Below are positions 1-64,000 of a stretch of 64,000 bases of DNA, piece by piece. The notes beneath the pieces are model-generated. The model saw only the letters and a program-made list of their open reading frames with translations, ran no database searches and was not told the DNA's origin. The position numbers and the translations under genes are program-made. Numbering within the stretch: the stretch's first letter is position 1; every line of letters starts with the position of its first letter. The DNA is from Caldicellulosiruptor morganii (GTDB taxonomy: Bacteria; Bacillota; Thermoanaerobacteria; Caldicellulosiruptorales; Caldicellulosiruptoraceae), in contig NZ_CP113865.1 in NCBI RefSeq assembly GCF_026810225.1, positions 1 to 64,000 on the forward strand, written 5' to 3'.

Positions 1-1365
1 ATGGTAGATTACGATGTCAACAAGGTATGGGAAGATATCAAGGAGGTTATCAAAAAAGAACTGAATCCGAGCCCAACAGACATCTCATACAATACATGGG
101 TTGAGACGCTTGTTCCCATTTGCTTTGACGACAGTGACACTTTAATCTTGAAGTCTTTTGCAGATTTCCACAGGGAGATAGTCATAAACAGATACTCTGT
201 TTTGATACTGAATGCTTTAAAACAGCTTTACTCACCACATTTGAGCTTCAAAGTCATACTGCCAAACGAGGTTGACAAATACAAAAAGTACATAAAACAA
301 AAACAAGAAGAAAAGCCCGAAATTGTAACAACACTCAATCCCAAATACACATTTGAGACATTTGTTGTTGGCAACAATAACAGGCTTGCCCATGCTGCAG
401 CCCTGGCAGTTGCAGAAACCCCGCCCGGCGAAAAGACATACAACCCGCTTTTTATCTATGGTGGAGTTGGGCTTGGAAAGACACACCTTATGCACGCAAT
501 AGGCCATCATGTTCTGAAACTTTATCCTGACACAAAGGTTATGTATGTGACATCAGAAGTTTTTACAAACGAGCTGATTGCCGCAATCAGGGATGAGAAA
601 ACCGACGAGTTTAGAACAAAGTACAGAAATGTAGATGTACTTTTGATTGACGACATTCAGTTTCTGGGCGGAAAAGAAAGAACACAGGAGGAGTTTTTCC
701 ACACATTCAATACCCTGTATGAAGCCAACAAAAAGATAATTCTGTCATCAGACAGGCCACCAAAAGAAATAAACACACTGGAAGACAGGCTAAGGTCCCG
801 CTTTGAATGGGGACTTATCACAGACATACAGCCGCCCGATTATGAAACGCGGATTGCAATCCTTAGCAAGAAATGCCAGCTTGAAGGAACACAGGTGCCG
901 CAACACATTCTGGAGTTCATAGCTTCAAAGATAGAAACAAACATAAGAGAGCTTGAAGGTGCACTCAACAAAATCTTAGCATACTCAAAGCTAATGGCAC
1001 CCGACAAGGAAATCACTTTAGAACTTGCCGAAAAGGCTCTGAAAGAATTTATAGAAACAAACTCCAGAAAAGAGCTCACAATTGAAGACATCCAGGCAGA
1101 GGTTGCAGGCTATTTTAACATAAAGATTGAAGATTTCAAATCATCAAGAAGGTCGCGAAACGTCGCATTCCCGCGCCAGATAGCAATGTACCTGGCAAGA
1201 GAGCTAACAAATGTGTCACTGCCCAAAATAGGCGAAGCGTTCGGCGGAAAGGACCATACAACTGTACTTCATGCCTGTGAAAAAATCAAAGAACTTATCA
1301 ACAAGGATACCAACACAAGAAATACTGTTGAAAGCTTAAAAAAACGACTTATCAACAGAGAATAA
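1..1365 (+). CDS. dnaA: Chromosomal replication initiator DnaA
   Basis: AAA+ ATPase that binds DnaA boxes, melts the origin and loads the replicative helicase. The 454-residue length is normal. An N-terminal helicase-interaction domain is followed by a variable linker (about residues 85-115), the AAA+ core with Walker A GGVGLGKTH near residue 154 and Walker B LLIDDIQF near 216, and the C-terminal DNA-binding domain with the signature GKDHTTVLHA near 421. The ATG is the first base of the window, so the promoter is not visible. It heads the classical dnaA-dnaN-recF-gyrB-gyrA block, and three DnaA boxes lie just downstream. Confidence 0.98.
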   Translation: MVDYDVNKVWEDIKEVIKKELNPSPTDISYNTWVETLVPICFDDSDTLILKSFADFHREIVINRYSVLILNALKQLYSPHLSFKVILPNEVDKYKKYIKQKQEEKPEIVTTLNPKYTFETFVVGNNNRLAHAAALAVAETPPGEKTYNPLFIYGGVGLGKTHLMHAIGHHVLKLYPDTKVMYVTSEVFTNELIAAIRDEKTDEFRTKYRNVDVLLIDDIQFLGGKERTQEEFFHTFNTLYEANKKIILSSDRPPKEINTLEDRLRSRFEWGLITDIQPPDYETRIAILSKKCQLEGTQVPQHILEFIASKIETNIRELEGALNKILAYSKLMAPDKEITLELAEKALKEFIETNSRKELTIEDIQAEVAGYFNIKIEDFKSSRRSRNVAFPRQIAMYLARELTNVSLPKIGEAFGGKDHTTVLHACEKIKELINKDTNTRNTVESLKKRLINRE

Positions 1366-1581
1366 ACAGCTGTGGATAACTTCCTGTGAATTTGAATTTT
1401 CACATGTGAATCTGGTTGAAATCTGCTTTAATTATCCACAGCTTTTTTAACTTTATTTAAATCACATTTTTCAAGGCTTTGAACACTTTTTCAACTTATC
1501 CACATGCATTATTAGTACTACTACTGTCAGTTTTACTATAGCTTTCAAATTTGCGCACCCGAAAAAAAGGAGGGAAAAAAT
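1366..1581. other. DnaA-box cluster, candidate oriC
   Basis: The AT-rich spacer between dnaA and dnaN holds three perfect consensus DnaA boxes (TTATCCACA): at 1371-1379 on the minus strand, and at 1432-1440 and 1496-1504 on the plus strand. T-rich runs at 1441-1495 could be the unwinding element. In many Firmicutes the origin spans one or both sides of dnaA. Only the downstream half is visible here, so this may be part of a bipartite origin. It probably also holds the dnaN promoter. Confidence 0.75.
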
Positions 1582-2685
1582 TTGAAATTTGTTGTGGACA
1601 AAGATATACTCCAGGACAATATTTCCAAGGTAATATTCTCTGCATCTTCAACAAAGGTTACATCAGTTCTGGAATGTGTGCTGATTGAGGCAGAGGACGT
1701 CATTGTGCTCACCACAAACAATATGAAGATGCAAATACAAACAGAATTCAATGGTGAAATTTTAGAAAAAGGTGCTGCACTTATCAAAGCAAAACTGCTT
1801 GCAGACATTGTAAAAAAGCTCCCATCCGGCGATGTTGAAATAATCAGGGAAGATAATGAAGTGAAGGTAAGGTGCCAGAAGATAGAGTTCAGACTTCCAT
1901 CCTTAGATCCGCTCGATTTTCCAAAGATGGACAGAAAGCCAACTGACAGCTTCTGCGAATTTACAGCATCAGAGTTTGAAGATGCCATGGAAAAGGTTAT
2001 ATTCGCAACATCCAAAGATGAGACAAGACCGACATTTACAGGTGTGCTTTTTGAAAGAGAAGATGACTTTGTAAACCTTGTGGGAATGGACGGGCACAGA
2101 CTTGCAATAAACAAGCTAAAACCAATTGATATGGATGGTGAATTTTCAAAGATTGTTCCTGCTGAAAACTTAGATGACATTACAAAGATAATAGACATTG
2201 AAGAGGCAGAAAAGGTGAGGGTTTCGTTTTTTGAAAGCCAGGCCTTGTTTGAAATAGGCTCAACAAGTGTAATTGTGACATTGATAGCCGGCAGGTTTTT
2301 TGATTACAAAAATGTCATTCCGTCCGAGTATTCAACAAAGGTTTCTATTCTGTCAGATGTTCTGGAAAGCACCCTTGAGAGAGCTTCGATTGTGTCAAAA
2401 GATGAAAAGACAAACGTGCAGGCTGTGATATTCGAGGTTTCGGGAATGCTGTTCAGAGCAATATCATACTCAGCAGACGGCAGGTTCGAAGAGGATGTTA
2501 TGTGCGATGTTGAAGGCAAGGATATCAGAATAGGTTTTAACGTAAAGTACTTTCTGGATGTTTTGAAAGTGCTGGACGGCCAGATTGACCTTTATATAAC
2601 ATCAAGCACAAGTCCGTCAATTGTGCGTGCCCGTGATGACCAGAATTATATCTACCTTGTGCTGCCGGTAAAAATGCCAGAATAA
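1582..2685 (+). CDS. dnaN: DNA polymerase III beta sliding clamp
   Basis: Ring-shaped processivity clamp for DNA polymerase III. The 367 residues cover the usual three clamp folds, and the C-terminal end (VLPVKMPE) is typical. The start is TTG at 1582, chosen because AAGGAGGG lies 6-7 bases upstream and the following residues (KFVVDKDILQ) match the usual clamp N-terminus. It follows the DnaA-box spacer and precedes recF by 30 bp, probably in one transcript. Confidence 0.97.
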   Translation: MKFVVDKDILQDNISKVIFSASSTKVTSVLECVLIEAEDVIVLTTNNMKMQIQTEFNGEILEKGAALIKAKLLADIVKKLPSGDVEIIREDNEVKVRCQKIEFRLPSLDPLDFPKMDRKPTDSFCEFTASEFEDAMEKVIFATSKDETRPTFTGVLFEREDDFVNLVGMDGHRLAINKLKPIDMDGEFSKIVPAENLDDITKIIDIEEAEKVRVSFFESQALFEIGSTSVIVTLIAGRFFDYKNVIPSEYSTKVSILSDVLESTLERASIVSKDEKTNVQAVIFEVSGMLFRAISYSADGRFEEDVMCDVEGKDIRIGFNVKYFLDVLKVLDGQIDLYITSSTSPSIVRARDDQNYIYLVLPVKMPE

Positions 2686-2715
2686 CAAAGCTTTATTGTT
2701 TTGGGGTTTTGAAAA

Positions 2716-3762
2716 ATGATAATAAAAAGCATATATCTTGAGAACTTCAGAAATCACAGGGAGAGGTTTTTTGAGTTTAAAAATGGAATTAACTTGGTCT
2801 TAGGGAAAAACGCCTCAGGAAAGTCAAATCTTCTTGAGGCTATATATTTTTGCTTTTGCGGCAAGTCTTTTAAGGCAAAGGATGTAAATCTTATCAATTT
2901 TGAAAGTGAATATTTCAAGCTTGATGCTTCTGTCTTTGATAATGATTTTGAGCACAGGATACTCTGTTATGTGGACAGGTTTTTTCAGAAAAAGATAATG
3001 GTAAATGAGAAGAGAATAAGCAGATTATCCGAGCTTTTAGAAAAGTTCAGGTTTGTATATTTTGAACCCGACTCAACCGAGCTTGTAAAGCAGGACCCGA
3101 AAGTCAGGCGAAAGTTTCTGGATATGGAGATTTCAAAGATATATCCGTACATGATAAAAACCTATCAGGACTATCAAAAAGCATTGATGAGCAGAAATGC
3201 TTTTTTGAAAAGTTATGATAAAAAAGATATAATAGATGTGTACGATGTGGAGCTTGCAAAACTGGGGTATAAGATATATAAAAAGAGGGAAGAGATAGTA
3301 AAAAGGCTGTCTGAGTTTACAAAGCAGGTCTGGTACGATGTGTTTGAACACAGAAGCACAATTGATATTGTATACAGAGCATCAATAGAGTCATCAAGTC
3401 AGGAGGAGTATTATACAGAGCTCAAAAAGCGGTTTGAAAAGGACATCAAATTTGGCTTTACAACAGGTGGGGTTCACAGGGACGACTTTGATATTCTCAT
3501 AAACAGTAAAAGTGCAAAGGAATATGCATCGGAAGGGCAGATCAAGCTTGCATGCATTGCAATATACCTTGCATCTGCAAAGCTATTTGAAAGACCAATT
3601 TTGCTTTTGGATGACATCTTTTCAGAGCTTGATGATGAGAGAAAAAAGAATGTTCTTGACCTTTGCAGGGATTACCAGGCAATCATAACCTCTGCAGAGG
3701 AAAAAGAGAATTTGATTGCCGCAGGCTTGATTGAAGGTGATATAAATGTTGTTCAATTGTAA
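2716..3762 (+). CDS. recF: DNA replication and repair protein RecF
   Basis: SMC-like ATPase that helps load RecA at single-strand gaps. Walker A GKNASGKSN lies near residue 33, the ABC-type signature region (SEGQIKL) in the C-terminal third, and Walker B LLLDDIFSELD follows it. The 348-aa length is close to the family norm. It sits 30 bp after dnaN and 42 bp before the remB-like gene, the standard Firmicutes order. Confidence 0.96.
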   Translation: MIIKSIYLENFRNHRERFFEFKNGINLVLGKNASGKSNLLEAIYFCFCGKSFKAKDVNLINFESEYFKLDASVFDNDFEHRILCYVDRFFQKKIMVNEKRISRLSELLEKFRFVYFEPDSTELVKQDPKVRRKFLDMEISKIYPYMIKTYQDYQKALMSRNAFLKSYDKKDIIDVYDVELAKLGYKIYKKREEIVKRLSEFTKQVWYDVFEHRSTIDIVYRASIESSSQEEYYTELKKRFEKDIKFGFTTGGVHRDDFDILINSKSAKEYASEGQIKLACIAIYLASAKLFERPILLLDDIFSELDDERKKNVLDLCRDYQAIITSAEEKENLIAAGLIEGDINVVQL

Positions 3763-3804
3763 CATTTTTTATTTTCTTAAAAAAACTCACAGGGATGTGA
3801 AGAT

Positions 3805-4089
3805 ATGTTTGCTCATATAGGTGAGGATTATGTTATCAACAGCTCGGAGCTTCTTTTGATAATGAACTATGATATTTTTATGGGTTCTGAAGACAACCAG
3901 ATGATTTTTGAGAGGCTGAAAGCCGAAGACAGAGTTGTTGTTATAAACGATGATCTAAAAAAATCTGTGCTTCTTCTTGAAATTGATGGAAGACTCTATG
4001 CAATTGTGTCGCCGGTATCTTCAACAACACTTGCAAAAAGATTTATAAATTTCAACTCATATGTGGACAACTACCTTGATGTGTCCTGA
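3805..4089 (+). CDS. remB: RemB/YaaB-like DUF370 protein
   Basis: Small DUF370 protein of 94 aa, in the same position (between recF and gyrB) as remB (yaaB) of Bacillus subtilis, where it is linked to control of extracellular-matrix genes. The N-terminal MFAHIGEDYVI and the VVINDDLKKSV segment fit the family. AGGGATGTG precedes the ATG. The function in this organism is inferred only from family and position. Confidence 0.8.
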   Translation: MFAHIGEDYVINSSELLLIMNYDIFMGSEDNQMIFERLKAEDRVVVINDDLKKSVLLLEIDGRLYAIVSPVSSTTLAKRFINFNSYVDNYLDVS

Positions 4090-4143
4090 AAATTTTTGAT
4101 TTTTTTGACTTCTCAAAATTTTTCAATGGAAGGTGATACAAAG

Positions 4144-6057
4144 TTGGACAATACAAAAAACTCCAATCAGGAATACACGGCAAGCGAGATACAGGTTTTA
4201 GAAGGGCTTGAGGCTGTCAGAAAGCGCCCGGGAATGTATATAGGCTCAACATCCCAGCGCGGTCTTCATCACCTTGTCTATGAGATTGTCGACAATGCGA
4301 TTGACGAGGCAATGGCAGGATTCTGCAAAAATATTGATGTTGTCATACACAGTGATAATTCTGTGACTGTAACAGACGATGGACGTGGAATTCCGGTTGA
4401 TATACATCCAAAGCTTCAAAAAAGCGGGGTTGAGGTGGTTTTTACTGTTCTTCATGCAGGCGGTAAGTTTGGCGAGAGTGTATACAAGGTATCGGGTGGT
4501 CTTCACGGTGTTGGTGCATCTGTTGTAAATGCACTTTCAAGATACTTAGAAGTTGAAGTGTACAGAAACGGCAAAATTTACTATCAAAGATATGAAAGAG
4601 GAAAGCCTGTATGTGAACTCAAAATCCTGGGTGAGACGGATAGAACAGGCACAAAGGTTACATTTTTGCCCGACGATGAGATATTTGAAACAATTGAATT
4701 TGACGCAGATGTGCTTTTGCAGCGTCTTCGAGAGCTTGCATTTTTGAACAAAGGAATCAGAATCACATTTACTGATGAGAGAGAGAAGAATCCAAAAACA
4801 GTTGAGCTCAAATACGATGGTGGTATTGCCGAGTTTGTGAAGTATTTGAACCGCAACAAAGAGGTTTTGCATAAAGATCCAATCTATATAGAGGGTGAGA
4901 AAAACCAGATTTTGATTGAGGTTGCAATTCAGTACACAGACGAGTTTGGTGAAAACATCTATTCGTTTGCAAACAACATTGCAACAATAGACGGTGGTAC
5001 ACACCTTGTTGGTTTCAAAGCGGCTGTGACAAAGGCGGTTAATGACTATGCAAGAAAATACAATTTTTTGAAGGCAGAAAACCAGCTTCTGGGCGAGGAT
5101 ATCAGGGATGGCATGACAGCTATTGTGTCTGTCAAGATTCATGAGCCTCAGTTTGAAGGGCAGACCAAGACAAAGCTTGGCAACAGCGAAGCACGCTGGG
5201 CGGTTGAAAACTTAGTTTCTGAAAAGCTTGCAGCATTTTTGGAAGAAAACCCCGATGTGTCAAAAAGGATAATAGAAAAGGCGCTCCTTGCGGCAAAGGT
5301 GCGCGAAGAGGCAAGAAAGGCAAGAGAGCTTGTTGTTAAAAGAAAGTCTGCGCTGGAAAGTTCAAACCTTCCCGGCAAGCTTGCAGACTGCTCAGAAAAG
5401 GACCCGGCTAAGTGCGAGATATTCATTGTTGAGGGTGATTCTGCAGGTGGGTCTGCAAAGCAGGGAAGAGACAGGCGCTATCAGGCAATACTTCCACTTT
5501 GGGGTAAGATGCTGAATGTTGAAAAGGCAAGTCCGGATAAGATTTATTCAAACGACAAGCTGCTTCCTTTGATTCAGGCGCTCGGGTGTGGTATTGGCAA
5601 TGACATTGACCTTAAAAAACTCAGATATCACAGGGTAATAATCATGGCAGATGCCGATGTTGACGGGTCACATATAAGAACCCTGCTTTTGACATTCTTT
5701 TACAGATACATGAGACCGCTTATTGAAAATGGGCACATTTACATTGCCCAGCCGCCACTTTACAAGGTAACAAAAGGAAAACAGATAAGATATGCATACA
5801 ACGACAGAGAGCTTCAGAAGATTTTGCAGGAGATGAAAGATGCGCAGGTTCAGCGCTTTAAGGGACTTGGTGAGATGAACGCCGAGGAGCTGTGGGAGAC
5901 CACAATGGACCCCGCAAGAAGGATTCTTTTGAAGGTTGAACTTGAGGATGCTGTGATGGCAGAGGAGATTTTTACAATCCTTATGGGCGACAAGGTTGAG
6001 CCAAGAAGAGAGTTTATTGAGAAGAATGCCAGGTATGTAAGGAATCTGGATATATAA
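4144..6057 (+). CDS. gyrB: DNA gyrase subunit B
   Basis: ATPase subunit of gyrase. A GHKL ATPase domain ([12 protein letters not shown] close to the N-terminus, [22 protein letters not shown]), a transducer domain and a TOPRIM domain ([24 protein letters not shown]) appear in order, ending with the usual YVRNLDI. The reading frame is open from a TTG at 4096 and has an ATG at 4126. I prefer the TTG at 4144 because GGAAGGTGAT lies just upstream and the protein then starts close to the usual gyrase B N-terminus. Confidence 0.96.
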
Positions 6058-6075
6058 AAAAGAGGTGTTTTTAAA

Positions 6076-6252
6076 GTGGAAGTTGCAAAAAAGATTTATG
6101 AAGAAGTTATAAAACTACCTGAAGAGGCTCAGAAAGAGGTTCTGGATTTTATTGAATTTAAAATAATGAAATTAAAGAAAAATTTGGAGAAAGTAATTGA
6201 TGAAGTAATTGAAGAAAATTATGATATACTGAAGGAGTTAGCTGATAGATGA
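6076..6252 (+). CDS. Small DUF2281-like protein, putative antitoxin-type
   Basis: A 58-residue open frame (GTG start, AGAGGTG upstream) between gyrB and gyrA. The sequence has the LPEEAQKEVLDFIEFK helix typical of short DUF2281-type proteins, which are often antitoxin-like and paired with PIN toxins. The rest is a charged, helical tail. No toxin partner is next to it. Translation is supported by the start context and by codon usage similar to the neighbours. The function is unknown. Confidence 0.6.
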   Translation: MEVAKKIYEEVIKLPEEAQKEVLDFIEFKIMKLKKNLEKVIDEVIEENYDILKELADR

Positions 6253-6285
6253 TAATGCTAAGTATAGAGGAGGCAAAATTAAAGC

Positions 6286-8709
6286 ATGGAAGAGCTGGAT
6301 TTCAGGATAATCCCTGTTGAGATACAGGAAGAGATGAAAAGAAGCTATATAGACTATGCGATGAGTGTAATTGTATCCCGTGCACTGCCTGATGTAAGAG
6401 ACGGCTTAAAACCTGTCCACAGAAGAATCCTCTACGCCATGAACGAGATAGGGCTTACGCCCGACAAACCGTACAGAAAGTCAGCAACAGTTGTAGGGCA
6501 TGTTCTGGCAAAATACCATCCGCACGGTGATGCTGCTGTTTATGAAAGCCTTGTCAGAATGGCGCAGGAGTTTTCCATGCGCCATCCGCTTGTTGACGGG
6601 CATGGAAACTTTGGATCTGTTGATGGTGACCCGCCGGCTGCTATGCGTTACACAGAGGCGCGTATGAGCAAAATAGCGGTTGAGATGCTTCGCGATATAG
6701 AAAAAGAGACAGTGGAATTTATGCCAAACTTTGATGAGTCTGCAAAAGAGCCAAAGGTTCTGCCATCGCGCTTTCCAAACCTTCTTGTAAACGGCAGCCA
6801 GGGCATTGCTGTTGGTATGGCAACAAACATCCCGCCTCACAACCTTGCAGAGGTAATAGATGCAATCGTGTACATGCTTGACCATGAAAATGCTACATTG
6901 GATGATATAATGAAGATAATAAAAGGGCCTGACTTTCCAACAGGCGGGTACATCATAGGCAAAAAGGGGATAAGGGATGCGTATTCAACAGGCAAAGGTA
7001 AGATAGTTGTCAGGGCAAAAGCTGAGATTGAACACACATCAAAGGGAAGGCAGAGAATTGTTGTTACAGAACTTCCGTACATGGTAAACAAGGCGCGGCT
7101 TATTGAAAAGATTGCCGAGCTTGTTCAGGAGAAGAAAATAGAAGGTATTTCGGACATAAGAGATGAATCTGACAAAGAGGGCTTGAGAATTGTAATAGAG
7201 GTCAAAAAGGATGCAGATGCAAATGTGGTTTTGAAGCAGCTGTACAAAAACACACAGCTTCAGGACACGTTTGGAATAATCATGCTTGCGCTTGTTGACA
7301 ACCAGCCAAAGGTGCTCACACTTCTTGACATGCTAAGCTTTTATATTGAGCATCAAAAAGAAATAATTATCAGAAGAACAAGGTATGACCTTAAAAAAGC
7401 TGAAGAAAGAGCTCATATTCTGGAAGGGCTCAAAAAAGCCCTTGACCATATAGATGAGATTATTTCAATAATTCGCTCATCCAGAACTGTAAATGAGGCA
7501 AAAGAAAGGCTTATAGAAAGATTTTCATTTACTGACATACAGGCACAGGCAATACTTGATATGAGACTGCAAAGACTTACCGGGCTTGAGAGACAGAAGA
7601 TTGAAGAAGAGCTTGCAGAACTTCTCAGGATGATAGAGTACTACAAAAATGTGCTTGCAAGCGAGGCAATGGTGAAGGAGATTATCAAAAAGGAAATTCT
7701 GGAGATAAAAGAAAAGTACAGAGATGAGAGAAGAACAAAGATCATACAGGAAGAACATGAGGATTTTGACGAAGAGGAGCTTATCCAGGAGCAGGATACT
7801 GTAATTACACTCACACACTTTGGATACATCAAAAGGCTTCCGCTTGACACATACAGGAGCCAGAAGCGGGGTGGAAAGGGCATAACAGGTATTTCTACCA
7901 GGGAAGAGGACTTTGTCGAAGAGGTGTTTGTCACAACAACTCATAACTACATCCTCTTTTTCACAGACAAAGGCAAGGTTTACAGGCTAAGAGCGTATGA
8001 AGTCCCCGAGGCATCAAGGCAGGCAAAAGGCATGGCGATAGTCAATCTCATACAGATCGAAAAGGATGAAAAAATCACAGCCTGTATGACAGTAAAGGAT
8101 TTCAAAGAAGGATTCTTGATGATGTGTACAAAAAACGGAACAATCAAAAAGGTTTTACTTAGCGAATTTGAAAACACAACCAGGGCGGGTAAAAAAGCAA
8201 TTACGCTTGCCGATGATGACTGCCTGATAGATGTAAAGCTGACATCCGGCAATGATGAAATGGTGCTTGTGTCAAGCAGTGGCTACTGTGTTGTGTTCAA
8301 TGAAAATGATGTGAGGGTTATGGGAAGGTCTGCTAAAGGTATTAAAGGTATGACGCTTGAGGATGGAGATTTCATTGTGGGTATGGAAAAGGCAAGTGAT
8401 GGAAAATATCTTCTGTGCGTTACAGAAAACGGATTTGGAAAAAGAAGCGACATAGAAGAATACCGCAGGACAAGACGCGGTGCAAAGGGCGTTTTGACAT
8501 ACAAAGTTACAGACAAGACAGGCAGGATTGTTGACATCAAGATGGTGGACGACCAGGATGAGATAATGCTGTGTTCAAGCAGCGGAATTTTTATAAGGCT
8601 TGAGGTGAGTCAGGTACCTGTTCAGGGAAGGTCAACACAGGGTGTTAAGCTCATGAGAATTGACGGGGATAATATAAGGGTTTCATCAATTGCAAGAATT
8701 AAAGATTGA
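6286..8709 (+). CDS. gyrA: DNA gyrase subunit A
   Basis: DNA-breaking subunit of gyrase, 807 aa. The catalytic tyrosine lies in AMRYTEARM (about residue 123) and the breakage-reunion domain occupies roughly the first 500 residues. A GyrA-box variant QKRGGKG lies near residue 526. Six beta-pinwheel repeats follow. The GyrA box marks it as gyrase rather than topoisomerase IV. GAGGAGG precedes the ATG. A rho-independent terminator follows directly, closing the replication block. Confidence 0.97.
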
Positions 8710-8721
8710 AGAATAAGAAAG

Positions 8722-8762
8722 GAAGCTGACCCTAAAAAAACAGGGTACAGCTTCTTTTTTTG
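8722..8762 (+). terminator. Terminator after gyrA
   Basis: The stem GAAGCTG-CCCT pairs with AGGGT-CAGCTTC around an A-rich loop and is followed by a run of T. It lies 13 bp after the gyrA stop. Confidence 0.85.
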
Positions 8763-9019
8763 GAATCATTGTGTTACCTCATTAAAATTTTTTAGAATTT
8801 AATTGAAAGAAAATTCAGAGCTGGAGATTATGAAGTTTATAAACTGATTGAAAAGATGCAACCAATAGTATATTATCAAATATGAATATAAATTGTATTA
8901 TAACATGACAACCTTTTATCAAAGTTTGTCAACAATCATCTGCCTAAAAGAGGCATCAAATTCAAAAAGTCACAATTGTTCAACTTCAACCATTGAGAGA
9001 ACGAAAGGAGAGTAAGTTT
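8763..9019. other. Gene-poor spacer before rhomboid gene
   Basis: About 250 bp without an intact gene. A short plus-strand frame at about 8803-8885 (reads AGDYEVYKLIEK) looks like a gene remnant but is too short to assign. A possible -10 (TATTATAA, around 8895) may belong to the rhomboid gene promoter. Confidence 0.35.
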
Positions 9020-9748
9020 ATGATACCACTGAAAGATACCATTCCGAGCAGAGAAAAGCCATTCATGACATGGACAATAATAGCGGTTAATGTCTTTGTA
9101 TTTTTGTATCAGGTTTCACTGCCGCATGAAGCAGCTTTGCAATTTGTTTACAGGTACAGCTTTGTCCCGGCAAGATTTACTTACTACCTTCAGCATGGCT
9201 TTTTGACAGCAATCACCGTTTCGATAGGTTCTATTCTCACAAGCATGTTCATGCACGGAAGCTGGATGCATCTTATTTCAAACATGTGGAGCCTGTGGCT
9301 TTTTGGCGACAATGTGGAAGACAGGGTGGGGCATTTTAGATTCTTGATATTTTACATCTTAAGCGGAATTTCAGCATCGCTTACACACTGGTTTTTCAAT
9401 GCAGCATCGGATGTTCCAACAGTTGGAGCATCCGGTGCAATAGCAGGTGTGATGGGTGCATACTTTTTGATGTTTCCTCTGTCAAGGATTGTGACACTGA
9501 TACCAGTTGGGTTTATTCCACTCTTTGTGGAAATACCGGCTCTTTTCTATCTTGGGATATGGTTTTTATCGCAGGTGTCATCCGGGATACTTGAGCTGTT
9601 TGGGCCTGTTTTTGGTGGCGGGATTGCCTGGTGGGCACACATAGGCGGATTTTTGTTTGGTGTGTTTACAATTAATTTGTTCAAAAAAAGATACAGAAGG
9701 TATAACAACTTCTTTGATGATGAGATTTTCTTTTACCGCTTAATATAA
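9020..9748 (+). CDS. Rhomboid-family intramembrane serine protease
   Basis: Polytopic membrane protease that cleaves within transmembrane helices. The catalytic serine is in GASGAIAGVMGAYF, the histidine in WWAHIGGFLFGV, and the conserved loop HGSWMHLISNMWSLWLFGDNVED is present. About six hydrophobic segments are visible. The ATG at 9020 is preferred over an in-frame TTG at 8993 because AAAGGAGAG precedes it. The last few codons overlap the start of the decayed serine-protease frame at 9739, so the natural C-terminus may have been altered by the same deletion. Confidence 0.9.
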   Translation: MIPLKDTIPSREKPFMTWTIIAVNVFVFLYQVSLPHEAALQFVYRYSFVPARFTYYLQHGFLTAITVSIGSILTSMFMHGSWMHLISNMWSLWLFGDNVEDRVGHFRFLIFYILSGISASLTHWFFNAASDVPTVGASGAIAGVMGAYFLMFPLSRIVTLIPVGFIPLFVEIPALFYLGIWFLSQVSSGILELFGPVFGGGIAWWAHIGGFLFGVFTINLFKKRYRRYNNFFDDEIFFYRLI

Positions 9749-10154
9749 TTCTTCACACACCGGGTGGACTTGTGCTGGCGTCGCTTCAGATTGCAAGGGC
9801 CATAAAAAGACACAGGGGCAAAGTGACAGTGCATGTTCCACACCATGCAATGTCCGGTGGGACTTTAATTGCCCTGGCAGCAGACGAGATTGTAATGGCA
9901 CCGGATGCTGTTTTAGGTCCTGTTGATCCGCAGATTGGGGAGTTCCCGGCAGTGTCAATCTTAGAGGTTGTAAAGCAAAAGCCAATGGCAGAGATAGACG
10001 ACAGAACTTTAATTTTAGCTGATGTTGCAAAAAAGGCTATAAGACAGACAAAAGACGCTGTTTTGGAGCTTTTGAGTGGAAACTATCCGCCTCTACCCCC
10101 CAGCCGGTTGTCAAAAGGTCGTCTGTTGAGTATTTGTGGTATCCAAGAAAATAA
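9739..10154 (+). pseudogene. Decayed SDH-type serine protease (ClpP/SppA class)
   Basis: From 9739 the frame reads NIILHTPGGLVLA, then HHAMSGGTLIALAADEIVMAP and LGPVDPQIGEF. These are hallmarks of the serine dehydrogenase proteinase (SDH_sah) family, a membrane-associated ClpP-class protease. The N-terminal third is missing. After LLSGNYP the frame jumps: the typical C-terminal PQPVVKRSSVEYLWYPRK is found in another frame (ending at 10154). So there has been an internal deletion with a frameshift. The catalytic SGG region survives, but the gene cannot make a complete protein. Confidence 0.75.
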
Positions 10155-10159
10155 AGTGA

Positions 10160-10297
10160 AAAGATATTCTTCACTTTAAATTTATAAGAAACCTGAAAAG
10201 AACAAAAGCTAAAAAGCTTGGCAATGCAGGGCTGAAGAATATCAAGGCGCTTTTTGAAAAACTGCACATAAATACCAGGGTTCAGGGTTTCCCTTGA
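10160..10297 (+). pseudogene. Unassigned C-terminal gene remnant
   Basis: An open stretch without a plausible start, reading RTKAKKLGNAGLKNIKALF and ending INTRVQGFP. It looks like the tail of a basic, helical protein left after deletion. It lies next to two other remnants. Family not recognised. Confidence 0.3.
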
Positions 10298-10338
10298 GAG
10301 GAGAGCCTATTCATGCGTTTTGGCTGCAATAAAATTTA

Positions 10339-10379
10339 AGCCATAGTCTCTTTTAATGTGTGAGGCTATGGCTTTTTTA
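10339..10379. terminator. Bidirectional hairpin terminator
   Basis: AGCCATAG and CTATGGCT form a perfect 8-bp stem followed by TTTTTT on the plus strand. A-rich sequence on the left would give a U-run for minus-strand transcripts too. It separates the remnant ending at 10297 from the minus-strand remnant that follows. Confidence 0.7.
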
Positions 10380-10384
10380 ATTTG

Positions 10385-10451
10385 CTAAACCTTGAATTTT
10401 TCCATTTTTGTTTCTAAGTTCTTTGCAACTTCCATTATCTCCTGTGCAGAT
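10385..10451 (-). pseudogene. 3' end of a chemotaxis-receptor-like gene
   Basis: On the minus strand the bases directly left of the first CRISPR repeat read SAQEIMEVAKNLETKMEKFKV followed by a stop. This resembles the extreme C-terminus of methyl-accepting chemotaxis proteins. The frame is cut off exactly at the degenerate distal repeat (10452). The rest of the gene is absent from the window. Confidence 0.5.
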
Positions 10452-10616
10452 GTTTCAATCTCCAAAGGGAAGGGTACAAACTCGGACGTGAAAAGGCAGA
10501 AAAGAACGGGCTTTATCAGTTTCAATCCCCAAAGGGAAGGCTACAAACCCTGTAAATCAAACCTAACCTTCATAAGCTCATCATAAGTTTCAATCCCCAA
10601 AGGGAAGGCTACAAAC
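10452..10616 (-). CRISPR. CRISPR array 1 (3 repeats, 2 spacers)
   Basis: Repeats at 10452, 10519 and 10587, each 30 bp, of the form GTTTCAATCCCC...GGCTACAAAC on the plus strand. The leftmost repeat has two substitutions (TCTCC, GGGTAC), as expected for the old, leader-distal end. The strand is set by the leader on the right and by the repeat ending ATTGAAAC when read on the minus strand, which is the usual 5' handle of crRNAs in type I-B/III systems. Confidence 0.95.
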
Positions 10617-10865
10617 CGGTTAAAAAGCTTAATTTTATTATATCAACTTTATGCAAGCATGTCAATGTTTTTTTATCGATACATCTATGAAAAACTTACA
10701 TAAACTCAGCACTATCAACAATTAAAAGAAGCCAGTCAGAGCCTTCCGTCGACCAGCAAATTACCAGAGATGCAAATAAAACCTTTCAATTTCTAAATGA
10801 AACCGAATACAAATTAAGCTCAAAAATTTTGCATGTGAGATCGACAGAAATGACTTTTGGTCAAA
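10617..10865 (-). promoter_or_regulatory. CRISPR leader 1 with promoter
   Basis: First of six closely similar leaders of about 245 bp lying right of each array. On the minus strand TTGACA (10660-10665) and TATAAT (10637-10642) are separated by 17 bp, pointing into the array. The predicted start is about 10-15 bases before the first repeat. Confidence 0.85.
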
Positions 10866-10958
10866 CAGTATATTTTTGCAGCATAAAAAGAAAGTTTATT
10901 AAAAAATGTTTCAAAACAAAATACAGAATTCTTGGTTATAATATTTAGAACTATTCTG

Positions 10959-10987
10959 TTGTAATTTACATCAAAGAAGGGTATATA
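10959..10987 (+). promoter_or_regulatory. Predicted promoter of the TPM gene
   Basis: TTGTAA and TATATA are separated by 17 bp. The same element and about 160 bp around it recur at 25313-25341 upstream of lemA, and the conservation supports function. No gene lies between it and the TPM gene at 11110. Confidence 0.5.
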
Positions 10988-11109
10988 TTAAATTGTTGCA
11001 AAAAATAATAAAAATAACAAGTGCAATGATCACTTTAAGGCACGGAAAAAATTATAGAAGATTTCAGAAGTGGATTATCCCAGAAAAGACCAATCAGGAG
11101 TGAGAAAAG

Positions 11110-11916
11110 ATGAAAATATTTGAAAAGAAGCATCTGGCAGCATTTTTGATGCTTGTAATTGCAAGCTTTACTTTTCTTACCTGCATAGGCTTTGCAGATG
11201 TTTTGCCAAAGCCGCAGAAAAACATATATGTATTTGACTGTGCCAATTTGATAGATGATTCAGACGAAGAGGAAATGAGAGCTTTAGCAAAGGAGCTTGA
11301 TCAAAAGACTCAAGCCCAGCTTGTGGCTGTGACGGTTGAAACACTTGGTGGAAAAACAATAGAAGAATATGCGCTTGAGCTTTTCAGAAAGTGGGGTATA
11401 GGTGATAAAGAGAAGAACAATGGTGTTTTGATTCTTGTAAACAGGGAAAATCTTTTAGCAGGCAAGAAGGGAAGAATAAGGATAGAAGTGGGATATGGGC
11501 TTGAAGGTGCAATAACAGATGGAAAAGCAGGAAGAATACTTGATGATTATGCAATTCCGGCATTTGAAAAAAAGGAGTATTCAAAGGGTATAAAGGACAC
11601 CTTTTTTGCAGTTGCAGGCGAAATTGCAAAGGAGTACAACATTGAACTGGAAAATCTAAAAGGTTACACCGGGGTTCAGAACCAGCCGGATGAACCGTCA
11701 TCTGCAGAAGATGATAACATAGAACTTCCAGATATAATTTTTATAATTGTATTTGTACTTGCGTATATATTTATAATATTGCAAAAAAGAGGAAACCGGG
11801 GTAGTGGCAGTTCATGGGGCGGCTTTGGCGGTGGTTCTGGTGGTGGCTTTGGCGGAGGCTCTTCTGGTGGCGGATTTGGTGGCGGTTCTTCGGGTGGTGG
11901 CGGTGCAAGCAGATAA
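11110..11916 (+). CDS. TPM-domain (YgcG-like) membrane protein
   Basis: 268 aa. A signal peptide of about 30 residues leads to a TPM domain (about residues 38-165; YVFDCANLIDDSDEEE and a KWGIGDKEKNNGVLILV segment), then one transmembrane helix (IIFIIVFVLAYIFIIL). A low-complexity tail of glycine and serine ends GGGSSGGGGASR. TPM proteins often pair with LemA. Here the lemA gene is 13 kb away at 25384 with a matching upstream region. AGGAGTGAG precedes the ATG. The cellular role of the family is not settled. Confidence 0.85.
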   Translation: MKIFEKKHLAAFLMLVIASFTFLTCIGFADVLPKPQKNIYVFDCANLIDDSDEEEMRALAKELDQKTQAQLVAVTVETLGGKTIEEYALELFRKWGIGDKEKNNGVLILVNRENLLAGKKGRIRIEVGYGLEGAITDGKAGRILDDYAIPAFEKKEYSKGIKDTFFAVAGEIAKEYNIELENLKGYTGVQNQPDEPSSAEDDNIELPDIIFIIVFVLAYIFIILQKRGNRGSGSSWGGFGGGSGGGFGGGSSGGGFGGGSSGGGGASR

Positions 11917-12015
11917 ATAAAGATTTGAGAATGAAAAAATCCACAAACCTTGTGACAGAATAAATATAAATGGGTATAAAAAATACAGTGAAAAAAATTA
12001 TGAGGAGATGTATAA

Positions 12016-12210
12016 ATGAAAAACGTAGGAAATGCTGACAGAACTATAAGAGTAATTATTGGCATTGTTTTGCTGAGTCTGCTTTTCATAGTAAAGAGCA
12101 ATGCAAAGTACTGGGGCTTAATAGGACTTGTGCCACTTATAACAGGACTTATAGGATATTGCCCGCTTTACACCATATTTGGTATAAATACACTTAAGAA
12201 AAAAAGATAA
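12016..12210 (+). CDS. DUF2892 (YgaP transmembrane-like) protein
   Basis: 64-residue inner-membrane protein: MKNVGNADRTIRVIIG is the typical family N-terminus. Two hydrophobic segments follow, with CPLYTIFGI between the second segment and the basic tail. AGGAGATG precedes the ATG. The family resembles the membrane anchor of YgaP rhodanese but has no catalytic part here. A terminator follows. Confidence 0.8.
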   Translation: MKNVGNADRTIRVIIGIVLLSLLFIVKSNAKYWGLIGLVPLITGLIGYCPLYTIFGINTLKKKR

Positions 12211-12238
12211 TTCACAGAAATACTTTCTTTTTAAAAAA

Positions 12239-12290
12239 GCAGGCAGGGGCTACTTTTGCATAAAGCCTTTTGCCTGCTTTAGTTTTTTAG
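12239..12290 (+). terminator. Terminator after DUF2892 gene
   Basis: GCAGGCA (12239-12245) pairs with TGCCTGC (12271-12277), with a smaller inner hairpin and a T-rich tail AGTTTTTT. Confidence 0.75.
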
Positions 12291-12375
12291 TATAATTTTG
12301 TTATAGCAAGCAAAGAAATTTTTTCCTTTATGAAAAATAAGGATAAAAAACAGGTAGAAGGGAAGTTTTGAGAGT

Positions 12376-13689
12376 ATGGCCGAGTTCAATCCTTTTATTA
12401 ACCACTTTAACAAGCTCAGAAACTTTTCGCGGCTTGTATACCTTTATGGTTGCTATTCAAGAGAAGATGCAAAGCTTTTTCAGATAGGCAAAAGGACATT
12501 TGATGAAGAGCTCAGGCGCATGAGAGTGTTTTTAAAAGAAGATGAATACCTTTCGGTTGAAAAAGAGGGAAAAAAGGCTTTGCCCTGCGTTGTTGAGGAT
12601 TTTTTCAGGGAAGTTGAAAATCCACTTATAAACATATATTTCTCAAAAACTTCCACATCACTTCAGACAACATTATTTTTCATGATTCTTCAGATTTTGA
12701 ATTCTTCAAAAGACAAAAAAGCAACTACAAATGAAATAATGGATAAGATTTACTTTGCGCTTGATGAAAGAACAAAAGACAGAGCAGTTGATTCAAGCAT
12801 AAAAAGGACATTGAAACAGATGCAAAGTATGGGTATTATCAGGTTTTTGAAAAAGGAAAAGGTTTATGTGCTGTCAAATACAATTGAAAGGCTTTTTAAA
12901 GGATTTTCGAGGGATGAGCTAAAAAATATATATCTATCTGTTTTATTTTTCATAAACACCAATGTGCCGAATGTCCCGGGCTGGTTCTTAAAAGAAAGCT
13001 TGGAGAAGTACCTTTTGAAAAACGGTGAAGAGGAATTTATAAAAGAGGCAAACCAGCTGTTCTGGTTTACATACATACCCCATCACTATGTTCTGGACGA
13101 AGAGATTGTTTGGAGGTTCTGGTATGCAGCATCTCTGGGGAATAAAGTAAAGATATGGTATTATCCGAGAAGTGGTTCTCAGAAGAAGGAGTATAGCTGC
13201 ATACCTCTCAGAATCATTTACGATGTAAAGCTTGGCAGGTGGTATTTTATAATACTCGACGAAAAAGAGATTAATACACTTCCTGCTTCAAGGGTTGAAA
13301 AGATAGAAATTCTGGATGAGAAATTTGACAGAAGCCTTTTTGAAAAGTTTTGGCCGGTTATAGAAAAGTGCTTTTTTGTGTCAGTTCCACTGAAAGAAGA
13401 AGGATTTAAAAAGATAAGATTTAGATTTGTTCTTGATAAAGACACAAACTACAACTTTGTATTAAACAGGGTAAAAAGAGAGCTAAAAGGTGCACACATT
13501 GAGATGATAAGCCAGAATGAATTTGTGGTGGACTATGAGCTCAGCAACCTGAAAGAAATAAAACCATGGCTGAGAAGCTTTTCACACAGAGTGGTTGTTG
13601 AAGATGATAGCCCAGACTCTCAAAAGCTCAGGCAGGAAATGATGGATGAGTGGAGGGAGATTTTGAAGAACTATGGAGATATTCAATGA
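12376..13689 (+). CDS. WYL-domain transcriptional regulator 1
   Basis: 437 aa. The N-terminal region (1-80) looks like a winged-helix DNA-binding part. The middle third has further helical HTH-like sequence (KRTLKQMQSMGIIRFL). The WYL domain begins near residue 250 (KVKIWYYPRSGSQKKEYSCIPLRIIYDVKLGRWYFI) and a WCX-like C-terminus ends the protein. WYL proteins sense ligands, often nucleic acids, and many regulate defence genes. The 3' end overlaps the next gene by 17 bp, so the two are translationally coupled. Confidence 0.8.
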   Translation: MAEFNPFINHFNKLRNFSRLVYLYGCYSREDAKLFQIGKRTFDEELRRMRVFLKEDEYLSVEKEGKKALPCVVEDFFREVENPLINIYFSKTSTSLQTTLFFMILQILNSSKDKKATTNEIMDKIYFALDERTKDRAVDSSIKRTLKQMQSMGIIRFLKKEKVYVLSNTIERLFKGFSRDELKNIYLSVLFFINTNVPNVPGWFLKESLEKYLLKNGEEEFIKEANQLFWFTYIPHHYVLDEEIVWRFWYAASLGNKVKIWYYPRSGSQKKEYSCIPLRIIYDVKLGRWYFIILDEKEINTLPASRVEKIEILDEKFDRSLFEKFWPVIEKCFFVSVPLKEEGFKKIRFRFVLDKDTNYNFVLNRVKRELKGAHIEMISQNEFVVDYELSNLKEIKPWLRSFSHRVVVEDDSPDSQKLRQEMMDEWREILKNYGDIQ

Positions 13690-14674
13690 GGTTAAAAGCA
13701 CATTTTATAAAGCCTTAGAGGAGATTATAAATACAGCATATAAAAATGGAAAAATTTCACAGAAAGAAATTCAGGAGATTTTGAAAAAATACAACTGTAA
13801 TTTTCCAAGCCTTGAGAAGAAAGTTTTAGCCACAGACAATCAGGAAAGCAGGAATTTATATCTCTTAAAAAAGATTGATGATTCAAAGGAATATGCTTTA
13901 AGAATCAACGCACCAATTGACCCCTATGCAATTGATATAGAGATTCTGTGGCTTAAATTTATACTTGGTAGCCGTTATGTTCATCTTTTTTTGGAAGATG
14001 AGACAATTGAAAAGATTAAAAGAATAAAGGCAGGTGGCAATTTTTCGCTTTTGCCTGAGATTTTGCTACCCAAAAACTACTCAAAAGTGGTAAAAAGAGA
14101 GTCTGTAGTTGAGATTGACAAAAAGCTCAGAGTTTTGATTAAAGCAGCCTTAGAGAAAAGGGTTATTAACTACACATACATAGCGCGAAGCGGGCAGAAG
14201 TTTGTGGAAAGAGGGATTCCTGTTAAGATTCAGTACTCCTTAAAAGACGATTTGCTGTATGCAATTATTTACTCAATAAATTCTCACAGCTTTGCAAAGT
14301 GTGTTGTTCAAAATTTGAATGATATAAGTATAGGTTCTGAACAGGGAAATATCCAACAGATTTTGAAAGAATATGAGGAGTTTTTGAAAAGAAGCAGAGC
14401 AAAAGAGCCTATTGTCCTTGAAGTTGTGAACACAAGAAATGCATTGGAAAGAGCATTTTGCATTTTTGCACCGTTTGAAAAATCTGCAAGGTTTTTAAGA
14501 GATAAAAATAAACACCAGCTCACAATCCACTACTATGAATTTGAAGAAGCAGAGGTTTTGTCAAGGATTCTATATCTGGGGAAGGATGTTGTTGTGATAT
14601 CGCCCGAGAGAATAAGAAATGAGATAATTTCGAGGGTGAAAAAGGCTCTGGAGATGTATGAGAAGAAAGCATAA
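13673..14674 (+). CDS. WYL-domain protein 2
   Basis: 333 aa, starting inside the end of WYL regulator 1. A WYL-like core is seen from about residue 160 (LEKRVINYTYIARSGQKFVERGIPVKIQYSLKDDLLYAI) with a C-terminal WCX-like extension (VVVISPERIRNEIISRVKKAL). The N-terminus lacks an obvious DNA-binding helix-turn-helix. The pair may act as a hetero-oligomer. The target is unknown; nearby CRISPR loci are a reasonable guess only. Confidence 0.7.
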   Translation: MEIFNEVKSTFYKALEEIINTAYKNGKISQKEIQEILKKYNCNFPSLEKKVLATDNQESRNLYLLKKIDDSKEYALRINAPIDPYAIDIEILWLKFILGSRYVHLFLEDETIEKIKRIKAGGNFSLLPEILLPKNYSKVVKRESVVEIDKKLRVLIKAALEKRVINYTYIARSGQKFVERGIPVKIQYSLKDDLLYAIIYSINSHSFAKCVVQNLNDISIGSEQGNIQQILKEYEEFLKRSRAKEPIVLEVVNTRNALERAFCIFAPFEKSARFLRDKNKHQLTIHYYEFEEAEVLSRILYLGKDVVVISPERIRNEIISRVKKALEMYEKKA

Positions 14675-14762
14675 AAATTTCACTAATTTTATTGTTTAAA
14701 CTATATTTTTATTTTTTAAGTTGTTGAATAAATAATTCTACTATTAATGTAACTATATGGGA

Positions 14763-15710
14763 CTATAAATTATTCCATGCATATTTAAAAGAAAATTTAC
14801 AGTTTTCAATTTTTTGAATATAAAGCTCTATCAAATAAGTAACCATTATCCAGTCAACATGTCTCTTATATGTTCTAAAACCTCTTAGCCGTACTTGTTC
14901 TAAATTATATTCTCCTTTCAGCTTCCCAAATAATCTTTCAATTTTTATCCTTTGCTTATATACTCTTTGTCCTTCTTTACTTCTTAAAAATTCTATGTTT
15001 TGTGCTCTCAGAATATTTTTGACATTGTTAAAATCCTTAGTATTTCTCTTATTTATACCCGCTACAAACTTTATTCCAAGTCTATCAGCCACATCAAACC
15101 ACTTTGTACAATCATAACCTGCATCTGCTAATATTACATCAGGTCCAAATATCTTAGCTTCATACAAAAGTTCTACCGCTTTACTATCATGAATATTTGC
15201 ACATGTCAACCACCATACTATCGGTATGACCTCATCTTCAACTGTTGCTAGCACATGTAATTTATACCCATTGTAAAAACCTAAACTAACACATCTTCCT
15301 ACTCCTGCTTCTCTATCACCCCTCGAGCTTCTCAAAGGTGTAGAATCTATAGCACAAACTCTTGTCTTGGGATCTATTTCTCTTACTAAAATTCTTGCTA
15401 TTGCTTCTATATATTCTTCTTCAATCATTTTAGCCCATTTTGAAAAATATGAATGATCGGGGCTCTTTTCTATTCCTATGACCTTTCTAAATTCTTCATC
15501 TTCATTTATCTTGTACTCTAATTCCCTAAAGCTGTTTATCCTATTTTTGACTTTATAAACAAAACAAGCTATTATATGGCTCAGCTTAAATTTCTTCGGT
15601 CTTCCTCTTTTGTTGTTTTTTATCTTCAATCCTAAATCTTTTATTACTTTTTCAATTGTCATAAATATCTTTAAAAATTTTTGTTTTTGTGCTTTAATAA
15701 AATTAGTCAT
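14763..15710 (-). CDS. DDE transposase of IS4/IS5 type
   Basis: About 315 aa. The catalytic triad is visible: D in CAIDSTPLRSS, D in ILADAGYDC and E in QRIKIERLFGKLK, the YREK-like segment of DDE_Tnp_1 enzymes. The N-terminus carries a basic stretch (KNNKRGRPKKF). An ATG at 15716 also exists, but it abuts the ribosome-binding site AAGGAGG. The ATG at 15710 has proper spacing. The gene looks intact, so the element may still be mobile. Confidence 0.88.
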   Translation of the reverse strand: MTNFIKAQKQKFLKIFMTIEKVIKDLGLKIKNNKRGRPKKFKLSHIIACFVYKVKNRINSFRELEYKINEDEEFRKVIGIEKSPDHSYFSKWAKMIEEEYIEAIARILVREIDPKTRVCAIDSTPLRSSRGDREAGVGRCVSLGFYNGYKLHVLATVEDEVIPIVWWLTCANIHDSKAVELLYEAKIFGPDVILADAGYDCTKWFDVADRLGIKFVAGINKRNTKDFNNVKNILRAQNIEFLRSKEGQRVYKQRIKIERLFGKLKGEYNLEQVRLRGFRTYKRHVDWIMVTYLIELYIQKIENCKFSFKYAWNNL

Positions 15711-15712
15711 TG

Positions 15713-15780
15713 CCATCCTCCTTGCTTGGGTTTTTTAGTATTCTCTTCTTAAAATTTTATCTCAAGGAGGATGGTTTTTT
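15713..15780. promoter_or_regulatory. Hairpin that masks the transposase ribosome-binding site
   Basis: CCATCCTCCTTG (15713-15724) and CAAGGAGGATGG (15763-15774) are a perfect 12-bp inverted repeat. In a minus-strand transcript entering from outside, the upstream arm would pair with AAGGAGG of the transposase gene and block translation. On the plus strand the stem ends in TTTTTT and would terminate read-through. Confidence 0.65.
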
Positions 15781-15947
15781 CCATTTATAAATTTATTACT
15801 TTTATGTCAATATGTTTTATTCAACAAGCTATTTTATTTTTTAAAAGTTAACAAATTTTTATTTGGAATGATTTAAATTGCTTTAAAAAGGGTATAAATT
15901 TTGATAGAATATAAGCATATCTTTCTGTCACATAAAGGTTGATGCTT

Positions 15948-18900
15948 ATGAAAAAGAGATTAAAACCTGCTCTGTTTGTTTTAATGTTTGCCGTTTTGCT
16001 ATGGCAGGTTGCATTTTGCGCTCAAAAAACAATAAAGTTTCAGGTTGATAAAAAATATCCCCCTTTTTCTTATGAAGCAGATGGCAGAGTTTACGGCTTT
16101 ACTGTTGACCTTGCAAATATGATTTTTGAACAGGATAGATACTTTTTGCAAATAAGCAGTGACACATGGGAAAATGTTTACAGAAGGCTTTTAAGCGGTG
16201 AGATTGACATAACAGGACCTGTTGTGATTTTGGAGGAGAGAAAGAAATATATTCTTTTCTCAAATCCTATTTTCACAAGACATGTGGGAATATATACTAA
16301 AAAAGGATTTAATAGAAAGATAGCTCTTGATAACTTATCCTCTTTTAAAATAGGTGTTTTAAAAGCAGACTACACAGAGAGCTTGCTTTCGAAAAAACTG
16401 GGTGTCAAAAAATATTTTGCATATCCGACAGTGGAAGATGTTTTAAAGGCGCTTCTGGCAGGAAAGATAGATGCAGCCTTTACAACACAGGAGGTTGCAA
16501 ATTACTTCATAACAAGAAACAATTACACCGATGCACTGGAGCTGAAAGTCAAGGATATTTTTGAAGTCAAAAGTGCATTTGGCATTAGCAAAAAGCACCC
16601 TGAACTTGTAAGTTATGTAAATAGCAGGCTGAAACTTCTTATTAAAAATGGCACATTTGATCAGCTTTATAACAATTACTTTTCTGTCTATTCGCCCTAT
16701 TACTATGAAAGACAGAAAAATCAAATTGTTCTTTCAATCCTGTATGTTTTAATTATGGTCTTTTTTGCCTCTTCTCTAACAGTGCTTGTAATGATAAGGC
16801 TAAACAGACGCCTTAGAACAGACAAAGAAGCTTTTGAAAAGTATGCACAGCTTCTGGCATCCAATGCAAATGTGATTGTTCTTACGCTGAACCTCAAAGG
16901 TGAGATAATATATTTCAATAAATTTGCAGAAGAGATAACAGGGTATAAAGCAGAGGAGGTTACAGGGAAGAGATGGGTTGATATATTCATACCAGAATAC
17001 AAAAGAGAGTATATTCAAAAGTTGTTTTCTAAGATAGCAGCCGAAAAGGTTGTAAATGGTCATGAAAATGAGATAATAACAAAAAATGGAGATATTCGCT
17101 GGATACTCTGGAACAACACAGTGGTTGAACATTCATACCTGAATGAACCACTTATAATCTCAACAGGGCTTGACATAACTCAGCAAAAAAAGACACAGAG
17201 CCTTTTAGAAGAAAGCTACGAAGAGATAGAGCAGACAAATCAGGAGCTTGTAAATGCTCTTGAGATTTTGAACAGACAAACAGAGATTTTGAATGCCCAG
17301 CAGCAAAGATATAAATTCATAGTTGACAATATATCAGACAGCATAATGGAACTTGATTTTAAATCAAGAGAAATCAATTTCTATGGAAGGCAAAAAGATG
17401 AATTTGATGTTGAAAGCATCAATCTTAAGGAGGATCACATCTCCTGGCTCAATTTATATCATCCGGAAGACAGAGGCAAAGTGCTTGATAGAATTCAAAA
17501 AGCTCTGGAGCTGAAGGAAGAAAATGTGGAGTATGAAGCAAGAGTAAAAGACAGAAGCGGAAATTTCAGGTGGATATACACACGTCTTAAGATCTTTTAC
17601 GATGCAAATGGAAAGCCCGAAAAGATAATTGGTGTTAATATAGACTATACGAACAAAAAGCTTTATGAGCAAAGGATGGAGCAGCTTGCATATTATGATT
17701 CGCTCACAGGGCTTGCCAACAGGAAACTTTTTGAGCAAAAACTTGATGATTTTATTGAAGAAGCTTTAAAAGCGGACAAAATGGGTGCTGTTATTTTAAT
17801 TGACATAGACAACTTCAAAGACATAAATGACCTTTATGGACATGAAATGGGCGATGAGTACCTTGTCTCAATTTGCAAAAAGATAGATGAATATTTAAAA
17901 ACCCTTTCGCAAAAGAGCTTTTTTGCAAGGGTGGGCGGCGATGAGTTTGCCATAATACTTGATGATCTGACAAGAAAAGATGATGTATTCATGGTGTGTT
18001 CTGATCTTAAGAAAATTTTTGAGCAGGAGATTTACCTTGAAAAGGCTGAAAGAGAGTTTTTCACAACCTGTAGCATGGGTATATCATTCTATCCCGAAGA
18101 TGGGACAAGTACAAAAGAGATTTTGAGAAATGTGGACATGGCGCTGAGCCAGGCAAAGGAAAATGGGAAAAATGATTTTCAGATTTTTATGCCATATATG
18201 CTGACAAGGAATCTCAAAAAGATAGAGATAGAAAAGAGCCTGAGAAAAGCTATAGAAGATGACCAGTTTGTTTTGTACTACCAGCCGGTTGTTGACCTTG
18301 ACACATTGCAGATCACAGGTGTTGAAGCGCTTTTGAGATGGATATCCCCTCAAAAAGGCATGATAAGTCCGCTTGACTTTATACCCGTTGCAGAAGAAAG
18401 TGGACTTATTGTGAAAATTGGTGAGCTTGTGATAGAAAAGGCACTAAAAGACATAAAAGTTTGGGAGCAAAAAGGTGCAGGTAATATAAGCGTTTCGATA
18501 AATCTTTCTGCACGTCAGCTTAGGGCAAAACATTTTGAGAGCAAAGTCTTAAGGCTTTTTGAAAAATACAGAATTGACCCTGGCAAAGTTATCTTTGAGA
18601 TTACAGAAAGCGGTGCTGTTGAAAATTTTGATATTTCACTAAGAATTCTGAGCTTTTTGTGCCAGATGGGTATAAAATTTTTGATAGATGACTTTGGGAC
18701 AGGCTATTCTTCTTTGATTTACCTGCGTAGACTTCCAATTGGTGGTGTTAAAATAGATAGAAGCTTTATATCTGACATAGCATATTCAAAAGAGAGCAGA
18801 AGCATAGTAGAGGGGATTATTCTGATGGCGCACAAGCTTGATTTAAAGGTTGTTGCAGAAGGAATTGAAACAAAAGAGGAGCTTGATGTGCTAAGGCAAA

Positions 18901-18995
18901 TGGGCTGCGACTCTGGGCAGGGGTATTTGTTCAGCAAACCTGTTCCAAAGGATGAGATTGAAAAACTGATTCTACAGGGAAGGATTTTAATTTAA
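15948..18995 (+). CDS. Periplasmic-binding-protein / PAS / GGDEF-EAL signalling protein
   Basis: About 1015 aa membrane sensor for cyclic-di-GMP turnover. Order: signal peptide; SBP_bac_3 domain of amino-acid-binding type (about 25-250); transmembrane helix near 270 (LSILYVLIMVFFASSLTVLV); PAS domain (about 305-420); coiled linker; second PAS with PAC motif; GGDEF domain with intact GGDEF; EAL domain with intact EALLRW and DDFGTGYSSL. Both cyclase and phosphodiesterase motifs look active. The ATG at 15948 is preferred for its spacing to AAAGG over two closer in-frame starts. It is transcribed alone; a terminator follows. Confidence 0.92.
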   Translation: MKKRLKPALFVLMFAVLLWQVAFCAQKTIKFQVDKKYPPFSYEADGRVYGFTVDLANMIFEQDRYFLQISSDTWENVYRRLLSGEIDITGPVVILEERKKYILFSNPIFTRHVGIYTKKGFNRKIALDNLSSFKIGVLKADYTESLLSKKLGVKKYFAYPTVEDVLKALLAGKIDAAFTTQEVANYFITRNNYTDALELKVKDIFEVKSAFGISKKHPELVSYVNSRLKLLIKNGTFDQLYNNYFSVYSPYYYERQKNQIVLSILYVLIMVFFASSLTVLVMIRLNRRLRTDKEAFEKYAQLLASNANVIVLTLNLKGEIIYFNKFAEEITGYKAEEVTGKRWVDIFIPEYKREYIQKLFSKIAAEKVVNGHENEIITKNGDIRWILWNNTVVEHSYLNEPLIISTGLDITQQKKTQSLLEESYEEIEQTNQELVNALEILNRQTEILNAQQQRYKFIVDNISDSIMELDFKSREINFYGRQKDEFDVESINLKEDHISWLNLYHPEDRGKVLDRIQKALELKEENVEYEARVKDRSGNFRWIYTRLKIFYDANGKPEKIIGVNIDYTNKKLYEQRMEQLAYYDSLTGLANRKLFEQKLDDFIEEALKADKMGAVILIDIDNFKDINDLYGHEMGDEYLVSICKKIDEYLKTLSQKSFFARVGGDEFAIILDDLTRKDDVFMVCSDLKKIFEQEIYLEKAEREFFTTCSMGISFYPEDGTSTKEILRNVDMALSQAKENGKNDFQIFMPYMLTRNLKKIEIEKSLRKAIEDDQFVLYYQPVVDLDTLQITGVEALLRWISPQKGMISPLDFIPVAEESGLIVKIGELVIEKALKDIKVWEQKGAGNISVSINLSARQLRAKHFESKVLRLFEKYRIDPGKVIFEITESGAVENFDISLRILSFLCQMGIKFLIDDFGTGYSSLIYLRRLPIGGVKIDRSFISDIAYSKESRSIVEGIILMAHKLDLKVVAEGIETKEELDVLRQMGCDSGQGYLFSKPVPKDEIEKLILQGRILI

Positions 18996-19021
18996 AAGCT
19001 CTACAAGACTTTTTTGATTAT

Positions 19022-19066
19022 AAAGGCTGCAAAATCTTACTTTTTTGCATTTTTGCAGCTTTTTGT
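19022..19066 (+). terminator. Terminator after the GGDEF-EAL gene
   Basis: AAAGGCTGCAAAA pairs with TTTTGCAGCTTTT, followed by T-rich sequence. Confidence 0.75.
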
Positions 19067-19183
19067 TTTTTTATATACCTTCTGGTTCGCAAAAAAATTG
19101 ATTTTTAAGTGGCAGAAATGGGGTATAAAATTATATGTGTTTTGATTTAAATGCAAAAGAAAAACAAAAAGAAGGGAAAGTAG

Positions 19184-19579
19184 ATGGGGCATGTAATTAC
19201 AAGCATTCAGGAGATTTATGAGGCGGTTATAAAAAACATTACAATTCCTGATGCAGTAAAGAGTACAAAAATAGAGGGCAGCAGGGTAATACTAAAAGTT
19301 AAGCCGGTTTCTCTTTTTCCTGAAATTGAACTGAAGTTTGAAATAAAATCTGAGGGCAGCAGAATAATAGGATATTTTGATAAGCAAAAAAGAGTGTTGA
19401 TTTATGGTTTTCTATCAGGTGCTATCAAAAGATATAACTTTGAAGGAATTGAGGTTTTCAAAGACAGAGTGGAGGCTGATCTGCAAAAGGTTATATTTAA
19501 TAATGTAAAGGGAATAAAGGTAGAAAGTATCATGGTTGACGCAGAAGGAAACGTCAGAGTGGATTTCTGTGTAAGATAA
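19184..19579 (+). CDS. Conserved-looking hypothetical protein
   Basis: 131 aa, soluble, alternating beta-type pattern (VILKVKPVSLFPEIELKFEI), no signal peptide or transmembrane helix and no cysteines except one at the C-terminus. GAAGGGAAAG lies before the ATG. It is transcribed toward spoVS with a shared hairpin between. I do not recognise the family. Confidence 0.65.
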   Translation: MGHVITSIQEIYEAVIKNITIPDAVKSTKIEGSRVILKVKPVSLFPEIELKFEIKSEGSRIIGYFDKQKRVLIYGFLSGAIKRYNFEGIEVFKDRVEADLQKVIFNNVKGIKVESIMVDAEGNVRVDFCVR

Positions 19580-19607
19580 AATTTTGATTCAAATTTAAAG
19601 CAAAATA

Positions 19608-19640
19608 GGCTGTTTGCAAATATTATCTTTGCAAACAGCC
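19608..19640 (-). terminator. Terminator between convergent genes
   Basis: Perfect 13-bp inverted repeat GGCTGTTTGCAAA / TTTGCAAACAGCC. On the minus strand it is followed by TATTTTGCTTT, so it best serves spoVS. It may also stop the plus-strand gene ending at 19579. Confidence 0.75.
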
Positions 19641-19654
19641 CCTTCCAATGTTTT

Positions 19655-19915
19655 TTATCTTGACTTTACAATAAACTTGATGGCTGTTTTCTTTTCGCCA
19701 TCTATTACAATGTCTGCAAATGCAGGAATGACATAAAGGTCAATTCCGTTTGGAGCAACCTTTCCGCGAGCAATTGCAATGGCTTTAACCGCCTGGTTTA
19801 CAGCTGATGCACCAACCGCCTGAAGTTCTGCTTCACCCTGCTCTTTTACAATAGCAGCAAGCGCATTTGCAACCTTCTGAGGCATTGATGTAGCAGCAAC
19901 TTTTAAAACTTCCAT
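19655..19915 (-). CDS. spoVS: Stage V sporulation protein S
   Basis: 86-aa Alba-like SpoVS protein, starting MEVLKVAATSMPQKVANALA as in the family. The length and sequence are very conserved in Firmicutes. In Bacillus it affects late sporulation and septation. It also occurs in non-sporulating relatives, so its presence does not prove sporulation. GGGGTGG precedes the ATG. Confidence 0.95.
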   Translation of the reverse strand: MEVLKVAATSMPQKVANALAAIVKEQGEAELQAVGASAVNQAVKAIAIARGKVAPNGIDLYVIPAFADIVIDGEKKTAIKFIVKSR

Positions 19916-20109
19916 ACAACCACCCCTTTTGGATTCTTTTTTTTTTTGATAAAAGCAAAGATGATATTTAAAATATACTCCATTACAATATAAATTTTAA
20001 TGGAAAAAGGTATATTTTTGCAAGAGCCAGATTTGAAAAATCATTTTTGGTTTGTATTTTTGAAAAAGATAATATAAAATAGAATTCAAAAGAATATTAA
20101 ATATGAACC

Positions 20110-20799
20110 TTGCAGGGAGTGGGGAAGATTTTAACCTTTTCGGGATTTTTGAATACTTTAGTTCAGACAAACAGCTGGATATACACACAGGAATTTCTGG
20201 AAAAACTTAAAATACCCGTGCCTTCTGAAAAAGAGCTCAAAAGCTTTGATATAGCAAATGCATTCTACACGGAGTTTTTATATATAGCATATTCACAGGA
20301 TTTGCTCTCAATGCTGAATTCACTTAAAATCTGGGCAGCCAATAACAATCTTGACATATTTGCAGATTTGACCCTTGACATGATACCTATTGTCTGGCTT
20401 GGAGAAGGGTATTATGGAATTGTGCAAAAGCAAAGCGATAGAATAATAATGCCATGTGCACTTTATCAGCACTTTGACGATTTGTATATAAACTTTCCCG
20501 TTTCGAATTATTCTGCGCTTGAGATTTGTGAAGCGTACAGGAAGCTTTTTGAAAACGAAGAAAATGTTGCAATGAATATAACATATGCAAAAACTCTTGA
20601 TCAGCTGAAAAAAGAATTTGGCAAAAACTTTAGAGATTTTGACATAATCTTTAAAGGACCTGACTATTATGATCTTTATTTTAACCCTGTTTCAAAAAGG
20701 CATGTTGTGGCGCCAGTCGGTGAAATTTTAAAGACTATATTTGAGCAGCAGCTGATTTATTTTCATAAGCTTATTAGTATTCATGAGAAGCTTAAATAA
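20110..20799 (+). CDS. Cassette A protein 1 (WLGEGYYGI family)
   Basis: About 225 aa of unknown function. It is clearly homologous to the protein at 54063: shared WIYT, LKSFD, VWLGEGYYGI, IIMP, NVAM, QLKK-F, GPxYYDLxFNPVxK and FHKL in the same order. No signal peptide or transmembrane helix. The first possible start is TTG at 20110. The SD-like GGGAGTGGGG at 20114-20123 and the alignment to the paralogue suggest a start nearer 20128 (ATT). First gene of a three-gene unit with the genes at 20835 and 21362. Family not recognised. Confidence 0.75.
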   Translation: MQGVGKILTFSGFLNTLVQTNSWIYTQEFLEKLKIPVPSEKELKSFDIANAFYTEFLYIAYSQDLLSMLNSLKIWAANNNLDIFADLTLDMIPIVWLGEGYYGIVQKQSDRIIMPCALYQHFDDLYINFPVSNYSALEICEAYRKLFENEENVAMNITYAKTLDQLKKEFGKNFRDFDIIFKGPDYYDLYFNPVSKRHVVAPVGEILKTIFEQQLIYFHKLISIHEKLK

Positions 20800-20834
20800 A
20801 GGTGAAAAAAGAATTACAAAGGAGCTGAAAAGTT

Positions 20835-21341
20835 ATTAGAAAGGTTACAATTACATTTTTCAGTCAGAGTGTTTTAGAAGCTTTCAAAGCCATCTTTGGT
20901 GATGTTGAAATTGGTATGTTTTCTGAAATATCCCCTGCAGTTGAGATTTTTATAGAAAATCTTGTGGAAGCTTTGAAATCAATCAATTTGAACATAAAAA
21001 AAGAGATGATTGATGAAGTAATAATAGAAATAAAACAGGTTCGGGCAAGATATATAGGTTCTGCAAAAGATGTAACAGAGATTTTGAAAGTACTTTCCTA
21101 TCTTTCCCAGAGAGATTTTTTGGAATGCACAGTAAAGTGCAATGTATCTTTAAAAAGCAGATACAGCACAGCATTTTCTGTCAAAAACCTTGAGGTGAGA
21201 TTTTCTCCGCGGCAGATGTATAACCCGAATGTAAAAAAACTGATAGAGGAAATTTCGCAGTATCTTCCGCTCAAAAGTATGCTGGAAAAGGATTTTGACT
21301 TCACAAAACAGGCGCTTGAGTGGATAGGAGAAGAGAATTGA
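20835..21341 (+). CDS. Cassette A protein 2
   Basis: 168 aa if started at ATT 20835, 141 aa if at ATG 20916. The longer version is favoured: AAAGGAG lies at 20818-20824, and the extra residues (KVTITFFSQSVLEAF) align with KIEIYDKLANTIFTT of the paralogue at 54878. The two also share DVTEI/DVTDI and a helical C-terminus (LKSMLEKDFDFTKQAL / VIDMLKTDRKFAIKAI). There is no SD before the ATG. No known domain is recognised. It lies between cassette proteins 1 and 3, 20 bp before the latter. Confidence 0.65.
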   Translation: MRKVTITFFSQSVLEAFKAIFGDVEIGMFSEISPAVEIFIENLVEALKSINLNIKKEMIDEVIIEIKQVRARYIGSAKDVTEILKVLSYLSQRDFLECTVKCNVSLKSRYSTAFSVKNLEVRFSPRQMYNPNVKKLIEEISQYLPLKSMLEKDFDFTKQALEWIGEEN

Positions 21342-21361
21342 GAAAAGAGGATGGTATTTTT

Positions 21362-22189
21362 ATGAGAAAACAGAAAAACAAAGATAACAGCTTCATAAAT
21401 TTTCCAAACAAAGAGAGCATTCTTGATTTTATTGAAAGAAAGCTCTCTGACAGTGCCAGCATAAGAGAGCTTATGAAAGATGATTTTATAAGGTTTTCAA
21501 GTCCGAGGGATTTTTTATATTTTAAATTCTGCCCGGGCTATTTTGGCATGTGCCCGAACGGAAAAAAGAATAAAGACAGCATGTGCAATGCAGCAAACTG
21601 CTGGGAAAAGAAGCTATCAACTTATTTCCCGGATGGCTTTAACAACGATTATATTTTCTTTTACAATCTTGTGAAGGACACAATAACTCCGGGTATCTGC
21701 TATAGCTGTGGTAGCAATGAACTTGTGCTTGAGTGGCAGGATGAAGGATACCTTGCCAAAATAGGGCTTATAAATTTTGCCGACATAGCATATGTGAAAT
21801 GCAGCAAGTGCAAAAAGAGGTATATGTCACATGCAGATAATTTTGCGATAGAGTTTATTTTAAAACTTTACTTAGCAAAACCGGGCAAACGCCTGCCGGT
21901 AAAGCCGGGGCAGACGGTTGTGCTTGCAAAAGACAAGGTTGGGCTTGAGATATTTATAAGGCATCTTAACAAGCTTGAGGACATCAAAGAGGTTTTTGAA
22001 AAGCTTGACCCATTTTCGGTGGCAAAGGAGTTTGGAGAGCTTGATTTAAACCTTGCAGTTTCAGATTTTTTGGGTGACTATTATAATATCGACTACCTAT
22101 CTGAAGAGGATTCTTTGCCTGATGAGGATTTCAAACAGAACTTTGAAGACATTGATATAAAAGATTTGTTTGATGACTTTGAAGATTAA
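21362..22189 (+). CDS. Cassette A protein 3, cysteine-rich metal-binding type
   Basis: 275 aa. An N-terminal cysteine cluster FCPGYFGMCPNG...MCNAANCWEK is followed by DTITPGICYSCGSNELVLEW and KCSKCKKRYMSH, i.e. a zinc-ribbon-like pair of CxxC motifs. The C-terminus is acidic. The paralogue at 58071 shares every one of these motifs. The cysteine set suggests bound zinc or an Fe-S cluster. The ATG at 21362 is preferred over a GTG at 21320 that lies inside the previous gene. A strong terminator follows. Confidence 0.75.
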   Translation: MRKQKNKDNSFINFPNKESILDFIERKLSDSASIRELMKDDFIRFSSPRDFLYFKFCPGYFGMCPNGKKNKDSMCNAANCWEKKLSTYFPDGFNNDYIFFYNLVKDTITPGICYSCGSNELVLEWQDEGYLAKIGLINFADIAYVKCSKCKKRYMSHADNFAIEFILKLYLAKPGKRLPVKPGQTVVLAKDKVGLEIFIRHLNKLEDIKEVFEKLDPFSVAKEFGELDLNLAVSDFLGDYYNIDYLSEEDSLPDEDFKQNFEDIDIKDLFDDFED

Positions 22190-22194
22190 GTAAA

Positions 22195-22226
22195 ACAGGC
22201 GGCAAAAACTGTGCCGCCTGTTTTTT
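22195..22226 (+). terminator. Terminator of cassette A
   Basis: ACAGGCGGC (22195-22203) pairs with GCCGCCTGT (22213-22221), followed by TTTTTT, 5 bp after the stop of protein 3. Confidence 0.9.
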
Positions 22227-22370
22227 ACAGGAAATGTTACATATTATTTAAAAATCTTGCTAAGACAGCAAAAAATGCTTTAATGGCAAGATTTGAAAAA
22301 TAAACACTTTAAAAAGATAAGAAGCAAACTTTTAGAAAAACTAAAACTAAAAAACACTGTTCTTTTTTAT

Positions 22371-22395
22371 GAGAGGCTGAGTCCTCTCTTTTTTT
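22371..22395 (+). terminator. Short hairpin with T-run
   Basis: GAGAGG / CCTCTC around CTGAGT, followed by seven or more T. It may be an orphan terminator at the edge of a lost segment; it lies 5 bp left of a CRISPR-repeat remnant. Confidence 0.5.
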
Positions 22396-22399
22396 ATGC

Positions 22400-22482
22400 T
22401 TTTCAATCCCCAAATGGAAGGCTACAAACCTTGTGGATGGAGGTTTTGTCCTGTCTGTTCTGTCAAAGTTTCAATACCCAAA
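22400..22482 (-). repeat. CRISPR repeat remnant (one repeat plus a truncated one)
   Basis: 22400-22429 matches the window's CRISPR repeat with two substitutions (C for G at the start, AATGG for AAGGG). 22468-22482 is the first half of a second repeat (GTTTCAATACCCAAA). The 38-base gap equals a spacer. No leader is nearby. Confidence 0.7.
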
Positions 22483-22511
22483 AATTTCTCTTTTTATCAA
22501 AAATATTTGTT

Positions 22512-22892
22512 TTAATCATTCCATTCATAGTCAAATGCATCCCAAAAATCCGAGTCATTTACAATGTCATCCATTTCACTTGACATGTCATATTCGTCAT
22601 AATAAAAATCTTCTACCCAATCCTCTGATTCTGTTTCATCTATAAACTCATCATGATAATCACCAGAATCAATAAGATCAGTTTGTGGATTTTTGTTATT
22701 GGTTGAACTATCTTTGTTTGCGAGTTCACTTCTTTCATTAAAATTAGACATGCAATACAGATAAAGAATTTCTTCAGGCTCTGTTGGAGCTGAAGTTTTT
22801 TGCTTTATATAAGCTTTAAACTGATTATATAACTCATATTCACGAACTATATCGTCGTAAATCTTTTTTGCAATTTTCTGAAGATAATCCAT
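22512..22892 (-). CDS. Very acidic hypothetical protein
   Basis: 126 aa, helical N-terminal half (MDYLQKIAKKIYDDIVREYE) and a C-terminal half dominated by Asp and Glu (DEYDMSSEMDDIVNDSDFW). GGGGTG precedes the ATG. It stands alone between a CRISPR remnant and a broken toxin gene. The acidic tail resembles that of cassette protein 3 in composition only. DNA mimicry is a possible but unsupported idea. Confidence 0.55.
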   Translation of the reverse strand: MDYLQKIAKKIYDDIVREYELYNQFKAYIKQKTSAPTEPEEILYLYCMSNFNERSELANKDSSTNNKNPQTDLIDSGDYHDEFIDETESEDWVEDFYYDEYDMSSEMDDIVNDSDFWDAFDYEWND

Positions 22893-23135
22893 TTTATATT
22901 TTCACCCCTGCTAAGCTTTTGCTTTCAGTGTTTGTTCTAAGTTTTATTTTAAGGCTATGGAAAAAAAATTAAATTTCAAATTTTCTGCGAAGTTTTCGGG
23001 GGAAGCTTTAAGTTGTTGTTGATCCACAATATAAATTAAAACTACAAAACCTTAAAAACTGGGATTTTGGTTTTATGTGTGGTATAATAAAATTGTAAAA
23101 TTCAAGCTGAACATGGAGAGGAGATTTGCACAGAA

Positions 23136-23454
23136 TTGAAAAGATTGAAGATTTATCTTGACACATCTGTTATTAGCCATTTAGATCAGCAGGATAATCC
23201 TGAATATATGCATATAACAAAAAGCTTTGAGAAGAACTAAAAGAGGGTAAATACGAGATATTCATTCGAAGTTTTTCGACGACGCACTTCATATAGCAGC
23301 AGCCAGTGTTAACGAATATAATATTTTAGTGTCCTGGAATTTCAAGCATATAGTTAGATATAAAACTATAGAGGGCGTAAACGCAATTAACAGATTAATG
23401 GGTTATAGAGAAATTCAATTAGTGTCGCCTCTTATGATTTTGGAGGAGGAGTGA
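23136..23454 (+). pseudogene. Broken PIN-domain toxin (VapC-like)
   Basis: From TTG 23136 the frame reads LKIYLDTSVISHLDQQDNPE, a PIN-domain start with the first acidic residue, and stops after SFEKN. The tail FDDALHIAAASVNEYNILVSW...HIVRYKTIEGVN, carrying the later PIN acidic residues, resumes in another frame and ends at 23454. The middle is deleted, so no active nuclease can be made. Confidence 0.75.
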
Positions 23455-23630
23455 TGAAGATGGTTGAAACAAATACGATGAGAGAAATACACAAAATACA
23501 GGAAGAGATTTATGAAGAAACAAAAAATATGACTGCAACAGAATTAATTAGATATTTTGAAGAAACTGCTAAAGAAATGGAAAACAAGTTGGAAGAGCTG
23601 AAGAAAATGAAAAAAGAGATTGTTCAATAA
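23454..23630 (+). CDS. Small antitoxin-like protein
   Basis: 58 aa: MREIHKIQEEIYEETKNMTATELIRYFEE resembles short antitoxins that partner PIN toxins. GGAGGAG overlaps the end of the toxin remnant and the ATG overlaps its TGA. The antitoxin frame is intact although the toxin is dead, a common decay stage. Confidence 0.65.
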   Translation: MKMVETNTMREIHKIQEEIYEETKNMTATELIRYFEETAKEMENKLEELKKMKKEIVQ

Positions 23631-23664
23631 AAGATAACAGGATGCTTCTCACGAATATTGTGCA

Positions 23665-23885
23665 TTATTTTCCTTCTAATTTTCCCTCATTGAATTTTTT
23701 CATTTGCACTTCATCAAGAAGCCTTGAGATGTTTGACATATACTTACCCATCTTGCCTGTACCTGCTTGTTTTACTTTCTCTATCAGCCTGTCAAACTCT
23801 TCTTTGTCTTCCTTTGTAAGCCTTGGCTTTATTACATTGCCCGCCCATATCAAAAATATTTATTCCATTCTTTTCCAATTCAATT
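23665..23885 (-). pseudogene. C-terminal fragment of an Rpn-family nuclease
   Basis: Reads LIWAGNVIKPRLTKEDKEEF...MKKFNEGKLEGK on the minus strand, nearly identical to the C-terminal third of the intact gene at 49309. The catalytic N-terminal half is missing. The break lies at IFLIWAG, the same point as in the fragment at 29546. It sits at the distal end of CRISPR array 2. Confidence 0.8.
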
Positions 23886-23938
23886 TTATGTAAGGCTATA
23901 AACTGGATGGCTACGTTTGCCCCGAGACTGGATGGGGC

Positions 23939-24970
23939 GTTTCAATCCCCAAAGGGAAGGCTACAAACGCTTACAGAACATTTAAACTTGCTGCTCAAGC
24001 CCCGTTTCAATCCCCAAAGGGAAGGCTACAAACTATAAGTTGAAGTATATTTGCGTGCCTGAATTTCAGAAGTTTCAATCCCCAAAGGGAAGGCTACAAA
24101 CAATAAAAAATCGGAATTACCTAAAAAAGTTGTATATTTGTTTCAATCCCCAAAGGGAAGGCTACAAACTATGATACAGTTTGGAGGTGGAGAAATGAAA
24201 AAGAAAAGTTTCAATCCCCAAAGGGAAGGCTACAAACAATAAAAAATGCAAAATTTGTGGAAGAACAATAAACGTTTCAATCCCCAAAGGGAAGGCTACA
24301 AACTTTGCCTTTGTGCCTAAGATGTCTTCAAAACGCTTTTGTTTCAATCCCCAAAGGGAAGGCTACAAACATGTTTTATGCCGGCGGAAACGATAAAGCA
24401 ACGCAGGTTTCAATCCCCAAAGGGAAGGCTACAAACCGTGAATAGTTTTGTAAGCACCACTACGAATTGCAAGCGTTTCAATCCCCAAAGGGAAGGCTAC
24501 AAACCGACACGCTAAAAGCACTTTAACATCTCACTATTTCGGTTTCAATCCCCAAAGGGAAGGCTACAAACAGAAAGCAGTTATTTTGGCATTGCAGAAT
24601 TGTTAGGGTTTCAATCCCCAAAGGGAAGGCTACAAACAGAGATCTGGACAAGCTTTGATGTGATAGCAGAGGAGTTTCAATCCCCAAAGGGAAGGCTACA
24701 AACGGAGAAGACATAGTAGGTTTACCCGGAGTTCACGTGTTTCAATCCCCAAAGGGAAGGCTACAAACCTGGTGCATATGCTTTGTCACAGCTAGACCCG
24801 TCAAATGTTTCAATCCCCAAAGGGAAGGCTACAAACCAGTTGGGAGTTTGTCAGACATTTTCACACAAGACTTGTTTCAATCCCCAAAGGGAAGGCTACA
24901 AACCATATGCACCCACTTTGAAAAATATTAAAAATATTGCGTTTCAATCCCCAAAGGGAAGGCTACAAAC
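23939..24970 (-). CRISPR. CRISPR array 2 (16 repeats, 15 spacers)
   Basis: Identical 30-bp repeats begin at 23939, 24004, 24072, 24140, 24208, 24274, 24341, 24407, 24475, 24542, 24608, 24674, 24739, 24807, 24874 and 24941. Spacers are 35-38 bp. The leader lies on the right, so transcription runs leftward. One spacer (between 24140 and 24208) contains GGAGGTGGAGAAATG, as if taken from a gene start. Confidence 0.98.
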
Positions 24971-25216
24971 CGGTAAAAAAGCTTGATTTTATTATATCAA
25001 CTTTATTCAGCCATGTCAATGTTTTTTTATCGATACATCTATGGAAAACTTGCAGAAACTCAGCACTATCAACAATTAAAAGCCAGTCAGAACCTTCCGT
25101 CGACCAGCAAATTACCAGCAACGTGCAAAAAATCAAGCTAGGACTTAATGGAACCGAATACAAATCAAGCTCCAAAATTTTTGCACCGGACATCGACGGA
25201 AATGACTTTTGGTCAA
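24971..25216 (-). promoter_or_regulatory. CRISPR leader 2 with promoter
   Basis: Minus-strand TTGACA (25014-25019) and TATAAT (24991-24996), 17 bp apart. Nearly identical to leader 3. Confidence 0.85.
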
Positions 25217-25312
25217 ACAGTATATCTTTGCAAAGCAAAAAGAATGTTTATTAACAAAGACATTTCAAAACAAAATACCAGCTTTTCCGTTATAATATTT
25301 GGAACTTTGCTG

Positions 25313-25341
25313 TTGTAATTTGCATCAAAACAGGGTATATA
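25313..25341 (+). promoter_or_regulatory. Predicted lemA promoter
   Basis: TTGTAA, 17 bp, TATATA. A close copy of the element at 10959-10987 before the TPM gene. The surrounding 160 bp are also shared. Confidence 0.5.
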
Positions 25342-25383
25342 TTAAATTGTTGCAAGAAAATAAAAAATAAGAGGTGAAATCAA

Positions 25384-25953
25384 ATGAAGAAAAGGAGTCA
25401 GGTTTTGATAATAACAGGTGCTGTTATTGTGATATTTTTAATGTATCTTTTTTCTTTATACAACGGCCTTGTGAAAGCCGAGGAGAATGTGAGCAGCAAG
25501 TGGAGTCAGGTTGAAAATCAGCTTCAAAGAAGAGCAGATTTGATTCCCAATCTGGTAAACACAGTGAAAGGATACGCAAAGCATGAGAAAGAGATTTTAG
25601 AAAAGTTAGCAGAAGCAAGGTCAAAGCTTATAAACTCAAAAACTGTTGAAGACAAGGCAAAGGCAGATGAGGAGCTGTCAGGCTTACTGTCAAGGCTTCT
25701 TGTTATAGTTGAAAATTATCCAGATTTGAAAGCAGACAGAACTTTTACAATGCTTATGGATGAGCTGAGCGGTACAGAAAACCGAATAGCTGTTGCACGA
25801 AAAGACTACAACGATGCAGTTATGTCATACAACACCAGAATAAAAGTATTCCCAACTGTCGTAATTGCACGCTTGTTTGGCTTTGAACCAAAGCCATACT
25901 TCAGAGCACAGGAGAGCGCAAATCAGGTGCCCAAAGTGGACTTTTCCCAATAA
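25384..25953 (+). CDS. lemA: LemA family protein
   Basis: 189 aa, one N-terminal transmembrane helix (VLIITGAVIVIFLMYLFSLY) and a helical-bundle LemA domain with the hallmarks WSQVENQLQRRADLIPNLV and YNDAVMSYN, ending near FGFEPKPYF. GAGGTG precedes the ATG. LemA proteins commonly sit beside TPM proteins. Here the next gene only shares the Gly-rich tail of the TPM protein. The molecular role is not settled. Confidence 0.93.
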   Translation: MKKRSQVLIITGAVIVIFLMYLFSLYNGLVKAEENVSSKWSQVENQLQRRADLIPNLVNTVKGYAKHEKEILEKLAEARSKLINSKTVEDKAKADEELSGLLSRLLVIVENYPDLKADRTFTMLMDELSGTENRIAVARKDYNDAVMSYNTRIKVFPTVVIARLFGFEPKPYFRAQESANQVPKVDFSQ

Positions 25954-25971
25954 AAATTGGAGGGGAAAGAT

Positions 25972-26355
25972 ATGAAAGACTTTAGAAAGGAGCTTTTTGC
26001 TGATTGCTTGATTCCTGTAATGATAGTTATTGCTATTTTTGTGCTAAGAAGATTTGCATATTTTTTTGATCTTTCCTCGCCTTTTTCAATAATATTATTT
26101 TTCATATTTTTCTTTACATTTTTCTTTGGGATTGTTGCTTTTGTTAAAAGAAGACTCGGCGGACATGATGGAGTTGAGATTGTTTGGACAAGAAAAAGTG
26201 GAAAATGGGAAAAAAGAGTATATACTTATGATAAAACAAAAGATTATAACATAAAATTTTCAATTGGATTTGGTGATAGCGACATGTTTGACAGCAATGA
26301 CAGCTTCACAGGCTTTGGCGGCGGTTCTTCTGGCGGTGGAGGTGCAAGCAGGTAA
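25972..26355 (+). CDS. Small membrane protein with TPM-like Gly/Ser tail
   Basis: 127 aa. Two hydrophobic segments (LIPVMIVIAIFVLRRFAYFF; ILFFIFFFTFFFGIVAFV), a short soluble part, and a tail GFGGGSSGGGGASR identical to the end of the TPM protein at 11110. GGAGGGG precedes the ATG at 25972; an in-frame TTG at 25957 is less likely. Probably co-transcribed with lemA. It replaces the TPM gene that would be expected here. Confidence 0.7.
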   Translation: MKDFRKELFADCLIPVMIVIAIFVLRRFAYFFDLSSPFSIILFFIFFFTFFFGIVAFVKRRLGGHDGVEIVWTRKSGKWEKRVYTYDKTKDYNIKFSIGFGDSDMFDSNDSFTGFGGGSSGGGGASR

Positions 26356-26497
26356 AAATTGGCACTCCACCGTTTTTGTTTTTTTTCATGAGTGTAATTA
26401 TTGCAAAATTAAAATAATTATAATTTTGTGTTTCAAAAAAATTTTTTAGGGGTAAATAATATAATGTAAAAAAATAAATTCGGAGGTTGAGTTGAAT

Positions 26498-27160
26498 ATG
26501 GAAAATACAGGCAGAATACCGCTTCTTGGCGAGAAGTTTCCGCAGATGACAGTGAAAACTACACATGGAGTAAAAACTCTTCCTGATGACTATGCAGGCA
26601 AATGGTTTGTGCTGTTTTCTCACCCGGGTGATTTCACACCTGTGTGCACAACAGAATTTGTTGCATTTTCCAAAAGGGCAGATGAGTTTAAAAAGCTCAA
26701 TGCAGAGCTGATAGGGCTTTCGGTTGACCAGGTGTTTGCTCACATAAAATGGATTGAGTGGATAGAAGAAAAGCTTGGTGTGAAGGTTCCTTTCCCTGTA
26801 ATTGCCGATGAGCTTGGCAATGTTGCAAAGACTCTTGGCATGATACATGACGCAAAAGGCACAAACACTGTAAGAGCAGTGTTTATAGTTGATGACAGGG
26901 GGATTGTAAGACTTATTATGTACTACCCTCAGGAAGTTGGCAGAAGCATTGATGAGATTTTAAGAGCACTGAAAGCTTTGCAGACAGCCGATGCAAACGG
27001 AGTAGCAACACCCGAAAACTGGCCAAACAATGGCTTGATTGGTGATAAAGTCATTGTGCCACCGGCATCAACACAGGCACTTGCACAGGAAAGGCTTGAG
27101 AAGGCAAAAGCGGGCGAAATAGAGTGCTTTGACTGGTGGTTCTGCTACAAAAAGCTGTAA
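26498..27160 (+). CDS. Peroxiredoxin, Prx6/AhpC type
   Basis: About 220 aa thiol peroxidase reducing hydrogen and organic peroxides. The peroxidatic cysteine lies in [14 protein letters not shown]. The long C-terminal arm ending [12 protein letters not shown] carries two further cysteines, as in archaeal-type Prx6 enzymes that form large rings. ATG 26498 and TTG 26492 are both possible; CGGAGG lies just upstream. Monocistronic, with its own terminator; an oxygen-defence role in an anaerobe. Confidence 0.93.
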
Positions 27161-27176
27161 AATCTCAAAAACTTTT

Positions 27177-27225
27177 AAAGTCACAGGGCACATAAGCAAA
27201 CTGTGCGCCTGTGACTTTTTTATTT
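27177..27225 (+). terminator. Terminator after peroxiredoxin
   Basis: AAAGTCACAGG pairs with CCTGTGACTTT around an inner GCACA/TGTGC pairing, then T-rich sequence. Confidence 0.8.
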
Positions 27226-27398
27226 TTTGTCCTGTATCTTCGCAAGGTTTTTGACCTTAAAAATTCTTTTCTACAAAATGTATAATTAATCTGCTTAGTA
27301 TAAAGACTATCAATGTTTTTTGAACCTGTTAGAAAATATTCTGTATTTAAATTTTCCATGATTTGTATTATAATCATAGATGAAGGAGTTGAAAGAGC

Positions 27399-27806
27399 TT
27401 GAGCAGACTATTTTTGATATTCAACCACACTTTAACAAAGGAGCAGGAACAAGAGGCAAGGGATGTGCTAAAGGTAGATGAGATAATTTCTTTGCCGGAG
27501 AACCTCCAGAATTTCTGGAGCAATATTCCGCCAGAGGTTGATCTTACAAAAGAGATGTTTGAGCCAATTCTGACATTTTTAAAAGATAATAAGTGCGATG
27601 GAGAAAATTACTGTCTTGTGCAGGGTGATTTTGGAGCAACTGTGTATATGGTGAGCTGGTGCTTTGAAAATAGCTTTATTCCGATTTATGCAACAACCAG
27701 AAGGGTTGCACAGGAAGTTACAAAGCCTGATGGTTCTGTTGAGCTGATAAAAGTATTCAAGCATGAGAGGTTCAGAAGGTATATTCTTTTTAACCAAAAA
27801 AGCTGA
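27399..27806 (+). CDS. csx20: Csx20 family protein, predicted ring nuclease
   Basis: 135 aa. The N-terminus LFLIFNHTLTKEQEQEARDVL and the NFWSNIPPE segment are typical of Csx20, a type III CRISPR accessory family. Csx20 has been predicted to be a CARF-related ring nuclease that degrades the cyclic-oligoadenylate messenger. The Csx1 effector follows within about 30 bp, which fits a switch-off role. The start is the TTG at 27399, after AAGGAG. Confidence 0.7.
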   Translation: MSRLFLIFNHTLTKEQEQEARDVLKVDEIISLPENLQNFWSNIPPEVDLTKEMFEPILTFLKDNKCDGENYCLVQGDFGATVYMVSWCFENSFIPIYATTRRVAQEVTKPDGSVELIKVFKHERFRRYILFNQKS

Positions 27807-27836
27807 TAAAGCTGGCAGATTTAATATTTTGCAAGG

Positions 27837-29276
27837 ATGGTGTTTTTTAGGAAAATGAAAGTTATCTATCAGATAGGCAGATTGGATGACCCGAAGAAGA
27901 CCACAAAGAAGTTTTTCATAGAAAGTTACAAAGACCAATCTGTGAATTTTTCAAAAGAGGCAGAGCTTTCAAGCTTTGTTTTGAAAGATTTTCTTCAGTC
28001 TCAAAACCTCAGTGTTCAGAGTGTTGTGATTTATCCTGTGAGTATTCTTCTGAACAAAAATCTTTTGAATATTATTTTGGATGAAGATTTAAAATCAGAG
28101 CTTGAAAAAGTTCTTTCAAACCCGGAGGAATATCTTGAAAAGCCTTTTGATTTAATAAACAGAATTGAACTTGAAAAGCAAAGGGATGATAGCCTTGTTA
28201 TACATTCGATGGGAACATATCTTGGTTCTGTCAGGCTTGATGCAACCTATGATGACATTGTGCTTGAGATATTGTTTGACATGATAGAAAGGTATTTAAA
28301 TCATGATGTGGATGAGTTTTACATTGACATCTCAAGCGGGCACAATATTTATATCTCAGCAATGATGGAAGCATCAAGGTATTTTGCAATTTTTGCAAAT
28401 CTTATGAACTGGCTACATCAAGAAAAACAGCCCGGGATATATTTTACATTTTCCGATCCCATAATTGGCAGCAGTGCAGATGCTTTTGAGATACACATTC
28501 AGCCCCAGAAGCATAAAGCATTTTTCTCATCGCCCATAAAAAAGGAAGAAGCAAGTGACCACAACTTTTCATTTTTAAGAAGAATATACCAGGAGCCCAA
28601 TGAAAACAGCAAAGGCAGTGACATGGTTTTGCAAAAACAGAGTATTCGACAAAAGCGAAAAGCTTTGAAAGAAAAGATTGAGATGTTTGTTTTGCTGTTT
28701 TCAGCAATCAAGAACAATGCTCCGCTTTATCTTTACTGTCATTCATATCACAGCCAGGATGAGATAAAGCAGGAGCTCAAAAACCTGATAGAACATGCTA
28801 AAAGTCAGCTTGTTGCCACATTCAAATCATCACCCGGGCTTGACAGAAAAGCATACCTTGATGCAATTTTAAGCCTTGGATTTTACATGGGAATTGTGGA
28901 GGTGCTTGAAAGTCAAAACATAACAATGTTTTGTCCTTATACAGGGCTTGATTTAGAAGAACTTGGCAGAACATTTGCATATATTTACTCAATCTTTGGA
29001 ATCCCAATGAACTATACAATGCTTGGCAATGAAATCTCAAACAACCTTGATAAGATCCAGCAATTTGGTGAAATACCTGAGTGGATGCGTTTAAGACGCA
29101 TTGTGGACCCATCAAAGCCGGTTGAAAACAGGGCTGACGAGAGAAACTTCTTTGCCCACTCCGGGCTTGAGGGGAACATAACTGAAGTTAGGTATGACGG
29201 TGAAAAGGTTTATGTGAGATACATAGATGGGCTTGCCATGGGTGATATAGATGACTGGCTAAAGAAGCGTTTGTGA
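27837..29276 (+). CDS. csx1: Csx1-type CARF-HEPN ribonuclease
   Basis: 479 aa (473 if started at the second ATG, 27855). The N-terminus MKVIYQIGRLDDPKKTTKKF and the central DISSGHNIYISAMMEASRY are CARF-domain features. The C-terminal HEPN motif RNFFAH is intact (R-x4-H). Csx1/Csm6 enzymes cut RNA when cyclic oligoadenylate made by Cas10 binds the CARF domain. It lies after csx20 and 2.5 kb upstream of csm1 on the same strand, separated by array 3. Confidence 0.85.
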   Translation: MVFFRKMKVIYQIGRLDDPKKTTKKFFIESYKDQSVNFSKEAELSSFVLKDFLQSQNLSVQSVVIYPVSILLNKNLLNIILDEDLKSELEKVLSNPEEYLEKPFDLINRIELEKQRDDSLVIHSMGTYLGSVRLDATYDDIVLEILFDMIERYLNHDVDEFYIDISSGHNIYISAMMEASRYFAIFANLMNWLHQEKQPGIYFTFSDPIIGSSADAFEIHIQPQKHKAFFSSPIKKEEASDHNFSFLRRIYQEPNENSKGSDMVLQKQSIRQKRKALKEKIEMFVLLFSAIKNNAPLYLYCHSYHSQDEIKQELKNLIEHAKSQLVATFKSSPGLDRKAYLDAILSLGFYMGIVEVLESQNITMFCPYTGLDLEELGRTFAYIYSIFGIPMNYTMLGNEISNNLDKIQQFGEIPEWMRLRRIVDPSKPVENRADERNFFAHSGLEGNITEVRYDGEKVYVRYIDGLAMGDIDDWLKKRL

Positions 29277-29277
29277 G

Positions 29278-29367
29278 ATGGCAGATATTGACGGCGGAGA
29301 AGGTGGCAGGTGGGAGATTATAGAAGACGACGAGAAAGGAACTTTGAAAAAGGCAATATATGGATAA
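29278..29367 (+). CDS. Possible 29-residue peptide after csx1
   Basis: ATG one base after the csx1 stop, encoding a short acidic peptide (MADIDGGEGGRWEIIEDDE), stop at 29367, directly followed by a terminator. The position suggests translational coupling. It may instead be the untranslated end of csx1. Confidence 0.3.
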   Translation: MADIDGGEGGRWEIIEDDEKGTLKKAIYG

Positions 29368-29402
29368 AAAGCACTCTCAAAAATGGAGAGTGCTTTTTTT
29401 AT
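29366..29402 (+). terminator. Terminator of the csx20-csx1 operon
   Basis: GCACTCTC (29371-29378) pairs with GAGAGTGC (29386-29393), then seven T. Confidence 0.9.
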
Positions 29403-29437
29403 TTCTGACGGGATTTTGCTTTTTCAAAAACCAGATC

Positions 29438-29467
29438 CTGTAAACCCCTAAAGAAAAGGCTACAAAC
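29438..29467 (-). repeat. Degenerate CRISPR repeat
   Basis: Matches the right half (AAAGGCTACAAAC) of the array repeat with several changes on the left. A similar trace occurs near 49208 (TTGGCTACAAAAC), at the same place relative to the Rpn genes, showing the two regions derive from one segment. Confidence 0.5.
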
Positions 29468-29545
29468 AAAATTAAAAAAACAAACAGACAAAGCCTATAG
29501 CCCTGCCTGCTTAAAAACGTAATCTTTTGATGACGCTTTGATGTT

Positions 29546-29925
29546 TTAATTTATCAACTCTTTTCTAAGCTTTTTTATTCTTTCTATATCAAAATCTGTA
29601 AGCTCTGCAATATCTTCATCGCTAAATCCTCTATTTATCAGTTTCCTTGCTACCTCTTCTTTTCCTTCAATTTTCCCTTCGTTAAATTTTTTCATTTGTA
29701 CTTCATCAAGAAGCCTTGAAACATTTGACACAAACTCACCCATCTTGCCTGCACCCCCTTGTTTTACTCTCTCTACCAGCCTGTCAAACTCTTCTTTGTC
29801 TTCCTTTGTAAGCCTTGGTCTTATTACATTGCCCGCCCATATCAAAAATATTTATTCCATTCTTTTTCAAACCCATTGTATGTAACAATAGGAATAATTG
29901 CAGGAAGCTTTTCTGATCCTTTTTT
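29546..29925 (-). pseudogene. Rpn-family nuclease remnant beside array 3
   Basis: 29546-29845 encodes the intact C-terminal 99 residues (MIWAGNVIRPRLTKEDKEEF to RIKKLRKELIN). 29865-29925 keeps a trace of the middle part (NGLEK / TIGIIAGSF region in reverse). The segment between is deleted. Downstream sequence 29468-29545 is shared with 49232-49310 next to the intact copy. Confidence 0.8.
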
Positions 29926-29926
29926 G

Positions 29927-29958
29927 CAAAAAACAAAACCACAGCCTTTTGGCTGTGG
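29927..29958 (-). terminator. Terminator at the distal end of array 3
   Basis: CCACAGCC-TTTT-GGCTGTGG (29939-29958). On the minus strand it is followed by TTTTGTTTTTTGC, so it would end leftward pre-crRNA transcripts. An identical hairpin sits at the same place by array 5. Confidence 0.85.
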
Positions 29959-29967
29959 CACCAGGCT

Positions 29968-31130
29968 GCTCCAATCCCCAAAGGGAAGGCTACAAACACA
30001 AAATGTTGGCGACGTACCAATTCCATATGTGACGCTCCAATCCCCAAAGGGAAGGCTACAAACGCTGTTCAGGAAGGACTAATTAAAATAATAACAGAAG
30101 TTTCAATCCCCAAAGGGAAGGCTACAAACACTAAAAAAAGGAACATACAGAATTCATTTTACAAAGTTTCAATCCCCAAAGGGAAGGCTACAAACCAGCG
30201 TTGAAAAGGCCCTTGAGACAGCAGGTTTATCAGCGTTTCAATCCCCAAAGGGAAGGCTACAAACTAATGCAGAATGATACAGATTGGACAGCGTATCTGT
30301 GGTTTCAATCCCCAAAGGGAAGGCTACAAACGTATAGAGTTGTTTGTATTATTTGAGAAATTTAGGTTTCAATCCCCAAAGGGAAGGCTACAAACATTTA
30401 CTGTTGCATCAGTTACATTCAAAAGTTTTGCGTTTCAATCCCCAAAGGGAAGGCTACAAACGCTCACTTATCATTAATTATGATATAGCTGAAAACAGTT
30501 TCAATCCCCAAAGGGAAGGCTACAAACTATCAGCCCAACCGCAACAAGCAAAAACAAAATTTGTGTTTCAATCCCCAAAGGGAAGGCTACAAACACAGGT
30601 GATTTAATACAGGTAGAGGACAAAGGTCGGCGGTTTCAATCCCCAAAGGGAAGGCTACAAACGAATCGTCGTTGTTATTGAACCAGAAGGACTAACGCAG
30701 TTTCAATCCCCAAAGGGAAGGCTACAAACTAAGATGTTTACAGAGAAGGATTACTCGTCTGATCGAGTTTCAATCCCCAAAGGGAAGGCTACAAACGTGG
30801 TTAGCGAGTATAAACCCTGCAAAAGTAAAGCCGTTTCAATCCCCAAAGGGAAGGCTACAAACTTTGCGGACGCTGTGAAGGGCTTACACCTGTATGGTGG
30901 TTTCAATCCCCAAAGGGAAGGCTACAAACGGATTAAAAGTTTCAAACGTGCGGTTTTTGAAACGTGTTTCAATCCCCAAAGGGAAGGCTACAAACATCTC
31001 ACAGTTTGGTGACTATATCCAGCCTTACACAGTGTTTCAATCCCCAAAGGGAAGGCTACAAACTTGAAGATGGCACTAATCAAAGTAACATTGGATAGAA
31101 GTTTCAATCCCCAAAGGGAAGGCTACAAAC
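29968..31130 (-). CRISPR. CRISPR array 3 (18 repeats, 17 spacers)
   Basis: Repeats begin at 29968, 30034, 30100, 30166, 30235, 30302, 30366, 30432, 30498, 30565, 30633, 30700, 30767, 30833, 30900, 30966, 31034 and 31101. The two leftmost start GCTCC instead of GTTTC, as expected at the old end. It lies just upstream of the csm operon but is read the other way. Confidence 0.98.
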
Positions 31131-31379
31131 CGGTAAAAAAGCTTGATTTTATTATATCAACTTTATTCAGCCATGTCAATGTTTTTTTATCGATACATCT
31201 ATGAAAAACTCGCAGAAACTCAGCACTATCAACAATTAAAAGCCAGTCAGAACCTTCCGTCGACCAGCAATTTACCAGTAGCACAAAAAAAGCCAATCAA
31301 AATCTTAATGAAACCGAATACAAATAAAGCTCCAAAATTTTTGCACCGGACATCGACGGATATGACTTTTAGTCAAAAT
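31131..31379 (-). promoter_or_regulatory. CRISPR leader 3 with promoter
   Basis: Minus-strand TTGACA (31174-31179) and TATAAT (31151-31156), 17 bp apart. Confidence 0.85.
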
Positions 31380-31645
31380 GAATTAATTATCCTTTAACAA
31401 TTTAAAAATATTCATGCCGTTAAAGTCAAATGTCAGAACCTGCAGAAAATTAATTTAAATTATCAACCCGGAGACTTGAAAAATCCAAAAATTCACAGGT
31501 TAGTGATCAACTTCGCAAAATTTTTGCTCTTCAAAAACTGATCATTCTGATTTATAAATAGTAAATGCTAAAAAGATTTACTGAATTCTCAAGGGAGTGT
31601 ATCTTGTTTGTTAAACTGCACAATTTTGTAAAGAAAAAATTGGTG

Positions 31646-31675
31646 TTTACTCTTAATATATGTTAATGGTATAAT
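31646..31675 (+). promoter_or_regulatory. Predicted csm operon promoter
   Basis: TTTACT, 18 bp, TATAAT, about 115 bp before csm1. The stretch 31380-31645 between leader 3 and this promoter holds no gene that I can see. Confidence 0.5.
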
Positions 31676-31790
31676 GAGGTAAAGAGCAAATATTTTTAGC
31701 CAAATTTTAAAAAACTTCTTAATTTTCAAATCCAGCATTGTCAAACGTCCACTTTAGCTTTAAAAACCTCAAGAGAAGGTGATTTGCAAG

Positions 31791-34241
31791 ATGGTATTTT
31801 ACAACACCGGTTTATCAAAGGCGGACAGGGAATCTGACTATCAGCTTTTTTTGGGCTCAATTTTGCACGATATAGGAAAATTTTACATGAGAACAGCAAA
31901 CAAAGATGCTAAAGAGACAATAAAGAAGGAATACGAGACTTTGTACAAAGAAGAGGGTGCAGATTTACCGCGGCATCAGGAATGGGGTGCTTTTTTTGCT
32001 GAAAATACTGTTCCATCATTCTTCCAGGTAACATCACATATTCGCAACCATCACAGACCATCAAATTATAAAGAGCTTTTAATTGCTGTTGCAGACAGAA
32101 TTTCATCGGCAACTGATAGAGAAGAAATTGAAGAAGAAAGTCCAAAAGTCAAGCAAATGATTTCAATTTTTTCAAATATCAGTCTCAGCTCTAATGAAAG
32201 TGCTGCAGAAGCTCAAAACATTACATACAAGCATCTGACAAAGAAGTATAAAATAACATTTCCAGAAGATATGCCCAAAAGTGATGTCTCAAATGATTAT
32301 GGGAAGCTTTGGCAGGAATTTGCTGAAAAGATGAAAAAGCTAAAGGATGATTTTGAAAAAGGCTTGATTGATGTCGAAGAGTATCTCACAGCTGTTTACA
32401 ATCTTATGCAGCAGTATACATACAACATCCCCTCGGCTTTTTACTACAGTAAGCCTGATATTTCTCTTTGGGCGCATAGCAAATCAACCGCTGCAATTGC
32501 ATTTTGTCTTGACAGAGAGTTAAAAGCAAGGTTTAACGGCGATCAGGGCAGGATAACAAGAGAGCTTGAATCTTTGCTCACAAAAATAAAGAATAAAAGC
32601 TCGATTAAAAAAGGTGATGGTGAGCTTTTCTGCCTTGTAAAAGGTGATGTTTCAGGCATTCAGGATTTTGTTTTTGACACCAAAATAGATGGTGCGCTCA
32701 AAGCTCTAAAAGGGAAGTCATTTTATATATCTTTTCTGCTTGACACAATTGCAAAATTTATCTTAAAAGAAGAAAATATGCCAGTTTGCAATCTCATCTA
32801 CAATGGTGGTGGACATTTTTACCTTCTTTTACCCAGATCTTTTGAAGAAAGGCTATCTCATTATCAAAGTTTGATTGACAGCATCATGTTCAAAGCACAC
32901 AAAGGCGCACTTAATGTTTTTATTGAAAGCAGCAGCATAGACCTTTTTACTTTTATGAATGACAGGATTGGTGAAAAATTTGATGAGGTTGCAAGAAAAA
33001 TTCAGGTAAAAAAGACAAAGAAGTTTAAAGATATTCTAAAAAACAATCAAATGAAGTTCTTTGAACCATATGACGATTACAATGAAAAATGTCCGCACTG
33101 CGGGAATCAGGTTAGTATAAATTCAGAAGGAAAAGAGGTTTGCTCTTTTTGTGAAAGCTTTGTTGAACTTGGTGAAAGACTTATAAAAAGCTTATATGTA
33201 ATTGAGAAATGGGACATAAAACCGGCAAAAGAGAATCTCAATAACATATACAACATATTGAATGCATTTGGAAGAGAAATTAAATTTTCTCAGCAGCATG
33301 GAAGGATTTCAGATACAATAATAATTGATATGTTAAAGATTGAGGAGATGAATAAGGAAGGCAATTTTGATCCAGAATTTTACGAAGCGCTTGATATATC
33401 AACCTATGCTCCAATTGAAGAAGAAAAAGACGGGCAGGAGCATATAAAGCTTTTGGATGATATAGTAAATGAATCTAAAGGGATTAAGACATGGGGAATA
33501 GTCAGAGGAGATGTTGATAATCTCGGGAGAATATTTAAAGAGGGTTTAAAAGGCAAAATCTCACTTTCAAGAGTCATGACACTGTCGCAGGAGTTTTCAC
33601 TGTTTTTTGGCTACTTTTTCAACAGGCTGACAAAAGCCAAGAGTTTAAATTCAATAGTTATATATGCCGGCGGGGACGATTTCTGCGTGCTTGGACCATG
33701 GACAGATATGCCATATTTAGCACATGAGGTTTATAAAGCATTCAGAAGCTATGTTGGTGGAAATGAATATGTTACAGTTTCAATGGGGTTTGAGATATCC
33801 CCTGATAAGAAGTATCCAATTTACAGGGTTGCAACAGTATGTGGCGAGCACCTTGATGAAGCCAAGAAATTTGAACGCAAGAATGGCAAAAAGAAAGATT
33901 GCTTTGCATTCGGAGGGCATTTTGTTGGCTGGGAAGACTTTGAAAATTTAAAGGACATAAAAGAGCAGATTGTTGATCTTGTTGAGAACAAAAATGTTTC
34001 AAAAGCAATAATAAATGCTATATACACGGTTGACAAGCTGGGAAGAACTTCAAAGGAGAACAAAGAGATTTTCAAATCATGGCGATTTGTATATTACATT
34101 GCAAAGCTAAAAGACAGATACAAAAAGCTAAAAGATCAGCTGGACGCAATTTTATTCACCATAATAAACCAGAAGACAAACACGCTTTATGACCATGCCT
34201 ACTTAGCAGCCCGATGGGCTGAGCTTGAGTTGAGAAAATAA
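31791..34241 (+). CDS. csm1: Cas10/Csm1, type III-A large subunit
   Basis: About 816 aa. An N-terminal HD nuclease domain (ILHDIGKF; single-strand DNase) leads to a first palm-like part, a zinc finger (CPHCGNQ...CSFC) and the second palm with GGDDF in IVIYAGGDDFCVLG, which makes cyclic oligoadenylate. Both catalytic motifs are intact, so the complex should cut DNA and signal to CARF effectors. The ATG at 31791 fits AAGGTGAT; an in-frame GTG at 31779 overlaps that SD. First gene of csm1-csm5. Confidence 0.95.
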   Translation: MVFYNTGLSKADRESDYQLFLGSILHDIGKFYMRTANKDAKETIKKEYETLYKEEGADLPRHQEWGAFFAENTVPSFFQVTSHIRNHHRPSNYKELLIAVADRISSATDREEIEEESPKVKQMISIFSNISLSSNESAAEAQNITYKHLTKKYKITFPEDMPKSDVSNDYGKLWQEFAEKMKKLKDDFEKGLIDVEEYLTAVYNLMQQYTYNIPSAFYYSKPDISLWAHSKSTAAIAFCLDRELKARFNGDQGRITRELESLLTKIKNKSSIKKGDGELFCLVKGDVSGIQDFVFDTKIDGALKALKGKSFYISFLLDTIAKFILKEENMPVCNLIYNGGGHFYLLLPRSFEERLSHYQSLIDSIMFKAHKGALNVFIESSSIDLFTFMNDRIGEKFDEVARKIQVKKTKKFKDILKNNQMKFFEPYDDYNEKCPHCGNQVSINSEGKEVCSFCESFVELGERLIKSLYVIEKWDIKPAKENLNNIYNILNAFGREIKFSQQHGRISDTIIIDMLKIEEMNKEGNFDPEFYEALDISTYAPIEEEKDGQEHIKLLDDIVNESKGIKTWGIVRGDVDNLGRIFKEGLKGKISLSRVMTLSQEFSLFFGYFFNRLTKAKSLNSIVIYAGGDDFCVLGPWTDMPYLAHEVYKAFRSYVGGNEYVTVSMGFEISPDKKYPIYRVATVCGEHLDEAKKFERKNGKKKDCFAFGGHFVGWEDFENLKDIKEQIVDLVENKNVSKAIINAIYTVDKLGRTSKENKEIFKSWRFVYYIAKLKDRYKKLKDQLDAILFTIINQKTNTLYDHAYLAARWAELELRK

Positions 34242-34283
34242 GTTTGCTTTTGAGGATTTAAATTAAGGGAGGGAATTTTTGAT

Positions 34284-34685
34284 ATGCCAAATGTTGATGT
34301 CAGAACATTAAAAAGTGAGATATTGAACAAGATTGAGACTGCCGTCAATCCCGAAAAAGATAAAGATGGCAAGGTGTTTTCTGAGGTTGCAGAGAAAACA
34401 GGGCAGCTTTTAAAAGAGTCCAAAGTTACAGTTACACAGCTGCGAAAAATTTTTACAGAGGTTAAAAAGCTGTCTTCTGAAGATGAAAACTACAAATACA
34501 AATTGAAAATTTTGAGAGCAAAAATGGCATACATTTCTGGAAGATTTAAAAATTTAAAAGATTTTCAGGAAATAATCAACAAAGCACTGCCAGTTGCGGA
34601 GCAGAATGAAAAAAATCTTGAAAGATTTAAAGACTTTTTTGAGGCAGTTGTTGCATATAATAGATTTTTTGCTGAAAAAGAATAA
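34284..34685 (+). CDS. csm2: Csm2, type III-A small subunit
   Basis: 133 aa, all-helical (TQLRKIFTEVKKLSSEDEN, LKILRAKMAYISGRF), typical of Csm2/Cas11, which lines the inner face of the complex against target RNA. AGGGAGGG precedes the ATG. Between csm1 and csm3. Confidence 0.9.
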   Translation: MPNVDVRTLKSEILNKIETAVNPEKDKDGKVFSEVAEKTGQLLKESKVTVTQLRKIFTEVKKLSSEDENYKYKLKILRAKMAYISGRFKNLKDFQEIINKALPVAEQNEKNLERFKDFFEAVVAYNRFFAEKE

Positions 34686-34714
34686 TAAATAAATTTCGGG
34701 AGGCTGAATTTGAG

Positions 34715-35506
34715 ATGGATGTTATTTTGAAAGGTAAATATATAATTAGTTGCAAAATAAAAGCTGTAACCGGTCTTCACATAGGAGAGGGCAATAATAG
34801 CCTTGAGATTGGCGGGATTGACAATTCTGTTGTAAAAGATGCAGAAGGAAAGCCATATATCCCAGGTTCTTCGCTCAAAGGCAAGATGAGATCGCTTATG
34901 GAGTTTGCTGAGGGTAAGGTAAAAGAGAATTTGCTGGTTGAGACTAAAAAAGAAAAAGATGGTGGTATATATATTCACATGTGTGGAGACAAAAGCTGCA
35001 TTGTTTGCGGGCTTTTTGGCAGAAACCACGGTAAACATACTTTAAAAAATGGTTCTGAATCAGACTTTACAGACTCTGTTGTTCCAACCAGGTTAATTGT
35101 TCGCGATGCAAAGCTTATCGAAGATTCAATAACAGAAGAGATGAAAGAAAACCTTGATCTTGAGTGGACAGAAGTCAAGTTTGAAAACAATATAGACAGA
35201 ATAACCTCACAAGCACACCCAAGACAGAGCGAGAGAGTGCCTGCAGGTGCAGAGTTTGAGGCAGAGTTTGTTGTAAACAGGCTTGAGGTTGATGGCAAAG
35301 ACGATGGTGATACTTTTGTTAAAAAGTTTGTTCAGGCAATGAGACTTCTTGAAGATGATTACCTTGGTGGGCAGGGCACAAGAGGAAATGGCAAAGTTCA
35401 GTTTGTTGATATAAAGATACTTTATAAGGACAGAGAAGCCTATTTGAATGCTGCGCAGCCAAAGGTTGTGGCACAGGCAAAAGATCTTAAAAATCTACAG
35501 TTTTAA
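34715..35506 (+). CDS. csm3: Csm3 (Cas7-type RAMP, target-RNA nuclease)
   Basis: 263 aa backbone subunit. The IGGIDNSVVKD segment contains the conserved aspartate that cuts target RNA every six bases. IPGSSLKGKMRSLME and the Gly-rich GGQGTRGNGKVQF are RAMP hallmarks. A CGDKSCIVCGLFG segment could bind zinc. Confidence 0.95.
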   Translation: MDVILKGKYIISCKIKAVTGLHIGEGNNSLEIGGIDNSVVKDAEGKPYIPGSSLKGKMRSLMEFAEGKVKENLLVETKKEKDGGIYIHMCGDKSCIVCGLFGRNHGKHTLKNGSESDFTDSVVPTRLIVRDAKLIEDSITEEMKENLDLEWTEVKFENNIDRITSQAHPRQSERVPAGAEFEAEFVVNRLEVDGKDDGDTFVKKFVQAMRLLEDDYLGGQGTRGNGKVQFVDIKILYKDREAYLNAAQPKVVAQAKDLKNLQF

Positions 35507-35519
35507 AGGATGATTGAAC

Positions 35520-36512
35520 ATGAGCACAACAAAGCTTTTTAGAGTAAAATTGAAATTCAAAACACCGGTTCATTTTGGTGACAGAGAAAAAACATACAAC
35601 ACAACCCAAACAATGGCACACTCTGACACCATTATGAGCGCAATAATTAATGCATATTCTCTGCTTTTTGGCAAAGAGAAAGCTGATGGGCTTGTAAAAA
35701 GCTTTTTGGAAGGCAAGCCGGTATTCAAAGTATCCTCAACCATGCCATATGTGAACAGCAGATACTTTGTATTCAAGCCCATGGGGCTTGATTTGAGCAG
35801 ATATGTGAGCGTCGATGATATAAAGAAAATAAAAAAGGTGAAGTTTGTATGTGAAGAGGATTTGAAAAATCTTTTTAAAGGTGATTATGAGCCGGTTGGT
35901 GAATTTCTGGTAAGATCAGATGAAAAGGATATGTTTTCATCCTCATTTGTGAGCGTAAAAGAAAGACCGAGAGTGGCTATGGATAGAATAACAAGTTCTC
36001 CAAATATATACTATTTTTCGCACTGCCAGTTCAAAGAAGATGCAGGGCTGTGGTTTTACCTTGAGATTCTGGATTTAGCTCAGGAAAAAGAGATAAAAGC
36101 AGCTGTAAGGCTTTTGGGAGATGAAGGAATAGGTGGCGAGAGAACAGCCGGCCTGGGATTATTTGAGCCTGAGTTTTTGGAAGTGTCAGATAAAGATAAG
36201 AAACAAGCTTCGCATTACATGCTTTTGTCTCTTGCAAATCCAAAGGATAGCAGCGAAATAGAGAAATTTGAATACTATGATATAATTACAAGATCAGGTT
36301 ATATATACTCAAAGGGTGATTGGGGAGCGAAGAAGAAGATTGTCCGGATGTTTTCTGAAGGCAGTGTTGTAAAAGGCGAAGTTTTTGGCAGGGTGGTTGA
36401 TGTGACGCCAGCAAACTACAATTTGCATCCAGTTTTAAGGTATGGTCTGGCGTTTTTGATTCCCCTGCCGGAGGGGGTGAGCTTTGTTGACTGCCAGAAC
36501 ATATCAGCTTGA
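35520..36512 (+). CDS. csm4: Csm4 (Cas5-type RAMP)
   Basis: 330 aa, binds the crRNA 5' handle next to Cas10. LKFKTPVHFGDREKTY at the start and GDEGIGGERTAGLGLFE as Gly-rich loop are typical. It overlaps csm5 by 29 bp. Confidence 0.92.
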   Translation: MSTTKLFRVKLKFKTPVHFGDREKTYNTTQTMAHSDTIMSAIINAYSLLFGKEKADGLVKSFLEGKPVFKVSSTMPYVNSRYFVFKPMGLDLSRYVSVDDIKKIKKVKFVCEEDLKNLFKGDYEPVGEFLVRSDEKDMFSSSFVSVKERPRVAMDRITSSPNIYYFSHCQFKEDAGLWFYLEILDLAQEKEIKAAVRLLGDEGIGGERTAGLGLFEPEFLEVSDKDKKQASHYMLLSLANPKDSSEIEKFEYYDIITRSGYIYSKGDWGAKKKIVRMFSEGSVVKGEVFGRVVDVTPANYNLHPVLRYGLAFLIPLPEGVSFVDCQNISA

Positions 36513-37665
36513 AGTTTTAACTCCTGTAATAATAGGCGGGCAGGATAAGATTCAGAATTTTGAATTTATTAGAGAAGGAGATAATTTAAGAGTTGTAAAT
36601 TTTGACAAACTGTTTGAGCTGAGCATTTCCAAACAGGGTTTACTTGACACAGTTGTTCGTGCACTTGAGACAAATCCAAGAACATTTAGACTCAACGAGG
36701 TTTTAGAGAAATATGCAATTGATGCAAACAGGGTTACAAGATACAGAATAAAACTGGATGGAGTAAAAGGAAATGCAAATGAAATTGTGGCATTTATAAA
36801 AAGTGCCGGGCGTGCATACATTCCCGGCTCCTCTTTAAAAGGAGCTATGCGTTCATTTATTACAAAGGCTTTGAAAGATGATTTTATAAAAAAGTATGAA
36901 GAGGCGCTTGAAAAAGCCGGTGATAAAAAGTTTAACACACAAGATAAGAAAGATAAAGTGAATCCCCAAGAAGTTGACAATTATCCAGAGAATAGTATTT
37001 TCCAGCAACCTCACTTTTCACCTTTTAAATTCCTTCAGGTAAGCGACAGTGAATTTGTGCCATACGACAGGATGTGTATTTATGAGATAAAGGTGATGAA
37101 CATCTGCAATGGCAATGTGAAGTGGTACAATTCATTTAACAAAGGAGAAAACTTTGACAATCCACAGCAGGGACTTTCTATTCTGGCAGAGGGTATAAGC
37201 CCGGGAACACATATAAGTGGAAAAATAAAGGTTGATGATGGATTTGTAACAGGCAGGCAACCTGTTGCGGGGTTGAAAGATAAATTAAGCGTTGCTGGAG
37301 AAAACAGAGGTGTGGAATTTCTGGCAAAAGCAATCAACCTGGCAAGCGAGAGATATATAATAAAAGAGCTGGAGTTTTATCAGAAGTACAAAGTGACGCA
37401 GATAGTGGCAGAGTATACAAAGCTGCTGAAACTTTTGAAAAGCCTTGCCCCAAACCAGTTTTTGATACAGCTTGGATTTTCAACAGGGTATTTGTCAAAA
37501 ACTGTGGGGATGTATTTTAAAAAGGATAGCTTTGAGAAGTTAAAGATTATAATGGGCGAAAAATCAAAAATTCATAAAGAACTTTTCCCAAAGACAAGAA
37601 GAGTTATCTTCAAAAACGGCGCAGTTTCGACAATTCCCGGCTGGGTAAAGGTAACTATTGTCTGA
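36484..37665 (+). CDS. csm5: Csm5 (Cas7-type RAMP)
   Basis: 393 aa cap of the Csm backbone, involved in crRNA maturation. RTYQLEVLTPVIIGGQ and AYIPGSSLKGAMRSF mark the family. It starts at tandem TTG codons inside csm4, after GGAGGGGGTGAG, so translation is coupled. Confidence 0.92.
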   Translation: MLTARTYQLEVLTPVIIGGQDKIQNFEFIREGDNLRVVNFDKLFELSISKQGLLDTVVRALETNPRTFRLNEVLEKYAIDANRVTRYRIKLDGVKGNANEIVAFIKSAGRAYIPGSSLKGAMRSFITKALKDDFIKKYEEALEKAGDKKFNTQDKKDKVNPQEVDNYPENSIFQQPHFSPFKFLQVSDSEFVPYDRMCIYEIKVMNICNGNVKWYNSFNKGENFDNPQQGLSILAEGISPGTHISGKIKVDDGFVTGRQPVAGLKDKLSVAGENRGVEFLAKAINLASERYIIKELEFYQKYKVTQIVAEYTKLLKLLKSLAPNQFLIQLGFSTGYLSKTVGMYFKKDSFEKLKIIMGEKSKIHKELFPKTRRVIFKNGAVSTIPGWVKVTIV

Positions 37666-37701
37666 AAGATGTTTTAAAACTGCAGCAGAGGTTGTGTTAA
37701 A

Positions 37702-38304
37702 ATGGCACATTACTTTGTTTTGAATTTTTACGCAAAAGAGGATGGTGTTTTTCTGCCATCCTCTTATTATAATGAAATTTTTAATACAATAAAAAACATT
37801 GTTAAATCAGATCTTTTTACAATAAGCCCGGTAAAAACCAGAAACAAAAAAGAAGTAGAAGATGGTGTTTGGGTGTTCAAAGATTTTCGAATTTACATTG
37901 CAACACCCTTTATTGAACTTTTTACAGAAAATTTATTCAAAATATATGAGTATTTATTTAATCCTTTTAATGGGATTTATTTGCAAAAGATTACCTTTAA
38001 AAAGGTTGGTGTCAAAAAAAGTGGCAGTCTTTTGAGTGGTGTTTTTGCAGGGCAAGGAAAAGTTAGGATTGATTATCAAAAATCCCCCGAGCAATTTTCA
38101 GAGAGCCTCAGGGAATTTTTGATAGATATATACAGGCGAAAATTTGGCAGTGTTCCCCAGGATACAAGATTCTTTTTTATTATAAAAGATAAGCTGAAAA
38201 AACAGTGGGTGATTGCAGACAGGCTTGAATTTTTTGGCGACTATGAAATTTTTTCGTCAGATGAGCTTGCAGAGATCTTTTGCCAGATGTTCTGTGTAAA
38301 ATAG
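37702..38304 (+). CDS. cas6: Cas6-like crRNA endoribonuclease, C-terminus out of frame
   Basis: 200 aa. LFTISPVKTRNKKEV, FKDFRIYIATPF and LTENLFKI-like spacing fit the N-terminal ferredoxin fold of Cas6. The expected Gly-rich C-terminal loop is missing because the frame stops at TAG 38302. A frame one base over continues RLFGMIGFVQVLGFW and stops at 38425. Joined, the two parts would give about 240 aa, the normal Cas6 size. A point insertion, an assembly error or a +1 frameshift could explain this. It is last in the csm operon and the only Cas6 candidate for either system here. Confidence 0.55.
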   Translation: MAHYFVLNFYAKEDGVFLPSSYYNEIFNTIKNIVKSDLFTISPVKTRNKKEVEDGVWVFKDFRIYIATPFIELFTENLFKIYEYLFNPFNGIYLQKITFKKVGVKKSGSLLSGVFAGQGKVRIDYQKSPEQFSESLREFLIDIYRRKFGSVPQDTRFFFIIKDKLKKQWVIADRLEFFGDYEIFSSDELAEIFCQMFCVK

Positions 38305-38425
38305 GCTTTTTGGGATGATAGGTTTTGTTCAAGTTTTAGGTTTTTGGCTCTGGCATAATGAAAGGTTATTTGACTCTGCTTTGAAACTGTTTGAAAAGAT
38401 GCTTGAGAGAAGAAACCAGATTTAA
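38305..38425 (+). pseudogene. Shifted C-terminal piece of the Cas6-like gene
   Basis: A plus-one frame relative to 37702. An ATG at 38315 would give 36 aa (MIGFVQVLGFWLWHNERLF), but no SD precedes it. Better explained as the displaced end of the Cas6-like protein, containing the Gly-bearing loop and a final helix. Confidence 0.5.
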
Positions 38426-38436
38426 ATAAAATTAAG

Positions 38437-38480
38437 GGGAGAAAGCTAAAAAGCATCAAAAACTATAATAGCTTTCTCCC
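38437..38480. terminator. Bidirectional terminator between csm and cas3
   Basis: GGGAGAAAGCTA (38437-38448) pairs perfectly with TAGCTTTCTCCC (38469-38480). It overlaps the last codons of cas3. T-rich flanks occur on both sides (TTTGTTTTG on plus, TTAATTTTATTTAAA on minus). Confidence 0.8.
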
Positions 38481-40939
38481 TTTGTTTTGAAACCTGTCTT
38501 GATATCATAAAAGTCGTGCAGCTGAGAATTTGGCACATATAATATCATATTTTCGAAATTAACAGGGATGTTGTCTTTTTTGGGGACAGAGATGACATAG
38601 TCATAAAAGTTTTTGCGAATCTCCAAAAACCTCTTTTTTCTTTCAAAAATGTCTTTAATATTGCAAATTTCAACAAATCTCTGCCAGATGATTTTTGCTT
38701 CCTCATCTGCTTCAACAAACACATCCACTTTGTATGGCTCATCTTTGATTAGTCTGAAGCTTCCAATTGCAACTTGTTCTGAGTCAGGCGATGTGTAAAA
38801 AAGCTGGCAGATGGCCTCAATGAATTTCTGTGAAGTCCCTCTTTCATGGCTGCTTGTCTCAAAAACGCCACGTTTTGCAAGCTGTTTGTAGTATTCTTCA
38901 ACCAGGTTTGCAAATTCACTTTCGCTTATTTTTCTGTTGTATTGTTCTAAGATGTTTTTTGTAACATCAATCAAAATGCTGTCATAAACCTCTGTTGCAA
39001 AAAGTCTTCCTTTTTCAGAAACAAGCTTAACAACTGTAACCTTGCTTTTTCCTTTTTTGCCTTCTCTGTTTGCCCGTCCTGCTGCCTGGATGATTGAGTC
39101 AAGAGGTGCTATGTCTCTTATAACATTATCGAAGTCAATATCAACCCCGGCTTCCACCAGCTGGGTTGAGATGACTATTTTGTAGTTTTTATTTTTAATA
39201 GCCTCAATCCTTTTTAACCTCTCTTTTGGTATTATATGAGTTGTAAGGATGGTTATTTTTTCTTCTAAATAGGGGTATTTTTGCAAAATGAGTTCATATA
39301 ACATTTTTGCGCTTTCAACTGTATTCAGCACAAAAAGATAGGTTTTGTCCTCTTCAAAGGTGAATTTTTCGGCAAACTCTTCAATCCTCAAGTCTGAAAA
39401 GTTTTTATCAAAAAAAAGATCTGTTCTACACGTTTTGCCAAAATAATACTCTTTCTTTACAATCTCAACCGCTTTTTCCTTTTCAACAATAAATGGCATG
39501 GTGGCGGTTGAAAGAATTATGTAGCAGTTAAGATGGCAGCACATTTTCTGTAAAAGATTTCTGCACAAAAACCAGTATTCTGAGCTTATAGCCTGCACCT
39601 CATCAAGTATTATCACAGAGTTAGCAATGCGGTGAAATTTTCTGAGGTTTAAATTTCTATTTGTAAGTATACTTTCCAAAAACTGCACAAACGTTGTGAC
39701 AATTATATTTGAGTTCCATCCCTCTATTAAAAGCTTTGCAATGTCTGTGTTAAATGCCTCCTCATCATTGGTTTGTTCTTCTTTTTCGCTTTTTCTGAAC
39801 TGTTTAGTTTTGTATTCAACCTCGCTCAAATGATGATGCTTCAAGATTGTATCTGAGGATGTGGCAATATTCAGAAAGCTCAGAATCTGCAATAGTACAT
39901 TGTAATTTTGCTCAATAATAGACAGAAAAGGCAGAGAATAAATTATTCTAAAATCTGTTTTAAACTTTTCTTGAGCAAGGTTTTTGATTTTGAGTGCAAA
40001 TGCAAAGGAAATTATGGTTTTACCAAGCCCTGTTGGAAGGCAAAGTGTGTAAATTCGCTTTTCTGGGTAAATATCGGTTGATAGAGCTTCTTCAAAAGCC
40101 CTGTCTCTTAATGCTTTTATTGAATTTTCAAAGTTTTCTTTTTTAAAAATGCTTTTTCTGAATCTGTCAACATCAAGATGAGAGATATTCAGCTTGGGAA
40201 TATCAACACATGTGCCAAAGATTGCTTCTGTTTTGTCAGCATCTATCAAAATGGAGAATAGCAGGTTCAAGAAAAAGAAAAATTTCATATCAGAGTCATT
40301 TAGCTTCCTGAATGCCCTTCTGAAACAGTTAATAGAATCTTTTGCTTTGTCTATGAATTCTCTGAGCATTGCAACATTTAAAAATTCAACTTCTTCTGCA
40401 AAAGTGGAAAGGTTGGAAACAAGCACATCAAACCTGCTTTTATCAATGTGTTCTATCTGTTCATAACACAGGTCAATGTCATCTTCACCGATAAATGCCA
40501 TATCATAGGCTGCTTCTAAATCACCATGATGCTTTAAAACGGCAAAAAATGCAAGGATTGCAGAATAGTTTTCAAACCCTTTATCTTCTCTGATTTTTCC
40601 TTCCCTTATGAGCCTTGATAGCACTCCCCATACACAAATTGCAGACAGAAGAGAGTGCCTTGATAGTCTGGATTTGGATTTTTTCTTATCAAAAAGATAG
40701 CTCTGAAAAAAAGAAGTTGCCTTGCCGATGTCATGCAGCAAGGCTGTGAATTTTGAAATCTGCACAAGAAAGTCTGTTGTGCAAAGAGGCAAATTCTTTT
40801 CAGAGGCAAATTTCTGAGCCAAAAAGCTTGTGTTTACAAGGTGTTCTTCCAGAAGCTTTGCACCCATTTGAGTTTTGTCTTTTGCGGGGTGAGAATAAAG
40901 CCCGGATGGCTTTTCAAAAAAGAACAATGTTTTCTCCAT
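38456..40939 (-). CDS. cas3: Cas3 helicase-nuclease, type I-B
   Basis: 827 aa. An N-terminal HD nuclease domain (LLHDIGKATSFF) is followed by a superfamily 2 helicase with Walker A-like LPTGLGKTII, DEAH-type box ILDEVQAI, SAT motif LSTATMPF and the C-terminal motif QAAGRANREGK. It degrades DNA after Cascade binds. The ATG at 40939 has GGAGG at good spacing; the upstream TTG at 40945 is too close to it. Its start overlaps the cas5 end by 26 bp. Last gene of the operon. Confidence 0.95.
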   Translation of the reverse strand: MEKTLFFFEKPSGLYSHPAKDKTQMGAKLLEEHLVNTSFLAQKFASEKNLPLCTTDFLVQISKFTALLHDIGKATSFFQSYLFDKKKSKSRLSRHSLLSAICVWGVLSRLIREGKIREDKGFENYSAILAFFAVLKHHGDLEAAYDMAFIGEDDIDLCYEQIEHIDKSRFDVLVSNLSTFAEEVEFLNVAMLREFIDKAKDSINCFRRAFRKLNDSDMKFFFFLNLLFSILIDADKTEAIFGTCVDIPKLNISHLDVDRFRKSIFKKENFENSIKALRDRAFEEALSTDIYPEKRIYTLCLPTGLGKTIISFAFALKIKNLAQEKFKTDFRIIYSLPFLSIIEQNYNVLLQILSFLNIATSSDTILKHHHLSEVEYKTKQFRKSEKEEQTNDEEAFNTDIAKLLIEGWNSNIIVTTFVQFLESILTNRNLNLRKFHRIANSVIILDEVQAISSEYWFLCRNLLQKMCCHLNCYIILSTATMPFIVEKEKAVEIVKKEYYFGKTCRTDLFFDKNFSDLRIEEFAEKFTFEEDKTYLFVLNTVESAKMLYELILQKYPYLEEKITILTTHIIPKERLKRIEAIKNKNYKIVISTQLVEAGVDIDFDNVIRDIAPLDSIIQAAGRANREGKKGKSKVTVVKLVSEKGRLFATEVYDSILIDVTKNILEQYNRKISESEFANLVEEYYKQLAKRGVFETSSHERGTSQKFIEAICQLFYTSPDSEQVAIGSFRLIKDEPYKVDVFVEADEEAKIIWQRFVEICNIKDIFERKKRFLEIRKNFYDYVISVPKKDNIPVNFENMILYVPNSQLHDFYDIKTGFKTKGESYYSF

Positions 40940-41642
40940 TTTCAACCTCCAGGAACTTCAGGGGTTTTGCAAGTATTTCTTTCCCGCTTGGCTCAAATAT
41001 AAAATCTTCATACTCTATAACCTCTCTTGAACTGTTCATGATAAGGGGCATTCTTTCTTTAAAGTAACTTTTTCCCTCTTCAATCTTTATTGGTGCATCA
41101 GTTTCTTGCAGGTTTTTTGGCGAAATGGGTGTGCAAATGTTTACATAATCAGCTGGCATGTGCTTTTCGAAAGCTTCATATACGCCTGTAAATTCAAAGT
41201 CTGCGATAAATTCAGAAAGTCCCATTGAGAGTGTAAAAAAGCTTTTATGCTGCTGCAAAAAGTCCACAAGTTTTGAGAACATGCCTTGCTGCTCAAATGT
41301 CACATATATTCTGAAGCAAGGATCTTTTAAAAGCTCAAACCTCATCTGTGTTCGAGGCTGACGATCCTTTGTTTTTATTGGCTGCCATCTATTGTATTTT
41401 GTGTCTATGTGGTTTATTCCCATCCTGATTTTTTTCACAGGGTTTAAAATTCTAATCCCAGCAGCAAACTTGCCATGCTCTAAAGCTTCAAGGTATTCCT
41501 TTTTATCAAGCCCCAGAATAGCTCCCACCATTCCCTGAATGGTTGGGAATGGCGGGAAGGGGTATGTTATTGGGGATGATGTTGAGTAGAACTTTCCAAA
41601 AAAACCAAAGTCGGCTTTGATATCAAACACAGCTACTTTCAT
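40914..41642 (-). CDS. cas5: Cas5, type I-B Cascade subunit
   Basis: 242 aa of the Cas5h type: VAVFDIKADFGFFGKFYST at the start and FPTIQGMVGAILGLDK match. It binds the crRNA 5' handle. Between cas7 (23 bp upstream) and cas3 (overlap). Confidence 0.93.
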   Translation of the reverse strand: MKVAVFDIKADFGFFGKFYSTSSPITYPFPPFPTIQGMVGAILGLDKKEYLEALEHGKFAAGIRILNPVKKIRMGINHIDTKYNRWQPIKTKDRQPRTQMRFELLKDPCFRIYVTFEQQGMFSKLVDFLQQHKSFFTLSMGLSEFIADFEFTGVYEAFEKHMPADYVNICTPISPKNLQETDAPIKIEEGKSYFKERMPLIMNSSREVIEYEDFIFEPSGKEILAKPLKFLEVENGENIVLF

Positions 41643-41665
41643 ATTGCATCACCTTAAAAACTTTG

Positions 41666-42646
41666 TCACTCAAACTGAATGATTTTTAACCTATCACCCA
41701 GGAAGGAAAAAGCTCTGCTAATATCCAAAGGAACACCTTCACATATAAAGCTGATTGAGTCATCAAAGGCAACCTCAAGCTTCTGAATTCTGTCCTGATA
41801 CTTTTTTAACTTTTCAACAAGCTTTGTTATGTCAAGCTGATAATCCTCAGGTGAGCGTATAGCAACGTCGGACTTTTGGGAAATGAGCTTTACAAGCCTG
41901 TCAAGCTCCCCGATGTAAAAGCTGCTCTGGTTGTATTCAACCCTTAAAAGAAGCCTTGGCATCTGACCAAACTTTGAACGTGAAATCAGATTTTTTGTTC
42001 CGCACCAGAGAGATTCCAAAAGAAGCTGAACATCCTCTTCGGTTAAAGGAATGTTCTGGCACAGGGCTGCATTTTCGTTTATAACTCCATAAAAGGCAAT
42101 CAGTGCGTATGGCAGAATATAGCATTCTGTGAATGTTCCCTGGTCCTTCCCTTCGCCTGATGGCATGACTGTTGTGCCTTTCAGGAGCATGTACTCAACT
42201 TTATGCAAAGACCTTCCGAACTTGAACTGAACAGGACCGGTGAAGGTGATAGCACCTGTATTTTCTGAACCGTCTTCTTCTGAGCTGCCTTTTTTCTTCT
42301 TATCCTTGCTTTTCAGTGTAATTGTGCCGCCAAAGAGCCTTATGTCAATGAATTCTTTCAGTTTTTCTTCATCAAGGTTGTGCTTTTCCCATTTTTCAGC
42401 TTTTGTCATAAGCTTTCCATCCTGTGTAATTTCTCTTAAGATGAACACAGGCAGGTTTTTATACTCTGCAAGGTAATCTCTGCATGTTCTTTTAAGGCGC
42501 ACATCTGTCACTATGCATGTGTCTGTTTCAGGGTCAATTCGTGGCTTGTTCTCATCAAGCGGATCGCCGTTTGGATTTGCATCTGTAACATCGTAAATGA
42601 ACAAAATCTCAGACCTGTTTTTAATAATGTTATCCAAATTTCCCAT
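41666..42646 (-). CDS. cas7: Cas7 (Csh2 type), type I-B Cascade backbone
   Basis: 326 aa. ILFIYDVTDANPNGDPLDE is the diagnostic N-terminal segment of the Csh2/Csd2 group. It coats the crRNA spacer. GGGGGAA precedes the ATG. Confidence 0.95.
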   Translation of the reverse strand: MGNLDNIIKNRSEILFIYDVTDANPNGDPLDENKPRIDPETDTCIVTDVRLKRTCRDYLAEYKNLPVFILREITQDGKLMTKAEKWEKHNLDEEKLKEFIDIRLFGGTITLKSKDKKKKGSSEEDGSENTGAITFTGPVQFKFGRSLHKVEYMLLKGTTVMPSGEGKDQGTFTECYILPYALIAFYGVINENAALCQNIPLTEEDVQLLLESLWCGTKNLISRSKFGQMPRLLLRVEYNQSSFYIGELDRLVKLISQKSDVAIRSPEDYQLDITKLVEKLKKYQDRIQKLEVAFDDSISFICEGVPLDISRAFSFLGDRLKIIQFE

Positions 42647-42694
42647 ACACAGATTCCCCCTTTTAATTGTTTTAACTTATAAACCAAAAGTGTT

Positions 42695-44629
42695 TTACTC
42701 TTCAGTTTCTTGCTCTTCAGAATCGTTTGTCAGCTTCTTTGCAAGCTCTTTGATTTTCTGCCCAAGATTCATCCCGCAGGCAAAGTAAAAGCTCACCTCA
42801 TCCGAAGACAGTTTCCAGTCTTCAGGTGCTCTTAGCAAAAGTTCTGAGGCTGTGGCAGCCACAAGTTTTTTTGCCTTGCCAAAAGCCGAGTATTCCATAA
42901 GCTTGTTTTGAATCTTTGGCAGCAAAGCTATTATGTCAGATTGTTTTAGCCTCAGCCCTTTTAAATTTTTGGCAAATGGAGGCATTTTGCCCGGAGCTTT
43001 ATTGAGCCCTGCCGCCTGGATTCTCAAAAGCATGTCACAGAGCGCACCTGTGAGTATAATTCCTTTCACAGCACTTTTTTCAGAGGCAACAGGGAATTCA
43101 TTTAAGATTTCATCAAACGGCGTTCCAACAGACATACCACACTCATCTCCTTTTAGCTTTAAAATTTCAAGGTTATTCAAAAACTCCAAAACCTGCATTG
43201 CATAGTTGCAGGACCTGTAAAGTTCAGAGAAATTGTCTGTTGCAAAGCTGTCCTGCAATTTTCTGCAAAAATGATGAAGCAAAAAGTGAAAGTCTATGGG
43301 CTTTTTCTTGAAGATGCTCTCGGTTATCTCAAGAAAATAGCTGTCAAGGTCAGTTCCTTTTTTCAGCCTGTTGCTTTTTGAGAAAAAGTATCTGATCTTA
43401 TCAAATGTAAATGTCTCATCTTCACCAGAAAGCTTTCTGTGCTTTTTTTCTGTCTGCCTTTTGGCATTAAATATTTTTTTCAGGTGCGATGGGAAAACAT
43501 CTTCAATCATCAGAACAATTCTCTCTGCACCCTGCTGTGGGACCATGAACAGGAATGTAACAGAGATAAAGTCTTCCTGCTCACTTAAAATCTCCAGAAT
43601 TTCTTTCTCATCATTGGTAAGTCTTTCTAATTTTTTGCCTGAGTCAATTTCCTTCTGGGTTTTTGTTAAAATATCAAGTAGCTCTTCGTAAGCTTCTTTT
43701 CTTCCGAATAAAGGTTTGGGGACAAGAAGATATGTTATTTTGTTTTGACCATAGTTGTAAAAATTAAATTTAAGATTTTTTTCTAGATATTTTCTGCCCT
43801 CAAGAAGGTTTTGCTGACAGCTTGAGCATACAGGGAAGTTCTTCCATGCGTTTTGAGGAGAAAATCCACCTTTTATGAACCCGGGCTTGTCGATTGTATA
43901 GAATTTGAAAACATTGACTGTGCCAGACACATTTTCTCTTTTCTGCTTGCAAATGCTGCAGGTTTTGTTCTGTGAGCTTGACTTCCCGGCTTTTTCTTTT
44001 ACAAGTTCCAGTAAAAATCTTTTGAATATTTCGTATTCACCAATGTATTTGCCGTCAAATGAAAATGTCAAAAGAATATTGCTTTTTAGTTTTTCAAATT
44101 CTGAGAAGATGTGCTCAGTGACATGGTTGATTATCTTTTCTCTGTTATTCTCAATAGCCCGGGATATACTCTGAATAAAAAGTGCATCTTTATCTGATAT
44201 ATCACCCTGCTTTGAAAGCTTTTTTGCAAGAGGCAGCGCTTTATTTGAAAACCAGTTTTCCACTTTTTTTTCAAACACATTTTCAACATTTTCTCTTATA
44301 GCTTGTTTTATCTCTTCTGGTGTCATGTCTCTTTTTGTTTTGGGCTTGGGCAAGATGCACGCAGGCGAAAGATTTGTGCCACCACCCTTTGCTCCCTCAC
44401 TAAAGAGATAAAACTGAGCTTTTGATTCAAGGGGATTTTGAGGTTCAACACCACAGTATTCAAACACCAAATGCTTTTGTTCAAGGCAAATCAAAAGTAC
44501 CCTGTCGCTTTCTACAGGTGTTAAAAAAGATGAAATGGTGTTTGTAAAGTTATCGTCACAAGTTTTGGATGATGTCTTTGACTTTCCCTCAACAACAAAT
44601 TTTCCAAGCTCAGCAACAGCCTCAATCAT
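42695..44629 (-). CDS. cas8b: Cas8b large subunit (TM1802 type)
   Basis: 644 aa. It has a zinc ribbon (CSICKQKR...CSSCQ) near residue 230-290 and the overall length and charge pattern of TM1802-type Cas8b, which recognises the PAM and recruits Cas3. The ATG at 44629 is preferred over a GTG at 44641 because AGAGGTG precedes it. It lies after cas2 and before cas7. Confidence 0.9.
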   Translation of the reverse strand: MIEAVAELGKFVVEGKSKTSSKTCDDNFTNTISSFLTPVESDRVLLICLEQKHLVFEYCGVEPQNPLESKAQFYLFSEGAKGGGTNLSPACILPKPKTKRDMTPEEIKQAIRENVENVFEKKVENWFSNKALPLAKKLSKQGDISDKDALFIQSISRAIENNREKIINHVTEHIFSEFEKLKSNILLTFSFDGKYIGEYEIFKRFLLELVKEKAGKSSSQNKTCSICKQKRENVSGTVNVFKFYTIDKPGFIKGGFSPQNAWKNFPVCSSCQQNLLEGRKYLEKNLKFNFYNYGQNKITYLLVPKPLFGRKEAYEELLDILTKTQKEIDSGKKLERLTNDEKEILEILSEQEDFISVTFLFMVPQQGAERIVLMIEDVFPSHLKKIFNAKRQTEKKHRKLSGEDETFTFDKIRYFFSKSNRLKKGTDLDSYFLEITESIFKKKPIDFHFLLHHFCRKLQDSFATDNFSELYRSCNYAMQVLEFLNNLEILKLKGDECGMSVGTPFDEILNEFPVASEKSAVKGIILTGALCDMLLRIQAAGLNKAPGKMPPFAKNLKGLRLKQSDIIALLPKIQNKLMEYSAFGKAKKLVAATASELLLRAPEDWKLSSDEVSFYFACGMNLGQKIKELAKKLTNDSEEQETEE

Positions 44630-44709
44630 TTTTAAAAGCACCTCTTTAATTTTGCTAAAATTTAGATTATCACATTTGATTTAGAAGTTCAACCATAAAT
44701 AATAGTTCA

Positions 44710-44973
44710 TTATATAAATCTATCTAAATTGTTTTTCTCTACACCAAGAATTTCACGACTTGAATACAATCTTGTTTGAAAGTTGTAAATTATCACAGAG
44801 TCTTCTTCGAGATTGAGCTTTTGCTTAAGTTCAAGTTTTAGCTTTTTTAGCTTTGCTTCTGAGATTTCTCCTTCAAACACAGAGTTTTGAACCCAGTTGA
44901 GGTATTTCCGGCACACCTTTAATGCTTTTGCAACACGCTTTTGGTTGACATCATACACAAGGATTGTGTACAA
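44710..44973 (-). CDS. cas2: Cas2 adaptation protein
   Basis: 87 aa. MYTILVYDVNQKRVAKALK with the conserved aspartate, and WVQNSVFEGEIS, are typical. It forms the integrase complex with Cas1. Only 16 bp after cas1. Confidence 0.96.
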   Translation of the reverse strand: MYTILVYDVNQKRVAKALKVCRKYLNWVQNSVFEGEISEAKLKKLKLELKQKLNLEEDSVIIYNFQTRLYSSREILGVEKNNLDRFI

Positions 44974-44989
44974 ATCTCCTTCACCTCAG

Positions 44990-45985
44990 TTACCATTGAG
45001 TTACATAGGGTTCATATTCTTTTTCGCCCATAATATGCTTTTCAATTTTGTAGAGCTCAATTCTTATGAGCTGTCTGTATGAAACATGGCTGCCAATATT
45101 TTTAACAGTTATTGTGGTTGACAGCCTTTGCTCAAGCTCGTTTATAAACAGTTTTTTTGCATCATCTTTCAAAAGCATTCCTTCGAAATCTTCTTCAAAA
45201 TGTTCAGGCTTTAGTATGTTCTTTGATATTATCGAAAAGATGAGCCTGTCGATTATTACTGGCTTGAATATCTCGGCAACATCCAGGTTGAGTGTAAACC
45301 TTCTGAAGTTGGTTGAATGCAGGTATCCAATCCGCGGATCAAGATGAGTTCTGTATATCTCTGAAAGCACAATTGTATACATCATAGAGTTTCCAAAGCT
45401 GATGAGAGTATTTATGGCATTTTTGGGTGGACGCTTTGTTCTCTTTTCAAACCTGAAATTATCGTCGTCTATGATAAGGTCAAAGCTGCCATAGTATGTT
45501 TGCCTGATATTTCCTTCGATTGCCATTAAAGTTGCAATACTATCAATGTCAGGGATGTTTTCAAATTGATTGTCCATTTGCTGGATGTAGCGGTCAAGTG
45601 AGTCAATTCCCCGGCTCTGGTAGTATTTTAAAACCTGTTTCATGTTTTTGTAAGCGCCTTTTACAAATGCTTTTGCCAGAGCAAGTCTTTTTTGCAAATC
45701 AAGATAGTGTTCAGCTTGTTTTAATATCATATAGCCGGAGTTTAAATACTCACGCGGGTAAAAGCTTCCAACGTAGTAGCCAAACCTGTTGAAAAAATGC
45801 ATTATTATTTCGCTCTGGGTCAAAAATTCCAAAAACCTTTTGTTCAAATCAACCTCACCGAAGATGTAAATCTCAGATGTGTTTTCAACAGGTATGAACT
45901 TTTGCACACCTTCACTTTCAAAAAACAGGGTGTTGTTTTTTCTTTTCAAAACGCCATCTGAAAAGATATAAACAGGTTTTTTCAT
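44990..45985 (-). CDS. cas1: Cas1 integrase
   Basis: 331 aa of type I-B Cas1. The catalytic Glu (ATLMAIEGNIRQTYY), His (YLHSTNFRRF) and following acidic residues (LDVAEIFKPVIIDR) are present. The ATG at 45985 overlaps the cas4 stop as ATGA; GGAG lies 10 bp upstream. It inserts spacers at the leader-proximal repeat. Confidence 0.95.
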   Translation of the reverse strand: MKKPVYIFSDGVLKRKNNTLFFESEGVQKFIPVENTSEIYIFGEVDLNKRFLEFLTQSEIIMHFFNRFGYYVGSFYPREYLNSGYMILKQAEHYLDLQKRLALAKAFVKGAYKNMKQVLKYYQSRGIDSLDRYIQQMDNQFENIPDIDSIATLMAIEGNIRQTYYGSFDLIIDDDNFRFEKRTKRPPKNAINTLISFGNSMMYTIVLSEIYRTHLDPRIGYLHSTNFRRFTLNLDVAEIFKPVIIDRLIFSIISKNILKPEHFEEDFEGMLLKDDAKKLFINELEQRLSTTITVKNIGSHVSYRQLIRIELYKIEKHIMGEKEYEPYVTQW

Positions 45986-46485
45986 GCCCAGCAAAACTCC
46001 TTGTATGAGCATTTTGAACAAGCTTTTATTTTCTGTGGCTCGGGTGGTAAAGATCTTGAAAGAAATTGCGAAATCTCTTCAATGAGATTTTCAATATCTC
46101 TTATGTCATCAAACGAGAGCACAACATCAAAAGTCTTCTTCTCTTCTGGTATCAAAAGCTTTCCACGGGCATTTATGTTGCTTTTGAAAAGCTTGTAGAG
46201 GTAAAATTTGAGCTGTGTCATTGCAGCATTTTTTGACTTTGAAGACTTTTTTATTTCTCCAACCAGCAAAACCTCATTCTCGTTGCGGATCAGGTCCAGA
46301 ACAACACCGTCAAAGAACACCTCTTTTTTGTCATGCTTATAATACTCCTGCGATATTAACTTGCCTATCTCCAGAAAAGGGTTGTCACCGGCAGGGCTGA
46401 TGTTTCGTGACAGAAGCCATGCCTGCCTTTTGCATACAATATACGCCTGAATGGTTGAACCTTTGACATCAAAAAAATTTTCCAC
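45982..46485 (-). CDS. cas4: Cas4 PAM-processing nuclease
   Basis: 167 aa RecB-type nuclease with an Fe-S cluster: YIVCKRQAWLLSR gives the first cysteine and CSKCSYKEFCWA the last three. VVLDLIRNENEVLLVGEIKKS holds the D...ExK core. The start is GTG at 46485. It heads the minus-strand operon. Confidence 0.93.
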   Translation of the reverse strand: MENFFDVKGSTIQAYIVCKRQAWLLSRNISPAGDNPFLEIGKLISQEYYKHDKKEVFFDGVVLDLIRNENEVLLVGEIKKSSKSKNAAMTQLKFYLYKLFKSNINARGKLLIPEEKKTFDVVLSFDDIRDIENLIEEISQFLSRSLPPEPQKIKACSKCSYKEFCWA

Positions 46486-46622
46486 GTTTTTTAAGCCTTC
46501 TTTCGATTGCCAGAGTTTTAAATTTTACAATATCAATTTTATCTGTTTGAAAAATAAAAGAAAGGTCAAATTTTATGCGAAGTTCTGAAAAGGCAAAAAA
46601 AGAGGGGCAAAATAAAAAAAGT

Positions 46623-47182
46623 AGCTCAATCCCCAAAGGGGAGGCTACAAACGAAGATGACGGAAAATGGGGCACATTGGATGCCTCACGGTTTCAATCC
46701 CCAAAGGGGAGGCTACAAACTACGCAGGAAGAGGCTGGATGACAGATGTAAATCAGTTTCAATCCCCAAAGGGGAGGCTACAAACTTCCCGAACTGTGTT
46801 ATAAGCGTTGTATTTAAAGAGTTTCAATCCCCAAAGGGAAGGCTACAAACCATATTAACGGATTAACAGCGATAGACATCATAGGCGTTTCAATCCCCAA
46901 AGGGGAGGCTACAAACAAGAATTAAAAGGTATTTCATTGTAGAGGCGGTGGAGTGTTTCAATCCCCAAAGGGGAGGCTACAAACCTTAATTTTTGTTAAG
47001 GTTTGCTGGACTGCTTGTAAGTTTCAATCCCCAAAGGGGAGGCTACAAACTATGGAGAACGAGTAGGGAAAACATTGATCCCATATCGTTTCAATCCCCA
47101 AAGGGGAGGCTACAAAATTATTGCATACACTGTTTTTTTAAGGTACCACGACGTTTCAATCCCCAAAGGGGAGGCTACAAAC
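46623..47182 (-). CRISPR. CRISPR array 4 (9 repeats, 8 spacers)
   Basis: Repeats begin at 46623, 46691, 46756, 46821, 46887, 46955, 47021, 47088 and 47153. All but the one at 46821 carry GGGGAG in place of GGGAAG, a private variant of this array. The leftmost is degenerate (AGCTCAATCC). It is co-oriented with and 137 bp upstream of cas4; I see no terminator between them. Confidence 0.98.
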
Positions 47183-47429
47183 GGTTAAAAAGCTTGATTT
47201 TATTATATCAACTTTATGCAACCATGTCAATGTTTTTTTATCGATACATATGTTGAAAATACCAATAAGCTCAGCAGTATAAATAAAAATAAGCCAGTCA
47301 AAGCCTTCCGTCGACCAGCGATTTACCAGTAGCACAAACAAAGCCAATCAAAATCATAATGAAATCGAATACAAATAAAGCTCCAAAATTTTTGCACCTG
47401 ACATCGACAGATATGACTTTTGGTCAAAA
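47183..47429 (-). promoter_or_regulatory. CRISPR leader 4 with promoter
   Basis: Minus-strand TTGACA (47225-47230), 17 bp, TATAAT (47202-47207). It points through array 4 toward the cas operon. Confidence 0.85.
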
Positions 47430-47650
47430 TGCAAATTATCTATTCTTTCTTTGTATATTTTCTCAGAAAATGTTTATATGACTGAGTCTAAAAAAGTCTT
47501 GAAATGTATGGCGCAGACTTACACATTTTACTTGTAGTTCTTTTTTAAAACTTCCAGCAGAAAAATGAAAGTCTGATAACTTCTACCTTTATTTAATTTA
47601 TGCTAAGATAGAAATAAAAACAATTATATCTTAACAGATCAATTAGAATA

Positions 47651-47679
47651 TTGACACGTATTAAAATACGTGCTAAGAT
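47651..47679 (+). promoter_or_regulatory. hicAB promoter with palindromic operator
   Basis: TTGACA (47651-47656), 17 bp, TAAGAT (47674-47679). The perfect palindrome CACGTATTAAAATACGTG (47655-47672) fills the space between the two boxes, the expected place for autorepression by HicB. The 220 bp between leader 4 and this site show no gene. Confidence 0.7.
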
Positions 47680-47700
47680 GTTATAAAAAGGATGAGTTGA

Positions 47701-47904
47701 ATGAAAGCTTATTCCTCGCGAGAGATTATAAAAATATTGATGGCCGACGGATGGTATTTAGAGGCAGTCAGAGGTGATCTCTACCAATTTAAACATCCTA
47801 TAAAAAAAGGAAAAGTAACTGTTCCTCATCCCAAGAAAAATCTACCCAAGAGAACAATTAAAAGTATTTTTATTCAGGCTGGAATTGAAATAGAAGATAT
47901 TTAA
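47701..47904 (+). CDS. hicA: HicA-type mRNA interferase toxin
   Basis: 67 aa with the dsRBD-like HicA pattern: YSSREIIKILMADGWYLEAVRGDLYQFKHP, in which the glycine-aspartate turn and a histidine are typical, then KVTVPHPKKNLPKRTIKSI. AAGGATGAG precedes the ATG. It lies 12 bp before hicB. Confidence 0.9.
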   Translation: MKAYSSREIIKILMADGWYLEAVRGDLYQFKHPIKKGKVTVPHPKKNLPKRTIKSIFIQAGIEIEDI

Positions 47905-47916
47905 GGAGTGGAAAAA

Positions 47917-48336
47917 ATGAAAAAAGAAAGCTATGTATTTCCTGCTATTTTTACTTTTAATAAGGATGGAATAACAATTGAATTTCCTGATCTGCCCGGT
48001 TGTATTTCATGTGCTGATACCTTAGATGAAGCAGTAAAAAACGCAAAAGAAGTATTAGGACTTTATCTTTGGAGCATGGAAAAGGACGATGAGCCTATTC
48101 CTGAACCAACACCAGTAAACAAGTTAAAGCTTGAGAATAATCAAATACCAATGCTAATTGAAATTTGGATGCCACTTGTCAGGCATGAAATGGACAATAA
48201 GGCTGTAAAAAAGACATTAACAATTCCTCAGTGGCTTAATATTTTAGCAGAAAAGAACAATATAAACTTTTCACAAGTTCTCCAAGAGGCATTGAAGGAA
48301 AAATTGGGAATAGACAACTACAAAACACAAGCATGA
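47917..48336 (+). CDS. hicB: HicB antitoxin
   Basis: 139 aa. A partial RNase-H-like domain (YVFPAIFTFNKDGITIEFPDLPGC; TLDEAVKNAKEVLGLYL) binds HicA. A C-terminal ribbon-helix-helix (VKKTLTIPQWLNILAEKNN) should bind the operator at 47655. The ATG at 47917 follows AAGGAG; the GTG at 47908 overlaps that SD. Confidence 0.9.
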   Translation: MKKESYVFPAIFTFNKDGITIEFPDLPGCISCADTLDEAVKNAKEVLGLYLWSMEKDDEPIPEPTPVNKLKLENNQIPMLIEIWMPLVRHEMDNKAVKKTLTIPQWLNILAEKNNINFSQVLQEALKEKLGIDNYKTQA

Positions 48337-48465
48337 TCATATTTTCTGCAAAACTTTGGTTTTGCTCATCTCTTCGATCATTTAGCTTCTGGCTTTTCTT
48401 TTTGTAAAGCTCTTTCTGTCTTCTTATTAATTTTTCTTTTAGCTTCCTTTTTTCTTATCCTGAAC

Positions 48466-48608
48466 CTAAATCTGCAAGGCTTTGTCTATCTCATTTCGAG
48501 GTAGATAATACTGCTGGTCATACGGTGAGGGACCTTTAACAGCTTTTAGCCTGCCGTTTTTTATAATCCTGCAAATCGTTTTCTCACTCACTCCTAACAC
48601 CTGAGCGT
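48466..48608 (-). pseudogene. Excisionase/HTH-type DNA-binding remnant
   Basis: The minus strand reads VLGVSEKTICRIIKNGRLKA and then PYDQQYYLPRNEIDKALQI before a stop, the pattern of short MerR/excisionase-like HTH proteins. The N-terminal codons are out of frame. No full gene remains. Confidence 0.5.
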
Positions 48609-48639
48609 TTCTCTTTCACACCAAGTTTATATGATTTTT

Positions 48640-48920
48640 CCTGTGCAAAGACAATTTCAGCAACTACCTCATTCAAAATTAGAACTTCATTGTTTTCAAT
48701 AATATCCCTGGCAACTTGATTAAGTTCAGCGATATCATTTAAGTAAAAGACAAAGAATCACGTTAGCATCAATTAGTTTTAGAATTCTTTTCTTGTTCTT
48801 TTTCATAAATTTCCCTCACATTGTTCTTCCAGGCTTCTTCTTCTCTGGGAATAAAAATTGGATTTTTATATTTAGCAAATACTCCGGATAGTTCGTCTAT
48901 AAAGTCATCTCTTTTTTTTT
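48640..48920 (-). pseudogene. Remnant of a vapBC pair
   Basis: Near-identical at DNA level to about 52140-52410 of the intact vapB-vapC locus: the PIN N-terminal part (LIDAN region) and the VapB C-terminus (GVFAKYKNPIFIPREEE). Small indels break the frames and both outer ends are missing. Confidence 0.75.
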
Positions 48921-48925
48921 ACTTA

Positions 48926-49085
48926 TGTCAACCAGCAAATTACCAGAGATGCAAATTTAACCTTGCAAGCTCTAATTGAAACCGAATGCAATACAAGTTC
49001 AAAAATTTTTGCATGTGACATCGACAGAAACGACTTTTGGTCAAAATGCAAATTATCTATTCTTTCTTTGTATATTTTCTCATAA
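48926..49085 (-). repeat. Orphan fragment of a CRISPR leader
   Basis: Contains the leader's far half (ACCAGCAAATTACCAGAGATG... to ACTTTTGGTCAAAATGC) without the promoter part and without any array. Joined directly to the vapB remnant, so a deletion removed an array and its promoter. The stretch 49086-49308 has no gene; it shares its right part with 29468-29545. Confidence 0.7.
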
Positions 49086-49308
49086 AAAAGTTCATGAGAC
49101 TGCATCTAAAAGTGCAAATGGCTCAAATTTTAAATAAGCAAGAGGTTAAAAAGTGAAAAGAAGCCTGTATAGAAAATTTTTCGAAAAGTTCTTCTAAAAT
49201 AATATTGGCTACAAAACTTAAATTTGTTTTTAAAATTAAAAAAACAAACAGACAGAGCCTATAGCCCTGCCTGTTTAAAAACTTAATCTTTTGATAGTGC
49301 TTTGCTTT

Positions 49309-50250
49309 TTAATTTATCAGCTCTTTTCTAAGCTTTCTTATTCTTTCTATATCAAGCTCTGTAAGCTCTGCAATATCTTCATCGCTAAATCCTTTCTTTA
49401 TTAGCTTCTTTGCTACTTCCTCTTTCCCTTCAATTTTTCCTTCTAATTTTCCTTCATTGAATTTTTTCATTTGCACTTCATCAAGAAGCCTTGAGATGTT
49501 TGACACAAACTCACCCATCTTGCCTGCACCTCCTTGTTTTACTCTCTCTACCAGCCTGTCAAACTCTTCTTTGTCTTCCTTTGTAAGCCTTGGTCTTATT
49601 ACATTGCCCGCCCATATCAAAAATCTTTCTATATTTGAGCTGCTAAATTTTCTCAGCTGCGCTTCCACTTCTTTTAGCCTTCTTGCAAGCTCCTGTGTAT
49701 CATCCCTTACCTGCTCCAAGTAAAACACCACTGGGCTCAACACATCGTCCTCTTCACACAAGAAAGCTTTCGCATCTAACTTTGAGATGTTTACAAGTGC
49801 ATACCTGAATATATCATTTTTGAAAACATCAAATTCGCTGATTATCTCCTGTTCCACATCCCATTCTTTTTCAAGCCCGTTGTATGTCACAATAGGAATA
49901 ATCGCAGGAAGCTTCTCTGCTCCTTCTCTTATCTTCTTTGCCCACAGTAGTATCATGTATCGCAGAAGTCTTTCTGGCATGTCTTTTGCAACTGTTGACT
50001 GGTTCTCAATGATAATGTAAAAGTATACTTCCCTGTCTTTCAGCTTTGCTTTTGCTACAACATCTGCTCTTCTTTGAAGAAAATCTTCACCAACAAGCTC
50101 TTTGTCCGCAAGCTCAATTGAATCTTCCTGGATGTCTTTTGCCCAGCTGTAGCCTATAACATCTTTGATAAGAAAAAGTATATCTCTGGGGTTTTCAAAC
50201 AAAAACTTAAAGGTTGAATCATGTTCATGTGGAGGAAGGCTATTTTGCAT
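49309..50250 (-). CDS. Rpn-family PD-(D/E)XK nuclease / putative transposase
   Basis: 313 aa, the only complete copy. The N-terminus HEHDSTFKFLFENPRDILFLI is typical of Rpn/PD-(D/E)XK proteins annotated as transposase-like. The catalytic core is RRADVVAKAKL...YFYIIIENQST (D, then ExQ). The C-terminal third (LIWAGNVIRPRL to KLRKELIN) is the piece repeated at 23665 and 29546. Rpn proteins promote RecA-independent recombination. It stands at the distal end of array 5. Confidence 0.85.
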   Translation of the reverse strand: MQNSLPPHEHDSTFKFLFENPRDILFLIKDVIGYSWAKDIQEDSIELADKELVGEDFLQRRADVVAKAKLKDREVYFYIIIENQSTVAKDMPERLLRYMILLWAKKIREGAEKLPAIIPIVTYNGLEKEWDVEQEIISEFDVFKNDIFRYALVNISKLDAKAFLCEEDDVLSPVVFYLEQVRDDTQELARRLKEVEAQLRKFSSSNIERFLIWAGNVIRPRLTKEDKEEFDRLVERVKQGGAGKMGEFVSNISRLLDEVQMKKFNEGKLEGKIEGKEEVAKKLIKKGFSDEDIAELTELDIERIRKLRKELIN

Positions 50251-50334
50251 ATGGTTTTCTCCTTTTTTATTACAAACTTATGTTATACAAAAAGTTTTCA
50301 GTTTTGACTTTACACTATTAATTATACCACTCTG

Positions 50335-50366
50335 GCAAAAACAAAACCACAGCCTTTTGGCTGTGG
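50335..50366 (-). terminator. Terminator at the distal end of array 5
   Basis: CCACAGCC-TTTT-GGCTGTGG (50347-50366), followed on the minus strand by TTTTGTTTTTGCC. Same hairpin as at 29939. Confidence 0.85.
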
Positions 50367-50375
50367 CAGCAACCT

Positions 50376-50946
50376 TTTTCAATCCCCAAAGGGAAGGCTA
50401 CAAACGTATGACGACGAAGTGGAAATGTGGTGGGTTTGGCAGTTTCAATCCCCAAAGGGGAGGCTACAAACATTTTAAGTTATGATCCAATGGTGAAAGT
50501 TGTGTTTGAGTTTCAATCCCCAAAGGGAAGGCTACAAACCCTTGAATCGCTTGCTTATAATCGCAAAACATTTACAAGGTTTCAATCCCCAAAGGGAAGG
50601 CTACAAACCTTTCAACTTATCCCCATCCAAAACACCACTCGCTGGAATTTCAATCCCCAAAGGGAAGGCTACAAACCCTTGTGCTAATTGCATTTTTAAC
50701 TGCTTGCCCTATCGCGTTTCAATCCCCAAAGGGAAGGCTACAAACCAAGAGTTTAAGGAAGAAGACCTTGAAGATTGGCAGAAGTTTCAATCCCCAAAGG
50801 GAAGGCTACAAACCTTATTACCATCCAAACCAAATTGTAAATTATATAAGTTTCAATCCCCAAAGGGAAGGCTACAAACCTTTTAAGCAAAAGATACTTT
50901 AAGTATTACGATACTAGTTTCAATCCCCAAAGGGAAGGCTACAAAC
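50376..50946 (-). CRISPR. CRISPR array 5 (9 repeats, 8 spacers)
   Basis: Repeats begin at 50376 (degenerate, TTTTC), 50442 (GGGGAG variant as in array 4), 50510, 50579, 50647 (ATTTC), 50716, 50784, 50850 and 50917. The leader is on the right. Confidence 0.98.
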
Positions 50947-51195
50947 CTGGTTAAAAAGCTTGATTTTATTATATCAACTTTATGCAACCATGTCAATGTT
51001 TTTTTATCGATACATCTGTAGAAAACCTCAAAAAACACAGCAGTGTCAATAAAAATAAGCCAGTCAAAGCCTTCCGTCGACCAGCGATTTACCAGTAGCA
51101 CAAACAAAGCCAATCAAAATCTTAATGAAATCGAATACAAATTATACTGCAAAATTTTTGCACCGGACATCGACGGAAATGACTTTTAGTCAAAA
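50947..51195 (-). promoter_or_regulatory. CRISPR leader 5 with promoter
   Basis: Minus-strand TTGACA (50991-50996), 17 bp, TATAAT (50968-50973). Confidence 0.85.
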
Positions 51196-51896
51196 TAAAT
51201 ATATATTTGAACAATTGATGATTCTGTAGCATATTTATGCAACAATTATTTTGATACAGGTATTTGTGGTTCAGGCTTAAAGAAGATAGGAAAAAATAGT
51301 TTGGAAGTTTAACATTATAATCACAAATATAAAGAGCAAAAAAGTTTTTGACATACAGGTTTTGCTTAAAAATTCTTAATATGTATGAATGAACAGAAGC
51401 AATAAACTGTGATGCTGTGAAAAGATACTTTTCAGAGAAAAAGTCTACAAACTTATCAAAAACCTTTCGATAGCATTATTCGCATTTTCAGTTATTAAAG
51501 GCTTTCTAAAAATAAAAAATAAATAGTATAAACAACGACTTATTTCTTTAAAAAAGCAGAGATCAACAAGCAAAAAATTGTATATTAAAAAAATATGGCT
51601 CAAGCACAGGAGTGAAAGATGATTTTTATAACAAGATAAAAAGAGCTGAAACAAAAATATAATTAAATAATAGCAGGTTGATTGAATTGGTAAAATAAAC
51701 AGGTCTAATACAGATAAGAGGTAAAAATTTCTAAATTATAGGTTTCACAAACAAACTCAAAAGTACCTTTGGCTCTTTTATTGAGTTCCGAAAAAAGGTT
51801 ACAAACCTGACAGGAGAAAATTACAAACAGAGTTTCAAAATAGTTTCAAACTTAAAGGGAAGGTCATGAGCTTTTTATCACCTTAGCAATAGTGTT
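51196..51896. other. 700 bp without an intact gene
   Basis: AT-rich. Traces of CRISPR-repeat sequence occur at about 51782-51870 (AGGTTACAAAC, GTTTCAAACTTAAAGGGAAGG), suggesting an eroded array. I see no coding frame with a ribosome-binding site. Confidence 0.5.
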
Positions 51897-52292
51897 TTAC
51901 TCTAATTGCAAAAGCTTTTCCAATTTTTTATCAAATGTATACACTGTATAACCATTGCATTTGCTTTGCGCAACTAATACAGCATCAACAAAATCAACGC
52001 CTTTATCTGCATAAATTTTAAGCGCCCCGGTTATTACTGCTAAATCTTGAACAAAAATATTTGGATGAGCAAATAATTTTATTAAAGTATTGCTAATTTC
52101 TTTTCTTTCAACTTTATATAATTTTTCCAAAACATAAATAATTTCAGCAACTACCTCATTCAAAATTAGAACTTCATTGTTTTTAATAATATCCCTGGTA
52201 ACTTGATTAAGTTCAGCAATATCATTTAGTAAAAGACGAAGAATCACATTGGCATCAATTAGTTTTAGAATTCTCTTCTTGTTCTTTTTCAT
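51897..52292 (-). CDS. vapC: VapC-type PIN-domain toxin
   Basis: 131 aa RNase. PIN acidic residues are visible: LIDANVILRLL, LNEVVAEIIYVLE, GVDFVDAVLVA and YTFDKKLEKL. The gene starts inside the end of vapB (38-bp overlap), so translation is coupled. Confidence 0.87.
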   Translation of the reverse strand: MKKNKKRILKLIDANVILRLLLNDIAELNQVTRDIIKNNEVLILNEVVAEIIYVLEKLYKVERKEISNTLIKLFAHPNIFVQDLAVITGALKIYADKGVDFVDAVLVAQSKCNGYTVYTFDKKLEKLLQLE

Positions 52293-52530
52293 AAATTTCC
52301 CTCACATTGTTCTTCCAGGCTTCTTCTTCTTCTCTGGGAATAAAAATTGGATTTTTATATTTAGCAAATACCCCGGATAGTTCGTCTATAATATCATCAC
52401 TTTTTTTACTTTTTTTTCTTTTGTTAAAAGGTATTCTTACTATCACTTCAACAGGTACATTTTTTGCTGATTCAGGGATTTCTACTATTTTTTCAAGTTG
52501 GTAACCATTCACTATTTTTCTAATTATCAT
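52255..52530 (-). CDS. vapB: VapB-type antitoxin
   Basis: 91 aa from ATG 52530 (AAGGTG upstream); the frame is open farther but without an SD. MIIRKIVNGYQLEKIVEIPES resembles a short DNA-binding strand-turn, and the basic KKRKKSKKS linker leads to a helix (AWKNNVREIYEKEQEE) that would bind VapC. A damaged copy lies at 48640-48920. Confidence 0.75.
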   Translation of the reverse strand: MIIRKIVNGYQLEKIVEIPESAKNVPVEVIVRIPFNKRKKSKKSDDIIDELSGVFAKYKNPIFIPREEEEAWKNNVREIYEKEQEENSKTN

Positions 52531-52673
52531 ACTATTCACCTTTATAATACAAACTATTTCTAACAATAAATTGTAACACATCGAAAAGAGATATGCAATC
52601 AGGCAGAAAACAAAACTATAATTGTTACAATAAAAATAAGAAGAGTATTACAAAAGCTATCACCCTTAGTAAC

Positions 52674-53302
52674 GTTTCAATCCCCAAAGGGAAGGCTACA
52701 AACGAAAACGGCAAAAAATATGCAGAGACTGTTTTGGTATAGTTTCAATCCCCAAAGGGAAGGCTACAAACTATGTAGCATTCGATAACGATTATGATGA
52801 AAAAATGTTTCAATCCCCAAAGGGAAGGCTACAAACTGAGAATATAAATGTATCGGGTAATCTTTTTTCTTTGTTTCAATCCCCAAAGGGAAGGCTACAA
52901 ATAGCGATTTTCTTGAGTATGAGGTGCTTGATTATTTAGGTTTCAATCCCCAAAGGGAAGGCTACAAACATGGAACGTTAATGTCTTTATCTCTTGTAAG
53001 AATTACTGTTTCAATCCCCAAAGGGAAGGCTACAAACGTGGGTTTTGGATTCTTTAGAGTTGTCTGCTACACGTGTTTCAATCCCCAAAGGGAAGGCTAC
53101 AAACTGAGAATATAAATGTATCGGGTAATCTTTTTTCTTTGTTTCAATCCCCAAAGGGAAGGCTACAAAAGTTTACAATCTTTGAAAATCAAGATGATTC
53201 TAATTTGTTTCAATCCCCAAAGGGAAGGCTACAAAAATAGCCACGTGGCGTGCAGGTGTCAAGGGTCGCCGCGTTTCAATCCCCAAAGGGAAGGCTACAA
53301 AA
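52674..53302 (-). CRISPR. CRISPR array 6 (10 repeats, 9 spacers)
   Basis: Repeats begin at 52674, 52742, 52807, 52873, 52940, 53008, 53075, 53141, 53207 and 53273. The three leader-proximal repeats end ACAAAA instead of ACAAAC. The 36-bp spacer at 52837-52872 is repeated exactly at 53105-53140. Confidence 0.98.
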
Positions 53303-53549
53303 CGGTTAAAAAGCTTGATTTTATTATATCAACTTTATTCAGCTATGTCAATGTTTTTTTATCGATACATCTGTAGAAAACCTCAAGAAACTCAGCAGTG
53401 TCAATTAAAAGAAGCCAGTCAGAGTTTTCTGTCGACCAGCAGATTACCAGAAGAGCAGACAAAGCCAATCAAAATATTAATGAAACCGAATACAAATTAT
53501 ACTGCAAAATTTTGCACCGGACATCGACGGAAACGACTTTTAGTCAAAA
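53303..53549 (-). promoter_or_regulatory. CRISPR leader 6 with promoter
   Basis: Minus-strand TTGACA (53346-53351), 17 bp, TATAAT (53323-53328). Confidence 0.85.
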
Positions 53550-54062
53550 TGCAAACTTTTCACTGCTTATTTGCATATTTTCTCAGGATACATTTTACAG
53601 TTTGCCTGCAGGGTGATGTCTTTTGAGTTGTAGGGGGAAAGTCACATGTTTTGGTTATCAAGTTTGCTCCTTGCGGATGTTTTTATCTGCAGTTTTAGAA
53701 AAAGTTTAAATTTTAAGCCTGGTTGTGCTTGAAGAGTGAAAGTATAAGGCAAGATTATTTTCAGTAACATTTCAACATCGCATATTTTTTGAATTTTTTT
53801 TGCCAGGAATAGGTGCTATAATCTGAATACACAAGATAACCTCCGGAGGTGATAAAAAGAAGAAAAAAGCAAAAAAAAACAAAAAGCGGAAAGGGAAATA
53901 AGGGGAAAAACTAAATAAATTTTTAATCAACAATGGCATGCGAAAGGGTAAAACTACAAAATCCTTTGACTTTATAGATTTTGTGGCATTTTTAGCGGGT
54001 AAAAATCTATTAAAAGCAAATGTGTATTTATGTTAAAAAGAGTAAGGGGGTGCATTTCAGGT
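53550..54062. other. Spacer before cassette B with a Lys-rich stretch
   Basis: No conventional gene. CCGGAGGTGATAAAAAG at about 53843 looks like a strong SD, but only a Lys/Arg-rich frame of about 14-20 codons follows (53850-53910) and no ATG, GTG or TTG sits at the right spacing. A TATAAT at about 53817-53822 could be the promoter of cassette B. Confidence 0.35.
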
Positions 54063-54728
54063 ATGAAATTATCTTTGATAATAGACATGCTTGTTAGAGA
54101 AAACAGGTGGATATACACAAAAGAGAAATTGATAAATGAATATAATATAAAGACATTACCGACTGATGACATGCTGAAAAGCTTTGATAGTGCGCTTATA
54201 GACTATGATAAATTTAAATTTGTTGTATATGCAGAATCTATACATAGCTTAATACAAAGTGCGAAGTTGTGGGCAAAGAAGAATGATTATGAGATATTTG
54301 CAAAGTTGTCAATGGACAGTATCCCTGTTGTGTGGCTTGGCGAAGGATATTATGGGATTTACAGTTCTGATGGCAAAGCAGTAATAATGCCTGTTGCATT
54401 TTTGATGATTGGCAAAAGCTTAACATACGAACAGGAAAAAAGAATAGGACCCAATGAAGTTGACATTTACAAAAAGATATTTGAAGATGAACCAAATGTG
54501 GCAATGGAAGTTGTCTATGCGACATCTGAAAAGCAGCTTAAGAAAGTATTCAGCCAAACATTTGATAAATTTGAAGTTTTGTTTATGGGACCAGGCTATT
54601 ATGACCTGATGTTCAATCCAGTCACAAAGCAAAGGGTGGTAATGCCAATTGTTAATATAATGAAAACAATGATGGAAAACTATGTAATCTTCTTTCACAA
54701 ACTGCTTGCACGGGATGCTGACAGTTGA
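54063..54728 (+). CDS. Cassette B protein 1 (WLGEGYYGI family)
   Basis: 221 aa from ATG 54063 (AAGGGGGTG upstream), paralogue of the protein at 20110 over its whole length. Shared anchors include RWIYT, LKSFD, IPVVWLGEGYYGI, VIMP, NVAMEVVYAT, GPGYYDLMFNPV and IFFHKL. Soluble, no known domain. Conservation of aromatic and glycine residues suggests a compact ligand-binding or enzymatic fold, but nothing catalytic is recognisable. Confidence 0.75.
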   Translation: MKLSLIIDMLVRENRWIYTKEKLINEYNIKTLPTDDMLKSFDSALIDYDKFKFVVYAESIHSLIQSAKLWAKKNDYEIFAKLSMDSIPVVWLGEGYYGIYSSDGKAVIMPVAFLMIGKSLTYEQEKRIGPNEVDIYKKIFEDEPNVAMEVVYATSEKQLKKVFSQTFDKFEVLFMGPGYYDLMFNPVTKQRVVMPIVNIMKTMMENYVIFFHKLLARDADS

Positions 54729-54877
54729 AGGCTGCAAAGTGAAAAAGGTAAATTGACAAAAGCAGTAAACAGGCACAGCACTGCAAAAAGCCTGAAATAA
54801 TCCAAAGCCAATCATTGACGGAAATAAGATGATTGATGGAACTGCAAAAAGCAATGAGGGGGGTGAGCCTTTAGAAG

Positions 54878-55444
54878 ATGACACAGTCAAATAGCCTTCA
54901 AAAACCTAAAATTAAGTCTGCCAAAATTGAAATCTATGACAAACTTGCAAACACAATTTTTACAACAATTTTAAACACAAATGATAAGCATGTTAATTTT
55001 TACAACAGAGTAATAGATGAATTAAAACGTAAAGGATACAATCTTCCAACCTATTTTGAATATGATTTGTTCAAAATCAAGGTGCTTGGTGTTAAAGTGT
55101 TACTAAATGATGAGATAGATGTAACAGATATAATATTTGAGGTAATTAAACTTGGATTTGGTCCTGCTTTGAAGATTGAATTTATGTGCAGTCTTGACTG
55201 TGTTGGTATGGATTATTCTGAAAAGAAGAAAGGTGATGTTGTGGAGTTTTCGATAAATAACATCAACATTGTACTGCAAGAAGAATATCCTCAGCATATA
55301 TTTGAAAAGTTTGTAAAGCCAGTATTAGAGTTATCCTCTGTAATAGATATGCTTAAAACAGATAGAAAATTTGCAATAAAGGCTATTAAGAGTATTGTTG
55401 ATTCAAGTAAAGACAAACGGTATAATGTCAAGGGGGTTTTTTAA
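54878..55444 (+). CDS. Cassette B protein 2
   Basis: 188 aa, paralogue of the protein at 20835: SAKIEIYDKLANTIFTTIL at the start, DVTDIIFEVIKLGF in the middle, VIDMLKTDRKFAIKAIKSI at the end. Preceded by GAGGGGGGTGAG. It has an alternating beta-strand middle and helical ends. The IS110-family element begins shortly after its stop. Confidence 0.72.
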   Translation: MTQSNSLQKPKIKSAKIEIYDKLANTIFTTILNTNDKHVNFYNRVIDELKRKGYNLPTYFEYDLFKIKVLGVKVLLNDEIDVTDIIFEVIKLGFGPALKIEFMCSLDCVGMDYSEKKKGDVVEFSINNINIVLQEEYPQHIFEKFVKPVLELSSVIDMLKTDRKFAIKAIKSIVDSSKDKRYNVKGVF

Positions 55445-55561
55445 AAAAATTTTTTAGATAATTAGGGCAAAAAAGGCAATAGAATACCGAGCCGCTCAGC
55501 CTGGAAAAATTTAACTGGCAGCTTGTTTTGAGAAGATTATTAAATTAAGAAATGGGATTAA

Positions 55562-56806
55562 CTAAGTATTGTAAACATCACCTCTTTCTTGATATATTTG
55601 ACCTTTGCTGAGCATTGCAAAGATCAGAGGAATTAATCGTCTTGCGGTGAGGACGAGGGCACGTTTATGCTGATGTTTGGTAACCTCTGAGAACTTCTTG
55701 TTGTAGAAGGCTTTATAACGGACTGTGTGCACCCTAACACAGTTAGCAGCCTCAACAAGATAGTATCTCAGGTATTGGTTACCACACTTAGCCAATGAGG
55801 TTTCCTGGGCATTGAAATTGCCTGATTGGTATTGAGTCCAAACAAGGCCGGAGTATTTAGCTAAAGCAGCTTCATTTTTGAAGCGCTTGATATCACCGAT
55901 TTCAGCGATGATGCCGGCTGCAAGAACATCTCCTATGCCAGGGATGGTGGTCAAGGTTTGGGAGAAAGCTTTAAGAAGTTTTGAGATTTCTTTGTCGAGT
56001 TTTTTAAGTTGTTCTTGCATAAATCTAATGTTTTCAAGAGTCATAGACAAAGCTAAGTCATTTGCCTCAGCCAACAGAGGATGTAATCTGTATGAACGAT
56101 TAGCAGCGGTTTTAAGTATTTCAGCGATTTTATTGACATCTGATAATCTGTTGTTGCCGTTGTCAGATACAAATTTAATTAAATCTTCTAAAGGCATGGA
56201 AGCAATATCATCTGGGGTGAAGTTTTCGATGATAGCGCAAGATGCCTTACCGAAGATATCAGAAAATGGGCAGTCTTGAGAATAAGTGGAGAATTTAAGG
56301 TATATGAGATTGAGAGCTCTGTTTTTTTCGCGAGTTAGATTATGAACAAGGTGATAGCGCATTCTGGTAAGGCGTTGTAGTGCAGCATATTTGAAGTCAG
56401 GCAAAGGTGTTGGATTTAGCTTACTGAACCTGACGCATTCAGCAATAACGACAGCGTCGATGTTATCTGTTTTAGGCAAGAAAGTGTAGATCTTTTTAAA
56501 TCCTTTGACGATGCTTGGGTTGAGCACGTAAAAGGTTGGTTTGTAAGGTAGTAATTCAGAAGAGGAAGCAAGATACAAATGCAGATGCCAACCGTAATGT
56601 GAAGTTGCTTCCATGCCGAATTTAACGTAGGACAGATTATACTGGCTGAGGCAGTCAATGACTCTTTTGATTAATTCATTAGCACCTTCTTGATCGTTAG
56701 GCAAGGAAAAGGGTTTTTTAATCAAGTGATTTCCGGCATCATCGATGAAGAAGATAGAATTTGACTGACTACTGATATCAATGCCCACGATTAAAGTATT
56801 TGGCAA
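55562..56806 (-). CDS. IS110-family DEDD transposase
   Basis: 414 aa. An N-terminal DEDD RuvC-like domain (IVGIDISSQSNSIFF, MEATSHYGWHL, DNIDAVVIAECV) leads to the coiled middle and the C-terminal Transposase_20 domain with the serine nucleophile region (TTIPGIGDVLAAGIIAEIG; LAKYSGLVW). AAAGGAGG precedes the ATG. It appears intact. The family uses a structured RNA to choose target and donor. Confidence 0.92.
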   Translation of the reverse strand: MPNTLIVGIDISSQSNSIFFIDDAGNHLIKKPFSLPNDQEGANELIKRVIDCLSQYNLSYVKFGMEATSHYGWHLHLYLASSSELLPYKPTFYVLNPSIVKGFKKIYTFLPKTDNIDAVVIAECVRFSKLNPTPLPDFKYAALQRLTRMRYHLVHNLTREKNRALNLIYLKFSTYSQDCPFSDIFGKASCAIIENFTPDDIASMPLEDLIKFVSDNGNNRLSDVNKIAEILKTAANRSYRLHPLLAEANDLALSMTLENIRFMQEQLKKLDKEISKLLKAFSQTLTTIPGIGDVLAAGIIAEIGDIKRFKNEAALAKYSGLVWTQYQSGNFNAQETSLAKCGNQYLRYYLVEAANCVRVHTVRYKAFYNKKFSEVTKHQHKRALVLTARRLIPLIFAMLSKGQIYQERGDVYNT

Positions 56807-56865
56807 TTTAAAGGCCTCCTTTCTAAAGTGTGTGGTGTTAGAAAAAAGTTTTGCCCTTTATCCCT

Positions 56866-57009
56866 GGGGATTACATGTAATGCAGCCTCGCCGATATTAG
56901 AGCTACGGAGCAGTTTACAGGGTGCACACATCTGACATGCTCAAATCAGATGTGGTAAACTGACCGTGCACAGCAAACGAGTAAACATTACTCATGTAAT
57001 CCTTTGGGG
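56866..57009 (-). ncRNA. Candidate bridge RNA of the IS110 element
   Basis: Non-coding 5' region of the transposase with nested pairing. GGGGATTACATG pairs with CATGTAATCC-GGGG (outer stem, 56866 and 56994-57009). Inside, CAGTTTAC (56911-56918) pairs with GTAAACTG (56955-56962), and CACATCTGA (56927-56935) with TCAGATGTG (56946-56954). The internal loops could hold target and donor guides. Strand assumed the same as the transposase. Confidence 0.6.
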
Positions 57010-57318
57010 TTCAGTCTTTCTCAAGCTGTGGCGTGCAGATATCAAAGCACGTCCAGCAGGAGGTGGCAAAAAATATCCAAATAAACTAAATCAGGCTTAA
57101 ACTTTTTCTGATATTAGTTTACCAGAGATAAAGGGCAAATTTAAACTGTAGCAGTCAATTTTAATATTCAATTTTTTAAGAAGTGAATGTGTTAAGAAAA
57201 GCTTTGTTATCAAGGTCAGTTTCCAGTAATCAATTGGTACTAATAATTTAATGTACCAATTGAGATATGAAGTTTTAAGTGATTTGATAATCATATTATA
57301 CGAGGAGGTTGATTTGAT

Positions 57319-57717
57319 ATGTTTAATGATAAGAATCAATTTTATATCAAAACTGTAAAGGCTAAATTAGAAGGTAATCCTGATACTCTTACTGTAACGT
57401 GTGATTGGATTCTTGATAAGGAACATTATCCAAGGTATTGTAAATACAGAAGTCCAGAATGTGAAGATAGATGTGAAGATTGTGATATTGAAATAGTGCT
57501 TGAAGATTTATGTTTTGATGTAAAGCTTACAGAGGAGTATATGAAAGAACTCAAGGAAGCAAGAACTCATTTTCTAAATACAAATGATGATAGTTTATAT
57601 GAAAGTGTTATTGATAAAATTCTTCATGCAATAGATTATGATGAGAATTTAGAATTAACGTTAAATTTAGAATATGCAAAAGTTACTTATAGAAATAAAA
57701 AGGAGATGATAAACTAA
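57319..57717 (+). CDS. Small cysteine-cluster protein in cassette B
   Basis: 132 aa; a CKYRSPECEDRCEDCD cluster near residue 45 looks like a metal site, followed by an acidic helix-rich part (FLNTNDDSLYESVIDKIL). GAGGAGG precedes the ATG. No counterpart in cassette A. Not recognised. The 220 bp between the IS110 element and this gene show no coding frame. Confidence 0.65.
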   Translation: MFNDKNQFYIKTVKAKLEGNPDTLTVTCDWILDKEHYPRYCKYRSPECEDRCEDCDIEIVLEDLCFDVKLTEEYMKELKEARTHFLNTNDDSLYESVIDKILHAIDYDENLELTLNLEYAKVTYRNKKEMIN

Positions 57718-57736
57718 GTATGGGTTTTACGTTGTT

Positions 57737-57856
57737 ATGGGTATTCTATATTTGATAGCTGTTATGATTCATATTTTTCTTGTAAAACTTATTCGTGGTG
57801 ATGAGGCAGCAGAGAGATTAGCTGATGCTTATAAAAATAGATGGAAGAAAAAATAA
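57737..57856 (+). CDS. Possible single-pass membrane peptide
   Basis: 39 aa: a hydrophobic helix MGILYLIAVMIHIFLVKLI followed by a charged tail (RGDEAAERLADAYKNRWKKK). The SD is weak, since AAGGAG lies about 30 bp upstream. Inward-facing basic tail predicted. Confidence 0.4.
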   Translation: MGILYLIAVMIHIFLVKLIRGDEAAERLADAYKNRWKKK

Positions 57857-57873
57857 AAAAGAGGGTGTGATTG

Positions 57874-58011
57874 ATGGGTGTTATCTTTGGAATTATAATT
57901 CTGATTATTCTCTCTCCCATCTTAATTCCACTTCTTGGCATTGCTTTGTTTATTCTGTATTTTTTCTTTAGTATTATTGTTGGGATTATAAAAGCAATTC
58001 TGAGGGCATAG
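57874..58011 (+). CDS. Small hydrophobic membrane peptide
   Basis: 45 aa, almost wholly hydrophobic, predicted as two short helices (IIILIILSPILIPLLGIALF; ILYFFFSIIVGIIKAIL). GAGGGTG precedes the ATG. Such peptides occur as toxins or as membrane anchors; nothing decides between them here. It lies 17 bp after the previous small frame and about 60 bp before protein 3. Confidence 0.5.
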   Translation: MGVIFGIIILIILSPILIPLLGIALFILYFFFSIIVGIIKAILRA

Positions 58012-58070
58012 AAAACTCAACTATATTTTAAGATTATAAAAGATAATATAAAGAAGGAGATTGTTTGGAA

Positions 58071-58958
58071 ATGAGCTATAAGAAAAAAGAAATTGAATGC
58101 TGGACTCCTGAAATGATGTATGAAGGAAAGAGTGTATTGTATGTCACAGAGCTTCATGTTGAACCAAATGCAAGTTTTATGCTTTTGAAAAATGATGATC
58201 CTGAAGTAAGAGCAAAACGTGTTAAAGATTATCTTGCAATCAAATACTGTCCTGCATATTTTGGAATGTGTTTAAAAGGCAAAACAAAAAAAGATGAAAC
58301 ATGTGATTCTTCTGTTTGCTGGGCTAAATCGTATAATGAATATTACATGAAAGAATGCAAAGGAGATTTGAAGTCCTATGATAATCTTATAAAGGATACC
58401 ATAACACCAGCAATGTGTTATGAATGTGGATATGATGATTTAGAGCTTATCTGGTCAGATGAAGTTGTTAAGACAAGAAAGTATGGTCAGATTATATTTG
58501 ACAATGTTGCCTATGTTGTATGTCCAAGATGCGGTGCAAAATATATGTCTCATCAGGATAAGATCACTATTGAAATTATCAAAAGAGCTCTTGATACTGA
58601 GTGGGTTGTAAATGAGCTACGAAGAGAATATAAGATAGTACAAATAGATAAAATTGATTTATCAAAGAAAGATAAAGTAGGACAGCAACTGTTTTTTGAA
58701 ACAGTGATTGGTAATTTAGAAAAAAATAATTTTGATCTTATACAGGGATTAGCAGACACAATCCTTATGGATGCTGATACAGCTATGCATTTATTTATAC
58801 TCTCATATTTCAGGCTTGATGAAAAGTATATGGCAGATATAGAAGAAGAGTTTTCTGAAGAGTTTGAAGAGAATGAAGAACTTGATTTAAGTGGAGATCC
58901 TAATGATAACGAAAATAATTACAATGGGTGGGTACCAGAAGATGACTTGCCAGTATGA
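58071..58958 (+). CDS. Cassette B protein 3, cysteine-rich metal-binding type
   Basis: 295 aa from ATG 58071 (TTG 58065 also possible; AAGGAGA upstream). It shares with the protein at 21362 the cluster YCPAYFGMCLKG...TCDSSVCWAK, then DTITPAMCYECGYDDLELIW and VCPRCGAKYMSHQDK, with the same spacing, and an acidic C-terminus. All eight motif cysteines are conserved in both copies, arguing for structural metal binding. Last gene of cassette B. Confidence 0.75.
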   Translation: MSYKKKEIECWTPEMMYEGKSVLYVTELHVEPNASFMLLKNDDPEVRAKRVKDYLAIKYCPAYFGMCLKGKTKKDETCDSSVCWAKSYNEYYMKECKGDLKSYDNLIKDTITPAMCYECGYDDLELIWSDEVVKTRKYGQIIFDNVAYVVCPRCGAKYMSHQDKITIEIIKRALDTEWVVNELRREYKIVQIDKIDLSKKDKVGQQLFFETVIGNLEKNNFDLIQGLADTILMDADTAMHLFILSYFRLDEKYMADIEEEFSEEFEENEELDLSGDPNDNENNYNGWVPEDDLPV

Positions 58959-58970
58959 GATTGATAATAA

Positions 58971-59024
58971 AAAGGTTTCTACCTTTCTTTTTGTGTTTGC
59001 ACAAGAAGGGTAGAAACCTTTTTT
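58971..59024 (+). terminator. Terminator of cassette B
   Basis: AAAGGTTTCTACC (58971-58983) pairs with GGTAGAAACCTTT (59009-59021), then T-run. Confidence 0.88.
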
Positions 59025-59133
59025 GTTCTGGGTTATAACATCAAAATGGACTTTTTAATACATACGCTATATAAATTTCAATTTCAAAAAAGAGCAAACA
59101 AGTGGTTAAAAACACGTAAAGGACTATAATAAA

Positions 59134-60261
59134 CTATTTAAGATGCTTATCAATTTTATCCAGAATATATATACCATCTTCATCTTCTCTAATATATAGT
59201 CTTCTGCTATCGTCACCATCGAAAGGATAAAACTCATACTTATAAATTTTGGAGATTTTACCTTCTAATTCGTGAAATCTAAGAGAAGAAGGATTATAGC
59301 CAAAGTTTGTAGCAACTGCTTTTTCAAAATCATCAATTTTTTTATTCAGTTGCAAGCGTTCAAAAGGATTTAAATCTTCAAATTGTTTTTTCAAATAATC
59401 AGATATTCTGATTTTATCAGAAATTGGATTGTTTAGCCTTTCTTTATAAGTGTTTTCTTTTACTTCCTGCCAGACAAGGGTTCCCCATGCTGAGATAATA
59501 AAATCGCCATCTATTTCTAAATATAGAATTTCAGGTAACTTGTATATTTCCTTTTTAATCCTTTCATTGTATATTCCAAGATCTAACATCCTAAATAAGT
59601 CAAAATGTTCTATAAAGATAGTATCATCTACCTTTACGGGGAGCTTTGGAATTCTCAATAAACTATTGCTTGTTTCAAAGATATATATGCTTTCATCGGC
59701 ATACAAAGATGCGACAGTTTGAAGAAAGCTGTTTATACTTTTAAAACCGCCTGTGAGGTTAAAAATTATTTTATAACCATTTGATTTATATTCTTTCAAC
59801 GTTTCTGCCAATTTTTTAGCCAGCTCGGATAAGGAGAAAGAAAATTTTTCAAAGTCAGATGTTCTAAGATAAGAGGAAGTTTCTATAAAAACATTACCAA
59901 TTCCATTTTTTTTAAAAACATTCTCTAAAATCTTAGCAATGTTTTTTCCCAGATATGTATCTGTATGCAAAAAACAATACATATCAGTTTTAGGCAAATC
60001 TTTTAAACTGTTTATTTTATAAAATTCCATCAAGGCATTCAGTTCTGCACTTACCTTTTTTATTTTTGTTATATCTGACTTTAAAAGTTGCTCCTCAACA
60101 GCATTCAAAAACTCATCAAATATCTTCTTCTTTTCGACAGAAAACTCATTTTCAGTATAGTTAGAATAACTATAAATATCCTCGATAAAATTCAAATCCT
60201 TTTTAAGATTTGTTAGTATACTCAAACCGCAGCTTGTTAAAACAAAATTGTTGAACCCCAT
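59134..60261 (-). CDS. CARF-RelE-like type III effector (Cami1-like)
   Basis: 375 aa from ATG 60261; a TTG at 60294 is also in frame. The N-terminus FVLTSCGLSILTNL and NLTGGFKSINSFLQTVASLY are CARF-domain motifs of the APE2256/Csm6 group. The last 60 residues (SSLRFHELEGKISKIYKYEF, RRLYIREDEDGIYILD) resemble RelE-type mRNA interferases. CARF-RelE fusions are known cyclic-oligoadenylate-activated ribosome-dependent RNases. It is 21 kb from the csm operon and its upstream region is replaced by the IS607 end. Confidence 0.7.
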   Translation of the reverse strand: MGFNNFVLTSCGLSILTNLKKDLNFIEDIYSYSNYTENEFSVEKKKIFDEFLNAVEEQLLKSDITKIKKVSAELNALMEFYKINSLKDLPKTDMYCFLHTDTYLGKNIAKILENVFKKNGIGNVFIETSSYLRTSDFEKFSFSLSELAKKLAETLKEYKSNGYKIIFNLTGGFKSINSFLQTVASLYADESIYIFETSNSLLRIPKLPVKVDDTIFIEHFDLFRMLDLGIYNERIKKEIYKLPEILYLEIDGDFIISAWGTLVWQEVKENTYKERLNNPISDKIRISDYLKKQFEDLNPFERLQLNKKIDDFEKAVATNFGYNPSSLRFHELEGKISKIYKYEFYPFDGDDSRRLYIREDEDGIYILDKIDKHLK

Positions 60262-60299
60262 GGAAAAGATAACCTGGTCATCTAAACTGTGCAAAACTG

Positions 60300-60550
60300 C
60301 ACAAGCTTAGACGGCTGGGGTATTTGTAGTCCGCCATTTAAAGACTTTCCCAGCCCCAGCAGGCGGTTTTTGGGAAAGTCATAGCCCCTACCCCAAGAAG
60401 CAGGAACTTGCGCCGATTTTCGGTCCCCCCACTTGCCCTGAAACCAATATCCGTTTCAGGACAGACATGTCACGCAATACCCTGTCAGGGGAGAGTGGTG
60501 TCACCACCGCTACCCTGAAAACTCGCCAGAGATTGTAGCTCTCGCTACAG
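60300..60550 (-). ncRNA. Candidate omega RNA at the 3' end of tnpB
   Basis: Markedly GC-rich compared with its surroundings and packed with stems: GACTTTCCC (60343-60351) / GGGAAAGTC (60372-60380), CCGCC / GGCGG inside, TGAAAC / GTTTCA at 60439-60458, TGTAGC / GCTACA at 60534-60549. It overlaps the end of tnpB and reaches the element's edge, the usual place of TnpB guide RNAs, whose guide is read from the flank. Confidence 0.55.
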
Positions 60551-61890
60551 CTAATCGCACTTGTTCCATCCAGAGGTGCAAATAGCCTCCCTGGCTCACT
60601 CCCAGAGCTTTGTATCTTACGCATTACATATTCAATCTCTTTGATTTGCCTTTTTCTCAAGTTGGCATTTTTAACTTCTTTTCTTACATACTCTTTCAGC
60701 TCTTCTAAACTGCTGGCATCAAGACTATTTAAAAGCTTCATGTAGTTAGCAGGTATTCTCTCTTTTTTTCCAAGTCCTCTTCTTGCTATCACATATGCAC
60801 TTGCAACATCTTTGCTTATCATAAACTGCGGTGCGAACTTTAGCATCCCTATCACCGATGTGTATGCAGGATTTGCTTCTATAACCTCTATCCCTTCTCG
60901 TTTTGCTAAAATCCTGATTTTGTCAAGAAGCGACCTGTAGCTGAAAAAATGTCTTATCCGTCTTGATTTTCTACCAGAAAAATCTCCTCTTCTTCCTTTG
61001 TCTTTTACATCCAGCCTCTCTATCACAATAGCTTTTCTTTTCTCTCTTGCAATCTTTACAATCTCATGTGCATACTGCCATCTGTAATACTCTCTTTTTT
61101 CAAAACTTCCACTTTCAAGCTCTGGCATTGGAATCGTGCCATATCTCATAAACTGCCCGCTCCTGTCCACCTCTACCCATGCCATGTGATTTGGATATGC
61201 ATTTGTATCTATCCCTATAGCACCATTTTCCCTGGTGATTTCTATCGCCGGAAAGAGTTCTTCTGCTGAAAAGTAAGCATACACATTCTTATTTTTGAGT
61301 TTTAGCTCTACCGAATAAGGCACTCCAAGGGCAGCAATCTCCTGTAAAATTTGTCTTCTGTCTTTGCCTTTCTTATAACCGGCTGATAATCTTGCAAATA
61401 CATATTTTCTATCTCCTACATTTATCCTCAAAAATGTGCCACTTTTATTTACCACAATCCTCGTGTTCAAGTTTCCTTTCTTGCTTCTGTCTCCTCTTGA
61501 ATAAAGATTTCCTTTCCTTTTTTCCTGCCACTCAATCTTAAGTTTTCTGTAAGGCTTGCCGTTTATGTGTCGCTTTTTGAGTTTTTCGAAAAGCTCTCTG
61601 CCACCAAAGATAGCCTTCCTTGGGTCTTCCCCTCTTTGCTTGCAGGACTCTAAAACAGCTTTTGCTTTCATTATTGCATCATCTACATACCTTGAGTTCA
61701 AATCAAAAATCCCTTGCAGTTCTCTTTTGAGGCTATTTCTATTATAGCCTTCTAAAAGTCTTTTGTATGCAAATCTCATGCATGAAGACCATCTTCTCAT
61801 AAGCTCCAGTACCTTTTGCCTGTCTTCAAAACTTTCAAAAATCAGCTTAGCCTGAACTGTTACCACGTCTTTTTGCACCTCTTTGCCCAT
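60388..61890 (-). CDS. tnpB: TnpB-like RuvC nuclease without zinc ribbon
   Basis: 500 aa from ATG 61890 (AAGG upstream). RuvC residues: D in AIGIDTNAYPNH, E in AIVIERLDVKDKG, and probably D in ISKDVASAYVIARR. The usual CxxC...CxxC zinc ribbon between the second and third motif is missing. The last 80 residues (GSEPGRLFAPLDG onward) look unlike protein domain sequence and overlap the structured RNA region. RNA-guided DNA cutting is the known activity of TnpB; activity of this zinc-less branch is inference. Confidence 0.8.
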   Translation of the reverse strand: MGKEVQKDVVTVQAKLIFESFEDRQKVLELMRRWSSCMRFAYKRLLEGYNRNSLKRELQGIFDLNSRYVDDAIMKAKAVLESCKQRGEDPRKAIFGGRELFEKLKKRHINGKPYRKLKIEWQEKRKGNLYSRGDRSKKGNLNTRIVVNKSGTFLRINVGDRKYVFARLSAGYKKGKDRRQILQEIAALGVPYSVELKLKNKNVYAYFSAEELFPAIEITRENGAIGIDTNAYPNHMAWVEVDRSGQFMRYGTIPMPELESGSFEKREYYRWQYAHEIVKIAREKRKAIVIERLDVKDKGRRGDFSGRKSRRIRHFFSYRSLLDKIRILAKREGIEVIEANPAYTSVIGMLKFAPQFMISKDVASAYVIARRGLGKKERIPANYMKLLNSLDASSLEELKEYVRKEVKNANLRKRQIKEIEYVMRKIQSSGSEPGRLFAPLDGTSAISCSESYNLWRVFRVAVVTPLSPDRVLRDMSVLKRILVSGQVGGPKIGASSCFLG

Positions 61891-62570
61891 ATATCCTTGC
61901 TGCAAAGGACGTGACTATTGCTATTAAATCTTCTGCCAATCTTTTATTTACTTCTTCTTCATTTTCCTTTCCGTTCAAAACTATAAGCTCTACTCCAAAG
62001 CTTTCCATAAAAAATTTAAGGTACTCAAACCCAAATCTCGCAAGCCTGTCAGGATACTCCACTACCACTTTCTCAACTTCTCCCCTCCTAATCTTGTTCA
62101 AAAGTTTTAACAGTCCCCTTCTGTTTTCGTTTATCACTTGCTATCTCAGATATTGTCTCATGCTGCCACCCATGAAGCTTAGCATACTCTTCAAGTCTTC
62201 TAATTTGGTTTTTAAGGTACTCTTCTTGCTTTTTTGTTGATACCCTTGCATACAAAATGGCGTTTGGCTTTGGTTTCTCCTCTACCATACCCAGTAGTTT
62301 TTCTATGTCTTCTTTTTTATACCTTCTTCTTCCCTTTGGTGTCCCAAGTAGAGTTATTAGCCCTTCTTTTTCCCAGTTTATTAGCGTTCTCCTGCTGATA
62401 CCATATATTTCCTTAACCTTTGCACACTTAGTAACATTTAATATCACCCAGTCAAAATCATACCTTTTTGCATTGTTATTTTCAACTGTTGCACACCTCC
62501 TTGAATTTGTATTATTATTGAATTTTACAAATTTGTATTTTATTATACTACACTTATGTGTTATTTTCAA
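61847..62570 (-). pseudogene. tnpA: IS607 TnpA serine recombinase, frameshifted
   Basis: Part one (from about 62460 down to 62130): a MerR-like HTH (VKEIYGISRRTLINWEKEGLI) and the catalytic-serine region ILYARVSTKKQEEYLKNQI, ending SEIASD. Part two (62137-61847): INENRRGLLKLLNKIRRGEV and YPDRLARFGFEYL. The frames differ by one step at GCAAGTGATAAAC near 62130. Mobility would need a helper recombinase or a frameshift event. It overlaps the tnpB start. Confidence 0.8.
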
Positions 62571-62771
62571 TTAATATTGTATTTTTGTAAGTAAAACTTT
62601 TCAAAACCAAATTTCTACAAATCAAGTTCAAATGTTTATTTCAATTCACAAAAAAGGAATCAAAAAAGAAATCTTTTCACTTCAACTTCGCAAAAGTTTT
62701 GAACTGATTTGCATCCAGAAAAGCTTTATAATATAGCCTGCAAGTCAGTTTTAATCAGGGAGTGATAGAAA

Positions 62772-63090
62772 ATGTACTCCAATCTTATGATGGAAGTTAT
62801 AAAAGAGGCAAAAAAGAGGCATTCTTTGAAGTGCCTAAAAGCAGAACCTCTCAGTAAGGCAGCTTCAAATCTGAACAGTCAATATCTTGTTCAAAAAAGT
62901 AGCTGCCAGTTTTGTCTCAGCAGGGTTCATTTCCCAAGAAAAAATGGTGGCAAGGCAATAACTTATAACTGCCAGAATATGGCACAGAACTACAACACCG
63001 CTTGTCAAAATCCCCGAGGATATGGATATGTACTTTGACAGGGTTTGGGACAGGCTTATGAGTGTTCAGATGGTTTTTATAAAAAAATGA
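62772..63090 (+). pseudogene. Unassigned gene debris
   Basis: An 88-codon open frame starts at ATG 62772, but its composition is unlike a folded protein. In another frame IPEDMDMYFDRVWDRLMSVQ, ending near 63090, looks like a genuine protein C-terminus. I read the stretch as a decayed gene. Confidence 0.35.
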
Positions 63091-63123
63091 AAATTTGCAA
63101 TTTTAAAGGGAGTGTTTTAGGAT

Positions 63124-64000
63124 ATGATAGTTAGCGCAAGCAGAAGAACCGATATTCCTGCCTTTTTTGGCGACTGGTTTGTAAACAGAATTAAAGAAGG
63201 CTTTGTGATGTACAGAAATCCAATGAGACCATCGCAGATATTTGCCATTTCGCTTGCTCCGGATGATGTGGATGCTTTTGTATTCTGGACAAAAAACCCT
63301 GCTCCTTTTATTGACAGTATAAAGTACCTTGATGATTATGTGTACTATTTTCAGTTCACTTTAAATCCATATGATAAATCATTTGAGCCCGGACTTCCCG
63401 AAAAGGATGTGCTAATTGAGACATTTGCAAATCTCTCATCCATGATTGGAAAAGATGCTGTCATCTGGCGCTATGATCCTGTAATTATAACCGATAAAAT
63501 GGATATTTCATACCACAGGGAGAACTTTGAAAGGCTGGCAGAAAAACTCTCTGCCTACACAAAAAAGTGCGTTGTGAGCTATGTGGATTTTTATGGCAAA
63601 GCAGTGCCGGCGCTGAATAAAATCGGTGCAAAAGATTTAAGCCATGATGAGATTTTAGAGGTTTTATATGATCTATCAAAAATAGCAAAAAAATATAATC
63701 TTGAAGTGGAAAGCTGTGCAGAAGAAGCTGATGTCTCTCAGATAGGAATTAAAAAAGCTCACTGTATTGATGGAGAGCTTATAAAGCTTTTGCGGATGAA
63801 AAAGGGGCTTGAGACTTCAAAAGAGTTTTTGAAAGATAAAAACCAGCGTGAGGCGTGCGGCTGTGTCCAGAGCATTGATATTGGGATTTTCAACACCTGC
63901 AGGCATTTTTGCATATACTGCTATGCAAACCACCATAAAGGACACATTTTGAATAACTTGAAGGCATATGATGTAAACTCTCCTGCTCTGTGCAGCAGAG
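63124..64000 (+). CDS. DUF1848 family protein (partial, runs off the window)
   Basis: At least 292 aa from ATG 63124. MIVSASRRTDIPAFFGDWF and FWTKNPAPFID are the family's N-terminal signature. Near the visible end TCRHFCIYCYAN gives CX3CX2C, the radical-SAM iron-sulfur motif, with CGC upstream, so an Fe-S cluster is likely. The 3' end lies beyond 64000. Function of the family is not established. Confidence 0.85.
   Translation, partial: MIVSASRRTDIPAFFGDWFVNRIKEGFVMYRNPMRPSQIFAISLAPDDVDAFVFWTKNPAPFIDSIKYLDDYVYYFQFTLNPYDKSFEPGLPEKDVLIETFANLSSMIGKDAVIWRYDPVIITDKMDISYHRENFERLAEKLSAYTKKCVVSYVDFYGKAVPALNKIGAKDLSHDEILEVLYDLSKIAKKYNLEVESCAEEADVSQIGIKKAHCIDGELIKLLRMKKGLETSKEFLKDKNQREACGCVQSIDIGIFNTCRHFCIYCYANHHKGHILNNLKAYDVNSPALCSR

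Follow-up and report, generated by a model that had tools for sequence, protein, structure and literature searches.

A genus-conserved three-gene unit of Caldicellulosiruptor with apparent AUU starts in two genes and a YgiT/MqsA-N-like zinc finger encoded by the third

The first 64,000 nucleotides of Caldicellulosiruptor morganii contig NZ_CP113865.1 (hereafter the window, which from reading its first ORF we take to begin at dnaA) contain three adjacent genes, here named P1, P2 and P3, which were found in the same order and on the same strand in all 12 Caldicellulosiruptor genomes. The unit, its conservation, the purifying selection on its genes, the pattern of start codons (ATT for P1 and P2, ATG for P3) and the similarity of P3 to MqsA/YgiT-type zinc fingers are all seen in the sequences compared here. 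We tentatively propose, rating this reading somewhat short of probable, that P1-P2-P3 is a genus-core, low-copy unit in which P1 and P2 would start at AUU, and P3, starting at AUG, would be made in excess and act as a scaffold or inhibitor.

Genomic context and conservation

The copy found in all genomes (copy A) is encoded on the forward strand of the window and comprises P1A (223 aa, 20128–20799), P2A (168 aa, 20835–21341) and P3A (275 aa, 21362–22189). It is preceded by a promoter-like TTGTAT - 17 nt - TAAAAT (20052–20080, forward strand) and followed by a terminator-like hairpin with a T run (22192–22226, forward strand; RNA fold z -5.4). The promoter-like box was read from the alignment and not listed by a consensus scan; it aligned as TTGTAA/T - 17 nt - TAAAAT in 12 of 12 genomes and looks sigma-A-like. 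Most other genomes also have such a hairpin after P3A, L021 being a clear exception, and the gap between P1 and P2 measures 28–35 nt throughout. Copy A is predicted to be one transcription unit. The dN/dS ratios were 0.05–0.19 in most pairs for P1, P2 and P3, with higher values (0.13–0.41) mainly in the closest pairs, where few sites have changed, and by this measure all three genes are under purifying selection.

When P3A was used as query, a match was obtained in 12 of 12 genus genomes and in none of 89 others. In the class (37 genomes) and in a sample of 398 genomes from the phylum, profile searches returned no relatives beyond the genus. None were found either when about 85,000 species genomes were scanned twice with patterns of P1 and P3, which rest on few peptides and can miss distant relatives, or in the viral contigs, phages and plasmids searched. 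As the 12 genomes belong to one genus, their agreement does not amount to 12 independent events. Among the genomes searched, P1 and P2 always occurred together and never alone, and P3 without P1 and P2 was found in three of the 12 (G004, G006 and G007), partly as broken copies; the trio is thus not a set of mostly unrelated single genes.

In most genomes the upstream order reads two WYL proteins, a GGDEF-EAL protein (presumably, as named by reading), a 131-aa protein, a divergent spoVS and P1-P2-P3. The stretch from the GGDEF-EAL gene to P3 is kept in all 12, including the divergent spoVS directly upstream of copy A. The downstream side is variable: the window and some relatives have CRISPR arrays and Cas genes there, and another clade has csx20 followed by spoVAC, spoVAD and spoVAE-like genes (identified in L027, and in the rest of its clade by size and order). 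No CRISPR array was found near copy A in six of the 12 genomes (fetched flanks, about 10 kb on each side). From these neighbourhoods, copy A is a core locus that borders a variable region and lies outside the CRISPR island. A preliminary description of this DNA, made from its sequence alone, had considered it plausible from their surroundings that the genes are accessory and possibly defence-related. For copy A this is not supported, given its presence in every genome, its conserved site by spoVS, the purifying selection and the array-free fetched flanks in half of the genomes. The suggestion may still apply to a second copy (copy B) and the P3-only paralogues, which are accessory and lie beside CRISPR arrays.

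Start codons of P1 and P2

The conserved coding sequence of P1 (ILTFSEFLN) opens with ATT in 12 of 12 genomes, and that of P2 (I[RK]KVT[IV]TF) opens with ATT in 11 and with ATA in one. A purine-rich Shine-Dalgarno-like sequence precedes the conserved codon in both genes; in the window these are AGGGAG at 20114–20119 before the P1A ATT (20128–20130) and AAAGGAG at 20818–20824 before the P2A ATT (20835–20837), all on the forward strand, and in L025, L027 and L029 AGGGAG is replaced by AAGGAGG. The gene starts given previously were the first available ATG, GTG or TTG, with the ORFs of P1A and P2A listed from TTG 20110 and ATG 20916; these need revision, the probable starts being ATT 20128, ATT 20835 and, for P3A, ATG 21362.

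Upstream of P2, a canonical start before the conserved ATT/ATA was found in none of the 12 genomes, and in nine of them an in-frame stop lies at most three codons before the ATT; in four genomes a GTG a few codons inside P2 would be usable as a start. P1 has no ATG, GTG or TTG at or before its conserved start in L025, L026, L027 and L029, and in L025 a single codon separates the ATT from a preceding TAA. Some genomes, including that of the window, do have an in-frame ATG, GTG or TTG at least three codons upstream of the P1 ATT. The upstream ATGs of other genomes are out of frame in L026 and L028 due to indels between the Shine-Dalgarno sequence and the ATT, and are therefore unlikely to be the ancestral start. 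Judged by the lack of a canonical start and the presence of AUU/AUA behind a Shine-Dalgarno sequence, the case is clear for P2, and for P1 it is clear in four genomes and made elsewhere by the upstream indels.

The starts of 22 orthologue groups from the flanks were also compared: no ATG, GTG or TTG was present near the conserved start in 8/12 members of P2 and 4/12 of P1. These were the only plausible genes among the 22 groups with at least one third of the members lacking a canonical start, two further flagged groups looking like ORFs antisense to real genes, and P3 never lacked one. The third-base conservation of the ATT is weak evidence alone, because all 12 genomes also use ATT for another invariant isoleucine of P1. 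We regard it as improbable that the ATT codons are not starts and that upstream GTG, TTG or ATG codons or internal starts are used instead: several genomes, the window included, do have in-frame canonical codons shortly before P1, but these are unavailable for P1 in the four genomes named above and for P2 in all, indels and stops lie directly upstream, and internal starts would cut off conserved sequence. P1 and P2 hence appear to begin at AUU.

The classical gene with a non-canonical AUU/AUA start is infC, encoding initiation factor IF3. The infC gene of the same genome (L070; G000:C1:1451720-1452223, minus strand) reads AGGAGGTG-N7-ATA, with an apparent ATA start. In Staphylococcus aureus, a conserved AUU start in cvfC1 and conserved AUA starts in ccpN and infC are accompanied by extended Shine-Dalgarno sequences, and in poor medium reporters with such starts were expressed at about 10% of the level obtained with AUG (PMC13009471), while PncA of B. 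burgdorferi starts at AUU (PMC13398362). P1 and P2 share with infC, ccpN and cvfC1 the AUU/AUA codon behind a Shine-Dalgarno sequence and its conservation within a lineage, but P1-P2-P3 differs in having two consecutive AUU genes in one operon and a third gene starting at AUG; moreover, the S. aureus AUU/AUA starts were tested by experiment (PMC13009471), whereas those of P1 and P2 are inferred. Few genes have a conserved AUU/AUA start, and those that do are dose-controlled at initiation; two in a row in an operon kept across a genus offer a testable case of start-codon control of stoichiometry. An annotation rule that accepts only ATG, GTG and TTG shortens such genes, P2 of the window by 27 residues and P1 of L026 by about 50.

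The P3 zinc finger and searches for related families

P3A carries an N-terminal Cys4 region, a YgiT/MqsA-N-like zinc finger and an acidic C-terminal tail. Of 17 P3 sequences, 14 touched the MqsA model and 12 the YgiT_finger model, with weak E-values. For the whole-protein MqsA family (TIGR03830), P3A scored 12.1 bits against a cut-off of 61.8, with a best E-value of 0.0017 among the 17 members, and PF15731 matched three members with a best E-value of 0.0056. On the YgiT finger (TIGR03831, cut-off 20.2 bits), P3B of the second copy scored 24.7 bits in the genome search and 19.9 in the protein scan, and the P3A orthologues 16–19 bits in the genome search. A direct comparison between the P3 profile and a profile of YgiT fingers from relatives gave an hhalign P of 2.5e-5 and a score of 32.8, above all of 200 cysteine-keeping shuffles (best 28.3). 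The AlphaFold model of P3 was of low confidence, with a pLDDT of 51; among its Foldseek matches, none of which reached significance, MqsA structures ranked 2, 5, 7 and 9, which lends weak support.

P3 resembles the MqsA/YgiT-type antitoxins (TIGR03830, TIGR03831, PF15731) in its Cys-x2-Cys ... Cys-x2-Cys finger, with similar spacing and flanks, and in being encoded by the last gene of an operon. It differs from them in its length of about 275 aa, an extra Cys4 region before the finger, the lack of a detectable helix-turn-helix and of an MqsR-like partner, and scores of P3A below the family cut-offs. None of the 17 members matched a helix-turn-helix family, although a divergent one could escape such searches. 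Because no helix-turn-helix was detected, a second Cys4 region is present and the score is far too low for the family cut-off, P3 is, by its sequence, an MqsA-N/YgiT-like finger protein and not an MqsA. A 343-aa frame with a YgiT finger at ~458.5 kb was considered as a P3 paralogue and rejected, as it reads as a helix-turn-helix protein with an N-terminal finger and did not align with P3. L105 encodes (8527-9552) a 341-aa protein that combines a YgiT-like finger at its N-terminus with a stretch resembling a helix-turn-helix, and many genomes of the genus contain frames of similar size with a finger.

No match beyond chance was found for P1 or P2 in Pfam, NCBIfam, PHROGs, PADLOC or PDB sequences. 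The PDB sequence search returned matches to poxvirus F1L and an MCM zinc ribbon, which were dismissed as chance level. All three proteins gave only chance-level or sub-threshold matches in Pfam, PHROGs, NCBIfam and PADLOC, including chance-level ones (E > 0.002) to the PADLOC candidate defence families. The AlphaFold model of P1 had a pLDDT of 44, like that of P3 too poor to build on, and Foldseek returned nothing significant for it. The profile and structure searches proposed earlier for each protein thus uncovered the zinc finger of P3 and no family or fold for P1 and P2; the earlier statement that none of the partners belongs to a known family holds for these two and fails, for P3, only for the zinc-finger domain.

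The second copy and its IS110-like insertion

A second set of P1, P2 and P3, with order and strand unchanged, lies 34 kb from copy A in the window, and the sequence motifs quoted in the preliminary description were found in the proteins. P1A and P1B share 41% identity over 225 aa (BLASTP, E 2e-60) and P3A and P3B 38% over 189 aa (E 5e-38). BLASTP found no significant match between P2A and P2B (E 0.41); a profile of 12 P2A orthologues aligned collinearly with P2B over 126 columns (hhalign P 0.001, 17–25% identity), and P2B scored above 2000 of 2000 shuffles of itself, narrowly (11.0 vs 10.3 bits). From the profile match and the synteny, P2A and P2B are likely homologous, so the described recurrence as a unit is borne out by BLASTP for P1 and P3 and by profile only for P2. 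The P1A proteins of all genomes are equally distant from P1B (38–41% identity), which implies either that the two copies split before the sampled genus arose or that copy B is of outside origin, and agrees with the earlier view that both copies are old. P3A, P3B and the lone P3 copies form three lineages with about 28–35% mutual identity.

Copy B exists in only one of the 12 genomes. P1B (54063–54728, forward strand; BLASTP and alignment) carries an ATG that aligns exactly with the ATT of P1A. P2B (54878–55417, forward strand) is broken at its 3' end, at about 55409 and close to its original end, by what we take from the transposase sequence to be an IS110-family element. This IS110-like element spans about 55409–57303 on the reverse strand, with ends set by comparing element copies and a transposase ORF at 55562-56806 on the same strand, and the last residues previously read as P2B derive from it. 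It has 17 matching places in its own genome, nine of which, the copy-B one included, are nearly full-length at 100%; by sequence, it is a later insertion that split copy B after the trio was in place. Between the element and P3B lie PxB (132 aa, 57319–57717) and two small hydrophobic ORFs of about 39 and 45 aa (57737–58011), all on the forward strand. PxB was found only in copy B, had no confident match elsewhere in the genus and was ruled out as a relative of P2 (hhalign P 0.2). The second small ORF had no Pfam match, and neither small ORF has a counterpart in copy A. P3B (58065–58958, forward strand), whose zinc finger scored above the YgiT_finger threshold when the genome was searched, completes the copy. 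Copy B as a unit therefore stands as to order and strand, but not as to contiguity.

At all four sites compared (the window and L072-L074), a Shine-Dalgarno sequence (GGAGG) and a start codon immediately follow the right end of the IS110-like element. The element may target ribosome-binding sites, leaving the downstream gene translatable.

Proposed function and alternatives

For P1 and P2 we infer AUU use and lower translation, with P3 exceeding both and the three proteins binding one another. Under the reading we prefer, translation of P1 and P2 from AUU would be throttled at initiation, giving low-level synthesis that is probably sensitive to the amount of IF3, and P3, translated from AUG, would be made in excess over both. 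P3, as a zinc protein with a central YgiT/MqsA-N-type finger, would probably bind P1 and/or P2 as scaffold or inhibitor, and the trio would work as one low-copy regulated complex; the lone P3 in three genomes argues against such a complex. More doubtful is an operon-level throttle in which, with two AUU genes and an AUG zinc-finger third, the level of free IF3 would set the partner ratio; if this is correct, the unit would represent a genus-core regulatory module from not yet described protein families.

A toxin-antitoxin-like function, with P1 and/or P2 inhibiting growth, P3 as antitoxin, AUU keeping the toxin below the antitoxin and lone P3 genes as orphan antitoxins, appears rather unlikely. 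It would fit the finger type, the unequal start codons, the gene order and the P3-only copies, and copy B lies near other toxin-antitoxin genes, a HicB-like one at 47908 and what by reading we take to be a VapBC-like pair at 51897-52581. On the other hand, a toxin-antitoxin pair would not usually be retained in 12/12 genomes at a single locus and under purifying selection, P3 has no detected helix-turn-helix, and neither P1 nor P2 showed a toxin fold in Pfam, NCBIfam, PHROGs, PADLOC or PDB sequence searches.

A CRISPR-linked accessory or defence role, as for type III ancillary genes, is decidedly unlikely in our judgement. Copy B and most P3-only copies do lie within about 1 kb of arrays, P3B adjoins a CARF-RelE gene and csx20 follows P3A in several genomes, and copy B resembles the PADLOC candidate defence families in consisting of unknown genes near CRISPR arrays. 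This linkage is not conserved, since copy A is array-free in the fetched flanks of 6/12 genomes and is followed by spoVA genes in the genome examined, and the region of copy B is so rich in arrays that adjacency is weak evidence; in addition, there was no convincing PADLOC match and no relative in the phages, plasmids and viral contigs searched. The spoVA genes of the L027 clade, assigned outside L027 from their size and order, and the divergent spoVS in 12/12 genomes could point to a regulator tied to retained sporulation genes, which we consider the least probable of these explanations: the trio was not found in the other sampled genera of the class and phylum, many of them spore formers, the promoter-like box looks sigma-A-like, and neighbourhood alone is weak evidence.

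Some further features of the window were observed. PADLOC models identified a Csx20 gene at 27399-27806 and the CARF-RelE gene at 59134-60294, convergent with P3B. Between spoVS and P1, the block TACAATATAAATTTTA...TATAATTTTGCAAGAG (19985-20030) is almost invariant in the 12 genomes and is possibly a shared operator or the spoVS promoter. Finally, copy A is on the forward strand and 20-32 kb from the contig start in four genomes, and on the reverse strand and ~31-36 kb before the contig end in the other eight. Provided that every contig starts at dnaA, this arrangement suggests an origin-symmetric inversion.
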